Below are positions 1-61,798 of a DNA stretch of 61,798 bases, piece after piece. Source of the stretch: Candidatus Schekmanbacteria bacterium (lineage in GTDB: Bacteria > CSSED10-310 > JACPHN01); the NCBI GenBank assembly GCA_016188575.1, contig JACPHN010000132.1, positions 1-61,798 on the forward strand, in the 5' to 3' direction. Numbering within the stretch: the first letter of the stretch is position 1; each line of letters starts with the position of its first letter. The position numbers were made by a program, and so were the translations under genes. Under the pieces are notes generated by a model. That model had not been told where the DNA came from. It saw nothing but the letters and a program-made list of their open reading frames with translations, and did no database searches.

Positions 1-350
1 CCGAACCTGAAGCCACTGCGCTTGTCGCATCGCGAGGTGGCGGCCGATGGCGGCGAGACCCTGCGGTTCCGCGCGCGGCGCGCGCATTGCCGGGGTGTCC
101 GCTGGCGGATCGATGCCTGGGCAGTGGCGCCAGCGCAACGTCGAGATCATGCGTGGGCTGACCACTCGGCACAACGTGCCCTGCGCGCGGGTCGAAGCAG
201 CCGCTCGCCTCTGGGAGCTCGACAAGCCGCAGCGGGCCGCGACTTGGCCGGGCACGCGGCAATGCTTGGGACCCGTAACGCAATGACTGTTGCGTTCGGC
301 CGGCTGCGAAGGCCGCCGACTTCGTCTCTCCTCCTCACCGTCTCGCTCCA
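1..350. other. Unassigned left edge, possible broken gene remnant
   Basis: No gene is called confidently here. Plus frame 1 is open from the window start and its first ~25 codons have the G/C-ending third positions usual for genes in this window. A second plus frame reads on to a stop at 284-286. Neither product is recognisable. The pattern would fit the 3' end of a gene truncated by the window edge, with or without a frameshift, or simply GC-rich non-coding DNA. Confidence 0.25.
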
Positions 351-842
351 TTGATACGCTTCGTTGTCGTTCCTCGCCTGCGCCTCGAAGTAATCGAACA
401 GCAGAACCAGCGCCTAATCGACCTGGGCCATTATCAAGACATGACCGCTTGGGGCCTGCGAAATCGGGCGGGCAGAAACCTCGAGGACACCGTTGCGAGC
501 ATGCTTCGTTTCGCGCTCGATCGCAGCGATCTCAGGGCCGAGCATGCTCGTCTCCGGCAAAAGATCGAAGGCCGCACGGGTCTGACTGGTCCCGCCGGGC
601 GCCGGTACGAGTACGACATCCTGGTGATCAACGGCCTCGTCAGTGTCTTCGAGGTCAAATCGGCCCCGGATGAAGAGGACGTGGATCGCTTCCGCGACAA
701 GCGCGAGCTGGTCGAGAGTGAGCGCGGCCACGGACCAATCGAGCGCATCCTCGTCACCCTTGGCAAGACGCCGGAGCTGCAGCGGTGCTGCGGCGCTCAT
801 CGGGGTCGTGCTCGTTTGATTGCCCGCCGCGAACAGGTCTAA
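351..842 (+). CDS. DUF3782-like PD-(D/E)XK nuclease-family protein
   Basis: A 163-aa protein whose middle matches the DUF3782-like branch of the PD-(D/E)XK nuclease superfamily: a Tyr/Glu/Asp strand (YEYDILVING) followed by the FEVKSAPDEEDVDRFRDK block around residues 84-116, which supplies the D..E-x-K type acidic/lysine set. A short predicted coiled region precedes it. The listed start is TTG at 351; an in-frame ATG at 441 is an alternative. It meets the Uma2 gene tail to tail, with the two stop codons overlapping in the four bases 839-842. Nuclease activity is a family-based inference; many members are uncharacterised and may be inactive or mobile-element derived. The C-terminus is short and arginine-rich, so the end could be altered by frameshift. 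Confidence 0.7.
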   Translation: MIRFVVVPRLRLEVIEQQNQRLIDLGHYQDMTAWGLRNRAGRNLEDTVASMLRFALDRSDLRAEHARLRQKIEGRTGLTGPAGRRYEYDILVINGLVSVFEVKSAPDEEDVDRFRDKRELVESERGHGPIERILVTLGKTPELQRCCGAHRGRARLIARREQV

Positions 843-1390
843 GCGAAGATCTCTGCCACGGTGCAGGAGAAGCCGGGCAGCACGGAGCCGCCCGCCAGCG
901 TATCGCCCTCGCCGAGGACGCGTGGAATCTTGGCGAGCTCGTAAATGGTGACGATGCGGGTTTCGGGATCGACGGTCCAAACCTGCTCGGAGCCGCCGGC
1001 GATCCACTCGCTGGCCTTGTCGCGGACCTCGCGGGCGCTGTCGTCCGGCGAGACCACCTCCACCGCCAAATCGGGAGCGAAAGGCAAGAACCCGTCTTCG
1101 GGAAGGTCCGCAAGTCTTTCCTGGCGAACGAACAGCACGTCCGGCGCGCGGACGCGGCCATTGGGCAGCTTGCACCCGACTTCTCCGGTGCCAACGAATC
1201 CGAGCTGCCGCAGACGCACATAGGGTCGCAAGAGCAGGATGATTTGCGCTTCGATATCGCCATGTTTCCAACCGGTCGGGCTCAACTGGACAATCCTCCC
1301 GTCGATGAGCTCGGAGCGGCCGTATCGGTGAGCGATACGCTCGAACTCGTCGGCGGTGATCAGGCGTTCTTGAATCGCTGCAGTGCTCAA
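839..1390 (-). CDS. Uma2 family (DUF820) endonuclease-like protein
   Basis: A 183-aa protein with the Uma2 (PD-(D/E)XK) signature: ITADEFERI near the N-terminus, ELIDGRIVQLSP, then APDVLFV, LAVEVVSP and the REVRDKASEWIAGG helix, supplying the Asp, Glu and Lys of the nuclease fold. I chose the TTG at 1390, which follows GAGAGGA with 7 bases spacing and gives the usual MSTAAIQERL-type N-terminus; a longer TTG-started form begins at 1450. A TATAAA lies upstream on this strand at 1487-1492. The gene converges on the DUF3782-like gene. Uma2 proteins are abundant in cyanobacteria and other large-genome bacteria, and their biological role is poorly known. Confidence 0.82.
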   Translation of the reverse strand: MSTAAIQERLITADEFERIAHRYGRSELIDGRIVQLSPTGWKHGDIEAQIILLLRPYVRLRQLGFVGTGEVGCKLPNGRVRAPDVLFVRQERLADLPEDGFLPFAPDLAVEVVSPDDSAREVRDKASEWIAGGSEQVWTVDPETRIVTIYELAKIPRVLGEGDTLAGGSVLPGFSCTVAEIFA

Positions 1391-1581
1391 ATCGGGTCCT
1401 CTCGCGCAATTGCCTGGTTTGAGGATAGCGCCAAAGCTGGCGGCGGCCAAGCGCCAGCGGCACCAGATGACCCTCCGGGCCGGCTATTTATAGGAGCTTG
1501 GACTCTTACCGGTCTTCTCGTCAATCTGAGACGGTGGCTCGTGGTATGGTTGGTGGTGAACCAACATCAACACTAAGTGAT

Positions 1582-1731
1582 GGCTCAATATGGAATCTGG
1601 GGAGCTCATCGGATGAGTCCGTGCGCGGGGTCAGAGGAAGGCTCTGGCGTTGCCCCTGTACCGAGCCTTTCCGGGCGTGGCCGAAACCACGGGCATCCCT
1701 TTCGCCACCTCCCCGGATTCCATGTTGAGCC
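1582..1731 (+). ncRNA. Candidate structured RNA closed by a 22-bp stem
   Basis: Two 22-base arms, 1582-1603 and 1710-1731, are inverted complements with only two differences. Both differences are T opposite G, so in a plus-strand RNA both become G-U wobbles and all 22 positions pair; in the minus-strand RNA they would be A-C mismatches. Inside are three hairpins: CTCAT/ATGAG (1605-1617), CAGAG/CTCTG with loop GAAGG (1632-1646, extendable by GGGG 1627-1630 with CCCC 1653-1656) and CGTGG/CCACG (1676-1691). The layout is a multibranch RNA. I do not recognise the family. A transposon-derived miniature element is the main alternative. Confidence 0.5.
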
Positions 1732-1762
1732 TTCGGCAAAGACTGCCCGGCCTCTATCCTTG

Positions 1763-1791
1763 TTGCTCAGCGGTTGCTCCGGCGCTATAGT
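1763..1791 (+). promoter_or_regulatory. Predicted sigma70-like promoter for radical SAM gene
   Basis: TTGCTC (1763-1768), a 17-base spacer, then TATAGT (1786-1791). It lies ~105 bases before the radical SAM start and downstream of the structured element, so transcripts from here would not include that RNA. Confidence 0.45.
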
Positions 1792-1894
1792 AACGCTCCG
1801 CGCTAACTCCAACGGACCACGCTCCCTCCGCGCCGATGCCGCCACCAGACGCGCACCTGGCTGCCAGGTACCGGACTGATGCTGGCAACCGGCC

Positions 1895-2887
1895 ATGCAG
1901 ATCATGTCGAAAAACCCACTGCTGCGATATGACCATCCGCCGTTCGCGGCGCGACAGGCCGCTCGTCTGACCCCCTACGCGCTCGTGAAGCTCGGACTGT
2001 TCATGTTCGGGTTCCCGCGAAACGCTTTTGGATCCATTGACGTAACCAAGCGATGTAATCTTCGCTGTTCGCACTGCTACTTTTTCGAGCAGGACATGCA
2101 GAATAAGCAAGAGCTAACCATCGAGCAGTGGGTCGAGAAGCTAGAAGACTTGAAGAAAAAGGGCCGCAGCGAGTTTCCCTTCCTGCAGTGTACATGGGTG
2201 GGGGGAGAGCCACTCATTCGCAAGGACCTCATTGAAAAGGGAAAGGCCTATTTTCGCTACAACACGGTCGTTACCAACGGCTGGTGGCCGCTTCCGGACT
2301 GGCCGGACGTGAATTTCTACATGTCTGTAGACGGCACCGAGGAGGTCCACGAACGCCTGCGCAATCAGCGCGGGCTGTACGCGCACATGAAGCAGAATGC
2401 GAACCGACCGGATCTCAAAGTTATCGGTGCGTATTGCATTACAAATGAGAACAAGCATTGCATCGAGGAGACGATTCTGGAGTGGCGCGACATATTTCGC
2501 CACATGGTATTCGATTTCTATACACCGATCGAAGGCCTTGACAACGACGGCTTGTGGATAACGTGGGACGAGAGAGACGCTATTATTGACAAGCTCCTGG
2601 AGCTTAAGAAAATATACAACATGTTCTTTATCACTCCAGAGAGAACACTACGCCTCATGAAGAGCAAGCACGCATCGTCAGTAACGTCTAACTGCCTCTT
2701 CGCAAAACACTCGTTCTCTTTTGATGTCTCCGGGGACCTCAAGGAAAAATGTATGATGGGCGTAAAGGCAGATTGCAGCAGATGCGGGTGCGTGGTGCCC
2801 TACTACATGGAATCCCTCGTCAACCGCCGCTTCGTATTGGCAGATCTCTGGAGCACGGCTCAATCTACGGTTGCCGCCCGCCACTAG
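1895..2887 (+). CDS. Radical SAM protein with C-terminal cysteine cluster
   Basis: A 330-aa radical SAM enzyme. The [4Fe-4S]-binding CX3CX2C motif is visible as CNLRCSHC around residues 51-58, followed by a GGEPL-type SAM-binding segment (WVGGEPLIR) and MSVDG. Near the C-terminus a cluster of five cysteines (NCLF, EKCMM, DCSRCGC) resembles an auxiliary-cluster (SPASM/twitch-like) region. The reaction cannot be named. An ATG at 1904 (MSKNPLL) is an alternative start. Base composition is unlike the neighbours: 2581-2640 is 21/60 G+C by hand count. The gene converges with a B12-binding radical SAM gene 49 bases away; the shared AT-rich ends suggest that the pair was acquired together. Confidence 0.85.
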   Translation: MQIMSKNPLLRYDHPPFAARQAARLTPYALVKLGLFMFGFPRNAFGSIDVTKRCNLRCSHCYFFEQDMQNKQELTIEQWVEKLEDLKKKGRSEFPFLQCTWVGGEPLIRKDLIEKGKAYFRYNTVVTNGWWPLPDWPDVNFYMSVDGTEEVHERLRNQRGLYAHMKQNANRPDLKVIGAYCITNENKHCIEETILEWRDIFRHMVFDFYTPIEGLDNDGLWITWDERDAIIDKLLELKKIYNMFFITPERTLRLMKSKHASSVTSNCLFAKHSFSFDVSGDLKEKCMMGVKADCSRCGCVVPYYMESLVNRRFVLADLWSTAQSTVAARH

Positions 2888-2936
2888 CGCCGCGGGCGAA
2901 GGATGTCTGCTGGCGCGCCGGGGCACGGCGAAACGA

Positions 2937-4289
2937 CTAGCCAATCACCGCCCACGTGTTCTTCCAGTTCCTGAGCGAGCGGTGGACCTTGTAGTTTCCG
3001 ATCGTGTAGAAAAGGGTCTCCAGGTAGTTTCCCGATGGCGGCGGAAGCATTCTCCGCAATATGTTCCGGGGACTATAGAACTGCTTGTAAACCCACGTAA
3101 AACCGTCCAGCATCTCCTGTGACTTGACATTCACTGGCTTTACGATAGCGCTCCCGTAATCGTATCTACCCCAATCATGTGTCGTAATTCTTCCCGCGGC
3201 TTCCATATCATCGTAATACTTTGTTCCCGGATACGGACAGGGGAGAAAAAGCTTCAGAAAGGAAATCTTGTTGTCTACTAGAAACTGTAGCGTGCGAGCA
3301 AAGCTGCTCGCATCGTCGTGATCGAGCCCAAGCATCATCAGCGCGATGATCTGGATTCCCTTGCCGCGAATAGCGGCGAGATCTCGGGAGTAGCGCTCGG
3401 GCTTGCCGAAGCGCTTGCCGACATCGTTCAGATTCGACTCGCTCACGCTTTCCAGACCGATGGACAAGGTCACGCACCCTGCCTTCGCTGCCAGATCGAG
3501 CAACTCCGCGTCGCGAGCGATATTGATCGTGCACTGGCTCGCCCATTTTATCCCGAGCGGGGTCAGGGCGCGAAATAGCTCCTTGGCGTACTGCTTGTTG
3601 CCGATGGGGTTGTCGTCGAGGATCAGGACTTTCTTGCCACCCATTGCCTTGATCGTGCGGAAATCTTCGATAACCTCGTCGATCGGGCGGCTCCGGAACG
3701 ATTGGGCGTAATACGTCTGGACCGCGCAGTATTCGCACGTATGCGGGCAGCCGCGGCTGATGCTGATCGGCCAGTGGAAGTATTGCCGGTAGAAGGCGCT
3801 GCGCTCCCACTGCTGCCGGTGAAATAGCGGGAGGCTCCAGTAATCGAAGCGCGGCAGGTTCTCGAGCGTGTGCCACCGATCCGCCTGGTATTTCGGCTTC
3901 AGGCATCCGGCCGCGACGTCGTTGAGCAGGCTCTCCCACACGTGCTCGGCCTCGCCGACCACGACAGCGTCAGCGTGGGACAGCGCCTGATCGGGAACCA
4001 GACTCGCCCAGGTTCCGCCCATGACCACCGGCCGGCCACGCGCTCGGAAGTGGTCCCCCAACTCGTAGGCCCGTGCCATTTGGGGACCCATGCCGGTAAT
4101 TCCAATCACGTCTGCCGTGCTCTCCAAGTCGACGGTGCCGGTGATCTCGTCGACGATCTCGACGCGATGGCAGGATGGGGTCAGCGCCCTTAGATAGGGA
4201 AGCGTGATACCGCTCGTCCAGTAGCGCGGCGCCTTGTATAGAGAACCGTCGGGGTTTCGATGCGAAGCGGAGATCAGGTAGATGTTCAT
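2937..4289 (-). CDS. B12-binding domain-containing radical SAM protein
   Basis: A 450-aa class B (cobalamin-dependent type) radical SAM protein. Residues ~1-140 form a Rossmann-like B12-binding domain (VIGITGMGPQMARAYELG, VVMGGTWASLVPDQ, DAVVVGEAE). The radical SAM domain follows with CX3CX2C as CPHTCEYC (~residues 187-194), a VLILDDNP strand and a CVTLSIGLES segment. Such proteins perform methylations, cyclisations or rearrangements in lipid, tetrapyrrole or secondary metabolism; the substrate is unknown. Many members lack the canonical DXHXXG cobalamin motif, and I do not see it clearly here. The C-terminal ~80 residues are basic and aromatic. Its 3' end shares the AT-richer composition of the convergent radical SAM gene. 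Confidence 0.87.
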   Translation of the reverse strand: MNIYLISASHRNPDGSLYKAPRYWTSGITLPYLRALTPSCHRVEIVDEITGTVDLESTADVIGITGMGPQMARAYELGDHFRARGRPVVMGGTWASLVPDQALSHADAVVVGEAEHVWESLLNDVAAGCLKPKYQADRWHTLENLPRFDYWSLPLFHRQQWERSAFYRQYFHWPISISRGCPHTCEYCAVQTYYAQSFRSRPIDEVIEDFRTIKAMGGKKVLILDDNPIGNKQYAKELFRALTPLGIKWASQCTINIARDAELLDLAAKAGCVTLSIGLESVSESNLNDVGKRFGKPERYSRDLAAIRGKGIQIIALMMLGLDHDDASSFARTLQFLVDNKISFLKLFLPCPYPGTKYYDDMEAAGRITTHDWGRYDYGSAIVKPVNVKSQEMLDGFTWVYKQFYSPRNILRRMLPPPSGNYLETLFYTIGNYKVHRSLRNWKNTWAVIG

Positions 4290-4757
4290 GGTGTCGCTGC
4301 TCTATGGGTGGCGGCGGCGGGACCGGGGCGCGACGGGGCGGCGCACTCCCTCCGCGCGGCGTTGGAGCCCGACGGTAGCAGCTTTTCCTGGCTCGCGTCA
4401 ATACGCTCGAAACGTCTTGCATCCACCGCCAGTGCTACTGCAAGTTGCGCGGAAAGCGCATCGCGAAGATCCCCGACTTCACCTCCCCCCGCACGGGGGA
4501 GGCACGGAGGGAGGGAGCTGTCACCTCGGCGCCGAACAGATGGGCGATTCAGGAACGCGGCGGGCGGCGGTTTGTCACGCCATTGACAAGAAATCGCCAA
4601 GCTCGCCCGGCCGGCGCCCAATAGCGGCCCGAGGCCCGCATGCCCGACGCCCTCAGCGCCCGCTCGCTGCGTGGCACGAAGCATGCAAGCCAGGCGGCGT
4701 TACCAAACGCAAACGTCATCCGCAGCGCAAAGCGATCCGTCCCGAGGAGACCGAAAA
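4290..4757. other. Intergenic region with a dispersed repeat copy
   Basis: About 470 bases without a convincing gene. It holds one inverted-orientation copy of the dispersed palindromic repeat (4421-4510), an isolated TTGACA at 4583-4588 without a good -10 at 17 bases, and the leader of the Pro/Glu-rich protein gene. Confidence 0.6.
4421..4510 (-). repeat. Dispersed intergenic palindromic repeat, copy 1
   Basis: Read on the minus strand this copy has a GC palindrome (CCTCCCCC/GGGGGAGG at 4483-4502), then a GATGCGC-TTTCCGC block, a GCAACTTGCAG block and a GGCGGTGGAT end. The same order of blocks is found at 11255-11340, and in parts at several other intergenic sites. Confidence 0.75.
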
Positions 4758-5285
4758 ATGCAAGCAATCGATAGCTCGACCCTGTCAACGAGTGCCTACC
4801 TCTACGCCGATCCCATGGTTTCGGACCCGATCACAACGGAGCCCGTTACGCCCGAACCCATCACGACCGAACCCGCTCCGGCCGACCCCATCGCGGTCGA
4901 ACCGGCGCCAGCAGACGGCTACGAGGACCTGACACCAGTCGACGAAAGCGCTCCCGCGGACCCCGTCGAAGCCGCTCCGCCGATATCCGAAACGGCACCC
5001 ACCGAAACCGCCGGCGGCGCGACCGACGCCACGGCCACCGATTCGTCGGGGTCCACGGACTCCTTCGAAAACATCGAGGGCGATGTGGCCGCAACCAGCA
5101 CCTCAGGCACCAGCGCTCTGCAAGACCTGTTTGCCGCGCGAAAATCTCTTGGCGATGCCCGGCGCAATGTCAAGGACCAGTTCCTGCGAGGCGTCGGTGA
5201 GTCCATGGCCTCCGGTTCGGGAGTGGTCGGCGCCCTCCGCGACCAGCTCGCCTTTGCGCGCCTGGCAATGCCCATGCGCGTCTGA
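4758..5285 (+). CDS. Pro/Glu/Thr/Ala-rich hypothetical protein
   Basis: A 175-aa protein. The start at ATG 4758 is supported by GAGGAG 8 bases upstream. Residues ~15-60 are a low-complexity acidic stretch built from repeats such as PITTEPVTPEP and PAPADPIAVEP, continuing as an Ala/Thr/Ser/Asp-rich disordered segment to about residue 115. The last ~50 residues look folded and amphipathic (LQDLFAARKSLGDARRNV, VVGALRDQLAFARLAMP). There is no signal peptide. A strong terminator follows directly (5313-5343). I do not recognise the family. A long disordered N-terminus before a small helical C-terminus is also seen in the CHAP-like protein at 14461-15549, and a secreted or surface role is possible but unproven. 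Confidence 0.7.
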   Translation: MQAIDSSTLSTSAYLYADPMVSDPITTEPVTPEPITTEPAPADPIAVEPAPADGYEDLTPVDESAPADPVEAAPPISETAPTETAGGATDATATDSSGSTDSFENIEGDVAATSTSGTSALQDLFAARKSLGDARRNVKDQFLRGVGESMASGSGVVGALRDQLAFARLAMPMRV

Positions 5286-5312
5286 TCGGCCAACGATCGC
5301 AACCAACATGAT

Positions 5313-5347
5313 GGCGACCCGGCGCCCGCGGGTCGCCTTTTTCGTTT
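5313..5347 (+). terminator. Rho-independent terminator
   Basis: Stem GGCGACCC (5313-5320) pairs perfectly with GGGTCGCC (5330-5337) across a 9-base loop and is followed by TTTTT and then CGTTT. It ends the transcript of the Pro/Glu-rich protein gene. Confidence 0.88.
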
Positions 5348-5369
5348 GCGCAGGCGGGCCGGCTCCGAC

Positions 5370-5398
5370 TTGCTGTCGCCAGCCCGCGCTGCTAACAT
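5370..5398 (+). promoter_or_regulatory. Predicted sigma70-like promoter
   Basis: TTGCTG (5370-5375), 17-base spacer, TAACAT (5393-5398), placed between the terminator above and the DUF1579-like gene whose ATG is at 5444. Confidence 0.5.
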
Positions 5399-5443
5399 CC
5401 CCGTCGTCTGGATGTGTCAACCAGCCTCTGGGAGAACGTGCCA

Positions 5444-6046
5444 ATGACTCGCAAGACCTGTGCGCTCGCTTTGGTTGCCGCTGTTTTCATGCTCAACACT
5501 GCTGCGGTGCGCGCCGAGGACCCACCCAAAATGACACCCGAGCAAGAAGCCGCGATGAAAGCTTGGACCGAGTTCGCCACGCCCGGCCCCGAGCATCAGC
5601 AGCTCAAGCACTTTGTCGGCAACTGGGACGCCGCGGTCAAGATGTGGATGGAACCGGGCGCTCCCGTGCAGGAATCCACCGCCACGAGCACTGGCGAAAT
5701 GATTTTCGGTGACCGCTATCTCCTCATGAAGCACGAGGGGATGTTCGAGGGCGAGCCCTTCCACGGCATGGCCATCACCGGCTTCAACAACATGACCAAG
5801 AAGTTCAATTCGCTGTGGATCGACTCGGAGGGGACGGGATTCTACCTCACGACCGGCACCTGCGACAAGGATCACAAGGTTTGCACGGACACCGGAACCA
5901 TGGATGACCCGGTCAGCAAAACCGAAATGGCCGTCCGCCAGGTGACCACGCACGTGTCTGACACCAAGATCACCATGGAAATGTACCAGACTCCCGCCGG
6001 CGGGAAAGAGTACAAGACGATGGAGATTACGTACACCAAGAAGTAG
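5444..6046 (+). CDS. Secreted DUF1579 family protein
   Basis: A 200-aa protein with a typical Sec signal peptide (MTRKTC, hydrophobic stretch, Ala-Val-Arg-Ala cleavage region near residue 22). The mature part matches DUF1579: LKHFVGNWDAAVKMW, a GDRYLLMKHEGMFEG segment, MAITGFNNMTKKFNSLWIDSEGTGF and a C-terminal beta-rich end. Members are lipocalin/calycin-like beta-barrel proteins of unknown function. I chose ATG 5444 rather than an in-frame start ten codons upstream because the signal peptide then begins normally and GGGAG lies upstream. Its own promoter and the preceding terminator suggest an independent unit, possibly reading into the isochorismatase-family gene 65 bases downstream. Confidence 0.85.
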   Translation: MTRKTCALALVAAVFMLNTAAVRAEDPPKMTPEQEAAMKAWTEFATPGPEHQQLKHFVGNWDAAVKMWMEPGAPVQESTATSTGEMIFGDRYLLMKHEGMFEGEPFHGMAITGFNNMTKKFNSLWIDSEGTGFYLTTGTCDKDHKVCTDTGTMDDPVSKTEMAVRQVTTHVSDTKITMEMYQTPAGGKEYKTMEITYTKK

Positions 6047-6111
6047 ATCTCTCCAGCCGGGCGGCAGCGCTTCGCTGGCTCCGCCCGGCGCGACCCACGG
6101 GAGCATGCAGC

Positions 6112-6702
6112 ATGGAGCTACTGGACCGCGAACGAAGCATCGTAGTCGTCATCGACCTCCAGGGCAAGCTGGTGGACATGGTCCACGATTCGCAGCGGGT
6201 CATTTCCGGAGCGATTCGGCTCATGCGCATCGCCGACCTTCTCCACGTCCCCGTTCTGCTGACGGAGCAGTATCCGCGCGGCCTGGGCCCCACGGCGCCC
6301 GACGTCCGCGCCGCCTTTGACGGGCTCGCCACGAACAAGGGAATCCTCGAGAAAACGAGCTTCGGCTGCTGCGGTGACACGGGGTTTGAGGCGAGCGTCA
6401 GCCGCCTTCTCCCGAATGTCGTGGCCGAGCGGCGGCAGATCGTCGTGGCGGGGATCGAGGCTCACGTCTGCGTCATGCAGACCGTGCTGGAGCTGCTGCG
6501 CGCCGGCAGCGCCGTACACGTGGCGTGGGACGCGGTCAGCGGCCGCGGCGAGCGCCAGGTGGACTGGGCGCTTGTGCGCATGCAACAGGCGGGCGCCATC
6601 GTCACGAGCTCGGAATCCGTCGGGTTTGAATGGCTGCGCGACAAGCAGCACTCGGCGTTCAAGGGCCTGAGCAATCTGCTCAAGGAACACGTCCCGGCCT
6701 GA
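6112..6702 (+). CDS. Isochorismatase family cysteine hydrolase
   Basis: A 196-aa hydrolase of the isochorismatase-like (nicotinamidase-related) family. The catalytic triad is visible: Asp15 in VVVIDLQGK, Lys81 in ILEKTSF and Cys120 in IEAHVCVMQT, with the conserved non-proline peptide context before the Cys. Members hydrolyse isochorismate, nicotinamide, N-carbamoyl compounds or peroxo/azo substrates; the short length and the LTEQYPRGLG segment fit the YcaC/hydrolase subgroup, but the substrate cannot be told. It faces the ABC permease at 6742 tail to tail. Confidence 0.9.
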   Translation: MELLDRERSIVVVIDLQGKLVDMVHDSQRVISGAIRLMRIADLLHVPVLLTEQYPRGLGPTAPDVRAAFDGLATNKGILEKTSFGCCGDTGFEASVSRLLPNVVAERRQIVVAGIEAHVCVMQTVLELLRAGSAVHVAWDAVSGRGERQVDWALVRMQQAGAIVTSSESVGFEWLRDKQHSAFKGLSNLLKEHVPA

Positions 6703-6741
6703 CGAGCTCGCCGCGCTCCGGGCAAGCCGCGCCGCCACTCG

Positions 6742-7920
6742 CTAGTACTGCCGGAGCGACCGCGAGATATTGGCCGACGCGGCCCGCAGCGCGGGGAAAA
6801 AGCCACCGAGCGCGCCCATGACCAGAGCAAAGGCTATCCCGGCGCCGAAGTGGCGCACCCAGTCGACGTGAAAAGAGAAGGACACGTCGGAAAACGATTC
6901 CCAGTTCATCGTGCCCGTCTGTAGCCCATCGACGCTCAGCGCCAGCGTGCAGCCGATCACACCGCCAACGGCTGCCAGCACGAGAACCTCGAACAAGAAC
7001 GACACCAGCACTGCGACGCGACTGAACCCCAACGCTCGCAAGGTGCCGATTTCTCGGCGGCGCGACAACACCGCACCATTCATCGTGTTCAGCGCGCCGG
7101 CGATCGCCCCTACCGACATGATCGAGCAGACAACGACGCCAACGACCAGGATGAAGTTTCGCAACGCTCGCGACTGTTGAACGTAGTACTCTTGCTCGCG
7201 ATACACGTCTACTTGCAGGTTGGTTTCCTTGGCGATCTCGCTCTTGAACGACTCGAAGTCATCGCGGTGCTGCAACCGAACCGTGACCGTCTGAAATCCG
7301 GTCCGGCCAAAGGCGTTCAGCATTTCCTCGGCGTCTCCGAATATTTCCGACTCAAAGGCGCCGCCGCCCGCAGCAAAAATACCGGCGACCGTCCACGTCC
7401 GCTTCGCAAACTCGATCGTGTCACCCAATCTGGTGTTCGCAAATCGCGCCGCGGCCGCCTTGCCAATGACGAGCTCGCCCTTGCCCGGCGCGAGCCACCG
7501 ACCCTCGACGATCTCGAGGTTGGCGCGCACCTGGTTGGCCAGCGGAGAAACGCCGCGAACCGCGAGATTGGAGCTCTGGTCAGGATCGTCCCGCCGAGGA
7601 TGGTTGATGACAACCAGCATCTCCGGGCTGACCAGCGGCGAGCCGTCGCCGGCAAGCTCCGCCAGGCCCGTTGCGCGCGCCGCCACGAGCCGCACCTGGT
7701 CGCGACTGAGTCCGCTGTTGAGCTCCGATGTCGATCCAAAGCGCAGTACAATCGCGTTTCGGTCGGAACCCGTGCGCGCGTACGCGCGCCTGAAGCCGTC
7801 GGCGAGGGCGAGCACCATGACGAAAGTCGCCACCACCATCGCCACGCCGCCGATCATCATCGCCGTGCTCGCGGACCGCACGCTCAGGTTGCGCAGGTTG
7901 TACGAGATTGGTATGGCCAT
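6742..7920 (-). CDS. ABC transporter permease, FtsX/MacB type (second)
   Basis: A 392-aa permease with one N-terminal membrane helix, a ~200-residue extracytoplasmic MacB-PCD-like domain, and three C-terminal helices (around 265-290, 310-345 and 355-380), the arrangement of MacB/LolE/FtsX permeases. RBS AGAGGGGG precedes the ATG. It is the last gene of a minus-strand unit: adaptor, ATPase, permease, permease, with 12 bases between the two permeases. The two permeases probably form a heterodimer with the ATPase. Such systems export lipoproteins, macrolides, peptides or siderophores, or transmit mechanical energy across the periplasm; the cargo here is unknown. Confidence 0.88.
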   Translation of the reverse strand: MAIPISYNLRNLSVRSASTAMMIGGVAMVVATFVMVLALADGFRRAYARTGSDRNAIVLRFGSTSELNSGLSRDQVRLVAARATGLAELAGDGSPLVSPEMLVVINHPRRDDPDQSSNLAVRGVSPLANQVRANLEIVEGRWLAPGKGELVIGKAAAARFANTRLGDTIEFAKRTWTVAGIFAAGGGAFESEIFGDAEEMLNAFGRTGFQTVTVRLQHRDDFESFKSEIAKETNLQVDVYREQEYYVQQSRALRNFILVVGVVVCSIMSVGAIAGALNTMNGAVLSRRREIGTLRALGFSRVAVLVSFLFEVLVLAAVGGVIGCTLALSVDGLQTGTMNWESFSDVSFSFHVDWVRHFGAGIAFALVMGALGGFFPALRAASANISRSLRQY

Positions 7921-7932
7921 GTCTGCCCCCTC

Positions 7933-9072
7933 TCAGAGCGCGTGCAGCGCGTCCACAGGCCGCAGCCGCGCAGCGCGAACCGCCGGGACCCCACCGCTGA
8001 CCGCCCCGATTCCGATCGCGATGAGCAGGCCCATCGCATACGCCCACAGGGGAACGTGAAACGTCGGCGCAAAGCTCGCCAGCGCCGACTTGAGACCCGA
8101 CTCGAGCCCCAGAGTCATCGCGAAGCCGAGCGCCGCTCCAAGCAGAGCGATCGTTTCCGATTCGACCAGGACCAGCGCTCCCACGGTGCCGGCGGTAAAC
8201 CCCAGCGCGCGCTGTATGCCTAGCTCCGAGGTCCGTTCCTGAGCCGACATCATGGTCGTATTGATGGCAACCATGCTCATGGCCAGAAACACCGCGGCGC
8301 CAATGACCATCAGCAGGAGCTGCACGTTTCCCATCATTGTGGCAAAGCTCAGGCTGAACGCCTTCTCGGTTTCCGTCCGGGTCTGGGCCGTGGCGTTTTC
8401 AAAGAGCGCATCAATTGTCTTGGCAATGTCTCCGGCCTGTTCCGGGTCGCGAACCTGAACCATGAAAAACCCGACGGCATCCTGCGCGATGCGTTCGCTC
8501 AGATACTCCCAATGGAAAAACATCTGCGTATCGTCGTAGGCATCCTGATCAACGGTGTAGATCGCGCGGATGGTGAAATCCCACAGGCCTGGATAGATGT
8601 CTCCCTTGAGCTGGATCTGGTCACCGACCTTCAGGCCGAAACGATCCGCCGTGGACTTGCCGATGGCGCAGGCACCGCGATCGCGCAGGAATGCGTCCCG
8701 CTCCGCGGCGGACATGCGGTATTCGGGGTACATGGCGAGAAACCGCTCCGCCTGGACAGCGAAGCGCGCGAAGAAATTCTCGGGCCGCATGTAGACGCCC
8801 TGGAACCAGTTGCCTCCCGCCACGGTCTGCACGCCGGGGAGCGCAGAAATCTTGGCGCCGTAGCTCAGGGGCAGCGGAAACACCAGACTGACCTTGTTGC
8901 GCGTCACCAGTCGCGCCGCGTCCGAAACCTCGGAGGCGGACGTGAAGGCCGCCTGGATTCCGATCAGGAGTGAAATCAAGAGAATCGCCAGGGCGACCAC
9001 CAAGATGGTCAAGCTGTTGCGCAGCCGGTTACGGCGAACAATGTTGGCCAGGATGAGGGGAAGGTACTTCAT
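7933..9072 (-). CDS. ABC transporter permease, FtsX/MacB type (first)
   Basis: A 379-aa permease paired with the gene at 6742. It has an N-terminal helix (SLTILVVALAILLISLLIG), a large periplasmic domain, and three C-terminal helices including LLLMVIGAAVFLAMSMVAI. The SAQERTSELGIQRALGFT segment, a cytoplasmic coupling motif of MacB-like permeases, sits before helix 3. Its ATG overlaps the stop of the ATPase gene by four bases (ATGA), indicating translational coupling. In the other frame much longer reading frames exist, but only this product has membrane topology and family match. Confidence 0.88.
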   Translation of the reverse strand: MKYLPLILANIVRRNRLRNSLTILVVALAILLISLLIGIQAAFTSASEVSDAARLVTRNKVSLVFPLPLSYGAKISALPGVQTVAGGNWFQGVYMRPENFFARFAVQAERFLAMYPEYRMSAAERDAFLRDRGACAIGKSTADRFGLKVGDQIQLKGDIYPGLWDFTIRAIYTVDQDAYDDTQMFFHWEYLSERIAQDAVGFFMVQVRDPEQAGDIAKTIDALFENATAQTRTETEKAFSLSFATMMGNVQLLLMVIGAAVFLAMSMVAINTTMMSAQERTSELGIQRALGFTAGTVGALVLVESETIALLGAALGFAMTLGLESGLKSALASFAPTFHVPLWAYAMGLLIAIGIGAVSGGVPAVRAARLRPVDALHAL

Positions 9073-9755
9073 GCCGAGCTTTCCTGCAGCACGACGCGCC
9101 CACTCTCGAGCATGAGGCGGCGACCGGCGCGGCGCGCGGCAGCCGCGTCGTGAGTGACCATGACAATGGTCTTGCCGTGCTTGTCGTTCAGCAGCGCCAG
9201 GATGCCGAGAATTTCCTCGCTCGTAGCGCGATCGAGGTCCCCCGTGGGTTCGTCGGCAAGCAAGATGCGCGGGTCGGTCACCAGCGCGCGGGCAATGGCG
9301 ACGCGCTGTTCCTGGCCACCGGACAGCTCGTTGGGGTAATGGTCCTTGCGGTCCCCGAGGCCGACGATGTCGAGCGCGAGCTCGGCGCGCTGCCGCCTCT
9401 CCTTGCGACCGAGCCCGGTCAACAGCAGCGGGAGCTCCACGTTGCGCACGGCGTTGAGCACGGGAATGAGGTTGTAGAGCTGGAAAATCAGGCCGATGTT
9501 GCGAGTGCGCCACTTGGTGCGAGCGCGCTCGCTCATGCTGCCGAGGTCAGCGCCCGCCACGCTCAGCGTGCCACTGGTCGCTTCGTCCAGCCCCGCCATC
9601 AGGTTCAGAAGGGTGCTCTTTCCCGAGCCCGACGGCCCCATGAGAGCCACAAACTCGCCTTCGGAAACGTTCAAGTCCACTCCATGTAGCACGGGCACCC
9701 GGGTCTTGGCGCGATAGTAGTCCTTGCTGAGCCCGCGTGCCTCGACGATTCCCAT
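9069..9755 (-). CDS. ABC transporter ATP-binding protein, MacB/LolD type
   Basis: A 228-aa ATPase. Walker A is GPSGSGKST, the signature is [15 protein letters not shown], Walker B is [12 protein letters not shown], and the H-loop is MVTHD. The length and the GDLD ending are typical of the LolD/MacB/DevA subfamily. I chose the ATG at 9755 ([14 protein letters not shown]), which starts right at the first beta strand, instead of an upstream start that would add 54 unrelated residues. It lies 13 bases after the adaptor gene and overlaps the next permease by 4 bases. Confidence 0.92.
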
Positions 9756-9768
9756 CACTCCCCCTTCC

Positions 9769-11019
9769 TCATGGCAAGACCTTGACGAGATCTCCCTCGC
9801 CGAGATCGGCAGGCGCTTCGAGAATAACCCGGTCTGTCGGCGCCAGCCCCGCCAGGATCTCGATTTGGCGGTCGCCGTCGGCGCCGGTTCTGACGGCACG
9901 CTTGCTGACATGCTCATCCCTGAGCACGAACACGAAGACGTCCGATCCTTCTCGGCGCAGGGCGCGCCGGTCCAGGAACGCCCGCTCCGCGGCGGCCGCC
10001 GTCCCCTCCTTCAATTCCACTTCCGGCGCGAGAAACGTGATCCTGGCGCCCATTTCAGGCAGGACGCTCGCGTCTGGGTCGAGAATGTCCACGCGCACCT
10101 CGATCGAAGCTTTCTCGCGATTCGCGGTCGGCACGATTTGCCGCACTTTCCCCCGAAACGGCCGGTCCGCGTAGGCGTCGAGCACGACCTGCGCTGCGTC
10201 CCCGACGTGCACGCGCGAGATATACGCCTCGGCAACGTCGACTTGGGCCTCGAGCGCTTCCAAGTTGGCGATCGTCACAATCCCTTGGGAGGAGGTCGCG
10301 TCACCCGAGCTGAAGCCCGGCCCTACGGCCTCGCCGATTTCCGCGTCCTTGCGAACGACGATGCCGTCGAAAGGCGCGCGGACAATCGTATGCTCGAGCT
10401 CCACGTCAGCGGCCGCGCGACTCGCGCTCGCGGCGGCGATCTCCGCCACGAGCGCTGCGAGCCGCGACTCGCTGCTCCGCATGCGCGCCTCCGCATCATC
10501 GAGCTCTTGCTCGGTAGATATTCCCTGGGAAAAGAGATTCTGCTGCCGCGCCAGCGCCTTTCGGGCGTTGGCGAGCTCGGTCTCTTCAACCTGCAGCGTG
10601 CGCTCGGAGACTGCCAATGCCGCCCTTGCGGATTCGAGACTGACCTCCGCGCGGTCGCGCTCGAGGCGAGCCAGCTCCTGGCCGCGCCGGACGCGGTCCC
10701 CGAGATCCACGAACAGCTCCGCGAGCGTCCCCGCCGTGCGCGCCGCCACAGCAGCCGTTTGCCGCGTCGCCACGTAGCCGTTCGCAGTCAGGACACCCGC
10801 CTCGGCCGCCGGCGCGCCAGGCCGCTGCACGATGAGTTGCGTCGTGGTGACCTCGGACGCGCCGACGCGCTCCCACCCCATCAGAAACGGCGCGCCAATG
10901 ACGGCGCCGCCGATTGTGACCAGCGAGAGCGCGAGCACCACACCCCACGGCCGCTTTGGGCGGCGCTCCGCCTCCGATATGGCCAGAGCATTCAGTTGTT
11001 GCAGGCGCTGCTCACTCAT
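9769..11019 (-). CDS. Periplasmic adaptor (HlyD/MacA family) of ABC exporter
   Basis: A 416-aa membrane fusion protein. It has one N-terminal transmembrane helix (~residues 24-48), a first lipoyl half (VAARTAGTLAELFVDLGDRVRRG), a long alpha-hairpin coiled coil (~115-205), the second lipoyl half (VRAPFDGIVVRKDAEIGEAV) and a beta-barrel/membrane-proximal end. It is first in the minus-strand unit with the ATPase and two permeases and should link them to an outer-membrane TolC-like channel, which is not encoded in this window. GGAAGTGG lies upstream of the ATG. Upstream (11020-11430) is a repeat-bearing gap shared with the divergent pfp gene. Confidence 0.9.
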   Translation of the reverse strand: MSEQRLQQLNALAISEAERRPKRPWGVVLALSLVTIGGAVIGAPFLMGWERVGASEVTTTQLIVQRPGAPAAEAGVLTANGYVATRQTAAVAARTAGTLAELFVDLGDRVRRGQELARLERDRAEVSLESARAALAVSERTLQVEETELANARKALARQQNLFSQGISTEQELDDAEARMRSSESRLAALVAEIAAASASRAAADVELEHTIVRAPFDGIVVRKDAEIGEAVGPGFSSGDATSSQGIVTIANLEALEAQVDVAEAYISRVHVGDAAQVVLDAYADRPFRGKVRQIVPTANREKASIEVRVDILDPDASVLPEMGARITFLAPEVELKEGTAAAAERAFLDRRALRREGSDVFVFVLRDEHVSKRAVRTGADGDRQIEILAGLAPTDRVILEAPADLGEGDLVKVLP

Positions 11020-11254
11020 GAGACCACTTCCGGCACGACCACCCTGCTCAACCAGCGCGACTCCAAAGGCGCCTCATCCATTCGTGAGCCGGTCCAAACC
11101 CCGTCCGAACATGTCGCCGGCCAGAAGGCCGGCATCTTTATCGGTATGTTAGCTCCCCGGCCGGGACCTCCGCAACGCCGCCGCGCACGGCTGCGAATGC
11201 CAGTCCTCTCCACCGCCTGTTCGACGTCGACGCGACAGCGTCCCCTCCGTCCCT

Positions 11255-11340
11255 CCTCCCGCTTGCGGGAGAGGTGAGGTATGAGGCATTCGTGATGCGC
11301 CTTCCGCACAGCTCGCAGGCGAGCCGGCGGTGGATTTCGG
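11255..11340 (+). repeat. Dispersed intergenic palindromic repeat, copy 2
   Basis: The clearest copy: a GC-rich palindrome (CCTCCCGC, TT, GCGGGAGAGG), GGTGAGG, a GATGCGCCTTCCGC block, an AGCTCGCAGGCGAG block and a GGCGGTGGATTTC end. It aligns over its full length with the reverse complement of 4421-4510. Confidence 0.8.
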
Positions 11341-11353
11341 ACCGCCACAGGCA

Positions 11354-11382
11354 TTGCGGCAGTCGACGGGTGCCGGTACACT
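11354..11382 (+). promoter_or_regulatory. Possible promoter for pfp
   Basis: TTGCGG (11354-11359), 17-base spacer, TACACT (11377-11382), about 50 bases before the GTG start. Weak match. Confidence 0.3.
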
Positions 11383-11430
11383 TTCTTCCGAGACTGGCTC
11401 GCAGCAAGGTCACCGGAAAGGGGACATTAC

Positions 11431-12699
11431 GTGCTTTTCGGCAAAGATGCCAAGGACAAGATTCTGGCAATCGTCGTCGGTGGCGGCCCGGCGCCGGGGA
11501 TCAACGGCGTCATCAGCTCGGCGACGATCGAAGCAATAAACGACGGCTGGACGGTGTTCGGTGTCTACGACGGCTTCAAGTGGCTGGCCGATGGCGACAT
11601 CGGCCAGGTCAAGCAACTGGCGATCGCGGACGTGTCCCGGATTCACTTCAACGGGGGCTCGATCATCCGCACGTCGCGCGCGAATCCAACGAAAAAGCCG
11701 GAGCAAGTTGAGATGGTCGTCCGTGCGCTCGAGGAGCTCGGCGTTACCGCCCTTCTCACCATCGGCGGAGATGACACGGCGTTCTCGGCGTGGACCGTCG
11801 AACAGCGGTCAGCGGGCAGGGTGCGCGTGGTGCACGTTCCCAAAACTATCGACAATGACCTGCCGCTGCCCGGCGGGGTCTCGACGTTTGGGTTCCAGAC
11901 CGCCCGCCACGTCGGCACGAACATTATCCGCAACATCATGGAGGATGCGATGACCACGGGTCGCTGGTATCTGATCACCGCCATGGGGCGGAAAACCGGC
12001 CACCTGACCCTGGGCATCTGCAAGGCCGCCGGCGCGACGCTTGCCATCATCAGCGAGGAGTTTCCCGCCGGCCCCGTGCGACTCTCCCACCTGTGCGATA
12101 TCCTCGAGTGCTCCATCTTGAAGCGCAAAGCCATGGGGCGCAACGACGGAGTCGCGATCCTCGCCGAGGGCATCCTCGAGAGACTCGATCCGGAAGAGTT
12201 GAAGAAAACCGGCCATGTAGAGTACGACGATTTCGGTAACCTCCGCCTGCGTGAGCTCGATCTCGGCAAGCTCGTTCGCGACGAGCTGCGACGGCGTTTC
12301 GCCGAGCGCGGCGAATCCTTCACGATCATCGACAAGGAGGTCGGCTACGAGCTGCGATGCGCGCCCCCGATCCCGTTCGACATCGCCTACACGCGCGAGC
12401 TCGGTTTCGGCGCGGTAAAGTTCTTGCGGCAGGGTGGTAGCGGCGCGATGATCTGCATTGTCGAAGGCAAGCTCTACCCCATCCCGCTCGCCCACCTCAT
12501 GGACCACACAACCGGCCGGATCTCGCTCCGCTACGTCGACTGCCGCGCCGAAACCTACGAAGTCGCCCGCCGCTACATGATCCGCCTCAATGCCGGTGAC
12601 CTCGGCGATGCGGCTTTGCTCGAGAAACTGGCCGCGGCCGCGAAATCCACACCCGAGGAGTTTCGCAACCGCTACGGCTACCTGGTCCAGACGGTCTGA
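11431..12699 (+). CDS. pfp: Pyrophosphate-dependent 6-phosphofructokinase
   Basis: A 422-aa phosphofructokinase of glycolysis. Donor specificity can be read from two motifs: GGDDT (residues 112-116) has Asp where ATP enzymes have Gly (GGDGS), and PKTIDND (137-143) has Lys where ATP enzymes have Gly. Both are the pyrophosphate-type states, so the enzyme should interconvert fructose 6-phosphate + PPi and fructose 1,6-bisphosphate + Pi reversibly. The start is GTG at 11431, with a GGAAAGGGGA Shine-Dalgarno region. CoaX follows 19 bases downstream. The same window encodes a membrane PPase, consistent with active PPi metabolism. Confidence 0.92.
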   Translation: MLFGKDAKDKILAIVVGGGPAPGINGVISSATIEAINDGWTVFGVYDGFKWLADGDIGQVKQLAIADVSRIHFNGGSIIRTSRANPTKKPEQVEMVVRALEELGVTALLTIGGDDTAFSAWTVEQRSAGRVRVVHVPKTIDNDLPLPGGVSTFGFQTARHVGTNIIRNIMEDAMTTGRWYLITAMGRKTGHLTLGICKAAGATLAIISEEFPAGPVRLSHLCDILECSILKRKAMGRNDGVAILAEGILERLDPEELKKTGHVEYDDFGNLRLRELDLGKLVRDELRRRFAERGESFTIIDKEVGYELRCAPPIPFDIAYTRELGFGAVKFLRQGGSGAMICIVEGKLYPIPLAHLMDHTTGRISLRYVDCRAETYEVARRYMIRLNAGDLGDAALLEKLAAAAKSTPEEFRNRYGYLVQTV

Positions 12700-12718
12700 C
12701 CCGCGGGAAGCGCAGCCC

Positions 12719-13507
12719 ATGCTATTTGCTGTAGACATCGGCAATACCTCCACGCACGTCGCGGTTTTCGACCATGGCGTGCTGAGCCTCTCCTATCGAT
12801 TCCGCACCGAGACTTTTCGCTCGGCAGATGAATACGCGGTTACCCTGGCGCAGCTCTTGAGCCTGCACGGACGCCGGCTCGAGCACGTGGAAGGAGCCGC
12901 CATTTGCTGCGTGGTGCCGCAGTCTCTGGCAGAGATCTGCGCGTTTTTCCGCACCTACGCGCACTGTGATCCGTTTGTGCTGGACCACACCGTGAAGCTG
13001 CCCATTCGGCTTGCCGTCGATCACCCGGCAGAGGTCGGAGCGGATCGCATCGCCAACGCCGCGGAAGCCTTCGCGCGTTTTCGCGCCGCGACCGTAGTAA
13101 TTGACTTCGGAACGGCGACGACGTTTGACGTCGTCGACGGCGGCGGCGCCTACCGCGGAGGCGTCATTACGCCGGGAATCACGCTGTCGGCGGAGGCGCT
13201 CTGGAGCCACACCGCGAAGCTGCCGCGGGTCGATGTGCGCAAGCCCGCGTCGGTGGTGGGCGCGAGCACGGTCGAGAGCATTCGGGCGGGGCTCTACTAC
13301 GGGCACCTGTCGCTCATCGAAGGGATCCTTGGGAGAACCGCGCAGGAGCTCGGAACGCGCCCCAAGGTGCTGGGTACTGGCGGCTACGCGCCGATGTTCG
13401 CGGCCGAGACGGATTGGTTCGACGCCGTGGATGAAGAAGTGACGCTGCGCGGGCTCCTGAGGATTCGGGAGATAAATGCCGCCGAGGAAGCTCCGTTTTC
13501 CGCGTGA
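12719..13507 (+). CDS. coaX: Type III pantothenate kinase
   Basis: A 262-aa CoaX, which phosphorylates pantothenate in the first step of coenzyme A synthesis. Visible motifs are the N-terminal phosphate loop DIGNTSTHVAVF, the GADRIANA motif, DFGTATTFDVV and GGVITPGI. Type III enzymes differ from CoaA in being insensitive to CoA feedback and needing a monovalent cation. ATG 12719 puts the phosphate loop at the very N-terminus as in all CoaX; a longer frame upstream is discarded. It lies 19 bases after pfp and is probably co-transcribed with it. Confidence 0.94.
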   Translation: MLFAVDIGNTSTHVAVFDHGVLSLSYRFRTETFRSADEYAVTLAQLLSLHGRRLEHVEGAAICCVVPQSLAEICAFFRTYAHCDPFVLDHTVKLPIRLAVDHPAEVGADRIANAAEAFARFRAATVVIDFGTATTFDVVDGGGAYRGGVITPGITLSAEALWSHTAKLPRVDVRKPASVVGASTVESIRAGLYYGHLSLIEGILGRTAQELGTRPKVLGTGGYAPMFAAETDWFDAVDEEVTLRGLLRIREINAAEEAPFSA

Positions 13508-13532
13508 CTGCGGTTGCGCAGAAGGTTGAGAA

Positions 13533-14231
13533 GTGACCGATACCGCGGCCGGCAGCTTTGTCGAGCAGGCGGCCTGCCTGCTGGAAGATCTGGGCGTCGG
13601 GTCGGCGTTCTTGAGCCCGGCGGATGTCGCTCTGTTGGAGGAATGGGAGCAGAAAGGCGCGACGCTGGAGATTCTCGAGCGGGGAGCTCGCGCGGTCCTC
13701 GACAGGGAGCAGGCGGCTTCCGGCGGTGCTCCGGCAAAGGTGGGGCGCAAGCGCAAGATTCCGCTGTCCAAGGTGCGCCGGCACGTAGAGGAGCGCATTC
13801 GCCTGGCCCGAGTCGTGGGCAGCGGCAGGTGGAGCGCGGAGCTCGCCCCGGCATCCGACGCCGCGCCGGATGCGTCCCCGCTCGATGCGTGGCGGCGCGC
13901 TCTGGACGCGGCGCGCGCAAGCCTGGCGCCCGACCTTTTTGCGGCGCTGGACGAGGCGCTCTCGGCGGTGGCGGCGGTGGTCCAGGCCGGCGCGCTCTGC
14001 GAAGAAGTGTGCACTTTCGACGAGGCGGTCGACGCGATACTGCTGCGAGCCGCCCCAGAAGGCATCCGGGCACAGGCCGAGCGCGACACGCAGGCCCGCC
14101 TGGCGAGGTATCGCGGGCATCTTCGCCCGGACGCCCTGGCGGCCGCGGGCAGGCGCGAGCTGGCGGACGCGTTGCGCCGGGCGTTCGCGTTACCGCGGTT
14201 GACCGCCCTGTGGATCACCGGCAGCAGGTAG
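13533..14231 (+). CDS. Hypothetical protein, mostly helical
   Basis: A 232-aa protein of unknown function, 25 bases downstream of coaX with a GTG start. The N-terminal ~60 residues (LSPADVALLEEWEQKGATLEILERGARAVLDR) look like a small helical module, followed by a basic linker (GRKRKIPLSKVRRHVEERI) and a helical, Ala/Arg/Leu-rich C-terminal half. There is no signal peptide or membrane helix. Codon use matches the neighbours, and the reading frame is bounded by a plausible overlapping operon arrangement, so I believe that it is real. The function cannot be assigned. Confidence 0.65.
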   Translation: MTDTAAGSFVEQAACLLEDLGVGSAFLSPADVALLEEWEQKGATLEILERGARAVLDREQAASGGAPAKVGRKRKIPLSKVRRHVEERIRLARVVGSGRWSAELAPASDAAPDASPLDAWRRALDAARASLAPDLFAALDEALSAVAAVVQAGALCEEVCTFDEAVDAILLRAAPEGIRAQAERDTQARLARYRGHLRPDALAAAGRRELADALRRAFALPRLTALWITGSR

Positions 14232-14460
14232 GCGAGCGGTGCTCCGCGCTCCACCCTGGCGGGCCGATCCCGAGGAACCGGTCAGAAAGGAGCGCTTCGC
14301 CACCCCGCAGCAAGGGCACACGTTCCGCGACGTCGGCGGAATGGCGAAGCGCCAGGTGCACCGTCCCGCATCCGCGCCCCAAGGTGGTGCTCATTCGGCC
14401 GTTCCGCCTGCAGTGGTCAGCGTGAGGCGGAACCGCGGGGCGCGGGCGGGGCTGGCGGTT
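14232..14460. other. Convergent gap with two perfect hairpins
   Basis: Between convergent genes. GCGCTTCGCCA (14292-14302) is repeated in inverse at 14342-14352, and GTTCCGCCT (14401-14409) pairs with AGGCGGAAC (14425-14433) across a 15-base loop. Neither is followed by a T tract, so termination here, if any, is not of the classical type. Confidence 0.5.
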
Positions 14461-15549
14461 CTAGGATTGAGCGGGTTGAGCCTGCCCGCTCTTGTTCGGG
14501 CGGTAGTAGGCCGCGACGTCCTTCAGGCGGCGCGACTTGCTGGCAACAACCGCGGTGCTGCGCAGCCTTCCGGTCTTCGGGTCGCGATCCTCGGTGTTGC
14601 CGGACATGGTTTCCACCGTTCCGTTTTCGTTGACCTTGGTGACGACAGAGTGATGGTATGGATAGTTCTTCTCGACGATAACGTCACCGACCTGGACAGA
14701 CTTCTCGAACTTGGCTCGATCTTCCTTGTACGTCTTGGGATTCGTGAACTGCGGCTCATCGACGCGGGTCACATCGCCTGTCATCTTCCCCGCGTCCTTC
14801 CCACCCAGATTCCACCGTGCGTCGACTCCCGCGTCCCGCAGGGTTTTCGTCGCCCAAATACCACACCAGTCCCGGCCGTCCGGCTTCAGCTTGCCCTGGG
14901 GGTTCTTCGTGTAGTAACTTTCCTTGTCCTGTGCTTGCTGCCCGGTTGCCTCTTCATAAGTCTTCTTTAGCTCATCCCAGCCCTTGGGCTTGCCATCGGC
15001 GCCTGTCTGGCTCGGGTCAATGGATCCTTCTTTCTTCTCTGCTTCTTCCTTGATCTTCTTCTGAACGGGTGACAGATTGGCATCATCGGGCTTCGCGTCT
15101 CCCGTGCCGTGCGTGGCCAAAGCGGGGTCAAATCCGCTGCCCGCACCATCCGGTAGCGCTTGTTTCGGGGTATCGGGCACGGCACCTTTGAGCTCACTTG
15201 GGTCCACGCCGTTGCCGTTCGTGCCGTTCGCTGCGCTCTTGAGCCGGGTGCCGACCTCGGCGCAGGAACGGTCGATGGATGCCGTGAGGTCGGGCCGCTC
15301 GGCGGTTTCGCTGGTGGCCGAGGTGCCATTCGCTCCGCCCTCGAGGCCCGCGCGCGCGATCCCCAGGCTGTCCGGCGCCGCGACCTCCTCGTAGCTATCC
15401 GTGCGCCCCACCGCTCCTGCGTCGCCGCCCTCCTCGGGGACCTCGACCTGCACCGCCGATGCGCTCTGGGTCTCTGCTGAAGCCTGCGTCTCGCCGGTCT
15501 CTGGCCATGTGGTAGTTGGTGAGGGGGCCGCTTGCACTTCCATGGACAT
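14461..15549 (-). CDS. CHAP/NlpC-like domain protein with disordered N-terminus
   Basis: A 362-aa protein. Residues ~1-190 are low-complexity Ala/Glu/Thr/Ser/Gly sequence with no signal peptide. Residues ~230-345 carry a papain-like amidase fold: the candidate catalytic Cys in DWCGIWATKTL, then VGDVIVEKN, the candidate His in PYHHSVVTKVNENGTVETMSGN, and a basic C-terminal strand. CHAP/NlpC enzymes usually cleave peptidoglycan peptides or glutathionylspermidine-like amides. The start ATG 15549 has a perfect GGAGGAAACC Shine-Dalgarno sequence; longer upstream frames are spurious. Absence of a Sec signal suggests a cytoplasmic role or delivery by a specialised secretion system. The TTGTACAA pair at 15797-15824 lies in its upstream region. 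Confidence 0.8.
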   Translation of the reverse strand: MSMEVQAAPSPTTTWPETGETQASAETQSASAVQVEVPEEGGDAGAVGRTDSYEEVAAPDSLGIARAGLEGGANGTSATSETAERPDLTASIDRSCAEVGTRLKSAANGTNGNGVDPSELKGAVPDTPKQALPDGAGSGFDPALATHGTGDAKPDDANLSPVQKKIKEEAEKKEGSIDPSQTGADGKPKGWDELKKTYEEATGQQAQDKESYYTKNPQGKLKPDGRDWCGIWATKTLRDAGVDARWNLGGKDAGKMTGDVTRVDEPQFTNPKTYKEDRAKFEKSVQVGDVIVEKNYPYHHSVVTKVNENGTVETMSGNTEDRDPKTGRLRSTAVVASKSRRLKDVAAYYRPNKSGQAQPAQS

Positions 15550-15699
15550 TGGTTTCCTCCAGTGTGGTCTCGTAGTCGTTGACCGTGCGGTGCTGGCGCT
15601 CAGTCGGGCGCCGCCTCTTTTCGTGCATGACCGGAGCTTTGCAAATCCGGCGCCATCGCGGTGCGCAAGCTCGTTGAGAGAGGCGCTGCGGCAAGCAGC

Positions 15700-15785
15700 A
15701 CCGCAGTGTGGCGCAGCGCCCGCGCGCGGGGAGGGATGGAGGGGACGCGGTCGCCGCGACTCCGACCAGGCGGTGGATTCAAGCT
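15700..15785 (+). repeat. Dispersed repeat, partial copy 3
   Basis: A degenerate copy recognisable by its GGGGAGGGATGGAGGGGACG run and the GGCGGTGGATTCAAGCTCG end. It abuts the TTGTACAA pair. Confidence 0.5.
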
Positions 15786-15796
15786 CGCGCGCCGAA

Positions 15797-15824
15797 TTGT
15801 ACAAGATGGCGTCATCTTGTACAA
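15797..15824. promoter_or_regulatory. TTGTACAA pair, 20-bp spacing (site A)
   Basis: Two palindromic octamers, 15797-15804 and 15817-15824, form a perfect 12-bp inverted repeat (TTGTACAAGATG, GCGT, CATCTTGTACAA). The geometry equals TTGTAC-N17-TACAAA on plus and TTGTAC-N17-TACAAT on minus, so it could be a symmetric pair of promoters or an operator. It lies between the CHAP-like gene and the AAA+ regulator. Confidence 0.65.
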
Positions 15825-16119
15825 ATGCCGCTCCCGCGCCCTGGCGTCAGAACACGCGCGCGCGAGCCCGACGCCATTCCTGCGCGTCAACGACGTCTGG
15901 CGACGCGCCGCGCGGGAGTCTGCCGGTCCCGCGGCCGCCGCCATCACCGCAGTGATGCCCTACGCCCGCCGGCCACATTGGCAGCAGTGCAAAGATGCCG
16001 ATTGCCACCTCGCCGCTATTCTCGCGACGCCGCCTCGCATCGTAACCATGGTCCCCGCGCCGTGATGCAGACAGCATGGGGCGCCGTGGCGCCGCAACCA
16101 GATACCGGCGCTCGTGGCG

Positions 16120-16290
16120 CGCGACCGGCCACCCTCCCACCTCGTCTCCCCCGATTCGGGGGAGGCAGGGAGGGGGGCGTGACCGTACTAGTGTTGCTGC
16201 GTGGCCGCGGCGGTTACGCCCGCCGGCGCCTGTCGCCCGCAGCGGCCCGCTCTGGGCGCCCCTGCGTGGTGGATTCAGGACCATCCATCC
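16120..16290 (+). repeat. Dispersed repeat, copy 4 (divergent)
   Basis: A palindrome CTCCCCC-GATT-CGGGGGAG near 16145-16163 and a GGTGGATTCAGG end at 16268-16279, in the same order as the full copies but with a different middle. Confidence 0.45.
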
Positions 16291-16312
16291 GCTTGCGCGT
16301 CCCCGGTCGCCG

Positions 16313-16320
16313 TTGTACAA
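16313..16320. promoter_or_regulatory. Single TTGTACAA (site B)
   Basis: One exact octamer 61 bases before the AAA+ regulator start, flanked by CGCCG and CGGCG arms that could form a small hairpin around it. Confidence 0.45.
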
Positions 16321-16381
16321 ACTCTCGGCGAGATCTCCCAATCCTCATCGCGGAGAAAGCGGCTCGGTGTGCCCGGAGTGG

Positions 16382-18019
16382 ATGCGCGGCAACTCATCGT
16401 CTCGTGACAAGGCGGCGGCGTCACACCTGCGGGTGCTTCGCTATCTGCTCGGCCGCGACTACCTCAAGCGCGCCGACTGGAGCTTTGCCCTTCGCGACCT
16501 CGCGCAAATGGTCAAGGAAGCCCTGGGCGCTCAGGAGGCGTTCGTGGCGCTCTTCGACTCCGCCGCCACGGGGTGGAGCGCGACCACGGCCGAAGGCGAC
16601 CAGCTCGGTGACGAGGAAATCGGGGCCAGGGCCTCGCGCACGGTCCTCGAGCAGGTGCGCACACAAGTGGAACCGATCCTCGGCAGCCTGCCGCCAAGCG
16701 TGACCTCCGAAAGCATCCTGGTCAACCAGCTCGACTCGGTGCTCGCCATACCCATCCACTGGTGGGACGTCAAGGCCGAGCAGCCGACGCGGCGTTTCGG
16801 CGGCTGCCTGTACGCTCATCGCAGCTCCCCACAGCCTTCCTTCTCCGAGGCGGATATCGCCCTCGCCCTGGACATCTGCGAGATTGCGCAGCGCAGTCTG
16901 AATATCTTGCGATATTTGCGACGCGTTGAATCCGATCTGGAGTCGTCCGAGCTGGAGCTGCAGCGCCATCGCCAGCGCACGGCGGTCGAGTACCGGCTCG
17001 GTGCTTACGCGACCCGCGACCCGTATTTCGCCGAGACCGTCCTTGAACCGCTCAAGCGCGTCTCGGGAGCCGACAAGATCGGCCTGCTCATTCTCGGCCC
17101 CACGGGCGCCGGCAAGACCTTCCTCGCGGAGGCCTACCACTACGAATGCGCGCGGCGAAACGGGCCATTCGTGGTCCTGGACTGCTCGCAGGTGACCTCC
17201 GGCGAGACGCTTTCGGCGGAGCTATTTGGTTACGCCCCCCACTCCGGTTTCGCCAATTCTCCGGCCAAGGGAAGCGTGGGAGCGGCGGAGCGCGCCGACA
17301 AGGGCACGCTGTTCATCGACGAAATCTCGTGCTTGCCTCCCGACCTCCAGCAGCGGCTGCTTGGCCTGAGCCATTCAGGGAGCTTCCAGCCTCTTGGCGG
17401 CGCCGAGCGAAAACACGTCGACATCCAGATCATCGCCGCAACCAACGAAAACCTGCGAGACCTCGTCGCCCAACGCCGCTTTCGCGAGGACTTGTTCTGG
17501 CGTATCAGCGAAGTGACGATCGAGCTCCCCCCCTTGTCCAGCCGCGCCGCGGACATCCCGGATCTCGCCGCCCGCATGTTCGACAAGGCGCGAGACCGTT
17601 TTGGGCGAACCGACCTCAGCGGGTTTTCCGGCGCAGCGCTGGACGTGCTCCGCAACCACGACTGGTCGCGCGCGGGCAATATTCGGGGTCTGGAGCATAC
17701 CGTGCGGCGTTCGGTGCTGCTGGCTCCCCCCGGAATCGGTCAGTTGAGCGGGGAGCACGTCAAGTTCGACGCGGTGCATCCGGGCACGGCGCAGAGCGGT
17801 CGCCAGCTCGGGGCGCCGGCGCAGGGAAAAGCAGGCGCGCCCGCATCTGAGGACGACTACGCGCCGGAAGTTCGCGAAGCGATCGAGGCGGTTCGCCGGC
17901 ATGGCCACGGCACGGCAGCGGCGCGAGAGCTCGGAATCAGCTACGCGGCCCTGATCGGCAGACTGCGCAAGGCAGGGCTCGCGGTGCGAAAGGTTCGCGT
18001 GCAGTCATTCGATAGCTGA
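16382..18019 (+). CDS. AAA+ response regulator-like protein lacking GAFTGA
   Basis: A 545-aa protein built like a bacterial enhancer-binding protein. Residues ~30-180 look like a GAF-type sensory domain, ~180-205 a linker helix, ~205-445 the AAA+ domain with Walker A GPTGAGKT (239-246), Walker B TLFIDEI (309-315) and the REDLFWRISEVTIELPPL segment, and ~495-545 a Fis-type helix-turn-helix (GTAAARELGISYAALIGRLRKAG). The sigma54-contacting GAFTGA loop is absent: after ELFGY comes APHSGFANSP. It therefore probably does not activate sigma54 polymerase in the usual way. The ATG at 16382 is chosen from domain content; the frame is open further upstream without domain match. It precedes the giant Ser/Thr kinase by 107 bases. 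Confidence 0.85.
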   Translation: MRGNSSSRDKAAASHLRVLRYLLGRDYLKRADWSFALRDLAQMVKEALGAQEAFVALFDSAATGWSATTAEGDQLGDEEIGARASRTVLEQVRTQVEPILGSLPPSVTSESILVNQLDSVLAIPIHWWDVKAEQPTRRFGGCLYAHRSSPQPSFSEADIALALDICEIAQRSLNILRYLRRVESDLESSELELQRHRQRTAVEYRLGAYATRDPYFAETVLEPLKRVSGADKIGLLILGPTGAGKTFLAEAYHYECARRNGPFVVLDCSQVTSGETLSAELFGYAPHSGFANSPAKGSVGAAERADKGTLFIDEISCLPPDLQQRLLGLSHSGSFQPLGGAERKHVDIQIIAATNENLRDLVAQRRFREDLFWRISEVTIELPPLSSRAADIPDLAARMFDKARDRFGRTDLSGFSGAALDVLRNHDWSRAGNIRGLEHTVRRSVLLAPPGIGQLSGEHVKFDAVHPGTAQSGRQLGAPAQGKAGAPASEDDYAPEVREAIEAVRRHGHGTAAARELGISYAALIGRLRKAGLAVRKVRVQSFDS

Positions 18020-18126
18020 GGTGCAGTGGCGCCGAAATCCTCACGAGGCGGCTGGGGCGCGGCGCGGCGCGGCCGAATACGGAGCCGGCCCCGGACCCAC
18101 GGCCACCGGCACCGAACGGACCACAG

Positions 18127-21100
18127 ATGAAGCAAATGCGCACCTTGCTGGCGGCCTCTGGCCCCATCCCCGCGGCCATCGGGCCCTACCGCGTGCGCGA
18201 GCGGCTCGGCGTGGGCGGCATGGGAGTCGTTTACCTGGCCGAGCAGCCGGAGTCGGGTGAACGCGTCGCGCTCAAGACCGTGCTCGTTCCCGACGATCGC
18301 ATGCTGTCGAGCATTCGGCGCGAAATCCGCGGCCTGGCCCGGCTCGCACATCCGGGCATCGTGCGGATCGTGGCGGAGGGCCTTCACGAAGGCTTGCCAT
18401 GGTATGCCATGGAGCTGCTGGATGGCAGCTCACTCACCGCCTACTGCGACACCGCGGTTACCGCGCCGCGCGCGCTCGCCGAGGGCGGCGAAGAGCCGCT
18501 TCCATCCCATCCGAGCGATCTGTACAGGAGGACGGTTGGGGATCCAGTCCCCGGGCCGACCCCACAGGATCCACGCTCCCCGGCATCGCTCGCGAGCGCC
18601 GAGGTCCTGCGCGCGAGGGCGTCCGCCCCACTTGCCGATGCGGTGGCGGCCGGGCTCACGGTAATTCACAGGCTGTGCGAGCCGCTTTCCTACATGCATG
18701 GTAAGGGCATCATCCACCGGGACCTCAAACCCGACAATATCCTCGTTCGCGACAACGGCCTGCCCGTGATTCTCGACTTCGGCCTGGCGACCCCCGCCGA
18801 CACGGAGGTCAGCCGCGAGGTCCTGAGCGTCGACCAGGGCGTCGCCGGAACGGTGCACTACATGGCGCCGGAACAAATCCGCGGCGAGCTCGTGGACGCG
18901 CGCGCCGATCTCTACTCGCTCGGGTGCATTCTCTACGAGCTCGTCGCCGGCCGCCTGCCTTTTCTCGGAGAAACTCCCGTCGAGGTCATGCGTAAACACC
19001 TCACGGGAATCCCCACTCCGCCCTCGCTATTCGCCAAGGATCTTCCCGGAGCGCTCGAAAAGCTGATCATGCGGCTGCTGGAGAAAGACCCTCGCGATCG
19101 GCTCGGTTACGCCACCGACGTTTCCCGTGGGCTAGCCCCGTTTGTCTGGAACGATGCCGCCGCCTTTGGCGTCTCGCAACCGCGCACCTACCTCTACCGG
19201 CCCGGCTTCGCCGGCCGCGAGCAGGCACTTCACCGGCTCGAGGTGGACCTGGAAAGTATGGACGGCGAGGCAGGCGCCATGGTGTTCATCGGCGGCGAGA
19301 GCGGCATTGGCAAAACCAGGTTTGCGATGGAGCTCGCCAGGCGCGCCATCAAGAACGAAATCGAGGTGATGACCAGTGAATGCCTGCCGCCGACTTCGCT
19401 CGGCGGCGAGCAAGCCACCGCGCTACAAGCATTTCGCCGAACCCTGCAGCGCATCGGTGATCTATGCCGGCGTCGCAATCGCGCGATCGACGCCGGCGAC
19501 CTAGCAAAAAGCATGCGCATCCTGAGCGCTTACGAGCCGTCACTGGAAACCCTCTCCGGCCCCTACCAGGCGCCGCAACCACCGCTTCCGGAGCTGCCGC
19601 CGGAAGAAGCCCGCCTGCGCGCCTTTGCGGCGCTGACGGAGGCGTTTGAGGTCCTCACGGAAGAGCAACCGATGCTGCTGATCCTGGACGACATTCAGTG
19701 GGCGGATGAGCTGACCGTCGGGTTCCTGGAGTACCTCGCCCAGGGCGATGACCTCACGCAGATGCAGCTCGTCGTGGCCGCTACATATCGCACGGAAGAA
19801 GTGAGCGAAAGCCTCCGCAATCTGTTGAAGGCACAGAATGTAATCGTGTACGCGCTCGGAAAGTTGGATTGTTCCGCCGTGGAGAGCATGATTGGAAATA
19901 TGCTTTCCATGTATCCAGCGCCGCGCGTCTTTTCTTCCTTTTTATTTAGATACTCTGAAGGAAATCCATTTTTTGTATGTGAGTATTTACTTGCGGCCGT
20001 GCAACACGGAATTCTGTGGCGTGATAGCGTTGGCTATTGGCAGGTAGTAGGAGTTGAAGGAGATGACAGCAGCGCTGACACCGCTACCTATGAATCGCTT
20101 TCGATACCGCGCAGCATCCGCGAGCTTGTCCACAGGCGCCTCCAGGGCCTGAGCGGCAATGGACGCTTGCTGGTAGAAGCCGCCGCCGTCATCGGCAGGG
20201 AGGTGCCGCCGCCTGTCGCCGAGGCCCTTAGCGGACTGGTGGACGTGGACTTTCTCGATGCCTGTGAGGAGCTCCTCGCACGCTGCGTGCTCGAAGAAAC
20301 CAGGGCCGGTGGCTTGCGTTTCACGCACGACAAGATCCGTGAAGTCGCCTACGAGCAGATCGCCGGGGAACGGCGACGCGTGCTCCACGCGCGGGTGGCA
20401 GGAGAGCTCCGCCGCGTCTACGGACCGCAGGCCGGCGAAGTGGAGGCGCAGATCGCGCACCACTATGAGGCGGCGGACGCCAGAGCGCTGGCAGTAGCAG
20501 CGTATCGCCGCGCGGCGTGCCACGCGCGAAGCGGGGCGGCGCTGGATGAGGCGCTCCGCTGTCTGGGCAAGGCGCTTGCGCTTTCCAGCAGCGCCGATCG
20601 GCACGAGGAGGTCGACATTCTCCGCGAACGGGCTGCGGTATGCGACCTGGTCGGCCGGTGGGTGGAGGCGCAGGCGGATCTCGCGCGGGCGGAGACCATG
20701 GCATCCGTGATCGGCAATAATGAAGCTCTTTGCGCGATCTTGCTTGCGGAATCCGATATCAAGCTGCGGAGCGGCAAAGCCGCAGAAGCTCGCGACCTGG
20801 CCACGCGCGCGGCGACTCTCGCGCACGGGTTGTCGGACGAGGAAAAGCGGGCCTCGGCGCTCAACGCTTTGGGCGCCGCAGAATGGCGCAGCGGCTACCA
20901 TAATGATGCGCTGCTCGCGCTGCGGGAAGCGCTGGTCGCAGTAGATGCCCTCGGCGAGCCGGCGACGCGGTCACAGACGTTTCACTACCTGGGCCTTGTG
21001 AACCAGGAGCGGGGTGAGCTCGATGAGGCGATGTCCTGCTACCAGGAAGCGATGCGCTCCAGAAAACAGTTGGGAGATCAGCGGGGCAGTGCAGCAGTGC

Positions 21101-22140
21101 TTATGGACATGGCCAATCTTGCGTGGCGTCGCGGCGAGGCTTCACAGGCGAAGCGACACTTCGAGCAAGCGCTGACAATCTATGAGGAGATCGGCGATTA
21201 CCCCCACCAGGCGACGGCGCTCGGCAACCTCGGAGTCGTCGTGATGGTGCGCGGGGAGCTCGGTGAGGCCGTGCAGATGTTCAAGAAAGCGTACGACATG
21301 TGCAGGGCGATCGGCGACCGGCGTGGCGCGCTGCGCAACCTCAACAACATGGCACTGGTCGAGCGCGACCAGGGAAGCTTCGGCTCGGCGCTGGAACGGT
21401 TCCGGCGCGTGGTAGCGGCACACCGCGAAGCGGATGATCCGCATGGCCTGCAGCTTTCCCTGTACAATGCGGCGGCCGTGCTGGTAGATTGCGGCGGCTT
21501 CGATGAGGCTCTGGAGCTTCTCCGGGAGGCTGAGGAGATCTGTCGCCGGCTGGAGGATCGTTTCCACCTGGCCGAATGCCTGCAGAAGCGCGGCGAAGCG
21601 GCCTGGTATCGAAAGCAGTGCGATGTGGCCGCGAGCACGTGGCAAGAGGCCGAGGAAACCGCAGTGGCCATCGGTTACGTCACGCTGGAGCTGCCGATTC
21701 GGCTGTGGCGAGCAATCGCCTCCTGCGGCCAGGAGGAGGCGCCGCCGGGGGCAGATCCCCTGGCGCTTCTCGAGAGGAGCCGTGAGATCGGCGACGCCGA
21801 CCTCATCAGTGAGGTCGGGCTCCTGGCGGCGGAGCTCTTGCTGCGACGGGCCGGTGACGATGATTCGGCCCGCGCCGCGCTGGCCGCGGCCGGGGCCGCG
21901 ACCAACCACATGCGCAGGCAGGGCGCTTCACGCGACCTGGCCTACGCATTCTGGTTGCAGTATGTGGCGCGCGAGCGCCTTCGCGACGCCGCCGGGGCGA
22001 CGGCTTCCCTGCACGCCGCCATCGGCAACGTCGCGGGGCTCAGGAACAAGATCCCGCCAGAGCTCCTGCCCGGGTTCCTCCACCACCCGAGAATCGCCGC
22101 CATTCTTGCCGCCGGGGCGCAGGCCGGCATCTTGCTGTGA
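18127..22140 (+). CDS. Giant Ser/Thr kinase - AAA ATPase - TPR protein (1)
   Basis: A 1337-aa soluble signalling protein. The kinase domain (~20-330) has the Gly loop GVGGMGVVYLAE, Lys50 in VALKTV, HRDLKPDN (catalytic Asp199), DFG (217-219) and APEQ. Between the hinge and the catalytic loop is an unusual ~60-residue Pro/Ala/Ser-rich insertion (~115-170). A linker with FAGREQ leads to an AAA_16/STAND-like NTPase: Walker A GGESGIGKT (389-397) and Walker B LLILDDIQW (517-525). Residues ~760-1240 contain many TPR-like helical pairs (GDYPHQATALGNLGVVVMVRGE and similar). The combination resembles kinases of STAND-type signalling and TOMM-associated systems. No clear Shine-Dalgarno precedes ATG 18127. 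A sharply AT-rich patch lies at ~19890-20045. It is paralogous to 57745-61353. Confidence 0.9.
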   Translation: MKQMRTLLAASGPIPAAIGPYRVRERLGVGGMGVVYLAEQPESGERVALKTVLVPDDRMLSSIRREIRGLARLAHPGIVRIVAEGLHEGLPWYAMELLDGSSLTAYCDTAVTAPRALAEGGEEPLPSHPSDLYRRTVGDPVPGPTPQDPRSPASLASAEVLRARASAPLADAVAAGLTVIHRLCEPLSYMHGKGIIHRDLKPDNILVRDNGLPVILDFGLATPADTEVSREVLSVDQGVAGTVHYMAPEQIRGELVDARADLYSLGCILYELVAGRLPFLGETPVEVMRKHLTGIPTPPSLFAKDLPGALEKLIMRLLEKDPRDRLGYATDVSRGLAPFVWNDAAAFGVSQPRTYLYRPGFAGREQALHRLEVDLESMDGEAGAMVFIGGESGIGKTRFAMELARRAIKNEIEVMTSECLPPTSLGGEQATALQAFRRTLQRIGDLCRRRNRAIDAGDLAKSMRILSAYEPSLETLSGPYQAPQPPLPELPPEEARLRAFAALTEAFEVLTEEQPMLLILDDIQWADELTVGFLEYLAQGDDLTQMQLVVAATYRTEEVSESLRNLLKAQNVIVYALGKLDCSAVESMIGNMLSMYPAPRVFSSFLFRYSEGNPFFVCEYLLAAVQHGILWRDSVGYWQVVGVEGDDSSADTATYESLSIPRSIRELVHRRLQGLSGNGRLLVEAAAVIGREVPPPVAEALSGLVDVDFLDACEELLARCVLEETRAGGLRFTHDKIREVAYEQIAGERRRVLHARVAGELRRVYGPQAGEVEAQIAHHYEAADARALAVAAYRRAACHARSGAALDEALRCLGKALALSSSADRHEEVDILRERAAVCDLVGRWVEAQADLARAETMASVIGNNEALCAILLAESDIKLRSGKAAEARDLATRAATLAHGLSDEEKRASALNALGAAEWRSGYHNDALLALREALVAVDALGEPATRSQTFHYLGLVNQERGELDEAMSCYQEAMRSRKQLGDQRGSAAVLMDMANLAWRRGEASQAKRHFEQALTIYEEIGDYPHQATALGNLGVVVMVRGELGEAVQMFKKAYDMCRAIGDRRGALRNLNNMALVERDQGSFGSALERFRRVVAAHREADDPHGLQLSLYNAAAVLVDCGGFDEALELLREAEEICRRLEDRFHLAECLQKRGEAAWYRKQCDVAASTWQEAEETAVAIGYVTLELPIRLWRAIASCGQEEAPPGADPLALLERSREIGDADLISEVGLLAAELLLRRAGDDDSARAALAAAGAATNHMRRQGASRDLAYAFWLQYVARERLRDAAGATASLHAAIGNVAGLRNKIPPELLPGFLHHPRIAAILAAGAQAGILL

Positions 22141-22357
22141 GCGTCTCCGGTGGTGCCACCGCCCCGGCCTGAACCCAATGAGAAGGACGACAGCCTGGTG
22201 CAGAACGGACGATCTTGTACAAAAACGCATTGATTTGTACAACCAATCCGAGTCGCAGTCCGCAGGCGCGGCTGTCTATTCTCCCCGCCCGGCGCCCGGC
22301 GCGGCGGCTCCGGGCCGGCGCATCGACGGCCCGGTGTGATCGGCCAGGGCCACTTGT
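22141..22357. other. Gap between convergent genes with TTGTACAA pair
   Basis: A 217-base stretch without a gene. Apart from the octamer pair at 22215-22242 it has a GC-rich stretch (22285-22325) able to form several GC hairpins. Confidence 0.55.
22215..22242. promoter_or_regulatory. TTGTACAA pair, 20-bp spacing (site C)
   Basis: Octamers at 22215-22222 and 22235-22242, with the same 20-base period as site A but unrelated spacer bases. It lies just past the end of the giant kinase gene and before the 3' end of a minus-strand gene, so an ordinary gene promoter is not expected at this position. Confidence 0.6.
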
Positions 22358-23023
22358 CTACGCTTGAAGCTGGCGGGCGAGCTTGGCCGCCGTCGTTCTC
22401 GTGGTCCGTTGGCGTCCGGTATCGTAGACCTGCGCCTGTGCACCGACGGCCTCGGTGGCGCCAAATGGACCGATATCGATGCCGGGTTTCCAGAAACATC
22501 CATGGATTTGGTAGTCAGTCTCGATAATCGTAACCTCTGTCCCGCCGGGGAGCTCCTCAAGCGCGGCAGCGGCGCCTTCGCGGGCTGCCCGTTCGGCAAC
22601 CTCGCGCCCTATGCATTCCTTTGCATCGCACGTGATCACGTACTTGGTCTCCCGACCTGCCCCCCGCATTGCGCCGCTGGCATGTCGATCCACGGTAATG
22701 ATCACCTTCGTCTTGCCCTCTTCGCGCCTCTTTGCTGCCGCCTTCGCGACGAGCTCGTCGCCGACCACACCCGGTGGCGCCTCGACTGCGGTTTCGACAT
22801 CGACGCTCACCACGGTCTCGTTGCGTGTGACCGGCGGAGACTCCGTGGCCGCGGCAATGAGCTGCCGGCTGGTCTGCAAACCGCCAGCGAGCCTCTCCTT
22901 GAACACGATACGGATCGGCTTCCCGTCCTCGTCGCGCTCCACGAGCACACTCCGATTTCGCTCAGCATTCGTCTCTCCCCCCGCGTGACGCGGATTTGGG
23001 GAAGCTCGCGAGACGAGCGACAT
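22358..23023 (-). CDS. Hypothetical protein with repeated Ala/Glu-rich region
   Basis: A 221-aa protein with no family that I recognise. ATG 23023 follows GGAG with 6 bases spacing. Features are an N-terminal charged segment (RSVLVERDEDGKPIRIVFKERL), a VSVDVETAVEAPPG strand, TKVIITVDRHASGAMRG, KYVITCDAKECIGREVAERAAREGA and a C-terminal TEVTIIETDYQIHGCFWKPGID end. Beta-strand/helix alternation suggests a folded cytosolic protein. The opposite strand is also open over the same span, but this frame has the better amino-acid composition and start site. It converges on the giant kinase with the TTGTACAA pair between them. Confidence 0.6.
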   Translation of the reverse strand: MSLVSRASPNPRHAGGETNAERNRSVLVERDEDGKPIRIVFKERLAGGLQTSRQLIAAATESPPVTRNETVVSVDVETAVEAPPGVVGDELVAKAAAKRREEGKTKVIITVDRHASGAMRGAGRETKYVITCDAKECIGREVAERAAREGAAAALEELPGGTEVTIIETDYQIHGCFWKPGIDIGPFGATEAVGAQAQVYDTGRQRTTRTTAAKLARQLQA

Positions 23024-23219
23024 CGCGTTCTCCAAGTTGCTGGCGGGTCCTTTGGCGACGATCCGCGCGCGATCGGTGGCGGGCGGGCACACCGCGCCTA
23101 CACCATGCAACTTCCGCGCCATTACCGCGCCACAAGTGTCGCGCGCAGCTCCGGGGCACCCCAAATTGCCCACCCACTTGGGGTCGCGTCGCTGCGGATG
23201 TCGCTCTGTCATCCCGGCC

Positions 23220-23278
23220 TGGCGAGCTGAATCCACCGCCGGTTTGCTTGCACGCTGTTCGGAAAGCGCATGACAAGG
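23220..23278 (-). repeat. Dispersed repeat, copy 5
   Basis: On the minus strand, starting right after the thiolase stop, the sequence reads CATGCGCTTTCCG, a GCAAGC block and GGCGGTGGATTCAGC, matching the second half of copy 2. Confidence 0.65.
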
Positions 23279-24478
23279 TCACGCCCCGGGCCGTTCCACG
23301 GCCAGCGCCACGGCCTCGCCACCTCCCAGACACAGCGTCGCCAGCCCGCGCTGCGCTCCCCGGTCGCGCATCGCATGCACCAGCGTGACCAGGACCCGCG
23401 CCCCGCTTGCGCCAAGCGGATGTCCGAGCGCGATCGCGCCACCGTTGACGTTGACCCGCGACCAATCCCACCCGAGCTCGCGACCGTCGACGAGCGCCTG
23501 AGCCGCAAAGGCTTCGTTCGCCTCCACCAGGTCGAAGTCACCGATCGCCCACCCATGCCGTCGCATGAGGTTCTGAACCGCCACTACGGGGGCGTAGAAG
23601 ACGTCAATGGGCACCACGGCTCCCTGGGCATAGCCCGCGATGAACGCGAGCGGTTGGCGCTCCAGCCGCTTTGCTGCCGCAAGCGAGGTCACGACGAGCG
23701 CGGCCGCTCCGTCGTTCAGACCCGGCGCGTTTCCGGCCGTCACGGAACCGCTCTTTTCGAACGCAGGCCGCAGCGAGGCGAGCTTTTCGAGCGTCGTGTC
23801 GCGCCGAGGCGACTCATCCACGGAGAATGCCAGTGCCTCTCCCTTGCGCTGGGCAACGTGGACCGTGACGATTTCCGCCGCGAGCTTTCCCGCGTCCTGA
23901 GCGGCGATGGCCTTCCGGTGGCTGGCCAACGCATAGTTGTCCTGGTCGGCTCGCGATACGTCGAAGCGCCTGGCGATGTGCTCGGCGCAGCTCCCCATGT
24001 GCTTGTCGCTGAAGGCGCACCACAAGCCGTCCTGGATCATGCCGTCCACGATCTGCTGATGTCCCATGCGGAATCCAGCGCGGGCGCCGGCGAGGTAATA
24101 GGGGACGTGGCTCATGCTCTCCATGCCACCCGCGACGAAGATCTCGCCGTCTCCGGCGCGGATCGCAGACGCCGCGAGCATGACGGCCTTCAGCCCAGAA
24201 CCACACACCTTGTTGACGGTCAGGGCGCCAACGGTCTCGGGCAGGCCGCCCTTGATGGCTGCCTGACGCGCCGGGGCCTGACCTTCGCCAGCCGTGACCA
24301 CGTTGCCCATGATCACTTCATCCACAGTCTCGGGCTTCACTCCCGCTCGGCTGACTGCCTCGCGAATCGCCGCGCCCCCAAGCTCGGTTGCCGGCAGCGG
24401 CGACAGCGAACCCATGAAGGAACCGATGGCCGTGCGGACGGCGCTAAGAACGACGGGGACGTTGCGATCATCGACCAT
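23279..24478 (-). CDS. Acetyl-CoA acetyltransferase (thiolase)
   Basis: A 399-aa thiolase of the degradative/biosynthetic acetoacetyl-CoA type. The acylation Cys is in [12 protein letters not shown] (Cys92), with [19 protein letters not shown] (catalytic His) and [10 protein letters not shown] carrying the second Cys. It condenses two acetyl-CoA to acetoacetyl-CoA or the reverse, in ketone-body, PHB or fatty-acid metabolism. ATG 24478 has GGAGG with 6 bases spacing; a TTG two codons upstream is out-competed. The gene stands alone on its strand, divergent from threonine aldolase, so its pathway partners are elsewhere. Confidence 0.94.
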
Positions 24479-24629
24479 GGTCAACCTCCGGTGGGCGAGA
24501 GAAGCGAGGGGCGGACCCGCGCGCTTTTTTCCGCTTGAGCCCGCCGAGCAATGGTTACGGCCCGCTGTTTACGTAAGCACTTCGCCGATTGCTGTCAATC
24601 CGCAGAGCCGCGGCGCGGCGACTTTTCGC

Positions 24630-24658
24630 TTGCCAGCCATCGCGCCTACAGCTAAGAT
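24630..24658 (+). promoter_or_regulatory. Predicted sigma70-like promoter for threonine aldolase
   Basis: TTGCCA (24630-24635), 17-base spacer, TAAGAT (24653-24658), about 60 bases before the ATG at 24722. Confidence 0.5.
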
Positions 24659-24721
24659 CACCTCGATTTTTCCGCCGCAGCAACGCCACCGGCCTGTCCC
24701 CCGAGCGCCAGGAAATTAGCC

Positions 24722-25765
24722 ATGAGCAATGTGGTTGCGGACTTCCGCAGCGATACAGTGACCCGCCCGACCCCCGCCATGCGCCGGGCCATGGCGGAAG
24801 CGCCCGTCGGAGACGACGTGTTTTCCGACGATCCGACCGTAAACGAGCTTCAGAACCGCGTCGCCGCCCTCTTTGACAAGGAGGCCGCGCTCTTCTTTCC
24901 GAGCGGCACTATGGCCAATCAAACCGCGCTGCGCTGCCATACGGTGCCGGGAGACGAGGTTCTGGTGGAGGCCGACGCGCACCTGGTGCACTACGAGCTC
25001 GCGGGGGCCGCCGTGCACTCGGGAGCTCAGTTGCGCTACGTGCCGTCGGCGCGCGGAATCGTCGAAGCGGCAACGGTAGCCGAGCTCATCCGCCCCACCA
25101 GCCCGTTTCTTCCCCCGACGCGGCTGATCTGGCTCGAGAATACCCATAACGAAGGCGGCGGAACCGTGATACCGATCAGCGCCCTGCACGAGGTGAAGGC
25201 GCTGGCGGAACGGAGCTCGCTCAGGCTCCACCTCGACGGCGCGCGCATCTGGAACGCCGCGGCCGCCAGCGGCGTCAGCTTTCGCGACTACGGGAACGCG
25301 TGCGACTCGCTCATGGTGTCGCTTTCCAAAGGACTGTGCTGCCCGGTGGGTTCGCTCCTGGTCGGCGATGCCGCATTCATCAGCCGCGCGCGCCGTGAGC
25401 GCAAGCGTTTCGGCGGCGGGATGCGACAGGTTGGCGTGTTGGCGGCCTGCGGTCTCGTGGCGCTGGCAGAGACCTTGCCGCGACTGGCGGAAGATCATCG
25501 CGTCGCCAGGCGCCTCGCGGAAGGCCTCGCCGAAATCAGTGGCATTGACCTTGACCTCGACACCGTGCAGACCAATATCGTTCGCGCCCATCTTAGCCAC
25601 CCACGCGGCTCCACGGAAGCCCTCGCCGATGCGCTCCGTGACCGGGGTTTCCTGATGCTGCCGCTGGGTCACCGCAAGCTTCGCTTCGTCACCCATCGCG
25701 ACGTCTCGGCTGCAGCAGCAGATGGTCTCGTGCAGGCTATTCGCGACGTCATCGGGAGTTGGTAG
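24722..25765 (+). CDS. ltaE: Low-specificity L-threonine aldolase
   Basis: A 347-aa PLP enzyme of the beta-eliminating lyase/threonine aldolase family. Conserved segments are the N-terminal [52 protein letters not shown] and the PLP-Lys region [14 protein letters not shown], then [10 protein letters not shown]. It cleaves L-threonine or L-allo-threonine to glycine and acetaldehyde. The downstream Ser/Thr kinase starts 8 bases after the stop, suggesting one transcript although the functions are unrelated. Confidence 0.94.
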
Positions 25766-25773
25766 AGGCAGGT

Positions 25774-26913
25774 ATGGAAGAAGTCATTATCCCTGTCGCA
25801 TTGTTCTTCACAGCGATCGGTCTGCCGGTGCTCGTGCACTTCGGAAAATACTACTTGCGCCACGTCGAGCGCCGGCTCGAGATCAGCGCCGGTTCCGGAG
25901 GCCACGAGGCGAGGGCGCAGCTTGAAGAGCTCCAACGCGAAAACAAGGCCCTGCGGGTGCGCGTCGAAAACCTGGAAACCATTGTTACTTCGGTCGACCT
26001 CGAGCTCAACGTGCGTCTGAACAAGGTGCTGTCCGAAGTCTCGCAGGCGAACCTGCGAGGACTTCCAGGTGGCGCCGCGGATGCCAGCACGCACGTCTTG
26101 CGGCCAGGCCAACTCCTGGGAGCGCGATACGAGATTCGCGGCGAGATCGGGCGGGGCGGCATGGGGGCGGTGTACAGAGCGTGGGATCCGCGCCTGTCCG
26201 AGGAAGTCGCCATCAAGGTCATCCTCCCGGTCTACTGGGATAGTGACGCGGCGCGTAAGCGGTTTGTGTTGGAGGCGGGAGCGGCGCGGCGCGTCGCCCA
26301 TCCCAACGTGCTGCGCGTGTATGACATCAACGTGGACGGGGATCTGATCTATATCTCGATGGAGTACTTTGCCGGACAGCGGCTGAGCGACGTCATGGCA
26401 GACCGTGGCCCCTTGCCGCTGCCGGAGATTCTCGCGGTGGGGACGGCAATGTTGGATGGCCTCGCCGCGGCCCATGATGCCGGCGTCATCCATCGGGACC
26501 TCAAGCCACAGAACATCCTCGTGGGGACGAGCGGGCAGCTCAAGATCATTGACTTCGGCCTCGCGGCTCCGCCTCGCGGAAGCGGTTTGACCGCCACAGG
26601 AGTCGTCCTCGGGACGCCGGAATACATGTCCCCCGAGCAGCTCCGGGGCCAACGTCCGGACATCGGGACCGACATCTATGCAGCAGGAGTGATCTTGTAC
26701 GAGCTGGCGACGGGGAAGCGCCCGTTTTCGGGTGAGGGTCCCATTGCAATCGCCCTGGCGCACAGCCGCGAGCTGCCCGCGCCGCCGTCGCAGCACCGCC
26801 CGCTCCCGCGCGACCTCGAACAGGTCATCCTGCGTGCATTGGAGAAGGAGCCGGAGAACCGGCACCGCTCCGCCAACGCGATGTGCCAGGCACTGCGCGC
26901 CGCACTCGGCTAG
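25774..26913 (+). CDS. Membrane-anchored Ser/Thr protein kinase
   Basis: A 379-aa kinase with an unusual N-terminus: a single transmembrane helix (residues ~4-26, IIPVALFFTAIGLPVLVHFG), a coiled coil (~30-85), then a complete Hanks-type kinase domain (~105-375). Motifs: GRGGMGAVYRAWD, VAIKVI, HRDLKPQN, DFGLAAP and SPEQLRG. The helix-plus-coil arrangement resembles PspB, so the kinase probably sits at the membrane with its catalytic domain in the cytoplasm. ATG 25774 follows GAGGCAGG; a TTG at 25761 overlapping the aldolase stop is an alternative. No PASTA or extracytoplasmic domain is present. Confidence 0.9.
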   Translation: MEEVIIPVALFFTAIGLPVLVHFGKYYLRHVERRLEISAGSGGHEARAQLEELQRENKALRVRVENLETIVTSVDLELNVRLNKVLSEVSQANLRGLPGGAADASTHVLRPGQLLGARYEIRGEIGRGGMGAVYRAWDPRLSEEVAIKVILPVYWDSDAARKRFVLEAGAARRVAHPNVLRVYDINVDGDLIYISMEYFAGQRLSDVMADRGPLPLPEILAVGTAMLDGLAAAHDAGVIHRDLKPQNILVGTSGQLKIIDFGLAAPPRGSGLTATGVVLGTPEYMSPEQLRGQRPDIGTDIYAAGVILYELATGKRPFSGEGPIAIALAHSRELPAPPSQHRPLPRDLEQVILRALEKEPENRHRSANAMCQALRAALG

Positions 26914-26984
26914 TGCTCGGGAGCAGAGCGGGCAGACTCCTGAATACTCCGCTCGCCCGCCATTGGCGCGACCATGCCCATCCG

Positions 26985-27145
26985 CCCCTCACCCCGCTTG
27001 TGGACGAGGGGGACAGGACGCGGCATCCGCCTTATCCGAGCGCCTCTGGGCCAAGCCCCCGCTCGCAGGGGGAGGTGAGGTGGAGGGTCTTCATGATGCA
27101 CATTCCGCGCAGCTTGCAGGCTAGATGGCAGGAGATTCAGGGGCC
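26985..27145 (+). repeat. Dispersed intergenic repeat, copy 6
   Basis: It contains a GGGGGAGGTGAGG run, a GATGCACATTCCGC block, the AGCTTGCAGGCTAGATGG block and a degenerate GGAGATTCAGG end. A second inverted GC block (CCCCTCACCCCGCTTGTGGA) lies ~70 bases upstream. Confidence 0.7.
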
Positions 27146-27154
27146 GCCGCGCGC

Positions 27155-27183
27155 TTGACAGTGACGCCAGTGCGCCTTACTAT
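27155..27183 (+). promoter_or_regulatory. Strong predicted sigma70 promoter for prs operon
   Basis: Perfect -35 TTGACA (27155-27160), 17-base spacer, TACTAT (27178-27183). This is the best promoter match in the window; it starts a leader of ~40 bases and probably drives the long housekeeping run that follows. Confidence 0.7.
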
Positions 27184-27230
27184 GTGGCGTCTGATTTGTC
27201 CAACCGTCCCGCGCGCTGAGGAGCGGCGCC

Positions 27231-28172
27231 GTGTACTCACATAACACACTCAAGGTCTTTGCCCTCACGGCTAACCCCGAGCTCGGCGCGGAAATTTGCA
27301 CCTGTCTCGACGCGGCGCCGGGCGGCATCTCTGTCAGCGAGTTTGCCGACGGCGAGCTATTCATCCGCCTTGACGAAAACGTGCGCGGCACCGACGCCTT
27401 CGCCGTACAGTCCACCTGCCGGCCGGCAAACCGCAACCTGATGGAGCTGCTCATTACCATCGACACCCTCAAGCGAGCCAGCGCGGGGCGCATCACGGCA
27501 GTCCTCCCCTACTACGGCTATGCCCGCCAGGACAAGAAGGACAAGCCGCGCGTGCCGATCAGCGCCAAGCTCGTTGCGGATCTGATCACCGCGGCAGGCG
27601 CAGACCGCGTGCTCGCCGTGGATTTGCATGCCAACCAGATTCAGGGCTATTTCAACCTACCCGTCGATCACTTGTTCGCTCTTCCAGTTTTTCTTGACCA
27701 TCTGCGCTCGCGGTCCTTTGACAATCTTTGCGTCGTCTCTCCGGACGCCGGCGGAACCGAGCGCGCGCGCGCGTTCGCCAAGCGCCTCCACGTCCCCCTG
27801 GCAATCGCGGACAAGCGCCGGCCACAGCCCAACGTTGCCGTGATTACCCACATCATCGGTGACGTGGAAGGCTGCGACACCTTGATCGTCGACGACATCG
27901 TCGACACTGCCGGCACACTCACCGAAACCGCCTCGGCGCTCAAGAAGCATGGCGCCCGCAGAGTCTTCGCCTGCTGCACACATGGCGTGCTGTCGCCGCC
28001 CGCGATCGAGCGGATCAACGCCTCGGCTATTGACGAGCTTCTCGTGACCAACACGATTCCCGCCCCGGAAGTATCGTCTCCGCGAATTCACCGGCTTTCC
28101 GTCGCGGCGCTCCTCGCCGACGCCATCAAGCGCATTCATGAGGAATCGTCAGTAAGCTCGCTATTCGTTTGA
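27231..28172 (+). CDS. prs: Ribose-phosphate pyrophosphokinase
   Basis: A 313-aa PRPP synthetase (class I), which makes phosphoribosyl pyrophosphate from ribose 5-phosphate and ATP for nucleotide, His and Trp synthesis. Conserved parts: FADGELFIRLDENVRG, PYYGYARQDKKDKPRVPISAK (flexible catalytic loop), VVSPDAGG, and the PRPP-binding motif LIVDDIVDTAGTL. The start is GTG 27231 with GAGGAG 8 bases upstream. It is first in a plus-strand run with rplY and pth, the order usual in Deltaproteobacteria. Confidence 0.95.
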   Translation: MYSHNTLKVFALTANPELGAEICTCLDAAPGGISVSEFADGELFIRLDENVRGTDAFAVQSTCRPANRNLMELLITIDTLKRASAGRITAVLPYYGYARQDKKDKPRVPISAKLVADLITAAGADRVLAVDLHANQIQGYFNLPVDHLFALPVFLDHLRSRSFDNLCVVSPDAGGTERARAFAKRLHVPLAIADKRRPQPNVAVITHIIGDVEGCDTLIVDDIVDTAGTLTETASALKKHGARRVFACCTHGVLSPPAIERINASAIDELLVTNTIPAPEVSSPRIHRLSVAALLADAIKRIHEESSVSSLFV

Positions 28173-28215
28173 GTAACTGCTACCCAGTCACTCGACACAA
28201 GGAGATTGAAAAGAA

Positions 28216-28515
28216 ATGGCTACGGAGATCAAAGCCTCAGCCCGCACAGAAACCGGAAAGAACAGAGTGGACAAGCTCAGGCAGCGCGGCCTTGTTCCCT
28301 GCATATATTATGCGCCTGGCGAAAAGAACGTGATGTTGACCATCGATCATCTGCAGGTGAGCCGCCTCTATTTCGCCGGAGAGCTTGCGGGAAAGCGCGT
28401 CGAGCTAGAGTTCCCAGGCGGCGACCGACGGTTGGTCACGGCAATCGAGGTGCAAGTGCATCCCGTGAGCGACCAGGTCCTCCACGTCGATTTTGTGCCA
28501 GCCGCGACGGCCTGA
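28216..28515 (+). CDS. rplY: Ribosomal protein bL25, short form
   Basis: A 99-aa 5S-rRNA-binding protein of the large subunit. The L25 fold motifs are visible: RTETGKNRVDKLRQRGLVPCIYY, LTIDHLQVSRL and QVLHVDF near the C-terminus. It stops after the L25 domain, without the CTC extension that most Deltaproteobacteria carry, so it is E. coli-like in length. GGAG precedes the ATG. Its position between prs and pth supports the assignment. Confidence 0.88.
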   Translation: MATEIKASARTETGKNRVDKLRQRGLVPCIYYAPGEKNVMLTIDHLQVSRLYFAGELAGKRVELEFPGGDRRLVTAIEVQVHPVSDQVLHVDFVPAATA

Positions 28516-28596
28516 CCCGGACGCCGGGAGCGATGCGCCGCTTTGCGGTGGGGCGAACGGACAACCCGAGCGGGCAAGCGGGGAAGTGTGCAGAGT

Positions 28597-29250
28597 ATGG
28601 CGGATGGCGTGTGGCAGGACGGGGCACCGGGTGACAAGGTGCTCATTGCGGGCCTCGGCAACCCTGGGCGGCGGTATGCGTTTACGCGGCACAATGCTGG
28701 CTTCATCGCGCTCGCGGCACTGCGACAGCGACTGCAGCTTCCTCCGTTTCGCGAGTGCGGAGTTTCCGGAGCTTCCGCGGATCGCACCTCCGGAACGGTG
28801 GGGGAGCACGCCGTGGTGCTGCTCCGTCCGCTGGAGCTCATGAACCTGTCCGGCCAACCCGTGGCGCGGGAGCTGCGACGCCAGATGCTCACCCCTGAGG
28901 ATCTGATTGTCGTCCACGATGACCTCGACTTGCCAGCGGGTCGGTTGCGCCTTCGAGTAGGGGGGGGAACAGGCGGCCATAACGGTCTGCAGTCCATCGT
29001 GGAGGCGCTTGGATCGGCCGGGTTTGCTCGTGTGCGGATAGGAATCGGTCGCATTCCCGGCCGAAGCTCCGCCGACTACGTTCTCGAAGAGCTCGCTCCG
29101 GAGGGCGAAGCCATGGAAACCCTCCTGAGCGCCGCCGAGGAAGCTGCCGAGGCCATTGAGGTGCTGCTGAGCAAGGGTTTGTCAGTTGCACAACAGATAT
29201 TTCACACGAAACCAACTACTGAAACAAGTGATCTGCGGAGCACGGTATAA
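28597..29250 (+). CDS. pth: Peptidyl-tRNA hydrolase
   Basis: A 217-aa Pth, which frees tRNA from peptidyl-tRNA released by stalled ribosomes. Catalytic and binding residues are in place: [18 protein letters not shown] (Asn and catalytic His), [22 protein letters not shown] (Asp) and [10 protein letters not shown] (Asn). The ATG at 28597 is preferred over a start 18 codons upstream; either leaves a ~15-residue lead before the first strand. The stop shares its last A with the ATG of hppA (TAATG). The C-terminal ~35 residues extend beyond the usual end as a polar tail. Confidence 0.94.
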
Positions 29251-31304
29251 TGGGAAGCATGAGTGAGTTTCTTTCCAGCCTTGCGCCTGTCATCGGGGTC
29301 CTTGGCTTGGTGTACGCGTGGAAAGTGTATCAAGACATAATCTCCGTTCGCGTCGAGCGACAGGAGATGGTCGATATCGCCTCCGCGATCCAGAGCGGCG
29401 CCATGGTCTATCTGCGGCGCCAGTATCAAATTTTGGCCGCGTTTGCCGCGATCGTTTTCACGCTCCTGTTGTGGCAGTTCGGTCTGGCAATGGCCGTAGC
29501 GTACCTGACCGGCGCGCTGTGCTCGGCCAGCGCCGGATTCATTGGCATGAGCGCCGCCACCCGCGCCAACGTCCGAACCGCCCAGGCCGCCAAGGACGAG
29601 GGCGCAGCTCGCGCCCTTACCATCAGCTTCGCCGGCGGCAATGTGATGGGCACTACCGTCGCCGGGTTGGGCCTCGTCGGGCTCGGCGTCTGGTTCTTGC
29701 CTGTCGTTTTCGCTCTGAACCCTGCCGGCGCCGCGCAGGTCGACTTTGCCCGCAGTTTCTCGGGCATCATCAGCGGCTTCGCGATGGGCGCAAGCTCCAT
29801 CGCCCTCTTCGCCCGCGTCGGCGGCGGCATCTTTACCAAGGCCGCGGATGTGGGCGCTGACCTGGTCGGGAAGGTGGAGGCCGGCATCCCTGAGGACGAC
29901 CCTCGCAACCCCGCCGTAATTGCGGACAACGTCGGCGATAACGTCGGCGATGTCGCGGGCATGGGAGCCGACTTGTTCGAATCGTACGTGGGGGCCGTCG
30001 TCGCTACCATGGCCATCGGAGCAACCATGGCGGCGGATGGACCGATTCGCATGATGGCCTTTCCGCTGGTGCTCATCTCACTTGGCATGCTCGCCTCGCT
30101 GTACGGAAGCCGGAAGGTCAGCCAGCTCGCCGACCAGGACCCACAACGCGTCTTGCGCATGAGCACCTTCTCCGCCGCCGGCCTGTTCCTGCTGATGGCG
30201 CTTGTCGCCACGCCGCTCCTCCTCGGCTGGTCTAACTTCGGCGTTTTCTGGGCGGTGCTGTTCGGCATGGCGTCCGGCATCGCTATCGGCCTGCTCACGG
30301 AAGTGTACACGAGCGGCGAGCGACCGATATTTGGGCTCATTCAACGGCCCATCGTCAGGATCGCAGAATCTTGTAAGACAGGCGTTGCGACGAACATCAT
30401 CACCGGCCTCGCCGTGGGCATGGAGAGCACGGTGCTTCCGGTTTTCACCCTCGTTATCGCCATCTGGGTCTCCTACGCCGCCGCCGGGCTCTACGGTATC
30501 AGCATCGCCGCCGTCGGCATGCTATCGACCATCGGGATCACGATGAGCGTAGACGCCTATGGGCCGGTCGCCGACAATGCGGGCGGCATCGCGGTAATGG
30601 CCGGGCTGGGCAGGGAAACGCGAAAGATCACGGATCGCCTCGACTCGCTCGGCAACACAACCGCGGCCATGGGCAAAGGCTTTGCGATTGGCTCCGCAGC
30701 GCTGACGGCCCTGGCGCTGTTTTCCGCCTACCGCGCCGCAGCCGGAATCTCGGTTATCGACCTGACGCAACCAAACGTGATGATCGGCCTGTTGATCGGG
30801 GGCGTCTTGCCCTTTTTCTTTGCGTCGGTCACCATGAGCGCAGTCGGTCGAGCGGCACAGGCCATGGTTGCCGAAGTGCGCCGCCAGTTCCGGGAGGTCG
30901 CCGGCCTGATGGAAGGTACCGCCAAACCCGATTCGGCGCGCTGCGTGCGTATCAGCACCGACGCCGCCTTGAAGGAGATGATTCTTCCTGGAGTCGTGGC
31001 GGTTGCGTCGCCCGTCTTCGTGGGTCTATTCCTTTCCAAGGAAACACTTGGCGGAATGCTCGCCGGGTCACTGATCAGCGGCGTCATGCTCGCGCTGATG
31101 ATGGCGAACGGCGGCGGCGCATGGGATAATGCCAAGAAGTTCATCGAAGAAGGAAATCTCGGTGGCAAGGGGTCTCCCGCTCACGCGGCAGCCGTGGTGG
31201 GAGACACAGTCGGCGATCCGTTCAAGGACACCTCGGGCCCTGCCATGAACATCCTCATCAAACTCATGAGCATCGTCGCGCTCGTTCTCGCGCCGATTCT
31301 CTAG
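29250..31304 (+). CDS. hppA: K+-type membrane pyrophosphatase (ion-pumping)
   Basis: A 684-aa integral membrane PPase (about 15-16 helices) that couples PPi hydrolysis to H+ or Na+ export. The substrate site is [22 protein letters not shown] and its C-terminal counterparts [18 protein letters not shown]. At the position that decides potassium dependence the sequence is [10 protein letters not shown], with Ala where K+-independent enzymes have Lys (GNTTKA), so it should be K+-stimulated. Pump specificity cannot be fixed by eye. The ATG at 29250 overlaps the pth stop; an ATG at 29259 is an alternative. It occupies the place where ychF stands in Geobacter-like operons. Confidence 0.94.
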
Positions 31305-31326
31305 TCCAGACAAAAGGAGCAGCTCC

Positions 31327-31704
31327 TTGCGCTATTACGAGACCATCAGCATCATCCAGCCCGATCTCGGCGACGACGGTGTCGGGCAAGTCACTCGCGG
31401 CCTGACCAATATCATTGAACGCGACGGCGGCGAGCTCGTGCAGCTCGAAAACTGGGGAAAGAAGCGCCTCGCCTTCTCGGTCAAGAAATTCCGCTACGGG
31501 ACGTTCGTCGTGCACCGCTATGGCGGCAACGACCGGGTCGTCGACGAGGTCGGGCGCTACTGCCGGTTTAGCGACGACATCATTCGCGACATGACGGTGC
31601 GTCTGAGCGCGCGGCCGGACGCGACCCAGCACCGCTCACCAGTGGCCGATGACGACGATGTCGCCCCCGAACCGCGGCGGCGGGGCCGGGGCGAGGAAGA
31701 GTAG
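31327..31704 (+). CDS. rpsF: Ribosomal protein bS6
   Basis: A 125-aa S6 protein: MRYYETISIIQPDL, WGKKRLAFSVKKFRYGTFVVHRYGG and IIRDMTVRL, with a basic/acidic C-terminal tail (DDDDVAPEPRRRGRGEEE), as many S6 proteins have. The start codon is TTG at 31327, preceded by AAAGGAG with 8 bases spacing. S18 (rpsR), the usual next gene and assembly partner of S6, is missing; rplI follows directly. Confidence 0.94.
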   Translation: MRYYETISIIQPDLGDDGVGQVTRGLTNIIERDGGELVQLENWGKKRLAFSVKKFRYGTFVVHRYGGNDRVVDEVGRYCRFSDDIIRDMTVRLSARPDATQHRSPVADDDDVAPEPRRRGRGEEE

Positions 31705-31737
31705 ACCGCACGAGCAAACACAGAGGGAGTAACGACC

Positions 31738-32181
31738 ATGGAGGTCATCCTGAGAGAGGCGGTCCCCGGATTGGGCGAACCCGGCCAACAGGTCAAGGTC
31801 GCGCCAGGATACGGGCGGAACTACCTGATTCCAAAAGGCATTGCGGTCCACGCCAGCGCTTCGAACTTGAAGATGCTCGAGCGCGAGCGCGAGCTGCAGG
31901 CGTTGCGCGAGCAAAAGGCGCTCAAAGAGGCCAAACGCCTGGCAACCAAGATCAAGAAAACATCTCTGACCATTGCCAAAGAGGTCGGCGAGCAGGACAA
32001 GCTCTACGGCTCGGTAACGTCGAAGGATATTCTTGAGCAACTCGCGCGGGAAGGCATCAAGCTCGACAAGAACGCGATCGACCTGAAGGATCCGATCAAG
32101 TCTCTGGGCGTTTTCAGCATTCCCATTCGGCTTCACGCTGAAGTCAAAGCGAAGCTACAAGTCTGGGTCGTGCGCCCCTAG
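31738..32181 (+). CDS. rplI: Ribosomal protein bL9
   Basis: A 147-aa L9: N-terminal domain (MEVILREAVPGLGEPGQQVKV, GYGRNYLIPKGIA), a long connecting helix (KMLERERELQALREQKALKEA) and the C-terminal domain (LYGSVTSKDILEQL, LGVFSIPIRLHAEV). It begins 34 bases after rpsF with GGGAG at good spacing. Confidence 0.96.
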   Translation: MEVILREAVPGLGEPGQQVKVAPGYGRNYLIPKGIAVHASASNLKMLERERELQALREQKALKEAKRLATKIKKTSLTIAKEVGEQDKLYGSVTSKDILEQLAREGIKLDKNAIDLKDPIKSLGVFSIPIRLHAEVKAKLQVWVVRP

Positions 32182-32235
32182 CCGACTGTAGGTGCGCTGC
32201 GATCCCGCCGCGTCCGCTGCCCCGGCGGCGGACGT

Positions 32236-33690
32236 ATGGCTGTGTCCTCTAGACGACCGACACCTTCTCAGGGGTCAATGGCCGAGCTGTCCATGGCCGC
32301 ATTCCGCGGCGCGGAACAACTTCTGCAACGCGTTCCTCCACATTCCGAGGATGGGGAACGCCTGGTGCTTGGGGCCATCTTTAACGATCCCAACTGTTTC
32401 TACACGGTCAGCGCTCTCGTCCAGGAAGACACCTTTTTCTTCCAGGCGCATCGCCATATCTTCCGCGCGATGTCGGAGCTCATGGCCGCCTCCGGCAAGA
32501 TCGATACCCTGCTCGTCGCGGATTCGCTCAGACGCGCCGGCGTTCTCGACGAAGTAGGCGGCTTTACCTATCTCGAGAAGCTGGCGGACTCCTACGTTCC
32601 CAGTGCCCACGTGGAAGGTCACGCGCGGCTGGTGGCGGAGGAAAGCACCAAGCGCCACCTGATCGAGTTGGCACACCAGCTCGTAAATGACGGCTTCGAC
32701 CCTTCTCGTCGGGCCGGGGAGATCATGGAGGAGGCGGAAGCGAGGCTAATCGTCCTCAGCCGCGCCGCTCAGGGAACCGAGGTCGCGGCCATCGGCGACA
32801 TCGTCTCCTCTACCCTGGACCAGATCGAAGCTCGGGCCCGAGACCCGTCGGCGGTCCCCGGCACCGGGACCGGACTCGTGGAGCTCGACGCGCACACCGG
32901 TGGCTTTCATCCCGGCCAGCTCATCATCCTCGCCGGCAGGACAAGTCACGGAAAAACTGTTCTGGCGCTCAATTTTGCGCACCACGTGGGAGTCAAGCTC
33001 CACAAGCCGGTCCTGGTGTTCAGCCTGGAGATGACGCGCGAAGAGCTTGTGATGCGCCTCTTATGTGCCGACGCCATGGTCGACGCGAAAAAGGTTCAAC
33101 ATGGATTCGTGCACCCGGCGGATTGGGAAAAGCTAATGCTCGCGGCGGACGCGCTCGCCGACGCGCCGATCTATATCGACGACAATGCCTCCCTCGGGTT
33201 GATGGAGCTGCGAGCCAAGGCGCGCCGGCTGAAATCCGAACGCCCCGATCTCGGCCTCATCGTCGTCGACTATCTTCAGCTCATGAGTCTGAACCAGCGG
33301 ATCGAGAGCCGCCAACAGGAAATCGCGATGATCAGTCGCGGGCTGAAAATCCTTGCAAAGGACTTGGAGGTTCCCGTCTTGGCCCTGTCTCAGCTTTCGC
33401 GAAAGGTCGAGGATCGACCCGGCAAGCGCCCCCAGCTTTCGGACTTGCGTGAAAGCGGCGCCATCGAACAAGACGCCGATGTCGTGATTTTCATCTTCCG
33501 CCCGGAACGTGCCACGGGCACCAAGCCCGAGGACGGAGGCGGCGAAGGCAGGGCCGAGGTTATCATCGGCAAGCAGCGCAATGGCCCGCTCGGAATCATA
33601 CCTGTCGCCTTCCTGGGGCCCTGCATGCGCTTCGTCAACCTCGCTCGCGATCGCGACCTGGCCGGAGGCGGTGGAGCGGTGCACAAGTAA
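32236..33690 (+). CDS. dnaB: Replicative DNA helicase DnaB
   Basis: A 484-aa hexameric 5'-3' helicase of the replication fork. The N-terminal domain (RVPPHSEDGERLVLGAIF to ~residue 150) is followed by the RecA-like ATPase: Walker A GRTSHGKT (234-241, the family usually has GRPSMGKT), Walker B LGLIVVDYLQLM, SQLSRKVEDR and the C-terminal GAIEQDADVVIFIFRPE. The Ser-His replacement inside the P-loop is slightly unusual but keeps the GKT. The start may be ATG 32236 or 32278. It follows rpsF-rplI as in many bacteria. Confidence 0.95.
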   Translation: MAVSSRRPTPSQGSMAELSMAAFRGAEQLLQRVPPHSEDGERLVLGAIFNDPNCFYTVSALVQEDTFFFQAHRHIFRAMSELMAASGKIDTLLVADSLRRAGVLDEVGGFTYLEKLADSYVPSAHVEGHARLVAEESTKRHLIELAHQLVNDGFDPSRRAGEIMEEAEARLIVLSRAAQGTEVAAIGDIVSSTLDQIEARARDPSAVPGTGTGLVELDAHTGGFHPGQLIILAGRTSHGKTVLALNFAHHVGVKLHKPVLVFSLEMTREELVMRLLCADAMVDAKKVQHGFVHPADWEKLMLAADALADAPIYIDDNASLGLMELRAKARRLKSERPDLGLIVVDYLQLMSLNQRIESRQQEIAMISRGLKILAKDLEVPVLALSQLSRKVEDRPGKRPQLSDLRESGAIEQDADVVIFIFRPERATGTKPEDGGGEGRAEVIIGKQRNGPLGIIPVAFLGPCMRFVNLARDRDLAGGGGAVHK

Positions 33691-33707
33691 CCACACAGGG
33701 CGGAATC

Positions 33708-34484
33708 ATGGTTCGGCTCCTCAATTCACTCGGCGCTACCGCGATCGGCGCTCTCGAACAAGCGGGGCGCGTCGCCACGTTGTTCGCTCAAGCGGCGCTG
33801 TGGCTTTTCCGTCCTCCGCTGCGCCTGCGCCTCATCTTCAAGCAAATGGAGGCAATCGGCGTCAATTCTCTCCCGGTCGTGATCATTACGGCCACATTCA
33901 CAGGCGGTGTGCTGGCGCTGCAAACCTTCGCCGGATTCAAGCGCTTCAATGCCGAAAGCCTGGTCGGCGCCGTGGTGGCTCTGTCGATGACTCGCGAGCT
34001 CGGCCCTGTCCTTACCGCTTTGATCGTGGCCGGCCGCGCCGGCTCCGCCATCGCAGCCGAGCTCGGTACCATGCGGGTCACCGAGCAAATCGACGCGCTG
34101 GACAGCCTGGCGACCAATCCCGTGCAGTATCTCATTGTGCCGCGCGTCCTCGCCGGCCTGATCATGCTTCCGCTCCTCTCCCTTACGGCCGACGCTCTGG
34201 GGGTGCTGGGCGGCTGGTTGGTCGGCACCAAGCTCCTCGGAATCAACCCGAACCTCTACGTACGTTCGACGTTCGACATCCTGGATATCAACGACATCAT
34301 GAGCGGTTTGACCAAGGCCGCCTTCTTCGGGACCATCATCGCCCACATCGGCTGCTACTGCGGCTTTTACACCGGCGGCGGCGCCGAAGGCGTGGGGCGT
34401 GCCACTACACGATCCGTCGTCATCTCCTCAATGGCCATTCTGATCGGCGACTACTTCCTGTCGGCGCTCCTGTTCAGCAAATAG
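33708..34484 (+). CDS. mlaE: MlaE-type ABC lipid transporter permease
   Basis: A 258-aa inner-membrane permease of the MlaE/YrbE family, with five to six helices. The conserved core is visible: TATFTGGVLALQTF, TRELGPVLTALIVAGRAGSAIAAELGTMRVTEQIDAL, VPRVLAGLIMLPLLSL and KAAFFGTIIAHIGCYCGF. With MlaF and the MCE protein it moves phospholipids between inner and outer membrane, direction unresolved. It lies 17 bases after dnaB and 15 before mlaF, so it is operonic. MlaB and MlaC are not encoded next to it. Confidence 0.92.
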   Translation: MVRLLNSLGATAIGALEQAGRVATLFAQAALWLFRPPLRLRLIFKQMEAIGVNSLPVVIITATFTGGVLALQTFAGFKRFNAESLVGAVVALSMTRELGPVLTALIVAGRAGSAIAAELGTMRVTEQIDALDSLATNPVQYLIVPRVLAGLIMLPLLSLTADALGVLGGWLVGTKLLGINPNLYVRSTFDILDINDIMSGLTKAAFFGTIIAHIGCYCGFYTGGGAEGVGRATTRSVVISSMAILIGDYFLSALLFSK

Positions 34485-34499
34485 ACTGCGTATCGCTAC

Positions 34500-35273
34500 A
34501 TGACGTCAGATGCCTCGTCCGGACCCGCCATTCTGATCGAAGATCTCTACAAGCAGTTCGAAGGACACGAAGTTCTCCGCGGCATCGACCTGCATGTCGA
34601 CCACGGTGAAAGCCTCGTCATCATCGGCGGCAGCGGCGCGGGAAAAAGTGTCCTGATGAAGCACATCATCGGCCTGCTGACACCGGACCGCGGCGAAGTG
34701 ACGGTGCTTGGCAAAAGCATCGGCAAGGTCAAGCAGCGCGAGCTCTACGAGCTGCGGAAGTCCTTCGGAAAACTCTTTCAGGGGGCGGCCCTGTTCGACT
34801 CGCTGCCCATTTGGGAGAATGTCGGCTTTTCGTTGCTGGAGCATACGCGGATGAGGCGATCAGAGGTCCGGCGAGCGGCTTCGGAAACGCTGCGGCAAGT
34901 GGGCCTGCCCAATGTCGAGGATCGGTATCCCGCCGAGCTTTCGGTCGGCCAGCGCAAACGCGTCGGTCTGGCGCGCGCGATCGTCAACAAGCCGAGAATC
35001 TTGCTGTGCGACGAGCCGACTACCGGCCTGGACCCGATCATGGGCGACGTGATCGACAATCTCATCGTGCGCATGCGCAAACAGCTCGGAGTGACGACCT
35101 TTACGATTACGCATGACATGAAGAGCGCCAGTAAGATTGCCGATCGCATCGCCATGCTCTACAAAGGAAAGATCATACAGGTCGACACCCCAGAAGTAAT
35201 CCTGCGATCGGAAAACGACATCGTTCGTAACTTCGTTCAGGGCAAGCGCCCGAGCGCGGAGAAAGGAGAATAA
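34500..35273 (+). CDS. mlaF: MlaF-type ABC transporter ATP-binding protein
   Basis: A 257-aa ATPase: Walker A GGSGAGKS, signature LSVGQRKRVGLARAIV (an LSGGQ variant found in MlaF), Walker B ILLCDEPTTGLDP and H-loop TITHDM. It couples ATP hydrolysis to the MlaE permease. It starts 15 bases after mlaE and ends 3 bases before the MCE gene. Confidence 0.94.
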   Translation: MTSDASSGPAILIEDLYKQFEGHEVLRGIDLHVDHGESLVIIGGSGAGKSVLMKHIIGLLTPDRGEVTVLGKSIGKVKQRELYELRKSFGKLFQGAALFDSLPIWENVGFSLLEHTRMRRSEVRRAASETLRQVGLPNVEDRYPAELSVGQRKRVGLARAIVNKPRILLCDEPTTGLDPIMGDVIDNLIVRMRKQLGVTTFTITHDMKSASKIADRIAMLYKGKIIQVDTPEVILRSENDIVRNFVQGKRPSAEKGE

Positions 35274-35276
35274 TCC

Positions 35277-36818
35277 GTGGCGGGAATCAGCACAGAAGCA
35301 AAAGTCGGCGGCTTCGTGCTCGCGGGCATGCTCATCTTTGCCTACTTCAGCATTCAGGTGGGGGTGATCGGCATGCCCTGGCGGGACACAGGGCTCACTC
35401 TGGTGGCCCCGTTTTCCAACATCGCGGGTCTCGAGGATCGCGCCGCCGTGCGCATGGCCGGCGTGCGGGTCGGATCCGTCGGCGGCATCGAGTTGCGGGG
35501 CGGGAGAGCCTGGGTCACGATGGTGTTTCAACCGGGCGTGGCAATTCCCACGGGTTCGCGGGCCGAAGTCAGCAGCATGGGTCTCATGGGCGAAAAGTAC
35601 ATTGAGGTGATTCCCGGCAAGGCCGATGCCCCGCCGCTCGCAGACAAGGCGGAGATCACCGGCAGTCCCCCGGCGAGCATGGATCAGATCGTCGGCGTGC
35701 TTTCCGCCATCGGCGAGGACATCAAGGCGATCACGGAGACGTTTCGCGGGGAGCTCACCTCGGCCGACGGCAAAGAGCGCATTCATCGCATTTTCGAAAA
35801 CGTCGACCAGATCTCCACAGACCTGCAAACCACGATTGCCGACAACCGCGAGTACGTGGGCGACACGCTGAAAAACGTCGCCGACCTCACCCGCGAGATG
35901 AAGCTACTGATCGCCGAAAACCGCATCCTGGTAACGCAATCGGTGACCAACGTGCGCGACCTCACAGTCGATCTGAAGGACCGGGGCCCGGAGATCATGG
36001 AACGGATCGCCCAGATTCTCGAGAAAATCGACGTGTTGCTCGCCGAAAATCGTGCGAACCTCGACGCGACCGTTGCCAACTTGGAGAAGGCGAGCGGCGA
36101 CCTCGGTGATACCATGGACTCGGTATCCCACATCACGCGCAAGATCGATGAAGGGGAAGGCACGCTCGGGATGCTCGTCAACGAGGAAACGACTCACGAC
36201 AATCTCAACGCAGTCCTCGCACAGGCGCAATCATTCCTTGGCGGCCTGAGCACGTTCGAGACGGCGCTCGGGTATCGCGGCGAGTACCTTGGCCGCCACG
36301 ACAAGGCCAAAAGCTACATCAGCCTCAGGGTGCAGCCCCGTGAGGACAAGTTCTACTTGATCCAGCTCGTCGACGATCCGCGGGGCAAGCTGACCATTTC
36401 CGACGAGCTCATCGAGACAGAGACCCCGGAGGGGGGAACGGAGACGAAGAATATTCATCGAGAGGTGCGTGAGGACAAGTTCAAGATATCGGTCCAGATT
36501 GCCAAGCGGTACCAACACCTGACGTTTCGCGGCGGCCTGTTCGAAAGCGAGGGTGGGCTCGCGAGCGACCTGAGGTTTTTCGACGATCGGCTCAGCTTCA
36601 GCGCCGAGGCCTGGCGATTTGGGCACGACACGCAGAGCCCGCACCTCAAGCTGTATGGGAGCTACACATTTTACCCAAATCTCTTTGTTACGGCAGGTTG
36701 GGACGATGCGCTCGAGTCTGCGGAGGAATCGGTGTTTTTGGGCGCGGGAATCAGTTTCACGGATCAAGACATTACCAAGCTGCTAGGACTTGCAGCGGCA
36801 GCCTCTTCATCGCAGTAG
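35277..36818 (+). CDS. MlaD/MCE family protein with C-terminal beta-rich domain
   Basis: A 513-aa protein, GTG start with AGGAG. Residues ~10-30 are a membrane helix and ~40-110 the MCE domain (LVAPFSNIAGLEDRAAVRMAGVRVGSV, GEKYIEVIPG). Residues ~120-310 are long helical/coiled-coil segments that could form a tunnel-like hexamer across the periplasm. Residues ~320-500 are beta-rich with alternating aromatic strands (KLYGSYTFYPNLFVTAGWDD), resembling a small outer-membrane barrel or barrel-like domain. E. coli MlaD (183 aa) has only the first part. The extra C-terminal domain suggests that the protein itself reaches the outer membrane, replacing MlaC. The order mlaE-mlaF-mlaD fixes the partner genes. 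Confidence 0.88.
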   Translation: MAGISTEAKVGGFVLAGMLIFAYFSIQVGVIGMPWRDTGLTLVAPFSNIAGLEDRAAVRMAGVRVGSVGGIELRGGRAWVTMVFQPGVAIPTGSRAEVSSMGLMGEKYIEVIPGKADAPPLADKAEITGSPPASMDQIVGVLSAIGEDIKAITETFRGELTSADGKERIHRIFENVDQISTDLQTTIADNREYVGDTLKNVADLTREMKLLIAENRILVTQSVTNVRDLTVDLKDRGPEIMERIAQILEKIDVLLAENRANLDATVANLEKASGDLGDTMDSVSHITRKIDEGEGTLGMLVNEETTHDNLNAVLAQAQSFLGGLSTFETALGYRGEYLGRHDKAKSYISLRVQPREDKFYLIQLVDDPRGKLTISDELIETETPEGGTETKNIHREVREDKFKISVQIAKRYQHLTFRGGLFESEGGLASDLRFFDDRLSFSAEAWRFGHDTQSPHLKLYGSYTFYPNLFVTAGWDDALESAEESVFLGAGISFTDQDITKLLGLAAAASSSQ

Positions 36819-36825
36819 GACAGGC

Positions 36826-38283
36826 ATGAGCTGGCTTCCCGAGGCGATCCGCTCAGCTTTCTTGGAGCCGGACCGCGTCGAAGCCGAGTTGCGGCGCGCG
36901 GCGAATGCGTTCGCCGCCTTGTTTGGCCTGGAGGCGGACGGCCAGGTGCGCAAGCTCGTCGCGGGATGCAGCCAGACGGCCGACCCGGATCTTGCAGTGC
37001 GGCACCTTGCCGAGCTCGTCCAGTCGGCGGCCGAAGGCGATGGCGACGCCCTGCGCGCCTGTCCAGGCGGCTCGATCGTCGACGTCTTGCCGAGCATCCT
37101 CCAATTGTTCGGCGCATCGGAGGTGCTGAGCCGGCGGCTCATCGTTCACCCCGCCATGCTTGCCGAGCTGGCGCGTGGCAGTCTGCGTTGGGGCGCTGGT
37201 GAGCGCGGCGTCGCGGACACTCCGATTGCGTTGCCGGTCGCCGAGCTCGCCAGCGACCTCGCTCAGCTCCGGCGGGTCCGCGGCGCCGTGGAGGCCGCCG
37301 TCGCCGTCGCGGACCTTGCCGCCCGCCTTTCCGTTCCGGAGGTCGGCCGGCGCCTGTTCGAGCTGGCGCGCCAGACCGTCGGCGCGGTTTCCCGGCGCGC
37401 GACTACGGAAGCCATGGAGGCGCACGAGGAGGCGCCCGATCCCGTGATCCTCGGCCTGGGAAAGTGCGGTGAGGGCTGCATCCCTTACCTTTCGGATCTC
37501 GACGTGGTGTTCCTGCACGGAGGGGCAGGCGTCAATCACGCCAGCGCCATGACGACATGGGCACGCGCCTGTATTCGCCACTTGGCGACGATGACTCGGG
37601 ACGGCAGTCTGTACGAGGTCGACGCGCGGCTCCGTCCCGGTGGCCGATCCGGCGAGCTGGTGCAGAGCGCCGAGCAGCTTGACCGATATTTCAGCCATCA
37701 GGCCCGGCCGTGGGAGTACCTGGCGTTTGCGGCGGCACGCATATTGGCCGGCAGGGAGGCCCCAGCAAGAACGCTCATGGAGCTGCTCGCCGGGCACTTG
37801 CGGCGCATGGACCCGGCGCCGGTCAGGGATGTCGTGTGGGACATGAAACAGCGCATGGAAGAGGAGCTCATGGTCCGCCGCCCCAACGAGCTCGATCTCA
37901 AGTACGAGCCAGGCGGGCGGGTAGAGCTCGATTTCATTTTCCGGTACGCGCGCCTGCTACGCGCCAGGACAGCGAGAGGGTCGCTACCGGATATCGACGA
38001 GCCGTCACTGACCGAGCTTACTGACCTCTTGAGATTGCCAATGGCGGCGCTGGAGCGGCTGGGGAGGGCGCGCGAGCTCCTACGGGAAGTGGAGTATCGG
38101 TGGCGACTATGCGCGGGGACGCCACGCACTGTCCTCAAGTTCCGCAGTCGCTCCATGCTCGTGGTGGTGAAAAGCCTGGGAAAGGAGAGCAGAGAGCGGT
38201 TGGTAGGCGAGCTAGCGGCGGCGCGCGAGGTGGTACACGGCGTCTTCACACACGTTTTCCGGCGTCGGCCGAATGTCGGGTGA
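36826..38283 (+). CDS. Half-length GlnE-like adenylyltransferase
   Basis: A 485-aa protein related to glutamine synthetase adenylyltransferase (GlnE). Residues ~1-200 are helical, ~205-335 the nucleotidyltransferase domain with GLGKCGEGCIPYLSDLDVVF (metal-binding SDLD 223-226) and the third Asp in VDARLRPGGRSGELV (Asp266), and ~345-475 the GlnE-type helical domain. Full GlnE is about 950 aa with two such halves, one removing and one adding AMP. The key Asp residues are intact, so the protein should be active as a single-domain transferase. Partner and direction are unknown. It starts 8 bases after the MCE gene. Confidence 0.82.
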   Translation: MSWLPEAIRSAFLEPDRVEAELRRAANAFAALFGLEADGQVRKLVAGCSQTADPDLAVRHLAELVQSAAEGDGDALRACPGGSIVDVLPSILQLFGASEVLSRRLIVHPAMLAELARGSLRWGAGERGVADTPIALPVAELASDLAQLRRVRGAVEAAVAVADLAARLSVPEVGRRLFELARQTVGAVSRRATTEAMEAHEEAPDPVILGLGKCGEGCIPYLSDLDVVFLHGGAGVNHASAMTTWARACIRHLATMTRDGSLYEVDARLRPGGRSGELVQSAEQLDRYFSHQARPWEYLAFAAARILAGREAPARTLMELLAGHLRRMDPAPVRDVVWDMKQRMEEELMVRRPNELDLKYEPGGRVELDFIFRYARLLRARTARGSLPDIDEPSLTELTDLLRLPMAALERLGRARELLREVEYRWRLCAGTPRTVLKFRSRSMLVVVKSLGKESRERLVGELAAAREVVHGVFTHVFRRRPNVG

Positions 38284-38299
38284 TGCTCCTCTACAAGTG

Positions 38300-38334
38300 T
38301 CGGAGGCGTCGAAGCGGCGGTGGATTCAGCAGGA
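38300..38334 (+). repeat. Dispersed repeat fragment, copy 7
   Basis: A fragment containing AGCGGCGGTGGATTCAGC in the gap between the convergent GlnE-like and HEAT-repeat genes; only the 3' end of the repeat is present. Confidence 0.55.
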
Positions 38335-39168
38335 CTACGAGCCGGGCGTCACGGAACGGTTGCGACGGTGCTGATCGAGGTAGATCTGTTTCTCGCGAGT
38401 GATGTTAGCCAGCGTGAGTGCCGCCTCCCTGCGAATCTCGGGAATCGGGTCGCCATCTTTCATTTCGGTGAGTGACGAAACGGCGCGCGGGTCGGCAAGA
38501 TGGCCGAGTGACTGAATGGCGCCGAGCCGAACCATTCCGGAAGCGTCTTCCAGCGCCAGCACCAGCGGTATCAAGCACTCGGGGCGCGCGACCAACCCGA
38601 GCTCGAGGACGGCTGTGTAGCGAGTGTCCGCCCGTGGAGATCGCAGTGCGGTGACGAGATGGGCCAGGCCGCTCCGGTCTCCGAGTCTGGCCAGTGCTCG
38701 CGCCGCCTTCGTACGGACGGCCGGGTTGGCACTGTCCAGGAGCGACGCCAACGCCACCCGCGATTGGCGGTCGGCCAGCCGCGCAAACACCGCGATGGCG
38801 TTCGCTTGCTCCTGTTCGCCGCCTGCGTTCGCCAGCTTGGCGACGGCAGGAACTGCTATCGGGCCGATTTCGACGATTACCTCGACGCCGAGCGCCTGGA
38901 CCAGCCGATCAGAGGAGTGAAAGAGGTCCAGAACCGCAGGCACAGACGCGGTACCCAGGTCCACTACGCGACGGCGTGCGGTCAGGTTCTCGCCGTGTCG
39001 CCCTGCCGCTTGCGCCTCCGTCATCACGCGAACTGCTTCCCGCCCCTGCTCCGCCAGTTCCTCGGCAGTCGGCGCACAACCTACAAGCTGGGCGACAAAC
39101 AAGCCCAGCGCGGCAAGGCCGCAAGCCCTCGACAGCGCGGCCGCAGGCGAAAGAACGACTGATCTCAT
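38335..39168 (-). CDS. HEAT-repeat lipoprotein
   Basis: A 277-aa protein with a lipoprotein signal peptide: a hydrophobic stretch followed by the lipobox LVGC (Cys ~31). The mature part is a series of HEAT/PBS-lyase-like repeats (VRTKAARALARLGDRSGLAHLVTAL, VLELGLVARPECLIPLVLAL, GAIQSLGHLADPRAVSSL, IRREAALTLANI). Such domains bind proteins; no catalytic motif is seen. The gene is last in the minus-strand STAS-RsbW-histidine kinase unit, 7 bases after the kinase stop, so it may be a periplasmic or membrane-tethered sensor or partner. Confidence 0.85.
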   Translation of the reverse strand: MRSVVLSPAAALSRACGLAALGLFVAQLVGCAPTAEELAEQGREAVRVMTEAQAAGRHGENLTARRRVVDLGTASVPAVLDLFHSSDRLVQALGVEVIVEIGPIAVPAVAKLANAGGEQEQANAIAVFARLADRQSRVALASLLDSANPAVRTKAARALARLGDRSGLAHLVTALRSPRADTRYTAVLELGLVARPECLIPLVLALEDASGMVRLGAIQSLGHLADPRAVSSLTEMKDGDPIPEIRREAALTLANITREKQIYLDQHRRNRSVTPGS

Positions 39169-39175
39169 TGGCGAC

Positions 39176-40456
39176 TCAGGTTTGCTCCAGCGGCCTGGGT
39201 ACAGTGAAAGAAAACGTGCTGCCGACGCCTACCTCGCTGTCAACCCAGATCCGGCCTCCGTGCAGCTCGATGATGCGTCTGGCGATCGCCAACCCCAGGC
39301 CGAGTCCCCCCGAGAGAAAGGATACCGTGCCGGACGTATGTTGCGACGCCGGGGCGACCTCATAAAAACGCTCGAATATCCGCTCCTGCTCCTGACGCGG
39401 AATGCCGATTCCGGTATCGCACACTGCCACCTCCACTTCGCGTTCGTGCGGCAAGATCGTGACGCCGATGCGGCCGCCGTCGCGGGTGAAGCGGATGGCG
39501 TTAATCAGGATATTGCGGAGCACCTGCTCGATTTGGGTCTCGTTTCCGACGACCTCCATGGGGGAGGACGCGAAATCGAGGGTCACGATCTGCTGCCGCC
39601 GCTCGAAGAGCAGGCCTAGCTCCGAGACCAGACGCTGGGCGATCTTTACGAGGTCCAGGCGCATCGCGGGCTGATTCTGGTCCGGGCGATTGTCCAGGGA
39701 AGCGATACTCGTCACGCTCTCGACGACGCGATTGAGCCACGCGATGCCCTTGGCCATTTTCTCCAGGATCTGTCGCTGCGTCGCGGTGACTTCCCCGGCC
39801 TGGCCGCTGGCCAGCACTTGATGGAATGACTTGATCAGGGTCGCCGGAGTCCTGAGCTCGTGCGAAGCAACGGCGATGAAGTCAGATTTCATCTCGTCGA
39901 GCTCGCGCAGCGATTCGTGAGCCACCGACAGCTCCTCGTACAAGAGCGCGTTGTCCAGGGCCGTCGCAATCTGGTTTGCGAACGTCTCGAGGAAGGGTCT
40001 GTCTTTTTCCCAATCGAGCCCACCGGGGGGCCAGTTGAGGATTTCGAGGGCACCGAGCATGCGCCCTTTGGTGATCAGCGGCAGGCAAACAAGGCAGCGG
40101 GTCACCAGACCGGTCCGCTCGTCGACGTTGCGATAGAGCAACGGTTCTTCGGTCGTGTCGGGGACGAAGCGCGGCTGCCCATGCTCGACCACCCAGCCGA
40201 CGATGCCGAGCTGGGAGGGAATCTTGAAGCCCTTGAGAACGCCTTTCTTCGCGCCGGTGAGCGCAAAAAACGAGAGCGAGCCGCTCTCATTGTCAAGCAG
40301 AAAAACGGCGCTGCCTTGAGCGGAAAAGAGCCGCTCGGTCGACTCGAGCGCGGCCTCGACAACCGTCCTGAACTCCAGGCTGGAGTTCAAGAGCACGGAC
40401 ACATCCTGAAGTGTCCTGAGCTGCCGCCCCCCAAAGCCTTCCGCCGCACTATCCAT
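39176..40456 (-). CDS. GAF-domain sensor histidine kinase
   Basis: A 426-aa soluble histidine kinase. Residues ~20-175 are a GAF domain (LFSAQGSAVFLLDNESGSLSFFALTG), then DEMKSDFIAVASHELRTPATLIKSF with the phosphoaccepting His and the HATPase domain (N-box LRNILINAIRFT, G1 CDTGIGIP, G2 GLGLGLAI). It has no membrane helix or HAMP, so it senses a cytoplasmic signal through the GAF domain. No response regulator is adjacent. It follows the RsbW-like gene by ~50 bases and precedes the HEAT lipoprotein. Confidence 0.92.
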   Translation of the reverse strand: MDSAAEGFGGRQLRTLQDVSVLLNSSLEFRTVVEAALESTERLFSAQGSAVFLLDNESGSLSFFALTGAKKGVLKGFKIPSQLGIVGWVVEHGQPRFVPDTTEEPLLYRNVDERTGLVTRCLVCLPLITKGRMLGALEILNWPPGGLDWEKDRPFLETFANQIATALDNALLYEELSVAHESLRELDEMKSDFIAVASHELRTPATLIKSFHQVLASGQAGEVTATQRQILEKMAKGIAWLNRVVESVTSIASLDNRPDQNQPAMRLDLVKIAQRLVSELGLLFERRQQIVTLDFASSPMEVVGNETQIEQVLRNILINAIRFTRDGGRIGVTILPHEREVEVAVCDTGIGIPRQEQERIFERFYEVAPASQHTSGTVSFLSGGLGLGLAIARRIIELHGGRIWVDSEVGVGSTFSFTVPRPLEQT

Positions 40457-40509
40457 GCTTCACCCGCAGTGCTCGCGGTCGTCGAGGCCCGCGTTCGTCT
40501 CTTTCCGGG

Positions 40510-40965
40510 TCACCGTCCCTCGCCCTTCGGGATGAGATGCTTCACCATCTTGACCTGGTTCCGAGCGCCGTCGCGCGTCCACTCGACCTCATCCATGACC
40601 GTCTTCATGAGGTAGACGCCGAGGCCGCCGACGCGGAGCTCGGCGAGGTGCTGGCATGGATCCGGACCCGACATGGCCTCCGGGGCATGCCCAGCGCCGT
40701 CATCGGTCACGACAATGGATAGCTTTTGGTAATCGATCGCGACGGCGAGCCGCACTTCTCCCCCGGGTTGCCCGCGGTGTGCGTGCTCGATGACGCTAGC
40801 AGCCGCCTCATCGACGGCGGCGACGATGTGCGCACCAGGCGCCGACGGAATCCCGAATTTCTCGCAAATGCGGGCGACAAAGCCCCGGATGAGCTCGAGG
40901 TAGTCCGTAGCGCTCGGCACCGACAGCTCAAAAGTAGACGGTGTATTCGGACCGGCGGCAGTCAT
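40510..40965 (-). CDS. RsbW-like serine kinase / anti-sigma regulatory ATPase
   Basis: A 151-aa HATPase_c protein of the RsbW/SpoIIAB type: AAVDEAAASVIEHAH (N-box with the catalytic Glu), VTDDGAGHAP (G1) and RVGGLGVYLMK (G2). In partner-switch systems this ATPase phosphorylates a Ser on a STAS protein and, when free, sequesters a sigma factor. Its ATG overlaps the STAS gene stop by four bases, so the pair is translationally coupled. No sigma factor gene is nearby. Confidence 0.9.
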   Translation of the reverse strand: MTAAGPNTPSTFELSVPSATDYLELIRGFVARICEKFGIPSAPGAHIVAAVDEAAASVIEHAHRGQPGGEVRLAVAIDYQKLSIVVTDDGAGHAPEAMSGPDPCQHLAELRVGGLGVYLMKTVMDEVEWTRDGARNQVKMVKHLIPKGEGR

Positions 40966-41327
40966 GATTGCAGCGTGCCGTCACCGCCGCTGTAGCTCCG
41001 CACCGCTTCGTCGACGCCCTCGAACGTCATGAACACGGTGTGAAACCCGAGCAGCTCGTACACGGAGCGGACATTCTCTCGCAACGATGCCACCCGCAAG
41101 TCGCCGCCGTTGCCGCGCAGGTCTTCGACGACGGCCATGAACACGCCCAATCCGGCGCTCGACATGTACTCCAGCCCGGCGAGATCCAGCACGACACGCG
41201 TACGGCCGCTCTCGATCAGTCGCACCAGTTGCCGCTCGAAGTCCGGGGCGGTGTGCGCATCGACGAAACCGGCCACACGCAGCACGGTAACTCCAGAAAG
41301 ATCCTGTATGTCAAAGCCGATACTCAT
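40962..41327 (-). CDS. STAS-domain anti-anti-sigma factor
   Basis: A 121-aa single STAS domain: VTVLRVAGFVDAHTAPDFERQL, VVLDLAGLEYMSSAGLGVFMAV. The candidate phosphorylated Ser is in YMSSAGLG, as in SpoIIAA/RsbV. GAGGCATC lies before the ATG. It forms a two-gene partner-switch pair with the overlapping RsbW-like ATPase. Confidence 0.92.
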   Translation of the reverse strand: MSIGFDIQDLSGVTVLRVAGFVDAHTAPDFERQLVRLIESGRTRVVLDLAGLEYMSSAGLGVFMAVVEDLRGNGGDLRVASLRENVRSVYELLGFHTVFMTFEGVDEAVRSYSGGDGTLQS

Positions 41328-41513
41328 GATGCCTCAGGTCCTCGGCGCCCGCTCACTGCGGCGCGGCTGGAGTCAGATGCGCGAACCTTCTCTCGCGCTG
41401 CGCCCTCGATCCACATGCACTATACCGCTCCAACATGGTCCCCGCAAGACTGTCTGCCGTCGCTGTCCGGCATGCCGGTGATGCGCGGTCTCCTGGCCGG
41501 AGCGCGCGCGCCC
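41328..41513. other. Short intergenic gap
   Basis: 186 bases between DUF445 and the STAS gene, both minus strand. I see no terminator with a T tract and no strong promoter. GC-rich inverted fragments (CCGGCATGCCGG) are present near 41468. Confidence 0.4.
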
Positions 41514-42743
41514 TCACACGACGACATACAGACCTTGGAACAACCCGACCATAAGTCCGAGAGCAGCCCCCACCAGGATCAAGATGAACTCATCTTCCTT
41601 AAAGCACGAATGCAGGATGTCTTCGAAGTCAGGTGCAGGAAGCTCTTTGAGCCTCGTGTATAGCGTGTTTTCAACATCCATGGCCTCTTTCCAATAGGCC
41701 TCCGCTCGTTGAGAGTACTTCGGAATCGTATCTATTATTCGCTGGCAAGCGTAATCCTTTAGCTCTCTGTACTGCTTTGTGCCAATCGTGAACAGGATTA
41801 CGCCTTTGAATAAGTGGGCCTTGCTATCTATTGCGCGTTTTACGTGCCTCTGTACGATCTCGAAGAAAGCTTCAGCTCTATTTCCTCTGATCATCATGTC
41901 GATGACCTTTGAGGGCACCATTATGCGGTTCGCGACAATATCAGCATACTCTTTCGATACTTCCGCCTGACGCTTTAGAAATAGACCCTGATATGTGAAG
42001 AACCAGTACTTCGTTGGATATAACGGTTCGAATATCATCTTCAGCGCAACCCAATTCGTTATATACCCAACGATGACGCCTATTATGGGAAGAAGCCACC
42101 AGCGAGCAAAAAAATACCACACGACGCACTGAGCGAGCCCCATGACAAATCCTATATATAAGCCGCTCCGCTCAATAAACTTGAACTCGGCTTCTCCACA
42201 CCGCTGGAACATTTCGTTCAGGAGCTGCACGTTTGGTCCAGTCAAGTTGTGCAGGACAAGTCCTTTCAGATCGAACAGGTCGTCGATATTCTCGCGGTAT
42301 TCTTTGAATACCGACGACATCACGGTGGGGACCTCCTCCTTGACCTGGCGGATAATCTGGTTCTTGAGGGTTCTCGGCATCATTTCCCAGAGCGTCGGGC
42401 TCTGCTTGGTGACGATGTCGGCGACGATGTCCTCGGTAATCATGTCGAAAATCGGGGCCAGCTCCGCTGACAGGCGCACTGGGTCAATGCGGTCGAAGAC
42501 CTCTTTCTTGGTGATCAATCGAGAGGTGATGAGGTCTACGGAAGTGCCCGCGATCTTGGGAGCCTTGCGCGGGATTACGCCTTGCCACCCGAGGTAAGGG
42601 GGAATGCCGAAGAAGGACAGCGGATAGAAGGTCATTTTCAGCGCCACCCAGTTGGTGAACCAACCGATGAAGCCGCACGTCACCGGAATGCTTGCGTAGG
42701 AGAGGAACACAGGAGAGGTCAGCATGCTGGTCAGCGACGCCAT
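41514..42743 (-). CDS. DUF445 family membrane protein
   Basis: A 409-aa DUF445 protein. The family's core motif appears twice: GWFTNWVALKMTFYPL with a following WQGVIPRK near the N-terminus and GYITNWVALKMIFEPL with YQGLFLKRQ in the middle, showing an internal duplication. Membrane helices are at ~10-30, ~170-210 and the last 20 residues. ATG 42743 is preferred; a longer frame upstream has no domain. DUF445 proteins are inner-membrane proteins of unknown function. From ~42250 down to ~41650 the gene is markedly AT-richer (25/60 G+C at 42001-42060) than the rest of the window, while its start is less so. Confidence 0.87.
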   Translation of the reverse strand: MASLTSMLTSPVFLSYASIPVTCGFIGWFTNWVALKMTFYPLSFFGIPPYLGWQGVIPRKAPKIAGTSVDLITSRLITKKEVFDRIDPVRLSAELAPIFDMITEDIVADIVTKQSPTLWEMMPRTLKNQIIRQVKEEVPTVMSSVFKEYRENIDDLFDLKGLVLHNLTGPNVQLLNEMFQRCGEAEFKFIERSGLYIGFVMGLAQCVVWYFFARWWLLPIIGVIVGYITNWVALKMIFEPLYPTKYWFFTYQGLFLKRQAEVSKEYADIVANRIMVPSKVIDMMIRGNRAEAFFEIVQRHVKRAIDSKAHLFKGVILFTIGTKQYRELKDYACQRIIDTIPKYSQRAEAYWKEAMDVENTLYTRLKELPAPDFEDILHSCFKEDEFILILVGAALGLMVGLFQGLYVVV

Positions 42744-42959
42744 TATGGAGCTCCCGAGCTTTCGACCGGCGGACCGGACCCATAGTCTAGCAGCAGTGGT
42801 TGTTCTAGTCCGAGCGGGGTCGTATCGCAATGGGCAGTGGCGAGGCTGGAGTCTGGTATCGAGTGGAATTGGCGCGGTGATTGTGCTAGGAATCTTCCCG
42901 CCAGCGGCGAGCAGACGGCGATCCGTCGCGCGGAACACGAGCCAGCCGGGAGGAGAACC

Positions 42960-44000
42960 TTGGGACGATCGCCCGTACTGCGGGTCATCATGGCGGCGAT
43001 TCTGTTTGGAGCCGCGGCGCCGGCATGCAAAGGACTTCTTGCGGAGCTGACGTCCTTGCAGCTCACGGGGCTGCTGTACCTTGGCGCCGCCGCGGGGGTC
43101 ACGCCGCTGTTTGTCGGTCGATCGCACCGCGCGCACTTGCGGGCGAGCTCCCGCAACGTCAAGTTGCTCGCTACGGCTGTCGTCGCGGGTGGTATGGCGG
43201 GGCCAATCCTCCTGCTCGAGGGGCTGCGCCGGGCGTCTGCGGCCTCGGTTTCGCTGTATCTGTCACTCGAGCTGGTCGCCACCGCCGTGCTGGGCGCGCT
43301 GTTTTTTCGCGATCACCTCACGCGCGCCAGCGCCCTGGGAGCACTGGCGTCGCTGGTCGGAGCGGCGCTGCTGTCGTCGGAGGGCGGCGCCGCGGGCGCG
43401 CTGGCCGCCGGATTGGTCGCGGGTGCCTGCCTGTGCTGGGGACTGGACAATAACTGTACGGCGCTGATTGACCAGTTCACGGTGGCGCAGATCGTGCTCG
43501 CGAAGGGGCTGGTCGCCGGAACCGTGAGCCTGGGGCTTGGAATCATGCTCGGCGGTCTACCCGCGCCTCTTTCGGCCGTGCTGGGCGCCTTTGGCGTGGG
43601 ACTCCTGTCGTACGGGCTAAGCATGACGCTGTACATCCAGGCTGCGCAAGGCATGGGCGCCACACGCTCGCAGGCGCTGTTTTGCACGTCGCCGGTTTTC
43701 GGGGTGCTGGTGTCAGTGCTTGCCTTGGGCGAGCGCCTCAACGCGTTTCAGCTTGTCGCCGGCGCCTGCTTCGCGGGGGCGATCACCGCGCTGATGCTGG
43801 AAAGCCACGCGCACGCGCACCGCCATGAGCCGACGGCGCACGCCCACTGGCATCGCCACGACGACGGCCACCACGCGCACGAGCACCCGGACGGGGAAGC
43901 TGCAAACCGGCCGCGCCACTGGCACTGGCACCGGCACGACGCGGCCACTCACGATCATCCGCACTGGCCCGACCTCCACCATCGGCATACCCACTGTTGA
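42960..44000 (+). CDS. EamA/DMT-family transporter with His-rich tail
   Basis: A 346-aa membrane protein with about ten helices and the twofold EamA repeat typical of the drug/metabolite transporter family. The TTG at 42960 follows GGAGGAG by 5 bases and gives a start directly before helix 1; longer frames begin in an unrelated stretch. The last ~50 residues contain about 22 His with Asp/Glu/Trp (THDHPHWPDLHHRHTHC at the end), resembling a metal-binding tail. The cargo is unknown; a transition metal, or a metal-sensing role of the tail, is possible. Confidence 0.87.
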   Translation: MGRSPVLRVIMAAILFGAAAPACKGLLAELTSLQLTGLLYLGAAAGVTPLFVGRSHRAHLRASSRNVKLLATAVVAGGMAGPILLLEGLRRASAASVSLYLSLELVATAVLGALFFRDHLTRASALGALASLVGAALLSSEGGAAGALAAGLVAGACLCWGLDNNCTALIDQFTVAQIVLAKGLVAGTVSLGLGIMLGGLPAPLSAVLGAFGVGLLSYGLSMTLYIQAAQGMGATRSQALFCTSPVFGVLVSVLALGERLNAFQLVAGACFAGAITALMLESHAHAHRHEPTAHAHWHRHDDGHHAHEHPDGEAANRPRHWHWHRHDAATHDHPHWPDLHHRHTHC

Positions 44001-44077
44001 AGATCGCCTTTTCCGGCGCGGCGTTGCCACGTCGATCCGCGAACGCCAAACCGGCGCGACATGAAGAGAGAGCGCTC

Positions 44078-45649
44078 ATGAGCACCAGCAGCCGCACTCG
44101 CATTATCCGGGGTCTCCTTTCCAGTTCCTTCGGCACGGCCCTGTCGCGAGTCCTCGGTGCAGCGCGCGACATTGCTATCACCAACCGCTTCGGTGCAGGA
44201 TCCGTGTCGGACGCTTTCTGGGTGGCGTTCACGATTCCCTCCGTATTTCGCCGGTTTGTCGCCGATGAAGGATTGACGGGAGCGCTCATCCCGGCTCTCG
44301 CGAGGGAAGAGAGCGAGCGCGGGCGCGCGGGGGGGCTCGCCTTGTCGGACGTCGCCTTCACGGCCTTGCTGTTGCTTTGCGGTCTGCTCTGCGCGGCCGG
44401 TATCGCTCTGGCTCCGGCGCTGGTCCTGCTGTTCGGCTGGGGATTCGCCGACAATGCCGAGCAGTACGCGCTGGCCGTGTCGCTGACGCGATGGATGTTT
44501 CCGTTCGTAGCGCTGGTTGCCCTGGTCTCGTTTTGCGAGGGCGTGCTCAACTTTCGGGGGCACTTCCTCGTGCCGAAGCTGGCACCGGGGCTCGTGTCCG
44601 GCACCCTCGTGGTCGCCGCGGTGTGGGGCGCCGAGCTGTTCTCGGAGCCCGTGTGGGCGCTGCCGGCGGGCCTACTCGCGGGAGGTGTGGCGCATTTCCT
44701 GATCCACTTGCCCGTAATGAGACGGTTGTGGCACGTGCCCCGGCTCACGCGCCGGTTCGACCATCCCGGCTTCCGCAGCCTGGTGCGAGAGATGGGCAAG
44801 GTGGCGTTGATCGGGGTCTGCGCGCAGTTGAACATCATGCTCCTCCGGTCATTTGCGTCGATGCTCGACCCCGGAGCCGTGACGCATTACTGGATCGCCA
44901 ACCGCCTGATGGACCTTCCGCAAGGCATCATCGGGGTGGGGCTGGGAAGCGCGTTGCTGCCGGCGATCACGGATGACGTGGTGAGCGGTGATTGGGATGC
45001 GTTTCGCCGCAACATGGTCTTCGGGCTGCGCCTGGCAACCTTCATGCTCTTGCCGGCCGCCGCGGTGATGGCCGCCTTTCCCGTCCCCATTGTCAGCGTC
45101 CTGTTCCGGCACGGTAGCTTCACGCCGGCCGATCTCGTGACTACGGGCAAGACCTTCGCCTGCATGGTGCCCTATTTTCTCGGCGTCGCGGGCATCCATC
45201 TGCTCAAACGCGGCTATTTCGCCATTGACGAACGCGGCGTCGTGCTCAAGGTCGGATTTGCCGGCACAGCGATCGTCGCCGCTTGCGGGTATACCATGAG
45301 CAGTCGGTATGGTGTCGTCGGCCTGGCGCTGGCGCTGTCATTCGCCACGGTGTGCCAGCTCGTGGCGTACGTCGCGCTCCTGGGTCCTCGCATCCACGGT
45401 CCGCTGCCCCTACGGACATTGGGCCTCGCTGCCCTGCGCATCGCGATTGCCTGCGCGCCGCTGGTCGCGGTGCTGCTCGCGGCTACTCCCCTAGGGCGGT
45501 GGCAACGGGGACCTGCCGACGGGCTCAATATCGTTGTGCTGGTTACGGCGCTGACCGTGGCGTCCGCGGTCTACATAGGATCCGCCAAGGCGCTCGGCGT
45601 CGAGGAGCTGGGGTGGATACTGCGGCGGTTTCGGCGCCGCCGGGGATGA
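44078..45649 (+). CDS. murJ: Lipid II flippase MurJ
   Basis: A 523-aa MATE/MVF-family membrane protein with ~14 helices that flips lipid II across the inner membrane for peptidoglycan synthesis. Conserved parts: SRVLGAARDIAITNRFGAGSVSDAFWVAFTIPSVFRRFVADEGLTGALIPAL, with further helices through DLPQGIIGVGLGSALLPAI and FPVPIVSVLFRHGSFT. ATG 44078 starts just before helix 1; GAAGAGAGAG lies upstream. It follows the EamA gene by 77 bases. Confidence 0.95.
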   Translation: MSTSSRTRIIRGLLSSSFGTALSRVLGAARDIAITNRFGAGSVSDAFWVAFTIPSVFRRFVADEGLTGALIPALAREESERGRAGGLALSDVAFTALLLLCGLLCAAGIALAPALVLLFGWGFADNAEQYALAVSLTRWMFPFVALVALVSFCEGVLNFRGHFLVPKLAPGLVSGTLVVAAVWGAELFSEPVWALPAGLLAGGVAHFLIHLPVMRRLWHVPRLTRRFDHPGFRSLVREMGKVALIGVCAQLNIMLLRSFASMLDPGAVTHYWIANRLMDLPQGIIGVGLGSALLPAITDDVVSGDWDAFRRNMVFGLRLATFMLLPAAAVMAAFPVPIVSVLFRHGSFTPADLVTTGKTFACMVPYFLGVAGIHLLKRGYFAIDERGVVLKVGFAGTAIVAACGYTMSSRYGVVGLALALSFATVCQLVAYVALLGPRIHGPLPLRTLGLAALRIAIACAPLVAVLLAATPLGRWQRGPADGLNIVVLVTALTVASAVYIGSAKALGVEELGWILRRFRRRRG

Positions 45650-45654
45650 GCGCG

Positions 45655-46143
45655 TTATTGGGAGGAGAAGATTTTTGCCAGCACGATGAGCGCGGCGATG
45701 CTACCACCGGCAATGAGCAGAAGCAGCCCGACGCTTGCGGACTCTGCTCTCTTCACATCTTTGACCATGAGCTCGCCGGTATACTTGTTCTGCTCGTCCG
45801 GTCCAATCGCGAACCGCTTTTGCGGATAGGGCCGGAAAACCATCGTGGGGCCGGTGTAGCGATAGCGCGACGGGGGCAGGTAGTCGGGCTCTTGCTCGAT
45901 CGGCCTCGCGTAGTCTGCGTCGGGATCCCGGCTCCAGTCGTTCGGTGCGACCTCCTCCCAACTTTTCAGGCGATCTTCGGAATCCGGGTCGGACCGCGCG
46001 CTCTTCTGGCGTCGGGGCTCGTCGTCGCCGGCGTAGCCGTACTGGTAGTCGTCGGTATAGGCGGGCTCGTTGGCGTTCACGGCGCCCGCACAGAGCGCGT
46101 AAAACGCCACCACGGCCGCACAGCCACGTGTTGCTCGCTTCAT
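45655..46143 (-). CDS. Hypothetical secreted protein with C-terminal membrane anchor
   Basis: A 162-aa protein with a signal peptide (VVAFYALCAGAVNANE), a Tyr/Asp/Glu/Arg/Pro-rich middle (DYQYGYAGDDEPRRQK, YLPPSRYRYTGPTMVFRPYPQKRF) and a C-terminal transmembrane helix (ASVGLLLLIAGGSIAALIVLA). The middle is probably periplasmic and disordered. No known family. It converges with murJ with only 5 bases between stops. Confidence 0.7.
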   Translation of the reverse strand: MKRATRGCAAVVAFYALCAGAVNANEPAYTDDYQYGYAGDDEPRRQKSARSDPDSEDRLKSWEEVAPNDWSRDPDADYARPIEQEPDYLPPSRYRYTGPTMVFRPYPQKRFAIGPDEQNKYTGELMVKDVKRAESASVGLLLLIAGGSIAALIVLAKIFSSQ

Positions 46144-46266
46144 CGCCGTCTCCCGTCTCGGTAGCTCACCCTCTCGCTGGAGTTAACCATAGGCTCGAAA
46201 GCGAAGCGCGGCAAGTGCCGCGGAAAGCGCTACAAGCAGGCGGCCGGCGGCGGGCCCGGGACAGCC

Positions 46267-46635
46267 TCAGCGTTCCGCCACAGCGCAGGAAGGCGAGTCG
46301 GCGGCCGGAGCCAGTAGCGCGTCCACTTTGGCTGCACAGATGAAGTCGTTTTCCGACAGGCCGTGGATAGCGTGCGTTTGATAGGTTACCACGCAGCGGT
46401 TGTAGCTCACGGCCAAGTCCGGGTGGTGGTTTTCTTGGTGAGCGATCCAGGCGACGGCGTTGACGAAGGCCATCGTGTCGTGAAAGTTGGCAAACGAAAA
46501 CCGCCGTTCAAGCGTCTTGCCGCCGACGCTCCAGGAAGCGTCGAGCTGGGTAGCAAGAAGGCCGGCTTGCTCGGCGGTGAGCGGCTCCACGCCTCCTTCG
46601 CAGGGGCGACAGGTGCGACTGGTGAGGTCATTCAT
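46267..46635 (-). CDS. phhB: Pterin-4a-carbinolamine dehydratase
   Basis: A 122-aa PCD/DCoH family enzyme that recycles 4a-hydroxytetrahydropterin for aromatic amino-acid hydroxylases. Motifs: WSVGGKTLERRFSFANFHDTMAFVNAVAWIAHQENHHPDLAVSYNRCVVTYQTHAIHGLSENDF has the catalytic ENHHP His pair and a THAIHGL loop. ATG 46635 is preceded by the perfect CAGGAGGAAACCC. No aromatic hydroxylase is nearby, so it may have another role or a remote partner. Confidence 0.92.
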   Translation of the reverse strand: MNDLTSRTCRPCEGGVEPLTAEQAGLLATQLDASWSVGGKTLERRFSFANFHDTMAFVNAVAWIAHQENHHPDLAVSYNRCVVTYQTHAIHGLSENDFICAAKVDALLAPAADSPSCAVAER

Positions 46636-46739
46636 GGGTTTCCTCCTGGCCAGGGGACGTCTGCTCCAAAGAGAGCGAAACGCTGTTGGCCCTGGAGTCA
46701 AAGTACGCGCGACAGCGGCGCGCGTCAAGGATCGTCGTA

Positions 46740-46800
46740 TCTGCTCCCCCCTTCCCCCGCAAGCGGGGGGGTGAGCCGGTACGGGAAGTCAGGACGTGAC
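46740..46800. repeat. Dispersed repeat palindrome, copy 8
   Basis: A GC palindrome (CCCCCGCAAGCGGGGG at ~46755-46770) followed by GGTGAGCCGGTACGGG, in the gap between phhB and the P5C dehydrogenase. Confidence 0.5.
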
Positions 46801-46820
46801 GCGGGGGCCGAGGGCCGTGT

Positions 46821-46849
46821 TTGCGAGTGCGCCGCGATTGGGCAATACT
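46821..46849 (+). promoter_or_regulatory. Possible promoter for P5C dehydrogenase
   Basis: TTGCGA (46821-46826), 17-base spacer, AATACT (46844-46849). A weak match about 70 bases before the ATG. Confidence 0.28.
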
Positions 46850-46918
46850 AGGGGCGACGCTGTTCCCTCACCGGTGGACCACGGTGAGACGAATCGACCC
46901 TGCCGAGGAGACGGAGCA

Positions 46919-48550
46919 ATGCTCAACGCCCTTGTGAATACCCCCGCGCCCCAGAACGAACCCGTCCTGTCGTATGCGCCCGAGAGCGCGGAGCGCACCG
47001 CGCTCAAGGCGGAGCTCCGGCGGCAGCGCGCCGAGTCGATCGAGATTCCCTTGTTCATCGGTGGCCGCGAGGTCCGCACGCACAAGACCGGCAACGCGGT
47101 CATGCCTCATTACCATCGACACGTGCTCGCAAGCTATCACATCGCAGAGGCCGTCGAAATCGAGCAGGCCATCGCCGCCGCGCGAAAGGCCAAGACAAGC
47201 TGGGCCGCCTTGCCGTGGGAAGCGCGCGCCGCGATTTTTCTCAAGGCGGCGGAGCTCCTTACCGGCCCCCGCCGTGCTCGCGTCAACGCTGCCAATATGC
47301 TCGGCGCTTCCAAGACCGCGCACCAGGCGGAAATCGACGGCGTCTGCGAGCTGGCGGACTTCTGGCGCTTCGGCGCCGCGTACGCCCAACGTATCTGCGA
47401 GGAGCAGCCCATCTCGGCGCCGGGGACATGGAACTACATGGATCACCGCCCGCTCGACGGCTTCGTCTTGGCGGTAACGCCTTTCAACTTTCTTTCGATC
47501 GCGGGAAACTTGCCGACGGCCCCGGCGCTCATGGGCAACACGGTGTTGTGGAAGCCGGCGTCGAGCGCCGTGTACCAGGCCTGGCACGTGCTGGAGGTGC
47601 TCCGGGAGGCCGGGCTGCCGGACGGAGTAATTAACCTGGTGACGACGTCCGGTGCCACCGTATCGCAGGAGATTCTCCCGCATCCGAACCTGGCGGGCAT
47701 TCACTTCACGGGATCAACCGAGGTTTTTCGTCACATGTGGGCGACCATCGGGTCCAACATCGATCGCTACAGTCAGTATCCGCGAATCGTCGGCGAGACT
47801 GGTGGAAAGGATTTCATCTTCGCTCATGCGTCGGCCGATCCCGAGGCGCTGGTGGCAGCAATCATCCGGGGCGGCTACGAATTCCAGGGGCAGAAGTGCT
47901 CCGCCGTGTCCCGCGTCTACATTCCGGACAACCTGTGGCCGCGCCTTTCGGAGCATCTGGTTGCGGAGATCAAGCGTATCCGCGTAGGCGACGTGGCGGA
48001 CTTCCGCAACTTCATGGGTGCGGTCGTCGACCGCGGCGCGTTTGCGTCGATCACCGGCTTCATCGAGAAGGCGAGAACCAGCCCCGCCACGCATATTCTC
48101 GCTGGCGGAGCGTACGACGACAGCGAAGGGTATTTCATTCAACCGACGCTCGTGCGGGCGGACGATCCTCTCCACCCGCTGATGTGTGAAGAGATCTTCG
48201 GCCCAGTCGTCACCCTCTACGTCTATCCCGAAGCCGACTTCGAGAGCACCCTGCACCTGTGCGACACCACGTCCCCGTATGCGCTGACCGGCGCGATCTT
48301 CGCCCGGGACCGCACCGCGATCGTCAAGGCTTCGCAGGTGCTGAGGTTTGCGGCGGGGAACTTTTACATCAACGACAAACCGACGGGCGCCGTCGTCGGA
48401 CAGCAGCCGTTCGGCGGCAGCCGGGCCTCAGGAACAAATGACAAGGCCGGTAGCGTGCTCAACTTGCTGCGCTGGGTCTCGCCGCGCGCGATCAAGGAGA
48501 CCTTTGCGCCGGCGACCTCATATCCGTATCCCTTCATGGCGGCGGAATAG
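46919..48550 (+). CDS. pruA: L-glutamate gamma-semialdehyde (P5C) dehydrogenase
   Basis: A 543-aa stand-alone delta-1-pyrroline-5-carboxylate dehydrogenase (ALDH4 type) that oxidises glutamate semialdehyde to glutamate with NAD in proline breakdown. Motifs: TPFNFLSIAGNLPTAPALMGN, VGETGGKDF (catalytic Glu), YEFQGQKCSAVSR (catalytic Cys), PLMCEEIFGPVVTLYVY and GQQPFGGSRASGTNDKAG. The length is close to mitochondrial ALDH4A1; bifunctional PutA would be twice as long. ATG 46919 follows a GGAGACGGAG region. It converges with the beta-lactamase-fold gene. Confidence 0.94.
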   Translation: MLNALVNTPAPQNEPVLSYAPESAERTALKAELRRQRAESIEIPLFIGGREVRTHKTGNAVMPHYHRHVLASYHIAEAVEIEQAIAAARKAKTSWAALPWEARAAIFLKAAELLTGPRRARVNAANMLGASKTAHQAEIDGVCELADFWRFGAAYAQRICEEQPISAPGTWNYMDHRPLDGFVLAVTPFNFLSIAGNLPTAPALMGNTVLWKPASSAVYQAWHVLEVLREAGLPDGVINLVTTSGATVSQEILPHPNLAGIHFTGSTEVFRHMWATIGSNIDRYSQYPRIVGETGGKDFIFAHASADPEALVAAIIRGGYEFQGQKCSAVSRVYIPDNLWPRLSEHLVAEIKRIRVGDVADFRNFMGAVVDRGAFASITGFIEKARTSPATHILAGGAYDDSEGYFIQPTLVRADDPLHPLMCEEIFGPVVTLYVYPEADFESTLHLCDTTSPYALTGAIFARDRTAIVKASQVLRFAAGNFYINDKPTGAVVGQQPFGGSRASGTNDKAGSVLNLLRWVSPRAIKETFAPATSYPYPFMAAE

Positions 48551-48551
48551 C

Positions 48552-48572
48552 GGGCGCGCCGGGCGCGCGCCC
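48552..48572. terminator. GC-only hairpin between convergent genes
   Basis: GGGCGCGC (48552-48559), 5-base loop, GCGCGCCC (48565-48572), between the two facing stop codons. No T tract; possibly a bidirectional stop. Confidence 0.35.
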
Positions 48573-48577
48573 TCGGC

Positions 48578-49780
48578 TCAGGCCTTGACGAGCGCTTGCG
48601 ACCGCTTGTTCGCGCACGCGAGGGCGGCTCCGCCGATGCGGAGCATGCGGGTGTCGCCGATCGGTGTTCCGGCCACGCGGTTGACCACCAGCGCGACGGC
48701 CAGCTCACTGCGCAGATCGCCCCAGGCCCCCGACCCGCCGTACCCGAAGTGGCCAAAGGCGCCGCGAACAACCCCCCGGTTGGTCCCGACGAAGTGGTAG
48801 CCGAGGCGCCAGTACATGGGGATGAACAGGACCTTGTCGCGCCGCCGATTTTGCGCAACGCCAAGCGAACGCGCGGTGCTGTCGCTGAAGAGGCGCGGGA
48901 GATCCCGCGCGCCTCCGGACACGATGGCCGCGTAGAGCTTCGCCAAAGAACGCGCCGTAAACACACCATTCAGGGAAGGGATCGGCGCATCCAGGACCTC
49001 GTCGGAAAACACAAACGGCAGAATTCCGCGCGGTGTCAGAGCGCATCGCGTCCACCGGGGCAACCGGGACATCAGGCGGTCAGCTCGGCGATAGCGTTCG
49101 GAGAGCGTGCGCTCGGCGCCGAAGCGGCTGCGAACCGCGAGCGGGTTAATGAGCGTGGCGAGGCGCCGTCGCTGCTCGGCCGGCACCAGCAAGCACAGCC
49201 CATCTGCTCGCAGCGGCTCCGCAATCTCGCTGGCGACGAAACGCTCGATCGGAACTCCCGTCACCCGGCGTACGATCTCGCCCGCGAGCCAACCGTAGGT
49301 AATGGCCTGGTAACCGTTTGCGGTTCCGGGCCGAAAACGCGGCTCGCTGGCGGCGAGCAGCCGGCATATATGGCCCCAATCGAGCATCTCACGGGAGTCC
49401 GATACCAGGCTCCCAATATCGAAGAGTCCGGATTCGTGGCACAGCACGTGCCGGATAGTCAGCTCTCTCTTCCCCGCTGCCGCAAATTCGGGCCAGTAGC
49501 GGCTGACGGGGTCGTCATAGCTGATGAGACCGCGGTCAGCGAGCAGGTGGACAGCCGCGCTCGTAACGCCTTTCGTGGTCGAGAAGGAAAGCGCGGCCGT
49601 ATCTTCCGCCCACGGCGTGCCCTCCGCGTTGCGATTCCCGGCCCAGATATCGACGACCTTTTCCCCGCGGTGATAGACGCACACCGCAGCGCCGCCGTCT
49701 TCCGGTCGCCTGACCATCTTGCACAAGGCGCGCGCCACGGGAAGGAAGTCGTCGTGTATCATGCCGCTGAATCTGCTCAT
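48578..49780 (-). CDS. Class C beta-lactamase-fold serine hydrolase (EstB-like)
   Basis: A 400-aa protein of the beta-lactamase/penicillin-binding transpeptidase-like superfamily. The SxxK motif is STTK in LSFSTTKGVTSAA (catalytic Ser and Lys); the YxN-equivalent is in NGYQAITYGWL, and the third motif region has GHFGYGGSG. It has no signal peptide, so a cytoplasmic esterase role is more likely than antibiotic resistance. The ATG at 49780 or the ATG at 49795 could be the start; neither has a strong Shine-Dalgarno sequence. Confidence 0.82.
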   Translation of the reverse strand: MSRFSGMIHDDFLPVARALCKMVRRPEDGGAAVCVYHRGEKVVDIWAGNRNAEGTPWAEDTAALSFSTTKGVTSAAVHLLADRGLISYDDPVSRYWPEFAAAGKRELTIRHVLCHESGLFDIGSLVSDSREMLDWGHICRLLAASEPRFRPGTANGYQAITYGWLAGEIVRRVTGVPIERFVASEIAEPLRADGLCLLVPAEQRRRLATLINPLAVRSRFGAERTLSERYRRADRLMSRLPRWTRCALTPRGILPFVFSDEVLDAPIPSLNGVFTARSLAKLYAAIVSGGARDLPRLFSDSTARSLGVAQNRRRDKVLFIPMYWRLGYHFVGTNRGVVRGAFGHFGYGGSGAWGDLRSELAVALVVNRVAGTPIGDTRMLRIGGAALACANKRSQALVKA

Positions 49781-49919
49781 TTCGGACCGCCCCATAATGT
49801 GGTATTCGGTTGTTGCCGGGCTCCGGCCGGCTCGTCACGGAGTTGCTGGGCCGGCAACCAGCATACATCGACGGACCCGTGCACAGCGAGTACCCTGCGG
49901 GCGACAACCCTGTTGTGCC

Positions 49920-49985
49920 CCTCCCCTCACCCTGCCCTCCGCCCGCAAGCGGCGGGAGGGGGCGAGGTTGCGGCCAGCGCAATCG
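49920..49985 (+). repeat. Dispersed repeat palindrome, copy 9
   Basis: A palindrome around a GCAAGC core (CCCTCCGCC..GGCGGGAGGG, ~49933-49961), then GAGGTTGCG, in the region where the GH105-like gene must begin. Confidence 0.5.
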
Positions 49986-49990
49986 TCGCG

Positions 49991-51169
49991 CTGAAAACTG
50001 CAAGGACCGCCATCGCCCTGGTTATCGTCGTCGCCGTGGCGACTGCCGCCACCGCCCGCGGCCCCGTGCCACCCCTTTCTTCGCCGGCGCTGAGCGAGCT
50101 GAGCTGGCTCGCGGACTCCGTGGTCGAGACCAAGCCCGCACCGGAGCGGTTGCCGTGGAGTTGGGGCGAAGCGGTGATGTTGCTCGGGTTGGCCGAGGCC
50201 GCGGCAACCACGGGAAATCGCGCCCACCTGGCACCGGCGCTGCGGTTTCTGGATGCTCACGTCGATAGCTCCGGCGATCCCGGCTTGAGCGTGCTGTTCC
50301 CGGACCGCATCGCACCAGCGCTGGTCGCCTGGTCTGCGTGGAGACAGACGGGAGTGGCTCGATACCGGTTGCTGTGCGACCGGTTCGCCGACTGGTTGAT
50401 GGTCTCCGCGCCCCGCGCGGCCGATGGCGCCTGGTATCATCTGCCCATCCTGGACTGGCACTATGTCGACACGCTCTTCATGACGTCGGTTTTCCTGGCG
50501 GGATTCGGCAAGGACGCAGGCCGGCCGGAGCTCGGGGCGGAGGCCGTGCGCCAGCACAACCTGCTCGCCGACAAGCTGTATTCCGCGAGCGATCGCCTGT
50601 ACTGGCACGGCTGGGACGACAATGGGCTCTTTACGTACTGGGCGACGCCATCCCGGCACCACAACGGCGCTTTTTGGGGGCGCGGGAACGGCTGGGCAGC
50701 AAGTGCTCTCGCGTATGTCTTGACGGCGGCCGAGCCCGGCGTGCCGGGCTATGAGCGGGCCCGCGCCCGGCTGGCCGCTCACCTCACGGCGCTCGCCGAG
50801 CATCAGGACGCCGGCACGGGCTTGTGGTGGACAGTCCTGGATGAGCCGGGCGGCGCGCTCAACTACACCGAGACGTCGGCAAGCGCGCTGATCGCGGCGG
50901 CGTGGCTGCACGCTGCACGCCACCAGCTCGTGGACGCGCCCGCGGGAGAGGTTCTGCGGGTGGCCCTGAGAGGCATCCGCGCGCGAATCGTTGCGGACGC
51001 GAGCGGCCGCGCTCACGTCACCGGGATCTCGGGGCCGACCAATCCCGCGGACTACGATGGGTACGTCGCCATCCCGGCGGTAGCAGATCTGCCTTGGGGA
51101 GTGGGCGCGGCGCTGCTGGTGTTGGTCGAGGCCGCCGCTACCGAGTCGGCGGCGCTGGCGGCGCGCTGA
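49991..51169 (+). CDS. GH88/GH105-like unsaturated glycuronyl hydrolase
   Basis: A ~392-aa (alpha/alpha)6-barrel enzyme of the glycoside hydrolase 88/105 type, which removes 4,5-unsaturated uronic acids left by polysaccharide lyases. Visible: LPWSWGEAVMLLGLAEA, DWHYVDTLFMTSVFLAGFGK with the catalytic Asp, RLYWHGWDD, FWGRGNGWAASALAYVL and NYTETSASALIAAAWL. The N-terminus ALVIVVAVATAATARG looks like a signal peptide. The start is uncertain: no ATG, GTG or TTG lies in frame before the signal-like stretch. CTG 49991 is a guess; GTG 50036 would cut the signal. The end at 51169 is firm. No polysaccharide lyase is near. Confidence 0.72.
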   Translation: MKTARTAIALVIVVAVATAATARGPVPPLSSPALSELSWLADSVVETKPAPERLPWSWGEAVMLLGLAEAAATTGNRAHLAPALRFLDAHVDSSGDPGLSVLFPDRIAPALVAWSAWRQTGVARYRLLCDRFADWLMVSAPRAADGAWYHLPILDWHYVDTLFMTSVFLAGFGKDAGRPELGAEAVRQHNLLADKLYSASDRLYWHGWDDNGLFTYWATPSRHHNGAFWGRGNGWAASALAYVLTAAEPGVPGYERARARLAAHLTALAEHQDAGTGLWWTVLDEPGGALNYTETSASALIAAAWLHAARHQLVDAPAGEVLRVALRGIRARIVADASGRAHVTGISGPTNPADYDGYVAIPAVADLPWGVGAALLVLVEAAATESAALAAR

Positions 51170-51250
51170 AATCCTGTCTAGTATCGATAGCGGGATAGCA
51201 AAGCTCACCCAGGCCGCTCGCGTGACGCACCTAGCAGGAGAAACCTTCAG

Positions 51251-52582
51251 ATGTCTCAGGTCAGCTTCGAGCTCGCGCTCATTCTGGCGCTGATCGTGGT
51301 CAACGGCATCCTGTCAATGTCTGAGATCGCCATTGTCGCTTCTCGCAAGGCCCGGCTGCAGAAACGTGCCGAAGAGGGAGACCGCCGGGCACGGCTCGCC
51401 CTGGCACTGGCGAACGATCCCGATCAGCTCCTGTCCACGGTCCAGGTCGGCATCACCCTGGTCGGGATTCTCGCGGGAGCATTCGGTGGGGCGACGATTG
51501 CCACGCACCTGGCCGACTGGCTGCGCCACATCGCGTGGTTGGAGAGCTCGAGTGACGCCGTCGCGGTAGCGATTGTCGTCGTCGCCATCACCTTTCTGTC
51601 GGTCGTTGTCGGCGAGCTCGTCCCGAAGCGGCTGGCTCTCAGCAACCCGGAGCGCATCGCGGCCAGCGTCGCCGGCCCCATGCGGACACTTTCGCGCATC
51701 GCCTCGCCGGCCGTATGGACGCTCACCGCGGCGACAAATTTCCTGCTCAAGGCGCTGCGCGTCGCGCCATCCGGTGAGCCTCCCATAACGGAGGATGAAA
51801 TCAAGCTCCTGCTCCGTCAGGGAGCGCAACTCGGCACGTTCGAGATCGCGGAGCGGGAAATGGTCGAACGCGTCTTTCGGCTCGGTGACCGGCGGGTCAG
51901 CTCATTGATGACGCCGCGCACCGAGGTGGACTGGGTCGACCTCGACGATGCCACCGATGAGAGCTTGCGAAAGATGGCGGCGAGCGGCCACTCCTACTTC
52001 CCGGTTTGCCAGGGAAATCGCGATCACATCCTCGGGATCGCTTCGGTCAAGCGCCTGTGGGCACAGGCGGTGGACGGCAGCCCGGCCGATCTCCAGGCCA
52101 CACTGCTACCGCCAATGTTTGTTCCGGAAAGCCTCCATGCGCTCAAATTGCTGGATCTTCTCAAACAGTCCGGAACCCACGTCGCCCTCGTGATCGACGA
52201 GTACGGGGGATTCCAGGGGATGGTGACGCTAAACGACATTCTCGGGGACATTGTCGGGGAAGTGGCATGGTTGGGTGAAACCGAAGAGCCCGAGGTGGTT
52301 CAGCGCGCCGACGGCTCCTGGCTCATCGACGGCATGCTACCGGTGACCGAGCTCACTCACGTCCTCAACATCCGCCAACTTCCAGGCGAGGCGAGCGGGA
52401 CTTTTGAAACGGTCGGCGGGTTCGTCATGGCGCATATGGGTCGAATTCCACGGGTTGGCGACTTCTTCCAGTGGCATGATCTGCGCTTCGAGGTCGTGGA
52501 CATGGACGAGCGGAGAGTCGACAAGGTGCTGGTGGCGACGGCCGCTCCGGATACCGTGGCGGGCGGCAGCTCCGGCGGCTGA
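51251..52582 (+). CDS. CNNM/CBS-pair membrane protein (CorC/HlyC family)
   Basis: A 443-aa hemolysin-family protein. The DUF21/CNNM membrane part (~1-190, four helices) has SMSEIAIVASRKARLQ and VVVGELVPKRLAL, followed by a CBS pair (~200-330; RVSSLMTPRTEVDWVDLD, VALVIDEYGGFQGMVTLNDIL) and a C-terminal CorC_HlyC domain. Members probably transport or sense Mg2+ and are often misnamed haemolysins. AGGAG lies 9-13 bases before the ATG. It stands alone on its strand. Confidence 0.93.
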   Translation: MSQVSFELALILALIVVNGILSMSEIAIVASRKARLQKRAEEGDRRARLALALANDPDQLLSTVQVGITLVGILAGAFGGATIATHLADWLRHIAWLESSSDAVAVAIVVVAITFLSVVVGELVPKRLALSNPERIAASVAGPMRTLSRIASPAVWTLTAATNFLLKALRVAPSGEPPITEDEIKLLLRQGAQLGTFEIAEREMVERVFRLGDRRVSSLMTPRTEVDWVDLDDATDESLRKMAASGHSYFPVCQGNRDHILGIASVKRLWAQAVDGSPADLQATLLPPMFVPESLHALKLLDLLKQSGTHVALVIDEYGGFQGMVTLNDILGDIVGEVAWLGETEEPEVVQRADGSWLIDGMLPVTELTHVLNIRQLPGEASGTFETVGGFVMAHMGRIPRVGDFFQWHDLRFEVVDMDERRVDKVLVATAAPDTVAGGSSGG

Positions 52583-52603
52583 CGCGCGCGGCCGGTCGCG
52601 GCG

Positions 52604-54070
52604 TCAGACGCGCAGAACCGTCACGCTGGGCTCGTTTTCGCTCGGGTCGGTGCTGAAGCCGCGCAACACAAGAATCGTCTGTCCGGGCTCGGTCAGACCG
52701 AGGTCCCGGACCAGTTGCTTGGCCAGGGAACCATGCAGCTCGATGTCGAGCTCGGAGTCGGCAGCGGTCACGGGTATGACCCCCCACAGCAGACTGGCGA
52801 AGGAGAGGACGCGGCGACTCGCGGTTGCCGCGATGATCGGGGCGGCCGGGCGGGAGCTGCTCGTTACCGCAACCGACCGGCCGGCCCGGGAGATCACGAC
52901 GATGGCGCGCACCAGCAAATCCCGCGATAGCAGGGCCGTGGACTCCGCCATGGCGTCATCGACGGCGAGTGGCGGTGCGGCGCGCCGGCCGTTGCCGCGC
53001 AAGGTCCCGAACGCGCCGTGGGCAAAAAGGTGCGCCTCCGTCTGGCGCGCGACCGCGTCCATCGTGGCCACGGCTTCCACGGGGTGCCGGCCCGTGGCCG
53101 TCTCGGCGGACAGCATCACCGCGTCGACACCGGACTTTACCGCGTGGGCGATATCCGCGACTTCCGCCCGCGTCGGGCGCTGATTCTCGATCATCGACTC
53201 GAGCATCTGGGTAGCGATGATGACCGGTTTTCGATACTCGCGGGCCAGCGCGGTGAGTTGCTCCTGGGCATCGGGAACGGCTTCCGGGGGCAACTCGACG
53301 CCGAGGTCGCCGCGCGCGACCATGATGCCATCCGCGGCGCCGAGGATCGCGTCGATGTTCTCCAGAGCTTCGCGTTTTTCGATCTTGGCGATGATGGCGG
53401 CGCCTTCTGGGGCTGCCTCGGCAACGAGCGCACGAAGCTCAACGACGTCCGCCGCGTTGCGTACGAACGACAGCGCGATGATATCGACGCCGAGAGCGAG
53501 CGCGAAACGGGCATCGGCGCGGTCCGCATCCGTAAGCGCCGGCGCGGACAGCGTCACTCCCGGCAGGTTCATTCCCTTGTGGTCGGTCAGCACCCCGCCA
53601 TCCAGCGTCAGGCATCGCACCTCGGTGCCCGCCACCTCCTCCACGGCGAGCACGACGTTTCCGTCATCCAGCAGAACGCGGTCGCCGGGCCGGACTTCCC
53701 GCGCCAGATCGCGATATTGCGAAGGCACCAGACCCGGTCCGCCCAGGACGTCGCGAGTGGTAATCGTCACGCAGCTTCCGTTGGCGACCTCGATCCTTCC
53801 CCCGGCGAGCTTCCCGATACGCATCTTGGGTCCGCACAGGTCAGCGAGCACGGAGACGAGCATTCGGGCTTCGACCTCGGCGGCGCGAATGCGTTCGCAC
53901 GCCTGGCGATGTTGCTCATGCGAGCCGTGTGAGAAGTTGAGGCGAAACACGTTGACACCCGCACGAATCAACGCGGGAATGCAATCGATCGAGGCGGGCC
54001 CGACAGTGGCGACAATCTTTGTCCGTCTGGTCTTGAGCCGTCTCACGTTCGAAAAAATGCCCGAATCCAT
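52604..54070 (-). CDS. pyk: Pyruvate kinase
   Basis: A 488-aa pyruvate kinase, the last step of glycolysis. Motifs: RRTKIVATVGPAS, RAGVNVFRLNFSHG, ADLCGPKMRIG, IIAKIEKREALENID (catalytic Lys), MVARGDLGVELP, KPVIIATQMLESM and VMLSAETATG. The C-terminal regulatory domain (~360-480) is present and ends in SVTVLRV. The ATG at 54070 has AGGAG at 6 bases; longer frames upstream run into the dihydrouridine synthase gene. It lies 17 bases after the Dus stop, so it is probably co-transcribed. Confidence 0.95.
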   Translation of the reverse strand: MDSGIFSNVRRLKTRRTKIVATVGPASIDCIPALIRAGVNVFRLNFSHGSHEQHRQACERIRAAEVEARMLVSVLADLCGPKMRIGKLAGGRIEVANGSCVTITTRDVLGGPGLVPSQYRDLAREVRPGDRVLLDDGNVVLAVEEVAGTEVRCLTLDGGVLTDHKGMNLPGVTLSAPALTDADRADARFALALGVDIIALSFVRNAADVVELRALVAEAAPEGAAIIAKIEKREALENIDAILGAADGIMVARGDLGVELPPEAVPDAQEQLTALAREYRKPVIIATQMLESMIENQRPTRAEVADIAHAVKSGVDAVMLSAETATGRHPVEAVATMDAVARQTEAHLFAHGAFGTLRGNGRRAAPPLAVDDAMAESTALLSRDLLVRAIVVISRAGRSVAVTSSSRPAAPIIAATASRRVLSFASLLWGVIPVTAADSELDIELHGSLAKQLVRDLGLTEPGQTILVLRGFSTDPSENEPSVTVLRV

Positions 54071-54087
54071 GTGGGCTCCTCTCTCGT

Positions 54088-55119
54088 TTAACCGACGGCG
54101 CCCGTGGCATCCCAGTCGATCGGCGGCGCTACGGCGTCGATGCAGGCTTTTTCCGCCGCGACGAAAATCCGTTCCGCGACTTCCATGGTTTCGGCAGCCG
54201 AGGCGGTTTGCATGAGCGCACCGACCTGGGCATCTACCGGCTGCAGTCCGCGCGCATACCAGCGGAGCTGCCGGCGAAAGGCGCGAACGGCTTCGGGTTC
54301 GGACGGAACGCCTTCGAGGTACTCGTTGAAGTGTCGCCGCAGGACCTGGAAGCGCTCGAGCGGCCGCGGCGGCCTGGCGGTGGCGTCGCCGAGCAGGCGA
54401 AAGAGAAATGGGTAGCCGCGGGCCGCACGGCCGATCATGATGGCATCGCATCCCGTGGTGCGGAACATCTCCGCGGCGGTGTGCCGGTCGAAGACGTCCC
54501 CGTTGCCGATGACGGGGATCGTGGCTGCCGCCTTGACGTCGGCGATCAGGCGCCACCGTGCGGGTCCGGCATATCCCTGCATGCGCGTGCGCGGATGGAC
54601 ACAGAGGGCGGCTGCCCCGCTATCCTGGAGAATGCGCGCCACCTCGACGGCGTTGACGGATGCGTCGTCCCAGCCGGCCCGCATCTTGACGGTAATCGGA
54701 AGCCCGCTGCTCCTTGCCATGGCGCTCACGATCGCACCAGCGCGGTGGGGATCCCGGTGCAGGGCCGAGCCCGCGCCACCCCTGATGACGCTGCGAACGG
54801 GGCAGCCCATGTTCAGGTCGATCATCCCGGCGCCCAAGTCGCGTGCGGCTTGCGCGGCTTCTCCCATCTGCGCGGGATCGCCGCCGAAAAGCTGCACCCA
54901 GAAGGGAGTCTCGATCGCCGTGTCGCGGCGTAGGGAGTGGCGCGACAGCCGGCTCCCCGCAAGCAAGCCGCGCGCGCCGATCAGCTCTGTAGGCGCCGCG
55001 GCCGCACCGTGCTCGCGCGCGATCCGGCGGAATGGAAGCTCGCTGATAGACGCCATCGGCGCCAGGATGAAATGGCCTGAGAAGGCATACGGCCCGATGC
55101 GAAAGCCATCAGAAGTCAT
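54088..55119 (-). CDS. dus: tRNA-dihydrouridine synthase
   Basis: A 343-aa FMN-dependent Dus of the DusB-like group, reducing uridine in tRNA D-loops. Motifs: LAPMASISELPFRRIAREHGA, WVQLFGGDPAQMGEAA, IDLNMGCPV (the Cys that protonates the base), TVKMRAGWDD, VHPRTRMQGYAG and VIGNGDVF. It is followed after 17 bases by pyruvate kinase. A terminator (55152-55200) separates it from the VWA gene upstream. Confidence 0.93.
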   Translation of the reverse strand: MTSDGFRIGPYAFSGHFILAPMASISELPFRRIAREHGAAAAPTELIGARGLLAGSRLSRHSLRRDTAIETPFWVQLFGGDPAQMGEAAQAARDLGAGMIDLNMGCPVRSVIRGGAGSALHRDPHRAGAIVSAMARSSGLPITVKMRAGWDDASVNAVEVARILQDSGAAALCVHPRTRMQGYAGPARWRLIADVKAAATIPVIGNGDVFDRHTAAEMFRTTGCDAIMIGRAARGYPFLFRLLGDATARPPRPLERFQVLRRHFNEYLEGVPSEPEAVRAFRRQLRWYARGLQPVDAQVGALMQTASAAETMEVAERIFVAAEKACIDAVAPPIDWDATGAVG

Positions 55120-55151
55120 TGCGCGGCGAGCCGCCGTTCACGGTCGAGAAT

Positions 55152-55200
55152 AGAAAAAGGGCTCTCGTTTGCGGTCGCAACATGCCGCTTTCGAGAGCCC
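55152..55200 (-). terminator. Rho-independent terminator after the VWA gene
   Basis: A perfect 9-bp stem GGGCTCTCG/CGAGAGCCC (55159-55167 and 55192-55200) with an inner GCGG/CCGC stem. Read on the minus strand it is followed by TTTTT (55158 down to 55154), so it terminates the VWA gene transcript. Confidence 0.9.
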
Positions 55201-55241
55201 CTGTCACCCAGGTTACGGAGGAGGGACTGGGCACGGACAAT

Positions 55242-56504
55242 TTAGTACTTGATTCCTTTGTCGGCAGCCTGCGTGCGGATCATGTCGAGGACTTCCTCGT
55301 CGAATCCGGGGCCGGCTGGAGCCTCCTTCTGCTGCTCTTTGATATACCCGTCGCGGGTCTTGGAGACTTCGGCAATCTCCCTCTTGATCGCATCCTGTCG
55401 CATCTTGGCCTCGGCCAGCTTGCCCTTGAGCTGCTCGGGAGGAAGGCCCTGCATTTCCGTTGGCAAGTCCGAGGCCGGGATCGCCTCCAGGGCGACGTCT
55501 CCCGACTCCACGTCGGCAATCAGGTCTTTTTCGGTCAGCTTCTTGGACTTGGCCAGATAAGACGCACGTGATGCTGCCATGGGCGCTGCGAGGGCGCCAC
55601 CGGACTCGATGCGGGCGCGCGCCGCCGAGCGCTCAGTCTCTGCGCCATAGACGATTGTGCTGTCCGCGAGTCGAGCATTCAGCTCGGCCAACTTGGCGTC
55701 GTACGGCGTCGCGACGAACTGCATACCGCCGGTGGAGTCGATTGAGGCGAACTTGCCGTGGGCGAGGCTGGCGATTTCCGTGAACACTCGCCCCGTGTCA
55801 TCCGCGTTTCCGCAGCGGATCGTGTTGATGGTGATGCCCTTCAGCGTGGCGTCCGCGGACGCCTTCCGGTAGTCGTAGCCGTCTTGATAGTCGGTGTGCG
55901 CCGGGGCATCGCCGACCAGGAAAATGAGCTTCAGCGCCTGTCCAGTCTGCGTCCAGGCGAGATCGTACACCGCTTCGGACAGCGCCCGGCTGACGTGCTC
56001 CGGGGTATCGCCGCCGCCATTGGCCGACAGCGAGCTCAAGTTTTGAAAGACGGCGTCAAGGTCCGGGGAGAAATCGAAGCGCTTGGTGACGTATTCGTCC
56101 GTCGTGTCTCGGTATCCGATGAGGGCGACGCGCAAGTCTGGCGTCGGCTGACCATCGGCGATCTGAGAAGCGATCGACCATACCTTGCGCTTGGCGCCCT
56201 CGATCAGGCCCGACATCGAGCCGGTGGTGTCGAGGACAAAGACCACGTCAACCTTTGGGGCTTCCTGAGAGGGGAGAGCAGCGGTCGCAGGGGCCGGCAT
56301 CGCGGGTGGGGCAGGTGCAACCGTCAGCGGCCCGATCGGTGGGGAGACCGCCTTCGGGTTGGCCCCTGAGACGAAAACCGCGAATGCCGGGATCGACCGC
56401 CACCCTCCCGTAATCCAAAGGACAGCCGCGGCGGCAACGCAAAGCGCGAGAGGTAGCGCAAAGTAGGTCGTAAACCAACGGGGCAATCGTACCGGTGCCG
56501 GCAT
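55242..56504 (-). CDS. VWA-domain membrane protein
   Basis: A 420-aa protein with one N-terminal membrane helix (~12-30), a Pro/Ala-rich linker and a von Willebrand A domain (~85-280) with a complete MIDAS DTTGSMSG, Thr/Asp (GGGDTPEH) and a Rossmann-like core (VFVLDTT, ALKLIFLVGDAP). The C-terminal ~140 residues are helical and charged. The domain probably sits outside the cytoplasm, binding a partner protein through its metal site. GGAGGAAAAAG precedes the ATG. Strong terminator behind it. Confidence 0.9.
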   Translation of the reverse strand: MPAPVRLPRWFTTYFALPLALCVAAAAVLWITGGWRSIPAFAVFVSGANPKAVSPPIGPLTVAPAPPAMPAPATAALPSQEAPKVDVVFVLDTTGSMSGLIEGAKRKVWSIASQIADGQPTPDLRVALIGYRDTTDEYVTKRFDFSPDLDAVFQNLSSLSANGGGDTPEHVSRALSEAVYDLAWTQTGQALKLIFLVGDAPAHTDYQDGYDYRKASADATLKGITINTIRCGNADDTGRVFTEIASLAHGKFASIDSTGGMQFVATPYDAKLAELNARLADSTIVYGAETERSAARARIESGGALAAPMAASRASYLAKSKKLTEKDLIADVESGDVALEAIPASDLPTEMQGLPPEQLKGKLAEAKMRQDAIKREIAEVSKTRDGYIKEQQKEAPAGPGFDEEVLDMIRTQAADKGIKY

Positions 56505-56588
56505 CTTTTTCCTCCGAGTGCGTCGGGCCGCCGACTGACCATACGTAGGTTAAAACGGCGCGACCCGAATCTTGTTCCGACGATCATC

Positions 56589-57734
56589 CTAGACAGCGGG
56601 CGAGCCCGGATGTTCCATGAGCACAGGCCGACCGGTCCGCGCGCTCTGATGGATGGCGGCGATGACCGAAAGCGCCGCCAGGCCGTCCGCACCGCTCGAT
56701 TCCGGTTCCCGGCCGCCGTCGACTGCGTCCAGAAGCTCCGCGACAGCGCCGACCCAGGGATTGGCGGCGAGCTGCTCGTCCGCGGATGGCGCCGGCGGCT
56801 GCCCCGGCACCAGATCGCGAAATCCCGTGTATCTGGCGCTGGTCTGGCCGAGCGCAAGCTCCCAGATGCCGTTGCCGATGCGCAGGCGACCGTCGCGACC
56901 GTCGACCTCCAGCGAAAACTCGAAGTAGTCGCGGCGTCCCCCCGCTTCCAGAAAGACGTGGGCGCCGCCGGTCAGCTCGAGCAGCGCCGCCGCGCTGTGG
57001 TCGATCCGCGCCGCGCTGTCGACGTCCACGCGCGCGCTCACCCAGGAGACCTCGGCGCCCGTCAGGAAGCGGATCGCATCGATGAGGTGCGTGCCGTCGT
57101 GGGCGAGTGGCCCGTGGCCTACCAGGTCCCCGTCTTCGTCGGGGCAGCGCCACGCGTCGGCCCTGACCCCCTGCGCCAGGTCCTTGCCAAACGCCGTGAC
57201 TACCTTGCCGACCAGCGACCGGACCGGGCCGATCTGGCCGTCCCGGATCAGTCGCCGCGCGAGCCGAAAGTGCGGATCGAACCGCCGTTCGTGATTGATG
57301 AGCAGAGCCGTGCCGCGCTCGCGGCAATGGCGAATCATCTTGCGCGCCTCGTCGACGCTCCACGCCAGCGGTTTTTCGCACAGCACACCGCGCGCCCCGC
57401 AGCGCGATGCCTCCATCGTCAGCGCCGCGTGCAGCCGCGTCGGTGCGGCCACGACGACAATGTCCGGCCGCTCCGCCGCGAGCATCTCAGCCGCGCTGCG
57501 ATATAGCGCCGGCACTCCCCACCGCTCCCCGGCAGCCGCGAGTCGCGCGGCGTCCACATCGCACAAGGCCACGAGCGCAAGCCGGTCCGCCAGTGCGCTC
57601 ATGGCCCCCGCGTGCGTGCACGGTTTGCCGCGCAGAGGATCGTCCTCTAGCAAGCTCCCGATGCGCCCACAACCGATGAGCGCCGCACGATGCCGTGGAG
57701 CTCCAGAACCCGCGGTGTCCACGTCAGCGACCAC
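56589..57734 (-). CDS. Gfo/Idh/MocA family oxidoreductase
   Basis: A 381-aa NAD(P)-dependent oxidoreductase. N-terminal Rossmann fold with GCGRIGSLLEDDP, the CEKPLAWS catalytic Lys motif and the DGTHLIDAIRFL His region, then the C-terminal dimer domain. The substrate is likely a sugar or cyclitol derivative. The start is GTG 57734, 10 bases after the stop of the giant kinase, with GAGGCG before it, so it is probably in the kinase transcript. Confidence 0.9.
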   Translation of the reverse strand: MVADVDTAGSGAPRHRAALIGCGRIGSLLEDDPLRGKPCTHAGAMSALADRLALVALCDVDAARLAAAGERWGVPALYRSAAEMLAAERPDIVVVAAPTRLHAALTMEASRCGARGVLCEKPLAWSVDEARKMIRHCRERGTALLINHERRFDPHFRLARRLIRDGQIGPVRSLVGKVVTAFGKDLAQGVRADAWRCPDEDGDLVGHGPLAHDGTHLIDAIRFLTGAEVSWVSARVDVDSAARIDHSAAALLELTGGAHVFLEAGGRRDYFEFSLEVDGRDGRLRIGNGIWELALGQTSARYTGFRDLVPGQPPAPSADEQLAANPWVGAVAELLDAVDGGREPESSGADGLAALSVIAAIHQSARTGRPVLMEHPGSPAV

Positions 57735-57744
57735 CGGCGGCGCC

Positions 57745-60700
57745 TCAGCCCACGCCGGTCGCTCGGCGGTTGCCGCGAAGCATCCGCAGAAGCGCGGGTG
57801 GGTACGTGGTCAGGTGCTCACCGCAAACCAGCTCATCTTCACAACCCGTCGCAAGGGCGCGCTGCGCGCGGTCGAGCATGCGTAGGGCCCGCCCGGGCGC
57901 GCTCGTAGTTTCCACCGTCGTCCCGGTAGGACCCGCCACGCGGAGCGCCTCGTCCAGGAACGAGCTGGCCGACGCGCCACCGGCGAGCGCGAGATGCCCG
58001 CGTTCGCACAGGCACCAGGCCAGGTGCAACGGATCATGCAACCGCCTCAGGGTCGCTTCAGCCTCCGCAAGTCTCGCCACCAGCTCCGACCGTTGGCTTC
58101 CCAGCCGGCGACCCAGGACGACTTCGCCAATCGTGAAGATTGCCTGAGCGCGAACGTTGCCAATCTCCTTGAGCATCTGCAGAGCTTCCGCGAACCGCCT
58201 GCGGGCGTCTTCGGTGTCCCCATTTTCTCCGGCAAGCACAGCGAGGTGCCCGAGCGCGTACGCCTCCTGCTCGCGGTAGCCCGTTTGCTTCGCCAGTGCC
58301 AACGCCTGCTCCGTGTATTTCCAGGAGCTCTGGTTGTTTCCCTCCACCCAGGCAATGATGCCCATGTTCTGGAGTGCCATCCACTCCCCGCCGCGATTTC
58401 CGAGCGCGCGCGCGGTTTGCAGCGCGCGGCTGTAGAGGCGCTTGGCCTCTTCGGTGTTGCCCTCGAAAGTCGCGACCAGGGCGAGCCCGGCGAGGTTGCG
58501 GCCGATGCTCGGCTGATCTCCGCGCTTCCGGGACCACTCGAGCGCGCGCAGAAAGTGCTTGCGGGCGAGCGCCATGTTACCGTTGGAAACTTCCACGAGC
58601 CCCAGCGTCCGAAACATCTCCCCGAGCCCGCTATCAACGCCGCCGGCCCGATGTTCCTTGATGACCTCGCCACAGGCCGCGATGGCACCTGCAGAATTTC
58701 CAAGCCTGCGCAAGTTCTCCGCGATGCGCCGCTGCGCGTCGACGGCCAGTTGGCGCAAACCCACACGGCGCGCCGCTTCGTGCACCTGTTCCAGGAGCTC
58801 CCCGGCCTCCCGCAGCTTGCCCGCAGGCGACAATGCCCGATCGGCCAGCTCCAGTTTCACACGCAGGCAGGACTCCGAGGTAGCGTCGCACAGGTGCAAC
58901 GCGGAGCGGAAGAGCACCTCCGCCTCCTGATAGGCGTAGCACTGGCACGCCTGGCGCGCTCCGCCGAGATAACACTCGCGCGCGCGGCCGACGGCCCCGG
59001 CGCTCTCCCAGTGGTACGCGAGACCCGCCAGGTGCTCGACGCGCAGCTCGCGCACCGCCGCGCCGATCACGGTCGCCGCCGCAACGTGCAGTGCCGTACG
59101 GCGACGGGGATCGAGTCGCCCGTAGGCGATATCGAGAAGAGCCTCCTGGGTCACCCTCACGGCTCCGAGCCGGTCATTCTCCACGATGTCGCGGCGCGAT
59201 AGCTCGGCGATTCCGTCCAGAAACGCCTCATCGCCTAGACCCGACATCACCTGGAGCTGCGACATCGGCGCCTTGCGACCCGCAACGGCCAGCGCCGCGA
59301 GGACCTCGCGCCCCGCCGGGGACAACGACTCGAGCCGCTTCTCGACCAGTGAGCGCAGTGACCCGGTAATGGGAAAGGCGGCGAGCTGCCCGGTACCGGT
59401 CGTTGCCTGCAGAGCCGAATCCGCCAGCTTCCAGCGGCCGAGCGCGTCGCGGCGAAGCACCCCTTGCTCCACTGCGGCGCGCAGATACTCGGCGGCGTGA
59501 AAGGGTATCCCGCGCGCCACCTTGATCACCAGAGAAACCAGTTGAAGGGGCGGAAATGGCGCCGCCAACATGTCCTTGACGATGGCCGCGATCGCGTCCG
59601 TGGCGAGTGGCCTCAGGGCCACGACGCTGACCAGAGCGGAGCGCCCGAGCGCCAGCAGCGCGGCGGGCGCTTCCTCGGGCCGGTACGCGCCGACCAGCAG
59701 CCAACCCCACTGCTGCGGCGTTTTGTGCTCGAGGCAGTGGGTCAGGTAGGCGAGCGAGAGCTCATCGATCCATTGGAGGTCATCGAGAAGCAGCACGGGT
59801 GGTGCGGTCATGGCCAGTGCCGAAAGCACGGCATCGAGATGCTCGAACAGCCGCGCCCGGGCGGCCTCCGGCGGCAGCTCTTCTGGGGCAGCGGCGGCGT
59901 CGCGAGGGCTCGGGTACTGCGTGAGCGCTGGTTCGTAGGGCGCCAGGAACGGAATGTGCGGCCCAAGCACGCGATCGAGCTCGCGGCCGCGACGCTTTCG
60001 ACAGTGCTCGGCGATGGTCCGCAGGGGCCGCCGCAGCACGGCCAGCGGCCCGCCGTCCTCACTGCGGCAGGCTCCCAACATGACCACGGCGCCTTCGGCG
60101 CGGGCCATGAGCGCTACCTCATTGGCCAGACGGGTCTTCCCCACTCCGGCCTCGCCCGCCAGCAGCACCGCACCGCCGCGGCCGGAGACCACAGACTGCA
60201 GACGCGACTTGATCGCGGAGAGCTCTGCCTCCCGACCGGACAGGCGCGGGCGGTAGAGGTACGGGCGAATCGTGGGGCAGCCGGCCCAGGGACTGTCGTC
60301 GGCGCCGAACTTCGCGAGCAGCGTCGCGACATCACTGGCGTGGCCGACCCGATCTTGAGGCAAGCGGGCGAGCAACCGCATCACCAGAGCCTCGAGCTCC
60401 ATCTGCACCCAGGGAGCGACCTCGCCGAGCGGTGGGGCATCGGTGTTGGTCTTCAGGTAGAGCAGGTTCGCTCCGGCGGCGGCGCCAAAAACCGGCTGGC
60501 CGGCCAGCAGCTCATACACGATGCACCCAAGAGAATACAGATCTGTGCGCGGATCGACAGCCGCGCCGCTGATCTGTTCCGGCGCCATGTACGCCAGCGT
60601 GCCCATCGGCGAGATCTGGCCGTGGAGTTGCTCGCGCCACCAGCTCCCGCTCTCTTCGTCCGGTATCGACATTGTCAGGCCGAAGTCGACAATTACGGGC

Positions 60701-61353
60701 CAGCCGTCCGGGCGGACGACGATGTTGTCCGGCTTCAGGTCGCGGTGGACGACTCCCTCGCCGTGCGTGTAGGCGAGCACCTGAGCGACGCGGGCGACCA
60801 GCGTCAGGACCGCGGCCACGGAGTCGTGATCCGGCTCCGGGAAGTCGCCGCCGGAGGATGCTGGGGTGGCCGGCGGAATGGCGGCGGATTCCGGGGGTGC
60901 ATGCGGCGGGTCGGTGTTGTCCGCAGGGCGAGGCGCGGCCATGCCGGCGGGGGTCAGGAACGCAGCGGTGCCGGTATCGCGCATGGGCGGCGCCGTCTCG
61001 TAGTACGTCGAGTGGTCTATCGAGGGTTCAGAATCGACGCGTGGCGTATGCGGGGAGAGCGCGAAACGCCCATACCGCCTGAGAGTCTGGCCGGCGAGCA
61101 GCTCCATGGCGCACCAGGGCATGCCGTCCTGAACGCCCTGGTCGAGGATCTTCACCACGCCCGGATGCTGGAGCTGCGCCAGCGCGCGGATTTCGGCGCG
61201 TATTGCCTGAATCAGGCTGGGCTCGCTAATGCGTACCGTCTTGACCGCCACCTCGCGGCCCGAAGCACCGTGTCTGGCGCGCGAAACGACACCCATCCCG
61301 CCTTTGCCGATGAGCTCCAGGATTTCGTACGGGCCGATGCGCACAGGTGTCAC
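57745..61353 (-). CDS. Giant Ser/Thr kinase - AAA ATPase - TPR protein (2)
   Basis: A 1202-aa protein, paralogous to 18127-22140. The kinase domain (~7-330) has IGKGGMGVVSRARH, Lys38 in VAVKTV, HRDLKPDN (Asp205), DFG (223-225) and APEQ. As in the paralogue, a long Pro/Ala/Ser-rich insertion (~95-180, about 85 residues) splits the domain between hinge and catalytic loop. An LSGREAEL linker leads to the AAA_16/STAND-like ATPase with Walker A GEAGVGKT (400-407) and Walker B LLLDDLQW, then TPR-like helical pairs over ~750-1130. The start is GTG 61353 just after GGAGGTGA; a GTG three codons later is an alternative. The Gfo/Idh gene follows. Confidence 0.9.
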   Translation of the reverse strand: MTPVRIGPYEILELIGKGGMGVVSRARHGASGREVAVKTVRISEPSLIQAIRAEIRALAQLQHPGVVKILDQGVQDGMPWCAMELLAGQTLRRYGRFALSPHTPRVDSEPSIDHSTYYETAPPMRDTGTAAFLTPAGMAAPRPADNTDPPHAPPESAAIPPATPASSGGDFPEPDHDSVAAVLTLVARVAQVLAYTHGEGVVHRDLKPDNIVVRPDGWPVIVDFGLTMSIPDEESGSWWREQLHGQISPMGTLAYMAPEQISGAAVDPRTDLYSLGCIVYELLAGQPVFGAAAGANLLYLKTNTDAPPLGEVAPWVQMELEALVMRLLARLPQDRVGHASDVATLLAKFGADDSPWAGCPTIRPYLYRPRLSGREAELSAIKSRLQSVVSGRGGAVLLAGEAGVGKTRLANEVALMARAEGAVVMLGACRSEDGGPLAVLRRPLRTIAEHCRKRRGRELDRVLGPHIPFLAPYEPALTQYPSPRDAAAAPEELPPEAARARLFEHLDAVLSALAMTAPPVLLLDDLQWIDELSLAYLTHCLEHKTPQQWGWLLVGAYRPEEAPAALLALGRSALVSVVALRPLATDAIAAIVKDMLAAPFPPLQLVSLVIKVARGIPFHAAEYLRAAVEQGVLRRDALGRWKLADSALQATTGTGQLAAFPITGSLRSLVEKRLESLSPAGREVLAALAVAGRKAPMSQLQVMSGLGDEAFLDGIAELSRRDIVENDRLGAVRVTQEALLDIAYGRLDPRRRTALHVAAATVIGAAVRELRVEHLAGLAYHWESAGAVGRARECYLGGARQACQCYAYQEAEVLFRSALHLCDATSESCLRVKLELADRALSPAGKLREAGELLEQVHEAARRVGLRQLAVDAQRRIAENLRRLGNSAGAIAACGEVIKEHRAGGVDSGLGEMFRTLGLVEVSNGNMALARKHFLRALEWSRKRGDQPSIGRNLAGLALVATFEGNTEEAKRLYSRALQTARALGNRGGEWMALQNMGIIAWVEGNNQSSWKYTEQALALAKQTGYREQEAYALGHLAVLAGENGDTEDARRRFAEALQMLKEIGNVRAQAIFTIGEVVLGRRLGSQRSELVARLAEAEATLRRLHDPLHLAWCLCERGHLALAGGASASSFLDEALRVAGPTGTTVETTSAPGRALRMLDRAQRALATGCEDELVCGEHLTTYPPALLRMLRGNRRATGVG

Positions 61354-61645
61354 TCACCTCCGGGGCGCAGCTAGCGCCTTCGCCACTCGTAGAGATCACA
61401 GCCGGCACCGCGCGCGGGTGCGACCATCGGCGACCGGGCGGTGCGAGCAGACCAAAGTCTTGACTGCGCGTGTCGCCATGTCAAGGGGAGTCCGGATCGC
61501 CGTTGCGCGGAGCAAGGCGATCATCCAAGAGCCTATCTCAGTAGGCTCCTCGACCGCCAAGTGATGATCGCCAGGGCCAGATGCAGCAGACGTGAGCTGC
61601 TTCCGAAGCCGACCTCGAGGCGGGGGAACTTTGGCTGGACCCCGG
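61354..61645. other. Intergenic region with nested palindrome
   Basis: 292 bases between two minus-strand genes. It holds CTTGAC/GTCAAG arms near 61460-61486 and the nested inverted repeat at 61516-61572. No complete gene. On the minus strand a short frame ending near 61530 (LEVGFGSSSRLLHLALAII) might be a transposase remnant, but I cannot support it. Confidence 0.5.
61516..61572. repeat. Nested inverted repeat
   Basis: Outer arms GGCGATCATC (61516-61525) and GATGATCGCC (61563-61572) are perfect inverse complements. Between them sits an inner hairpin GAGCCTA (61529-61535) and TAGGCTC (61542-61548) with loop TCTCAG. Confidence 0.6.
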
Positions 61646-61798
61646 CTACTCCTCTTCCGGGAGCGACCGCAGGTGGGCGATTTGCTTCAAGGTATCAGCG
61701 CGCACCTCCTGCAACCGCTCGCGGGGGTCGATGCTGGTGATGTCCTCGGGGCGATAGCCGGGATCGCCACGCTCGACGGCGGCGGTCAGCTCTTGGAG
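61646..61798 (-). CDS. C-terminal end of an unidentified gene (partial)
   Basis: A minus-strand reading frame is open from the window edge to a TAG at 61646-61648, giving 50 residues ending LKQIAHLRSLPEEE. It has the G/C-rich third positions and balanced composition of the real genes in this window (ELTAAVERGDPGYRPED, IDPRERLQEVRADT). The rest of the gene lies beyond the right edge. The family is not recognisable from this fragment. Confidence 0.7.
   Translation of the reverse strand, partial: LQELTAAVERGDPGYRPEDITSIDPRERLQEVRADTLKQIAHLRSLPEEE

Follow-up and report, generated by a model that had tools for sequence, protein, structure and literature searches.

Paired palindromic octamers as probable sigma-54 enhancers for a kinase-linked regulator without GAFTGA in a Candidatus Schekmanbacteria genome

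The activator Nla28 of Myxococcus xanthus combines an AAA+ sigma-54 interaction domain with an HTH at its C terminus, and two 8-bp palindromic half sites, CT(C/G)CG(C/G)AG, lie upstream of the -24/-12 elements that it serves (PMC7910581). In sigma-54 activators the GAFTGA loop is described as invariant and has been used as a survey filter (PMC12316311, PMC3162934), and homologs without it are treated as sigma-70 regulators (PMC3162934). TyrR, DhaR, HupR, and VpsR retain the sigma-54-activator fold with GAFTGA altered or deleted, and they are reported or argued to work with sigma-70 promoters (PMC3162934).

Here, we analyzed a window (the whole stretch of 61,798 nucleotides of contig JACPHN010000132.1, from a Candidatus Schekmanbacteria bacterium) in which a regulator gene and a Ser/Thr kinase gene form a module accompanied by pairs of the palindromic octamer TTGTACAA (Table 1). 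The arrangement resembles that of Nla28 in its paired half sites and in the AAA+ domain and predicted HTH of its regulator; it differs in the sequence of the half site, in the kinase encoded beside the regulator, in the replacement of the GAFTGA loop, and in a single enhancer geometry that would be common to 14 paralogs. The likeness to TyrR, DhaR, HupR, and VpsR lies in the activator fold with an altered GAFTGA, but the family in this genome conserves its variant loop, which is in most cases longer by two residues, and the operators stand at sigma-54 promoters. The 18127-22140 protein and its paralogs have the Pkinase, AAA_16, and TPR order of bacterial Ser/Thr kinase-AAA-TPR proteins; unlike others of that kind, they are regularly encoded directly 3' of a GAF-type activator, and we infer that kinase and activator are functionally linked. 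Our preferred reading, to which we assign a probability of about 0.78, is that the TTGTACAA pairs function as upstream activating sequences and that the encoded regulator activates the sigma-54 promoters of a dispersed regulon. An earlier, sequence-only reading had seen here its best candidate for a new regulatory system; what we find is a new and variant instance, but the kind of regulation, a sigma-54 enhancer with its activator, is known.

Table 1. Features of the module, its octamers, and the associated sigma-54 elements and proposed targets
Feature	Location	Strand	Description
CHAP-like proposed target gene	Window, 14461..15549	-	362 aa; MSMEVQAA N-terminal part, CHAP-like C-terminal part
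Sigma-54 element of CHAP-like gene	Window, 15640..15655	-	TGGCGCCGGATTTGCA; score 15.8; 142 bp from pair A
Pair A, TTGTACAA-N12-TTGTACAA	Window, 15797..15824	no strand	TTGTACAAGATGGCGTCATCTTGTACAA; 28-bp dyad with 12-bp arms; proposed upstream activating sequence; 248 bp from start of gene 14461-15549
Single TTGTACAA	Window, 16313..16320	no strand	62 bp ahead of regulator start
Regulator	Window, 16382..18019	+	AAA+ sigma-54 interaction domain without GAFTGA; GAF-like part at N terminus, predicted HTH at C terminus
Ser/Thr kinase-AAA_16-TPR protein	Window, 18127..22140	+	1337 aa; domains from Pfam
Pair B, TTGTACAA-N12-TTGTACAA	Window, 22215..22242	no strand	TTGTACAAAAACGCATTGATTTGTACAA; 75 bp past kinase stop
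ORF	Window, 22358..23023	-	Resembles C-terminal half of C161 target (29% identity, E 4e-14)
Sigma-54 element upstream of that ORF	Window, 23106..23121	-	TGGCGCGGAAGTTGCA; score 16.7
Exact 20-bp pairs	Window; C111, C161, C210; C239		Two; one each; triple
Sigma-54 elements	C210		TGGTACGGATATTGCA at 93 bp; TGGCACCCCGATTGCA at 116 bp
Sigma-54 element	C111		TGGCGCACCGGTTGCA, 96 bp from octamers
Sigma-54 element	C161		TGGCTCGGGACTTGCA, 83 bp from octamers
Sigma-54 element, weaker	C239		CGGCATGAGTATTGCT, 200 bp from octamers
Second C210 target	C210		FG-GAP/cohesin-like; hydrophobic N-terminal segment
C111 target	C111		fn3/DUF7948 protein, 1.8-kb-residue; hydrophobic N-terminal segment
C239 target	C239		Unassigned protein; hydrophobic N-terminal segment
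Target at single octamer	C112		CBM96 protein; hydrophobic N-terminal segment

The octamer occurs five times in the window, at 15797, 15817, 16313, 22215, and 22235, exactly where the sequence-only reading had placed it and nowhere else there; dinucleotide shuffles gave a mean of 0.07 copies and never reached five. Both window pairs have the exact 20-bp period, with unlike spacers, that had been claimed for them. Across the 9.2-Mb genome the octamer by itself is not over-represented, because it has 31 copies and the reversed control word has 43, and we dropped the bare count as evidence. The over-represented feature is the pairing: 13 of the 31 octamers stand at exact 20-bp steps, forming seven pairs across five contigs, where chance would supply about 0.0001 such pairs in the whole genome. 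The spacing, which had been called conserved, is strong rather than absolute, because a further pair (C210:22498/22522) has a 24-bp period, a point that we count against our reading of the pairs as enhancers. The sites had also been described as bracketing the module; two of the seven pairs do lie in the window, but five are on other contigs, so that they do not serve the module only, and a genome-wide count of pairs and their neighbors, the check that had been proposed, ties them to apparently regulated genes across the genome. Exact 20-bp pairs were absent from 40 other genomes examined, the phylum is sparsely sampled (8 genomes), and a literature search returned nothing relevant on TTGTACAA. 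The lone octamer at 16313 has a degenerate partner, TTGCGCGT, at 16293 (that is, at -20) and no sigma-54 element was found near it; it is possibly an autoregulatory site.

Sigma-54 elements were scored with a -24/-12 matrix that we wrote from the consensus TGGCACG-N4-TTGC(A/T), the same consensus as is given in PMC7910581, and elements scoring at least 15 were called strong. Five of the seven paired loci have a strong element 83-142 bp off, facing a gene with a good start, and a sixth has a weaker one 200 bp off, so that a repeated palindrome lies 83-200 bp from -24/-12 at six of seven loci. These distances fit those of published enhancers, which are placed upstream of -24/-12 at 80-150 bp (PMC7910581, PMC7057263). 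Apart from pair B, the elements lie on one side of the octamers and are directed away from them, and good start codons follow 72-172 nt past the elements. None of 300 shuffles matched the score of the element at 15640-15655. Strong elements are much rarer at unpaired octamers (one of 14, at C112, TGGCACACCGATTGCT, 119 bp off, with a weaker match at one more), and the difference between paired and unpaired octamers is significant (p = 0.006, Fisher's test) on a background of 0.8% per side. At C238, a half-degenerate pair, TTGTACAA-N12-TTGCGCAA, is accompanied by a moderate element 213 bp off. The genome has one copy of rpoN (C130, E 4e-63). Pair B has no sigma-54 element in the 400 bp searched, which counts against an enhancer role, and it lies ~870 bp downstream of the element at 23106-23121. 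Sigma-54 enhancers are known to work at a distance, whichever side of the promoter they are on, and ORF 22358-23023 is a possible distal target of pair B. Elsewhere in the window, a strong element, TGGCACGAAGCATGCA (4672-4687, +, score 17.5), stands 70 nt ahead of ORF 4758-5282, which encodes a Thr/Pro-rich protein of 175 aa and has no TTGTACAA sites; it is probably under a different activator.

The regulator and 13 paralogs form a 14-member family in the genome (46%-59% identity), and sister operators were searched in the ~19 kb surrounding each paralog (in shorter stretches where a contig ended). A blind scan of these loci for repeated palindromic octamers returned GTGCGCAC twice with an 18-bp period around C220; extended, the word becomes TGTGCGCA-N12-TGCGCACA, with the same 28-bp geometry as the TTGTACAA pairs. 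A search of all 9.2 Mb that tolerated one mismatch found three copies of this pair, every one of them inside 12.4 kb at C220 (control, 0). At two of the three sites a sigma-54 element is present, 84 bp off in one case and 219 bp off in the other; the third, which falls within a subtilase-like gene that follows the kinase, has none in the 400 bp searched, and this again counts against the enhancer interpretation. At C90, the pair CGCATGCG-N12-CGCATGCG has its single exact genomic copy just upstream of the regulator, in the gap that separates this from a divergent dockerin-like gene; the sigma-54 element of that gene lies 87 bp from the pair. Exact 8-N12-8 dyads lie upstream of three of the 20 sigma-54 elements at paralog loci, with 1.3% expected for each (p = 0.002; two of the three elements come from one locus). 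The recognition helices, SYAALIGRLRKAGL in the window regulator, SRGVLVWQLRKAGL at C220, and SRDCLIWQLRKSQL at C90, differ in line with the operator words at a constant geometry. A word that varies from regulator to regulator within an unvarying geometry is our main reason for assigning the operator to the encoded regulator, a link that is well supported at the level of sequence; the earlier proposal of a cooperative operator for the encoded AAA+ regulator is thus the most likely one, the sister modules having same-geometry pairs of their own. For most other paralogs, the operator was unreadable in the loci searched, a further point against, and a scan for dyads in the DNA immediately 5' of every paralog failed to discriminate except at C90. 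Two candidates, both unproven, are ACACGCA-N15-TGCGTGT at C235 (one copy in the genome, sigma-54 element 83 bp off) and ACACGCGT-N13-ACGCGTGT at C53 (241 bp from a sigma-54 element). The paralog set offers a natural experiment on the joint change of HTH and enhancer sequence at fixed geometry. Around another paralog (L051, C185:62500-82000), 19.5 kb hold five sigma-54 elements (scores 15.4-17.9), most of which precede genes with a signal-peptide-like start; no operator common to them was found in that interval.

The AAA+ domain of the regulator is clear (PF00158, E 2e-40), and PF00158 with Walker motifs was found in all 14 family members. Its GAF match is weak (0.0014; best paralog, 7e-10) and its HTH matches (HTH_8, E 0.014; HTH_1, E 0.0004) are both under the curated cut-off; the predicted structure (pLDDT 85) has a C-terminal three-helix domain, and the predicted fold matches NtrC1, ZraR, FlrC, and PspF. 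In place of GAFTGA, all 14 members carry an SG(F/Y)-type loop (ELFGYAPxSG(F/Y)ANAPxxGR-type, usually two residues longer than the canonical ELFGHEKGAFTGA...), in which SG and an adjacent aromatic residue are present in 14 of 14; a GAFTGA-type loop was read in 12 of 13 other activators of the genome. We therefore file the regulator as a variant enhancer-binding protein rather than a standard member, and count the replacement against its acting as an enhancer-bound activator. The pairs could instead be sigma-54 enhancers for another, GAFTGA-bearing activator, with the regulator of the module as a repressor or a passive member of a mixed ring. Besides the loop counts, the view that GAFTGA-less homologs are sigma-70 regulators (PMC3162934) and the existence of hetero-hexamers such as HrpR/HrpS (PMC7057263) favor this alternative, and a repressor or mixed ring would leave the same traces as a working variant loop. 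We nevertheless consider it unlikely: With the sister operators confined to their own modules, there is no evident second activator, and the conservation of the variant loop looks like the work of selection. The placement of the operators at sigma-54 promoters suggests that this loop works on sigma-54. If that is true, a family without GAFTGA at sigma-54 promoters breaks the invariance rule, and GAFTGA-filtered genome surveys miss regulators.

It is distinctly improbable that the octamers bind an unrelated regulator and lie close to the module by accident; five of the seven 20-bp pairs are indeed away from it, on other contigs, but in two sister modules the arrangement recurs with words that are absent elsewhere in the genome as exact pairs. 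The idea of face-to-face -35/-10 elements (TTGTAC-N17-TACAAT), that is, a symmetric promoter for a sigma-70-type factor read in both directions, draws on the 17-bp spacing and partial hexamer match of the TTGTACAA pairs and is scarcely credible, mainly because the operator word changes with the regulator while the geometry stays (the TGTGCGCA and CGCATGCG sister operators have no such hexamers), and also given that the hexamers are not kept at every site, that there are a 24-bp pair and a triple locus, and that the pairs have, at the 83-200 bp typical of an enhancer, sigma-54 elements followed by good starts.

From the sites, sigma-54 elements, gene starts, and sister operators, all of which can be pointed to in the genome sequence, we infer binding, phosphorylation, activation, and a functional altered loop on sigma-54. 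With the pairs as upstream activating sequences, dimers of the 16382-18019 regulator would sit on the palindromic octamers, spaced by two helical turns, and dimers of the C233 paralog, whose recognition helix is identical (SYAALIGRLRKAGL), probably bind the same octamers. The neighboring kinase, the presumed signal partner, would switch the regulator on, the regulator would then assemble into an ATPase ring and make contact, by looping, with sigma-54 RNA polymerase poised 83-200 bp off, and a small dispersed regulon, mostly of secreted proteins and including the adjacent CHAP-like gene, would be turned on. At least 10 of the 14 modules have a Ser/Thr kinase gene directly 3' of the regulator gene, and the paralog set offers a way to find out what is controlled by large Ser/Thr kinase-AAA-TPR proteins. 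Because the readable regulators have octamers of their own, the 14 regulators, mostly kinase-paired, would act as parallel, insulated circuits. We give even odds to the broader picture of a lineage-specific set of 14 mostly kinase-linked activators that use a non-GAFTGA loop on sigma-54 and their own diverged 28-bp enhancers as insulated switches for secreted proteins. Conservation in relatives, to which the sequence-only reading had looked, did not emerge: Relatives of the regulator in genome contigs reached only 23%-39% identity in a search that possibly left out records of its own genome, no family member was found at E 1e-55 in 385 other genomes, and, because no orthologous module was found outside its own genome, the operators have no cross-species footprint, which we likewise count against our reading.

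The products of the regulon appear to be mostly secreted, since most targets have a signal-peptide-like hydrophobic segment at the N terminus; one C210 target with such a segment is cysteine-protease-like in our own reading. The segment is missing in the 14461-15549 protein and the C161 target, which share their N-terminal part (51% identity over 118 aa), and some targets that lack a signal peptide may be exported by another route. Gene 14461-15549 starts with an ATG preceded by a Shine-Dalgarno sequence, 90 nt past the -12 element; the CHAP match of its product (E 0.0037) is below cut-off, and its predicted structure (pLDDT 40) is not usable. A third protein with an MSMxVQ-type N-terminal part is encoded at L110 1501-3105 (C213), with neither TTGTACAA nor a strong sigma-54 element nearby. 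Behind the sigma-54 element at the C235 paralog, the product of L056 10497-11336 shows a weak match to HrpK1/HrpF, a family of type III secretion translocators (E 5e-6, just under cut-off).

Six of the 14 regulators (L050, L052, L055, L056, L058, and L059) have an extra domain of ~60 residues between AAA+ and HTH, with the sequence HGGxxxxLAxDxEVAxALGY...PxSTLxxRLRxLxL, and this domain may change the operator site. The window itself encodes a second Ser/Thr kinase-AAA-TPR protein (57745-61353, -), 37% identical to that at 18127-22140, and contains an additional kinase-domain match at ~26128-26895 (+).
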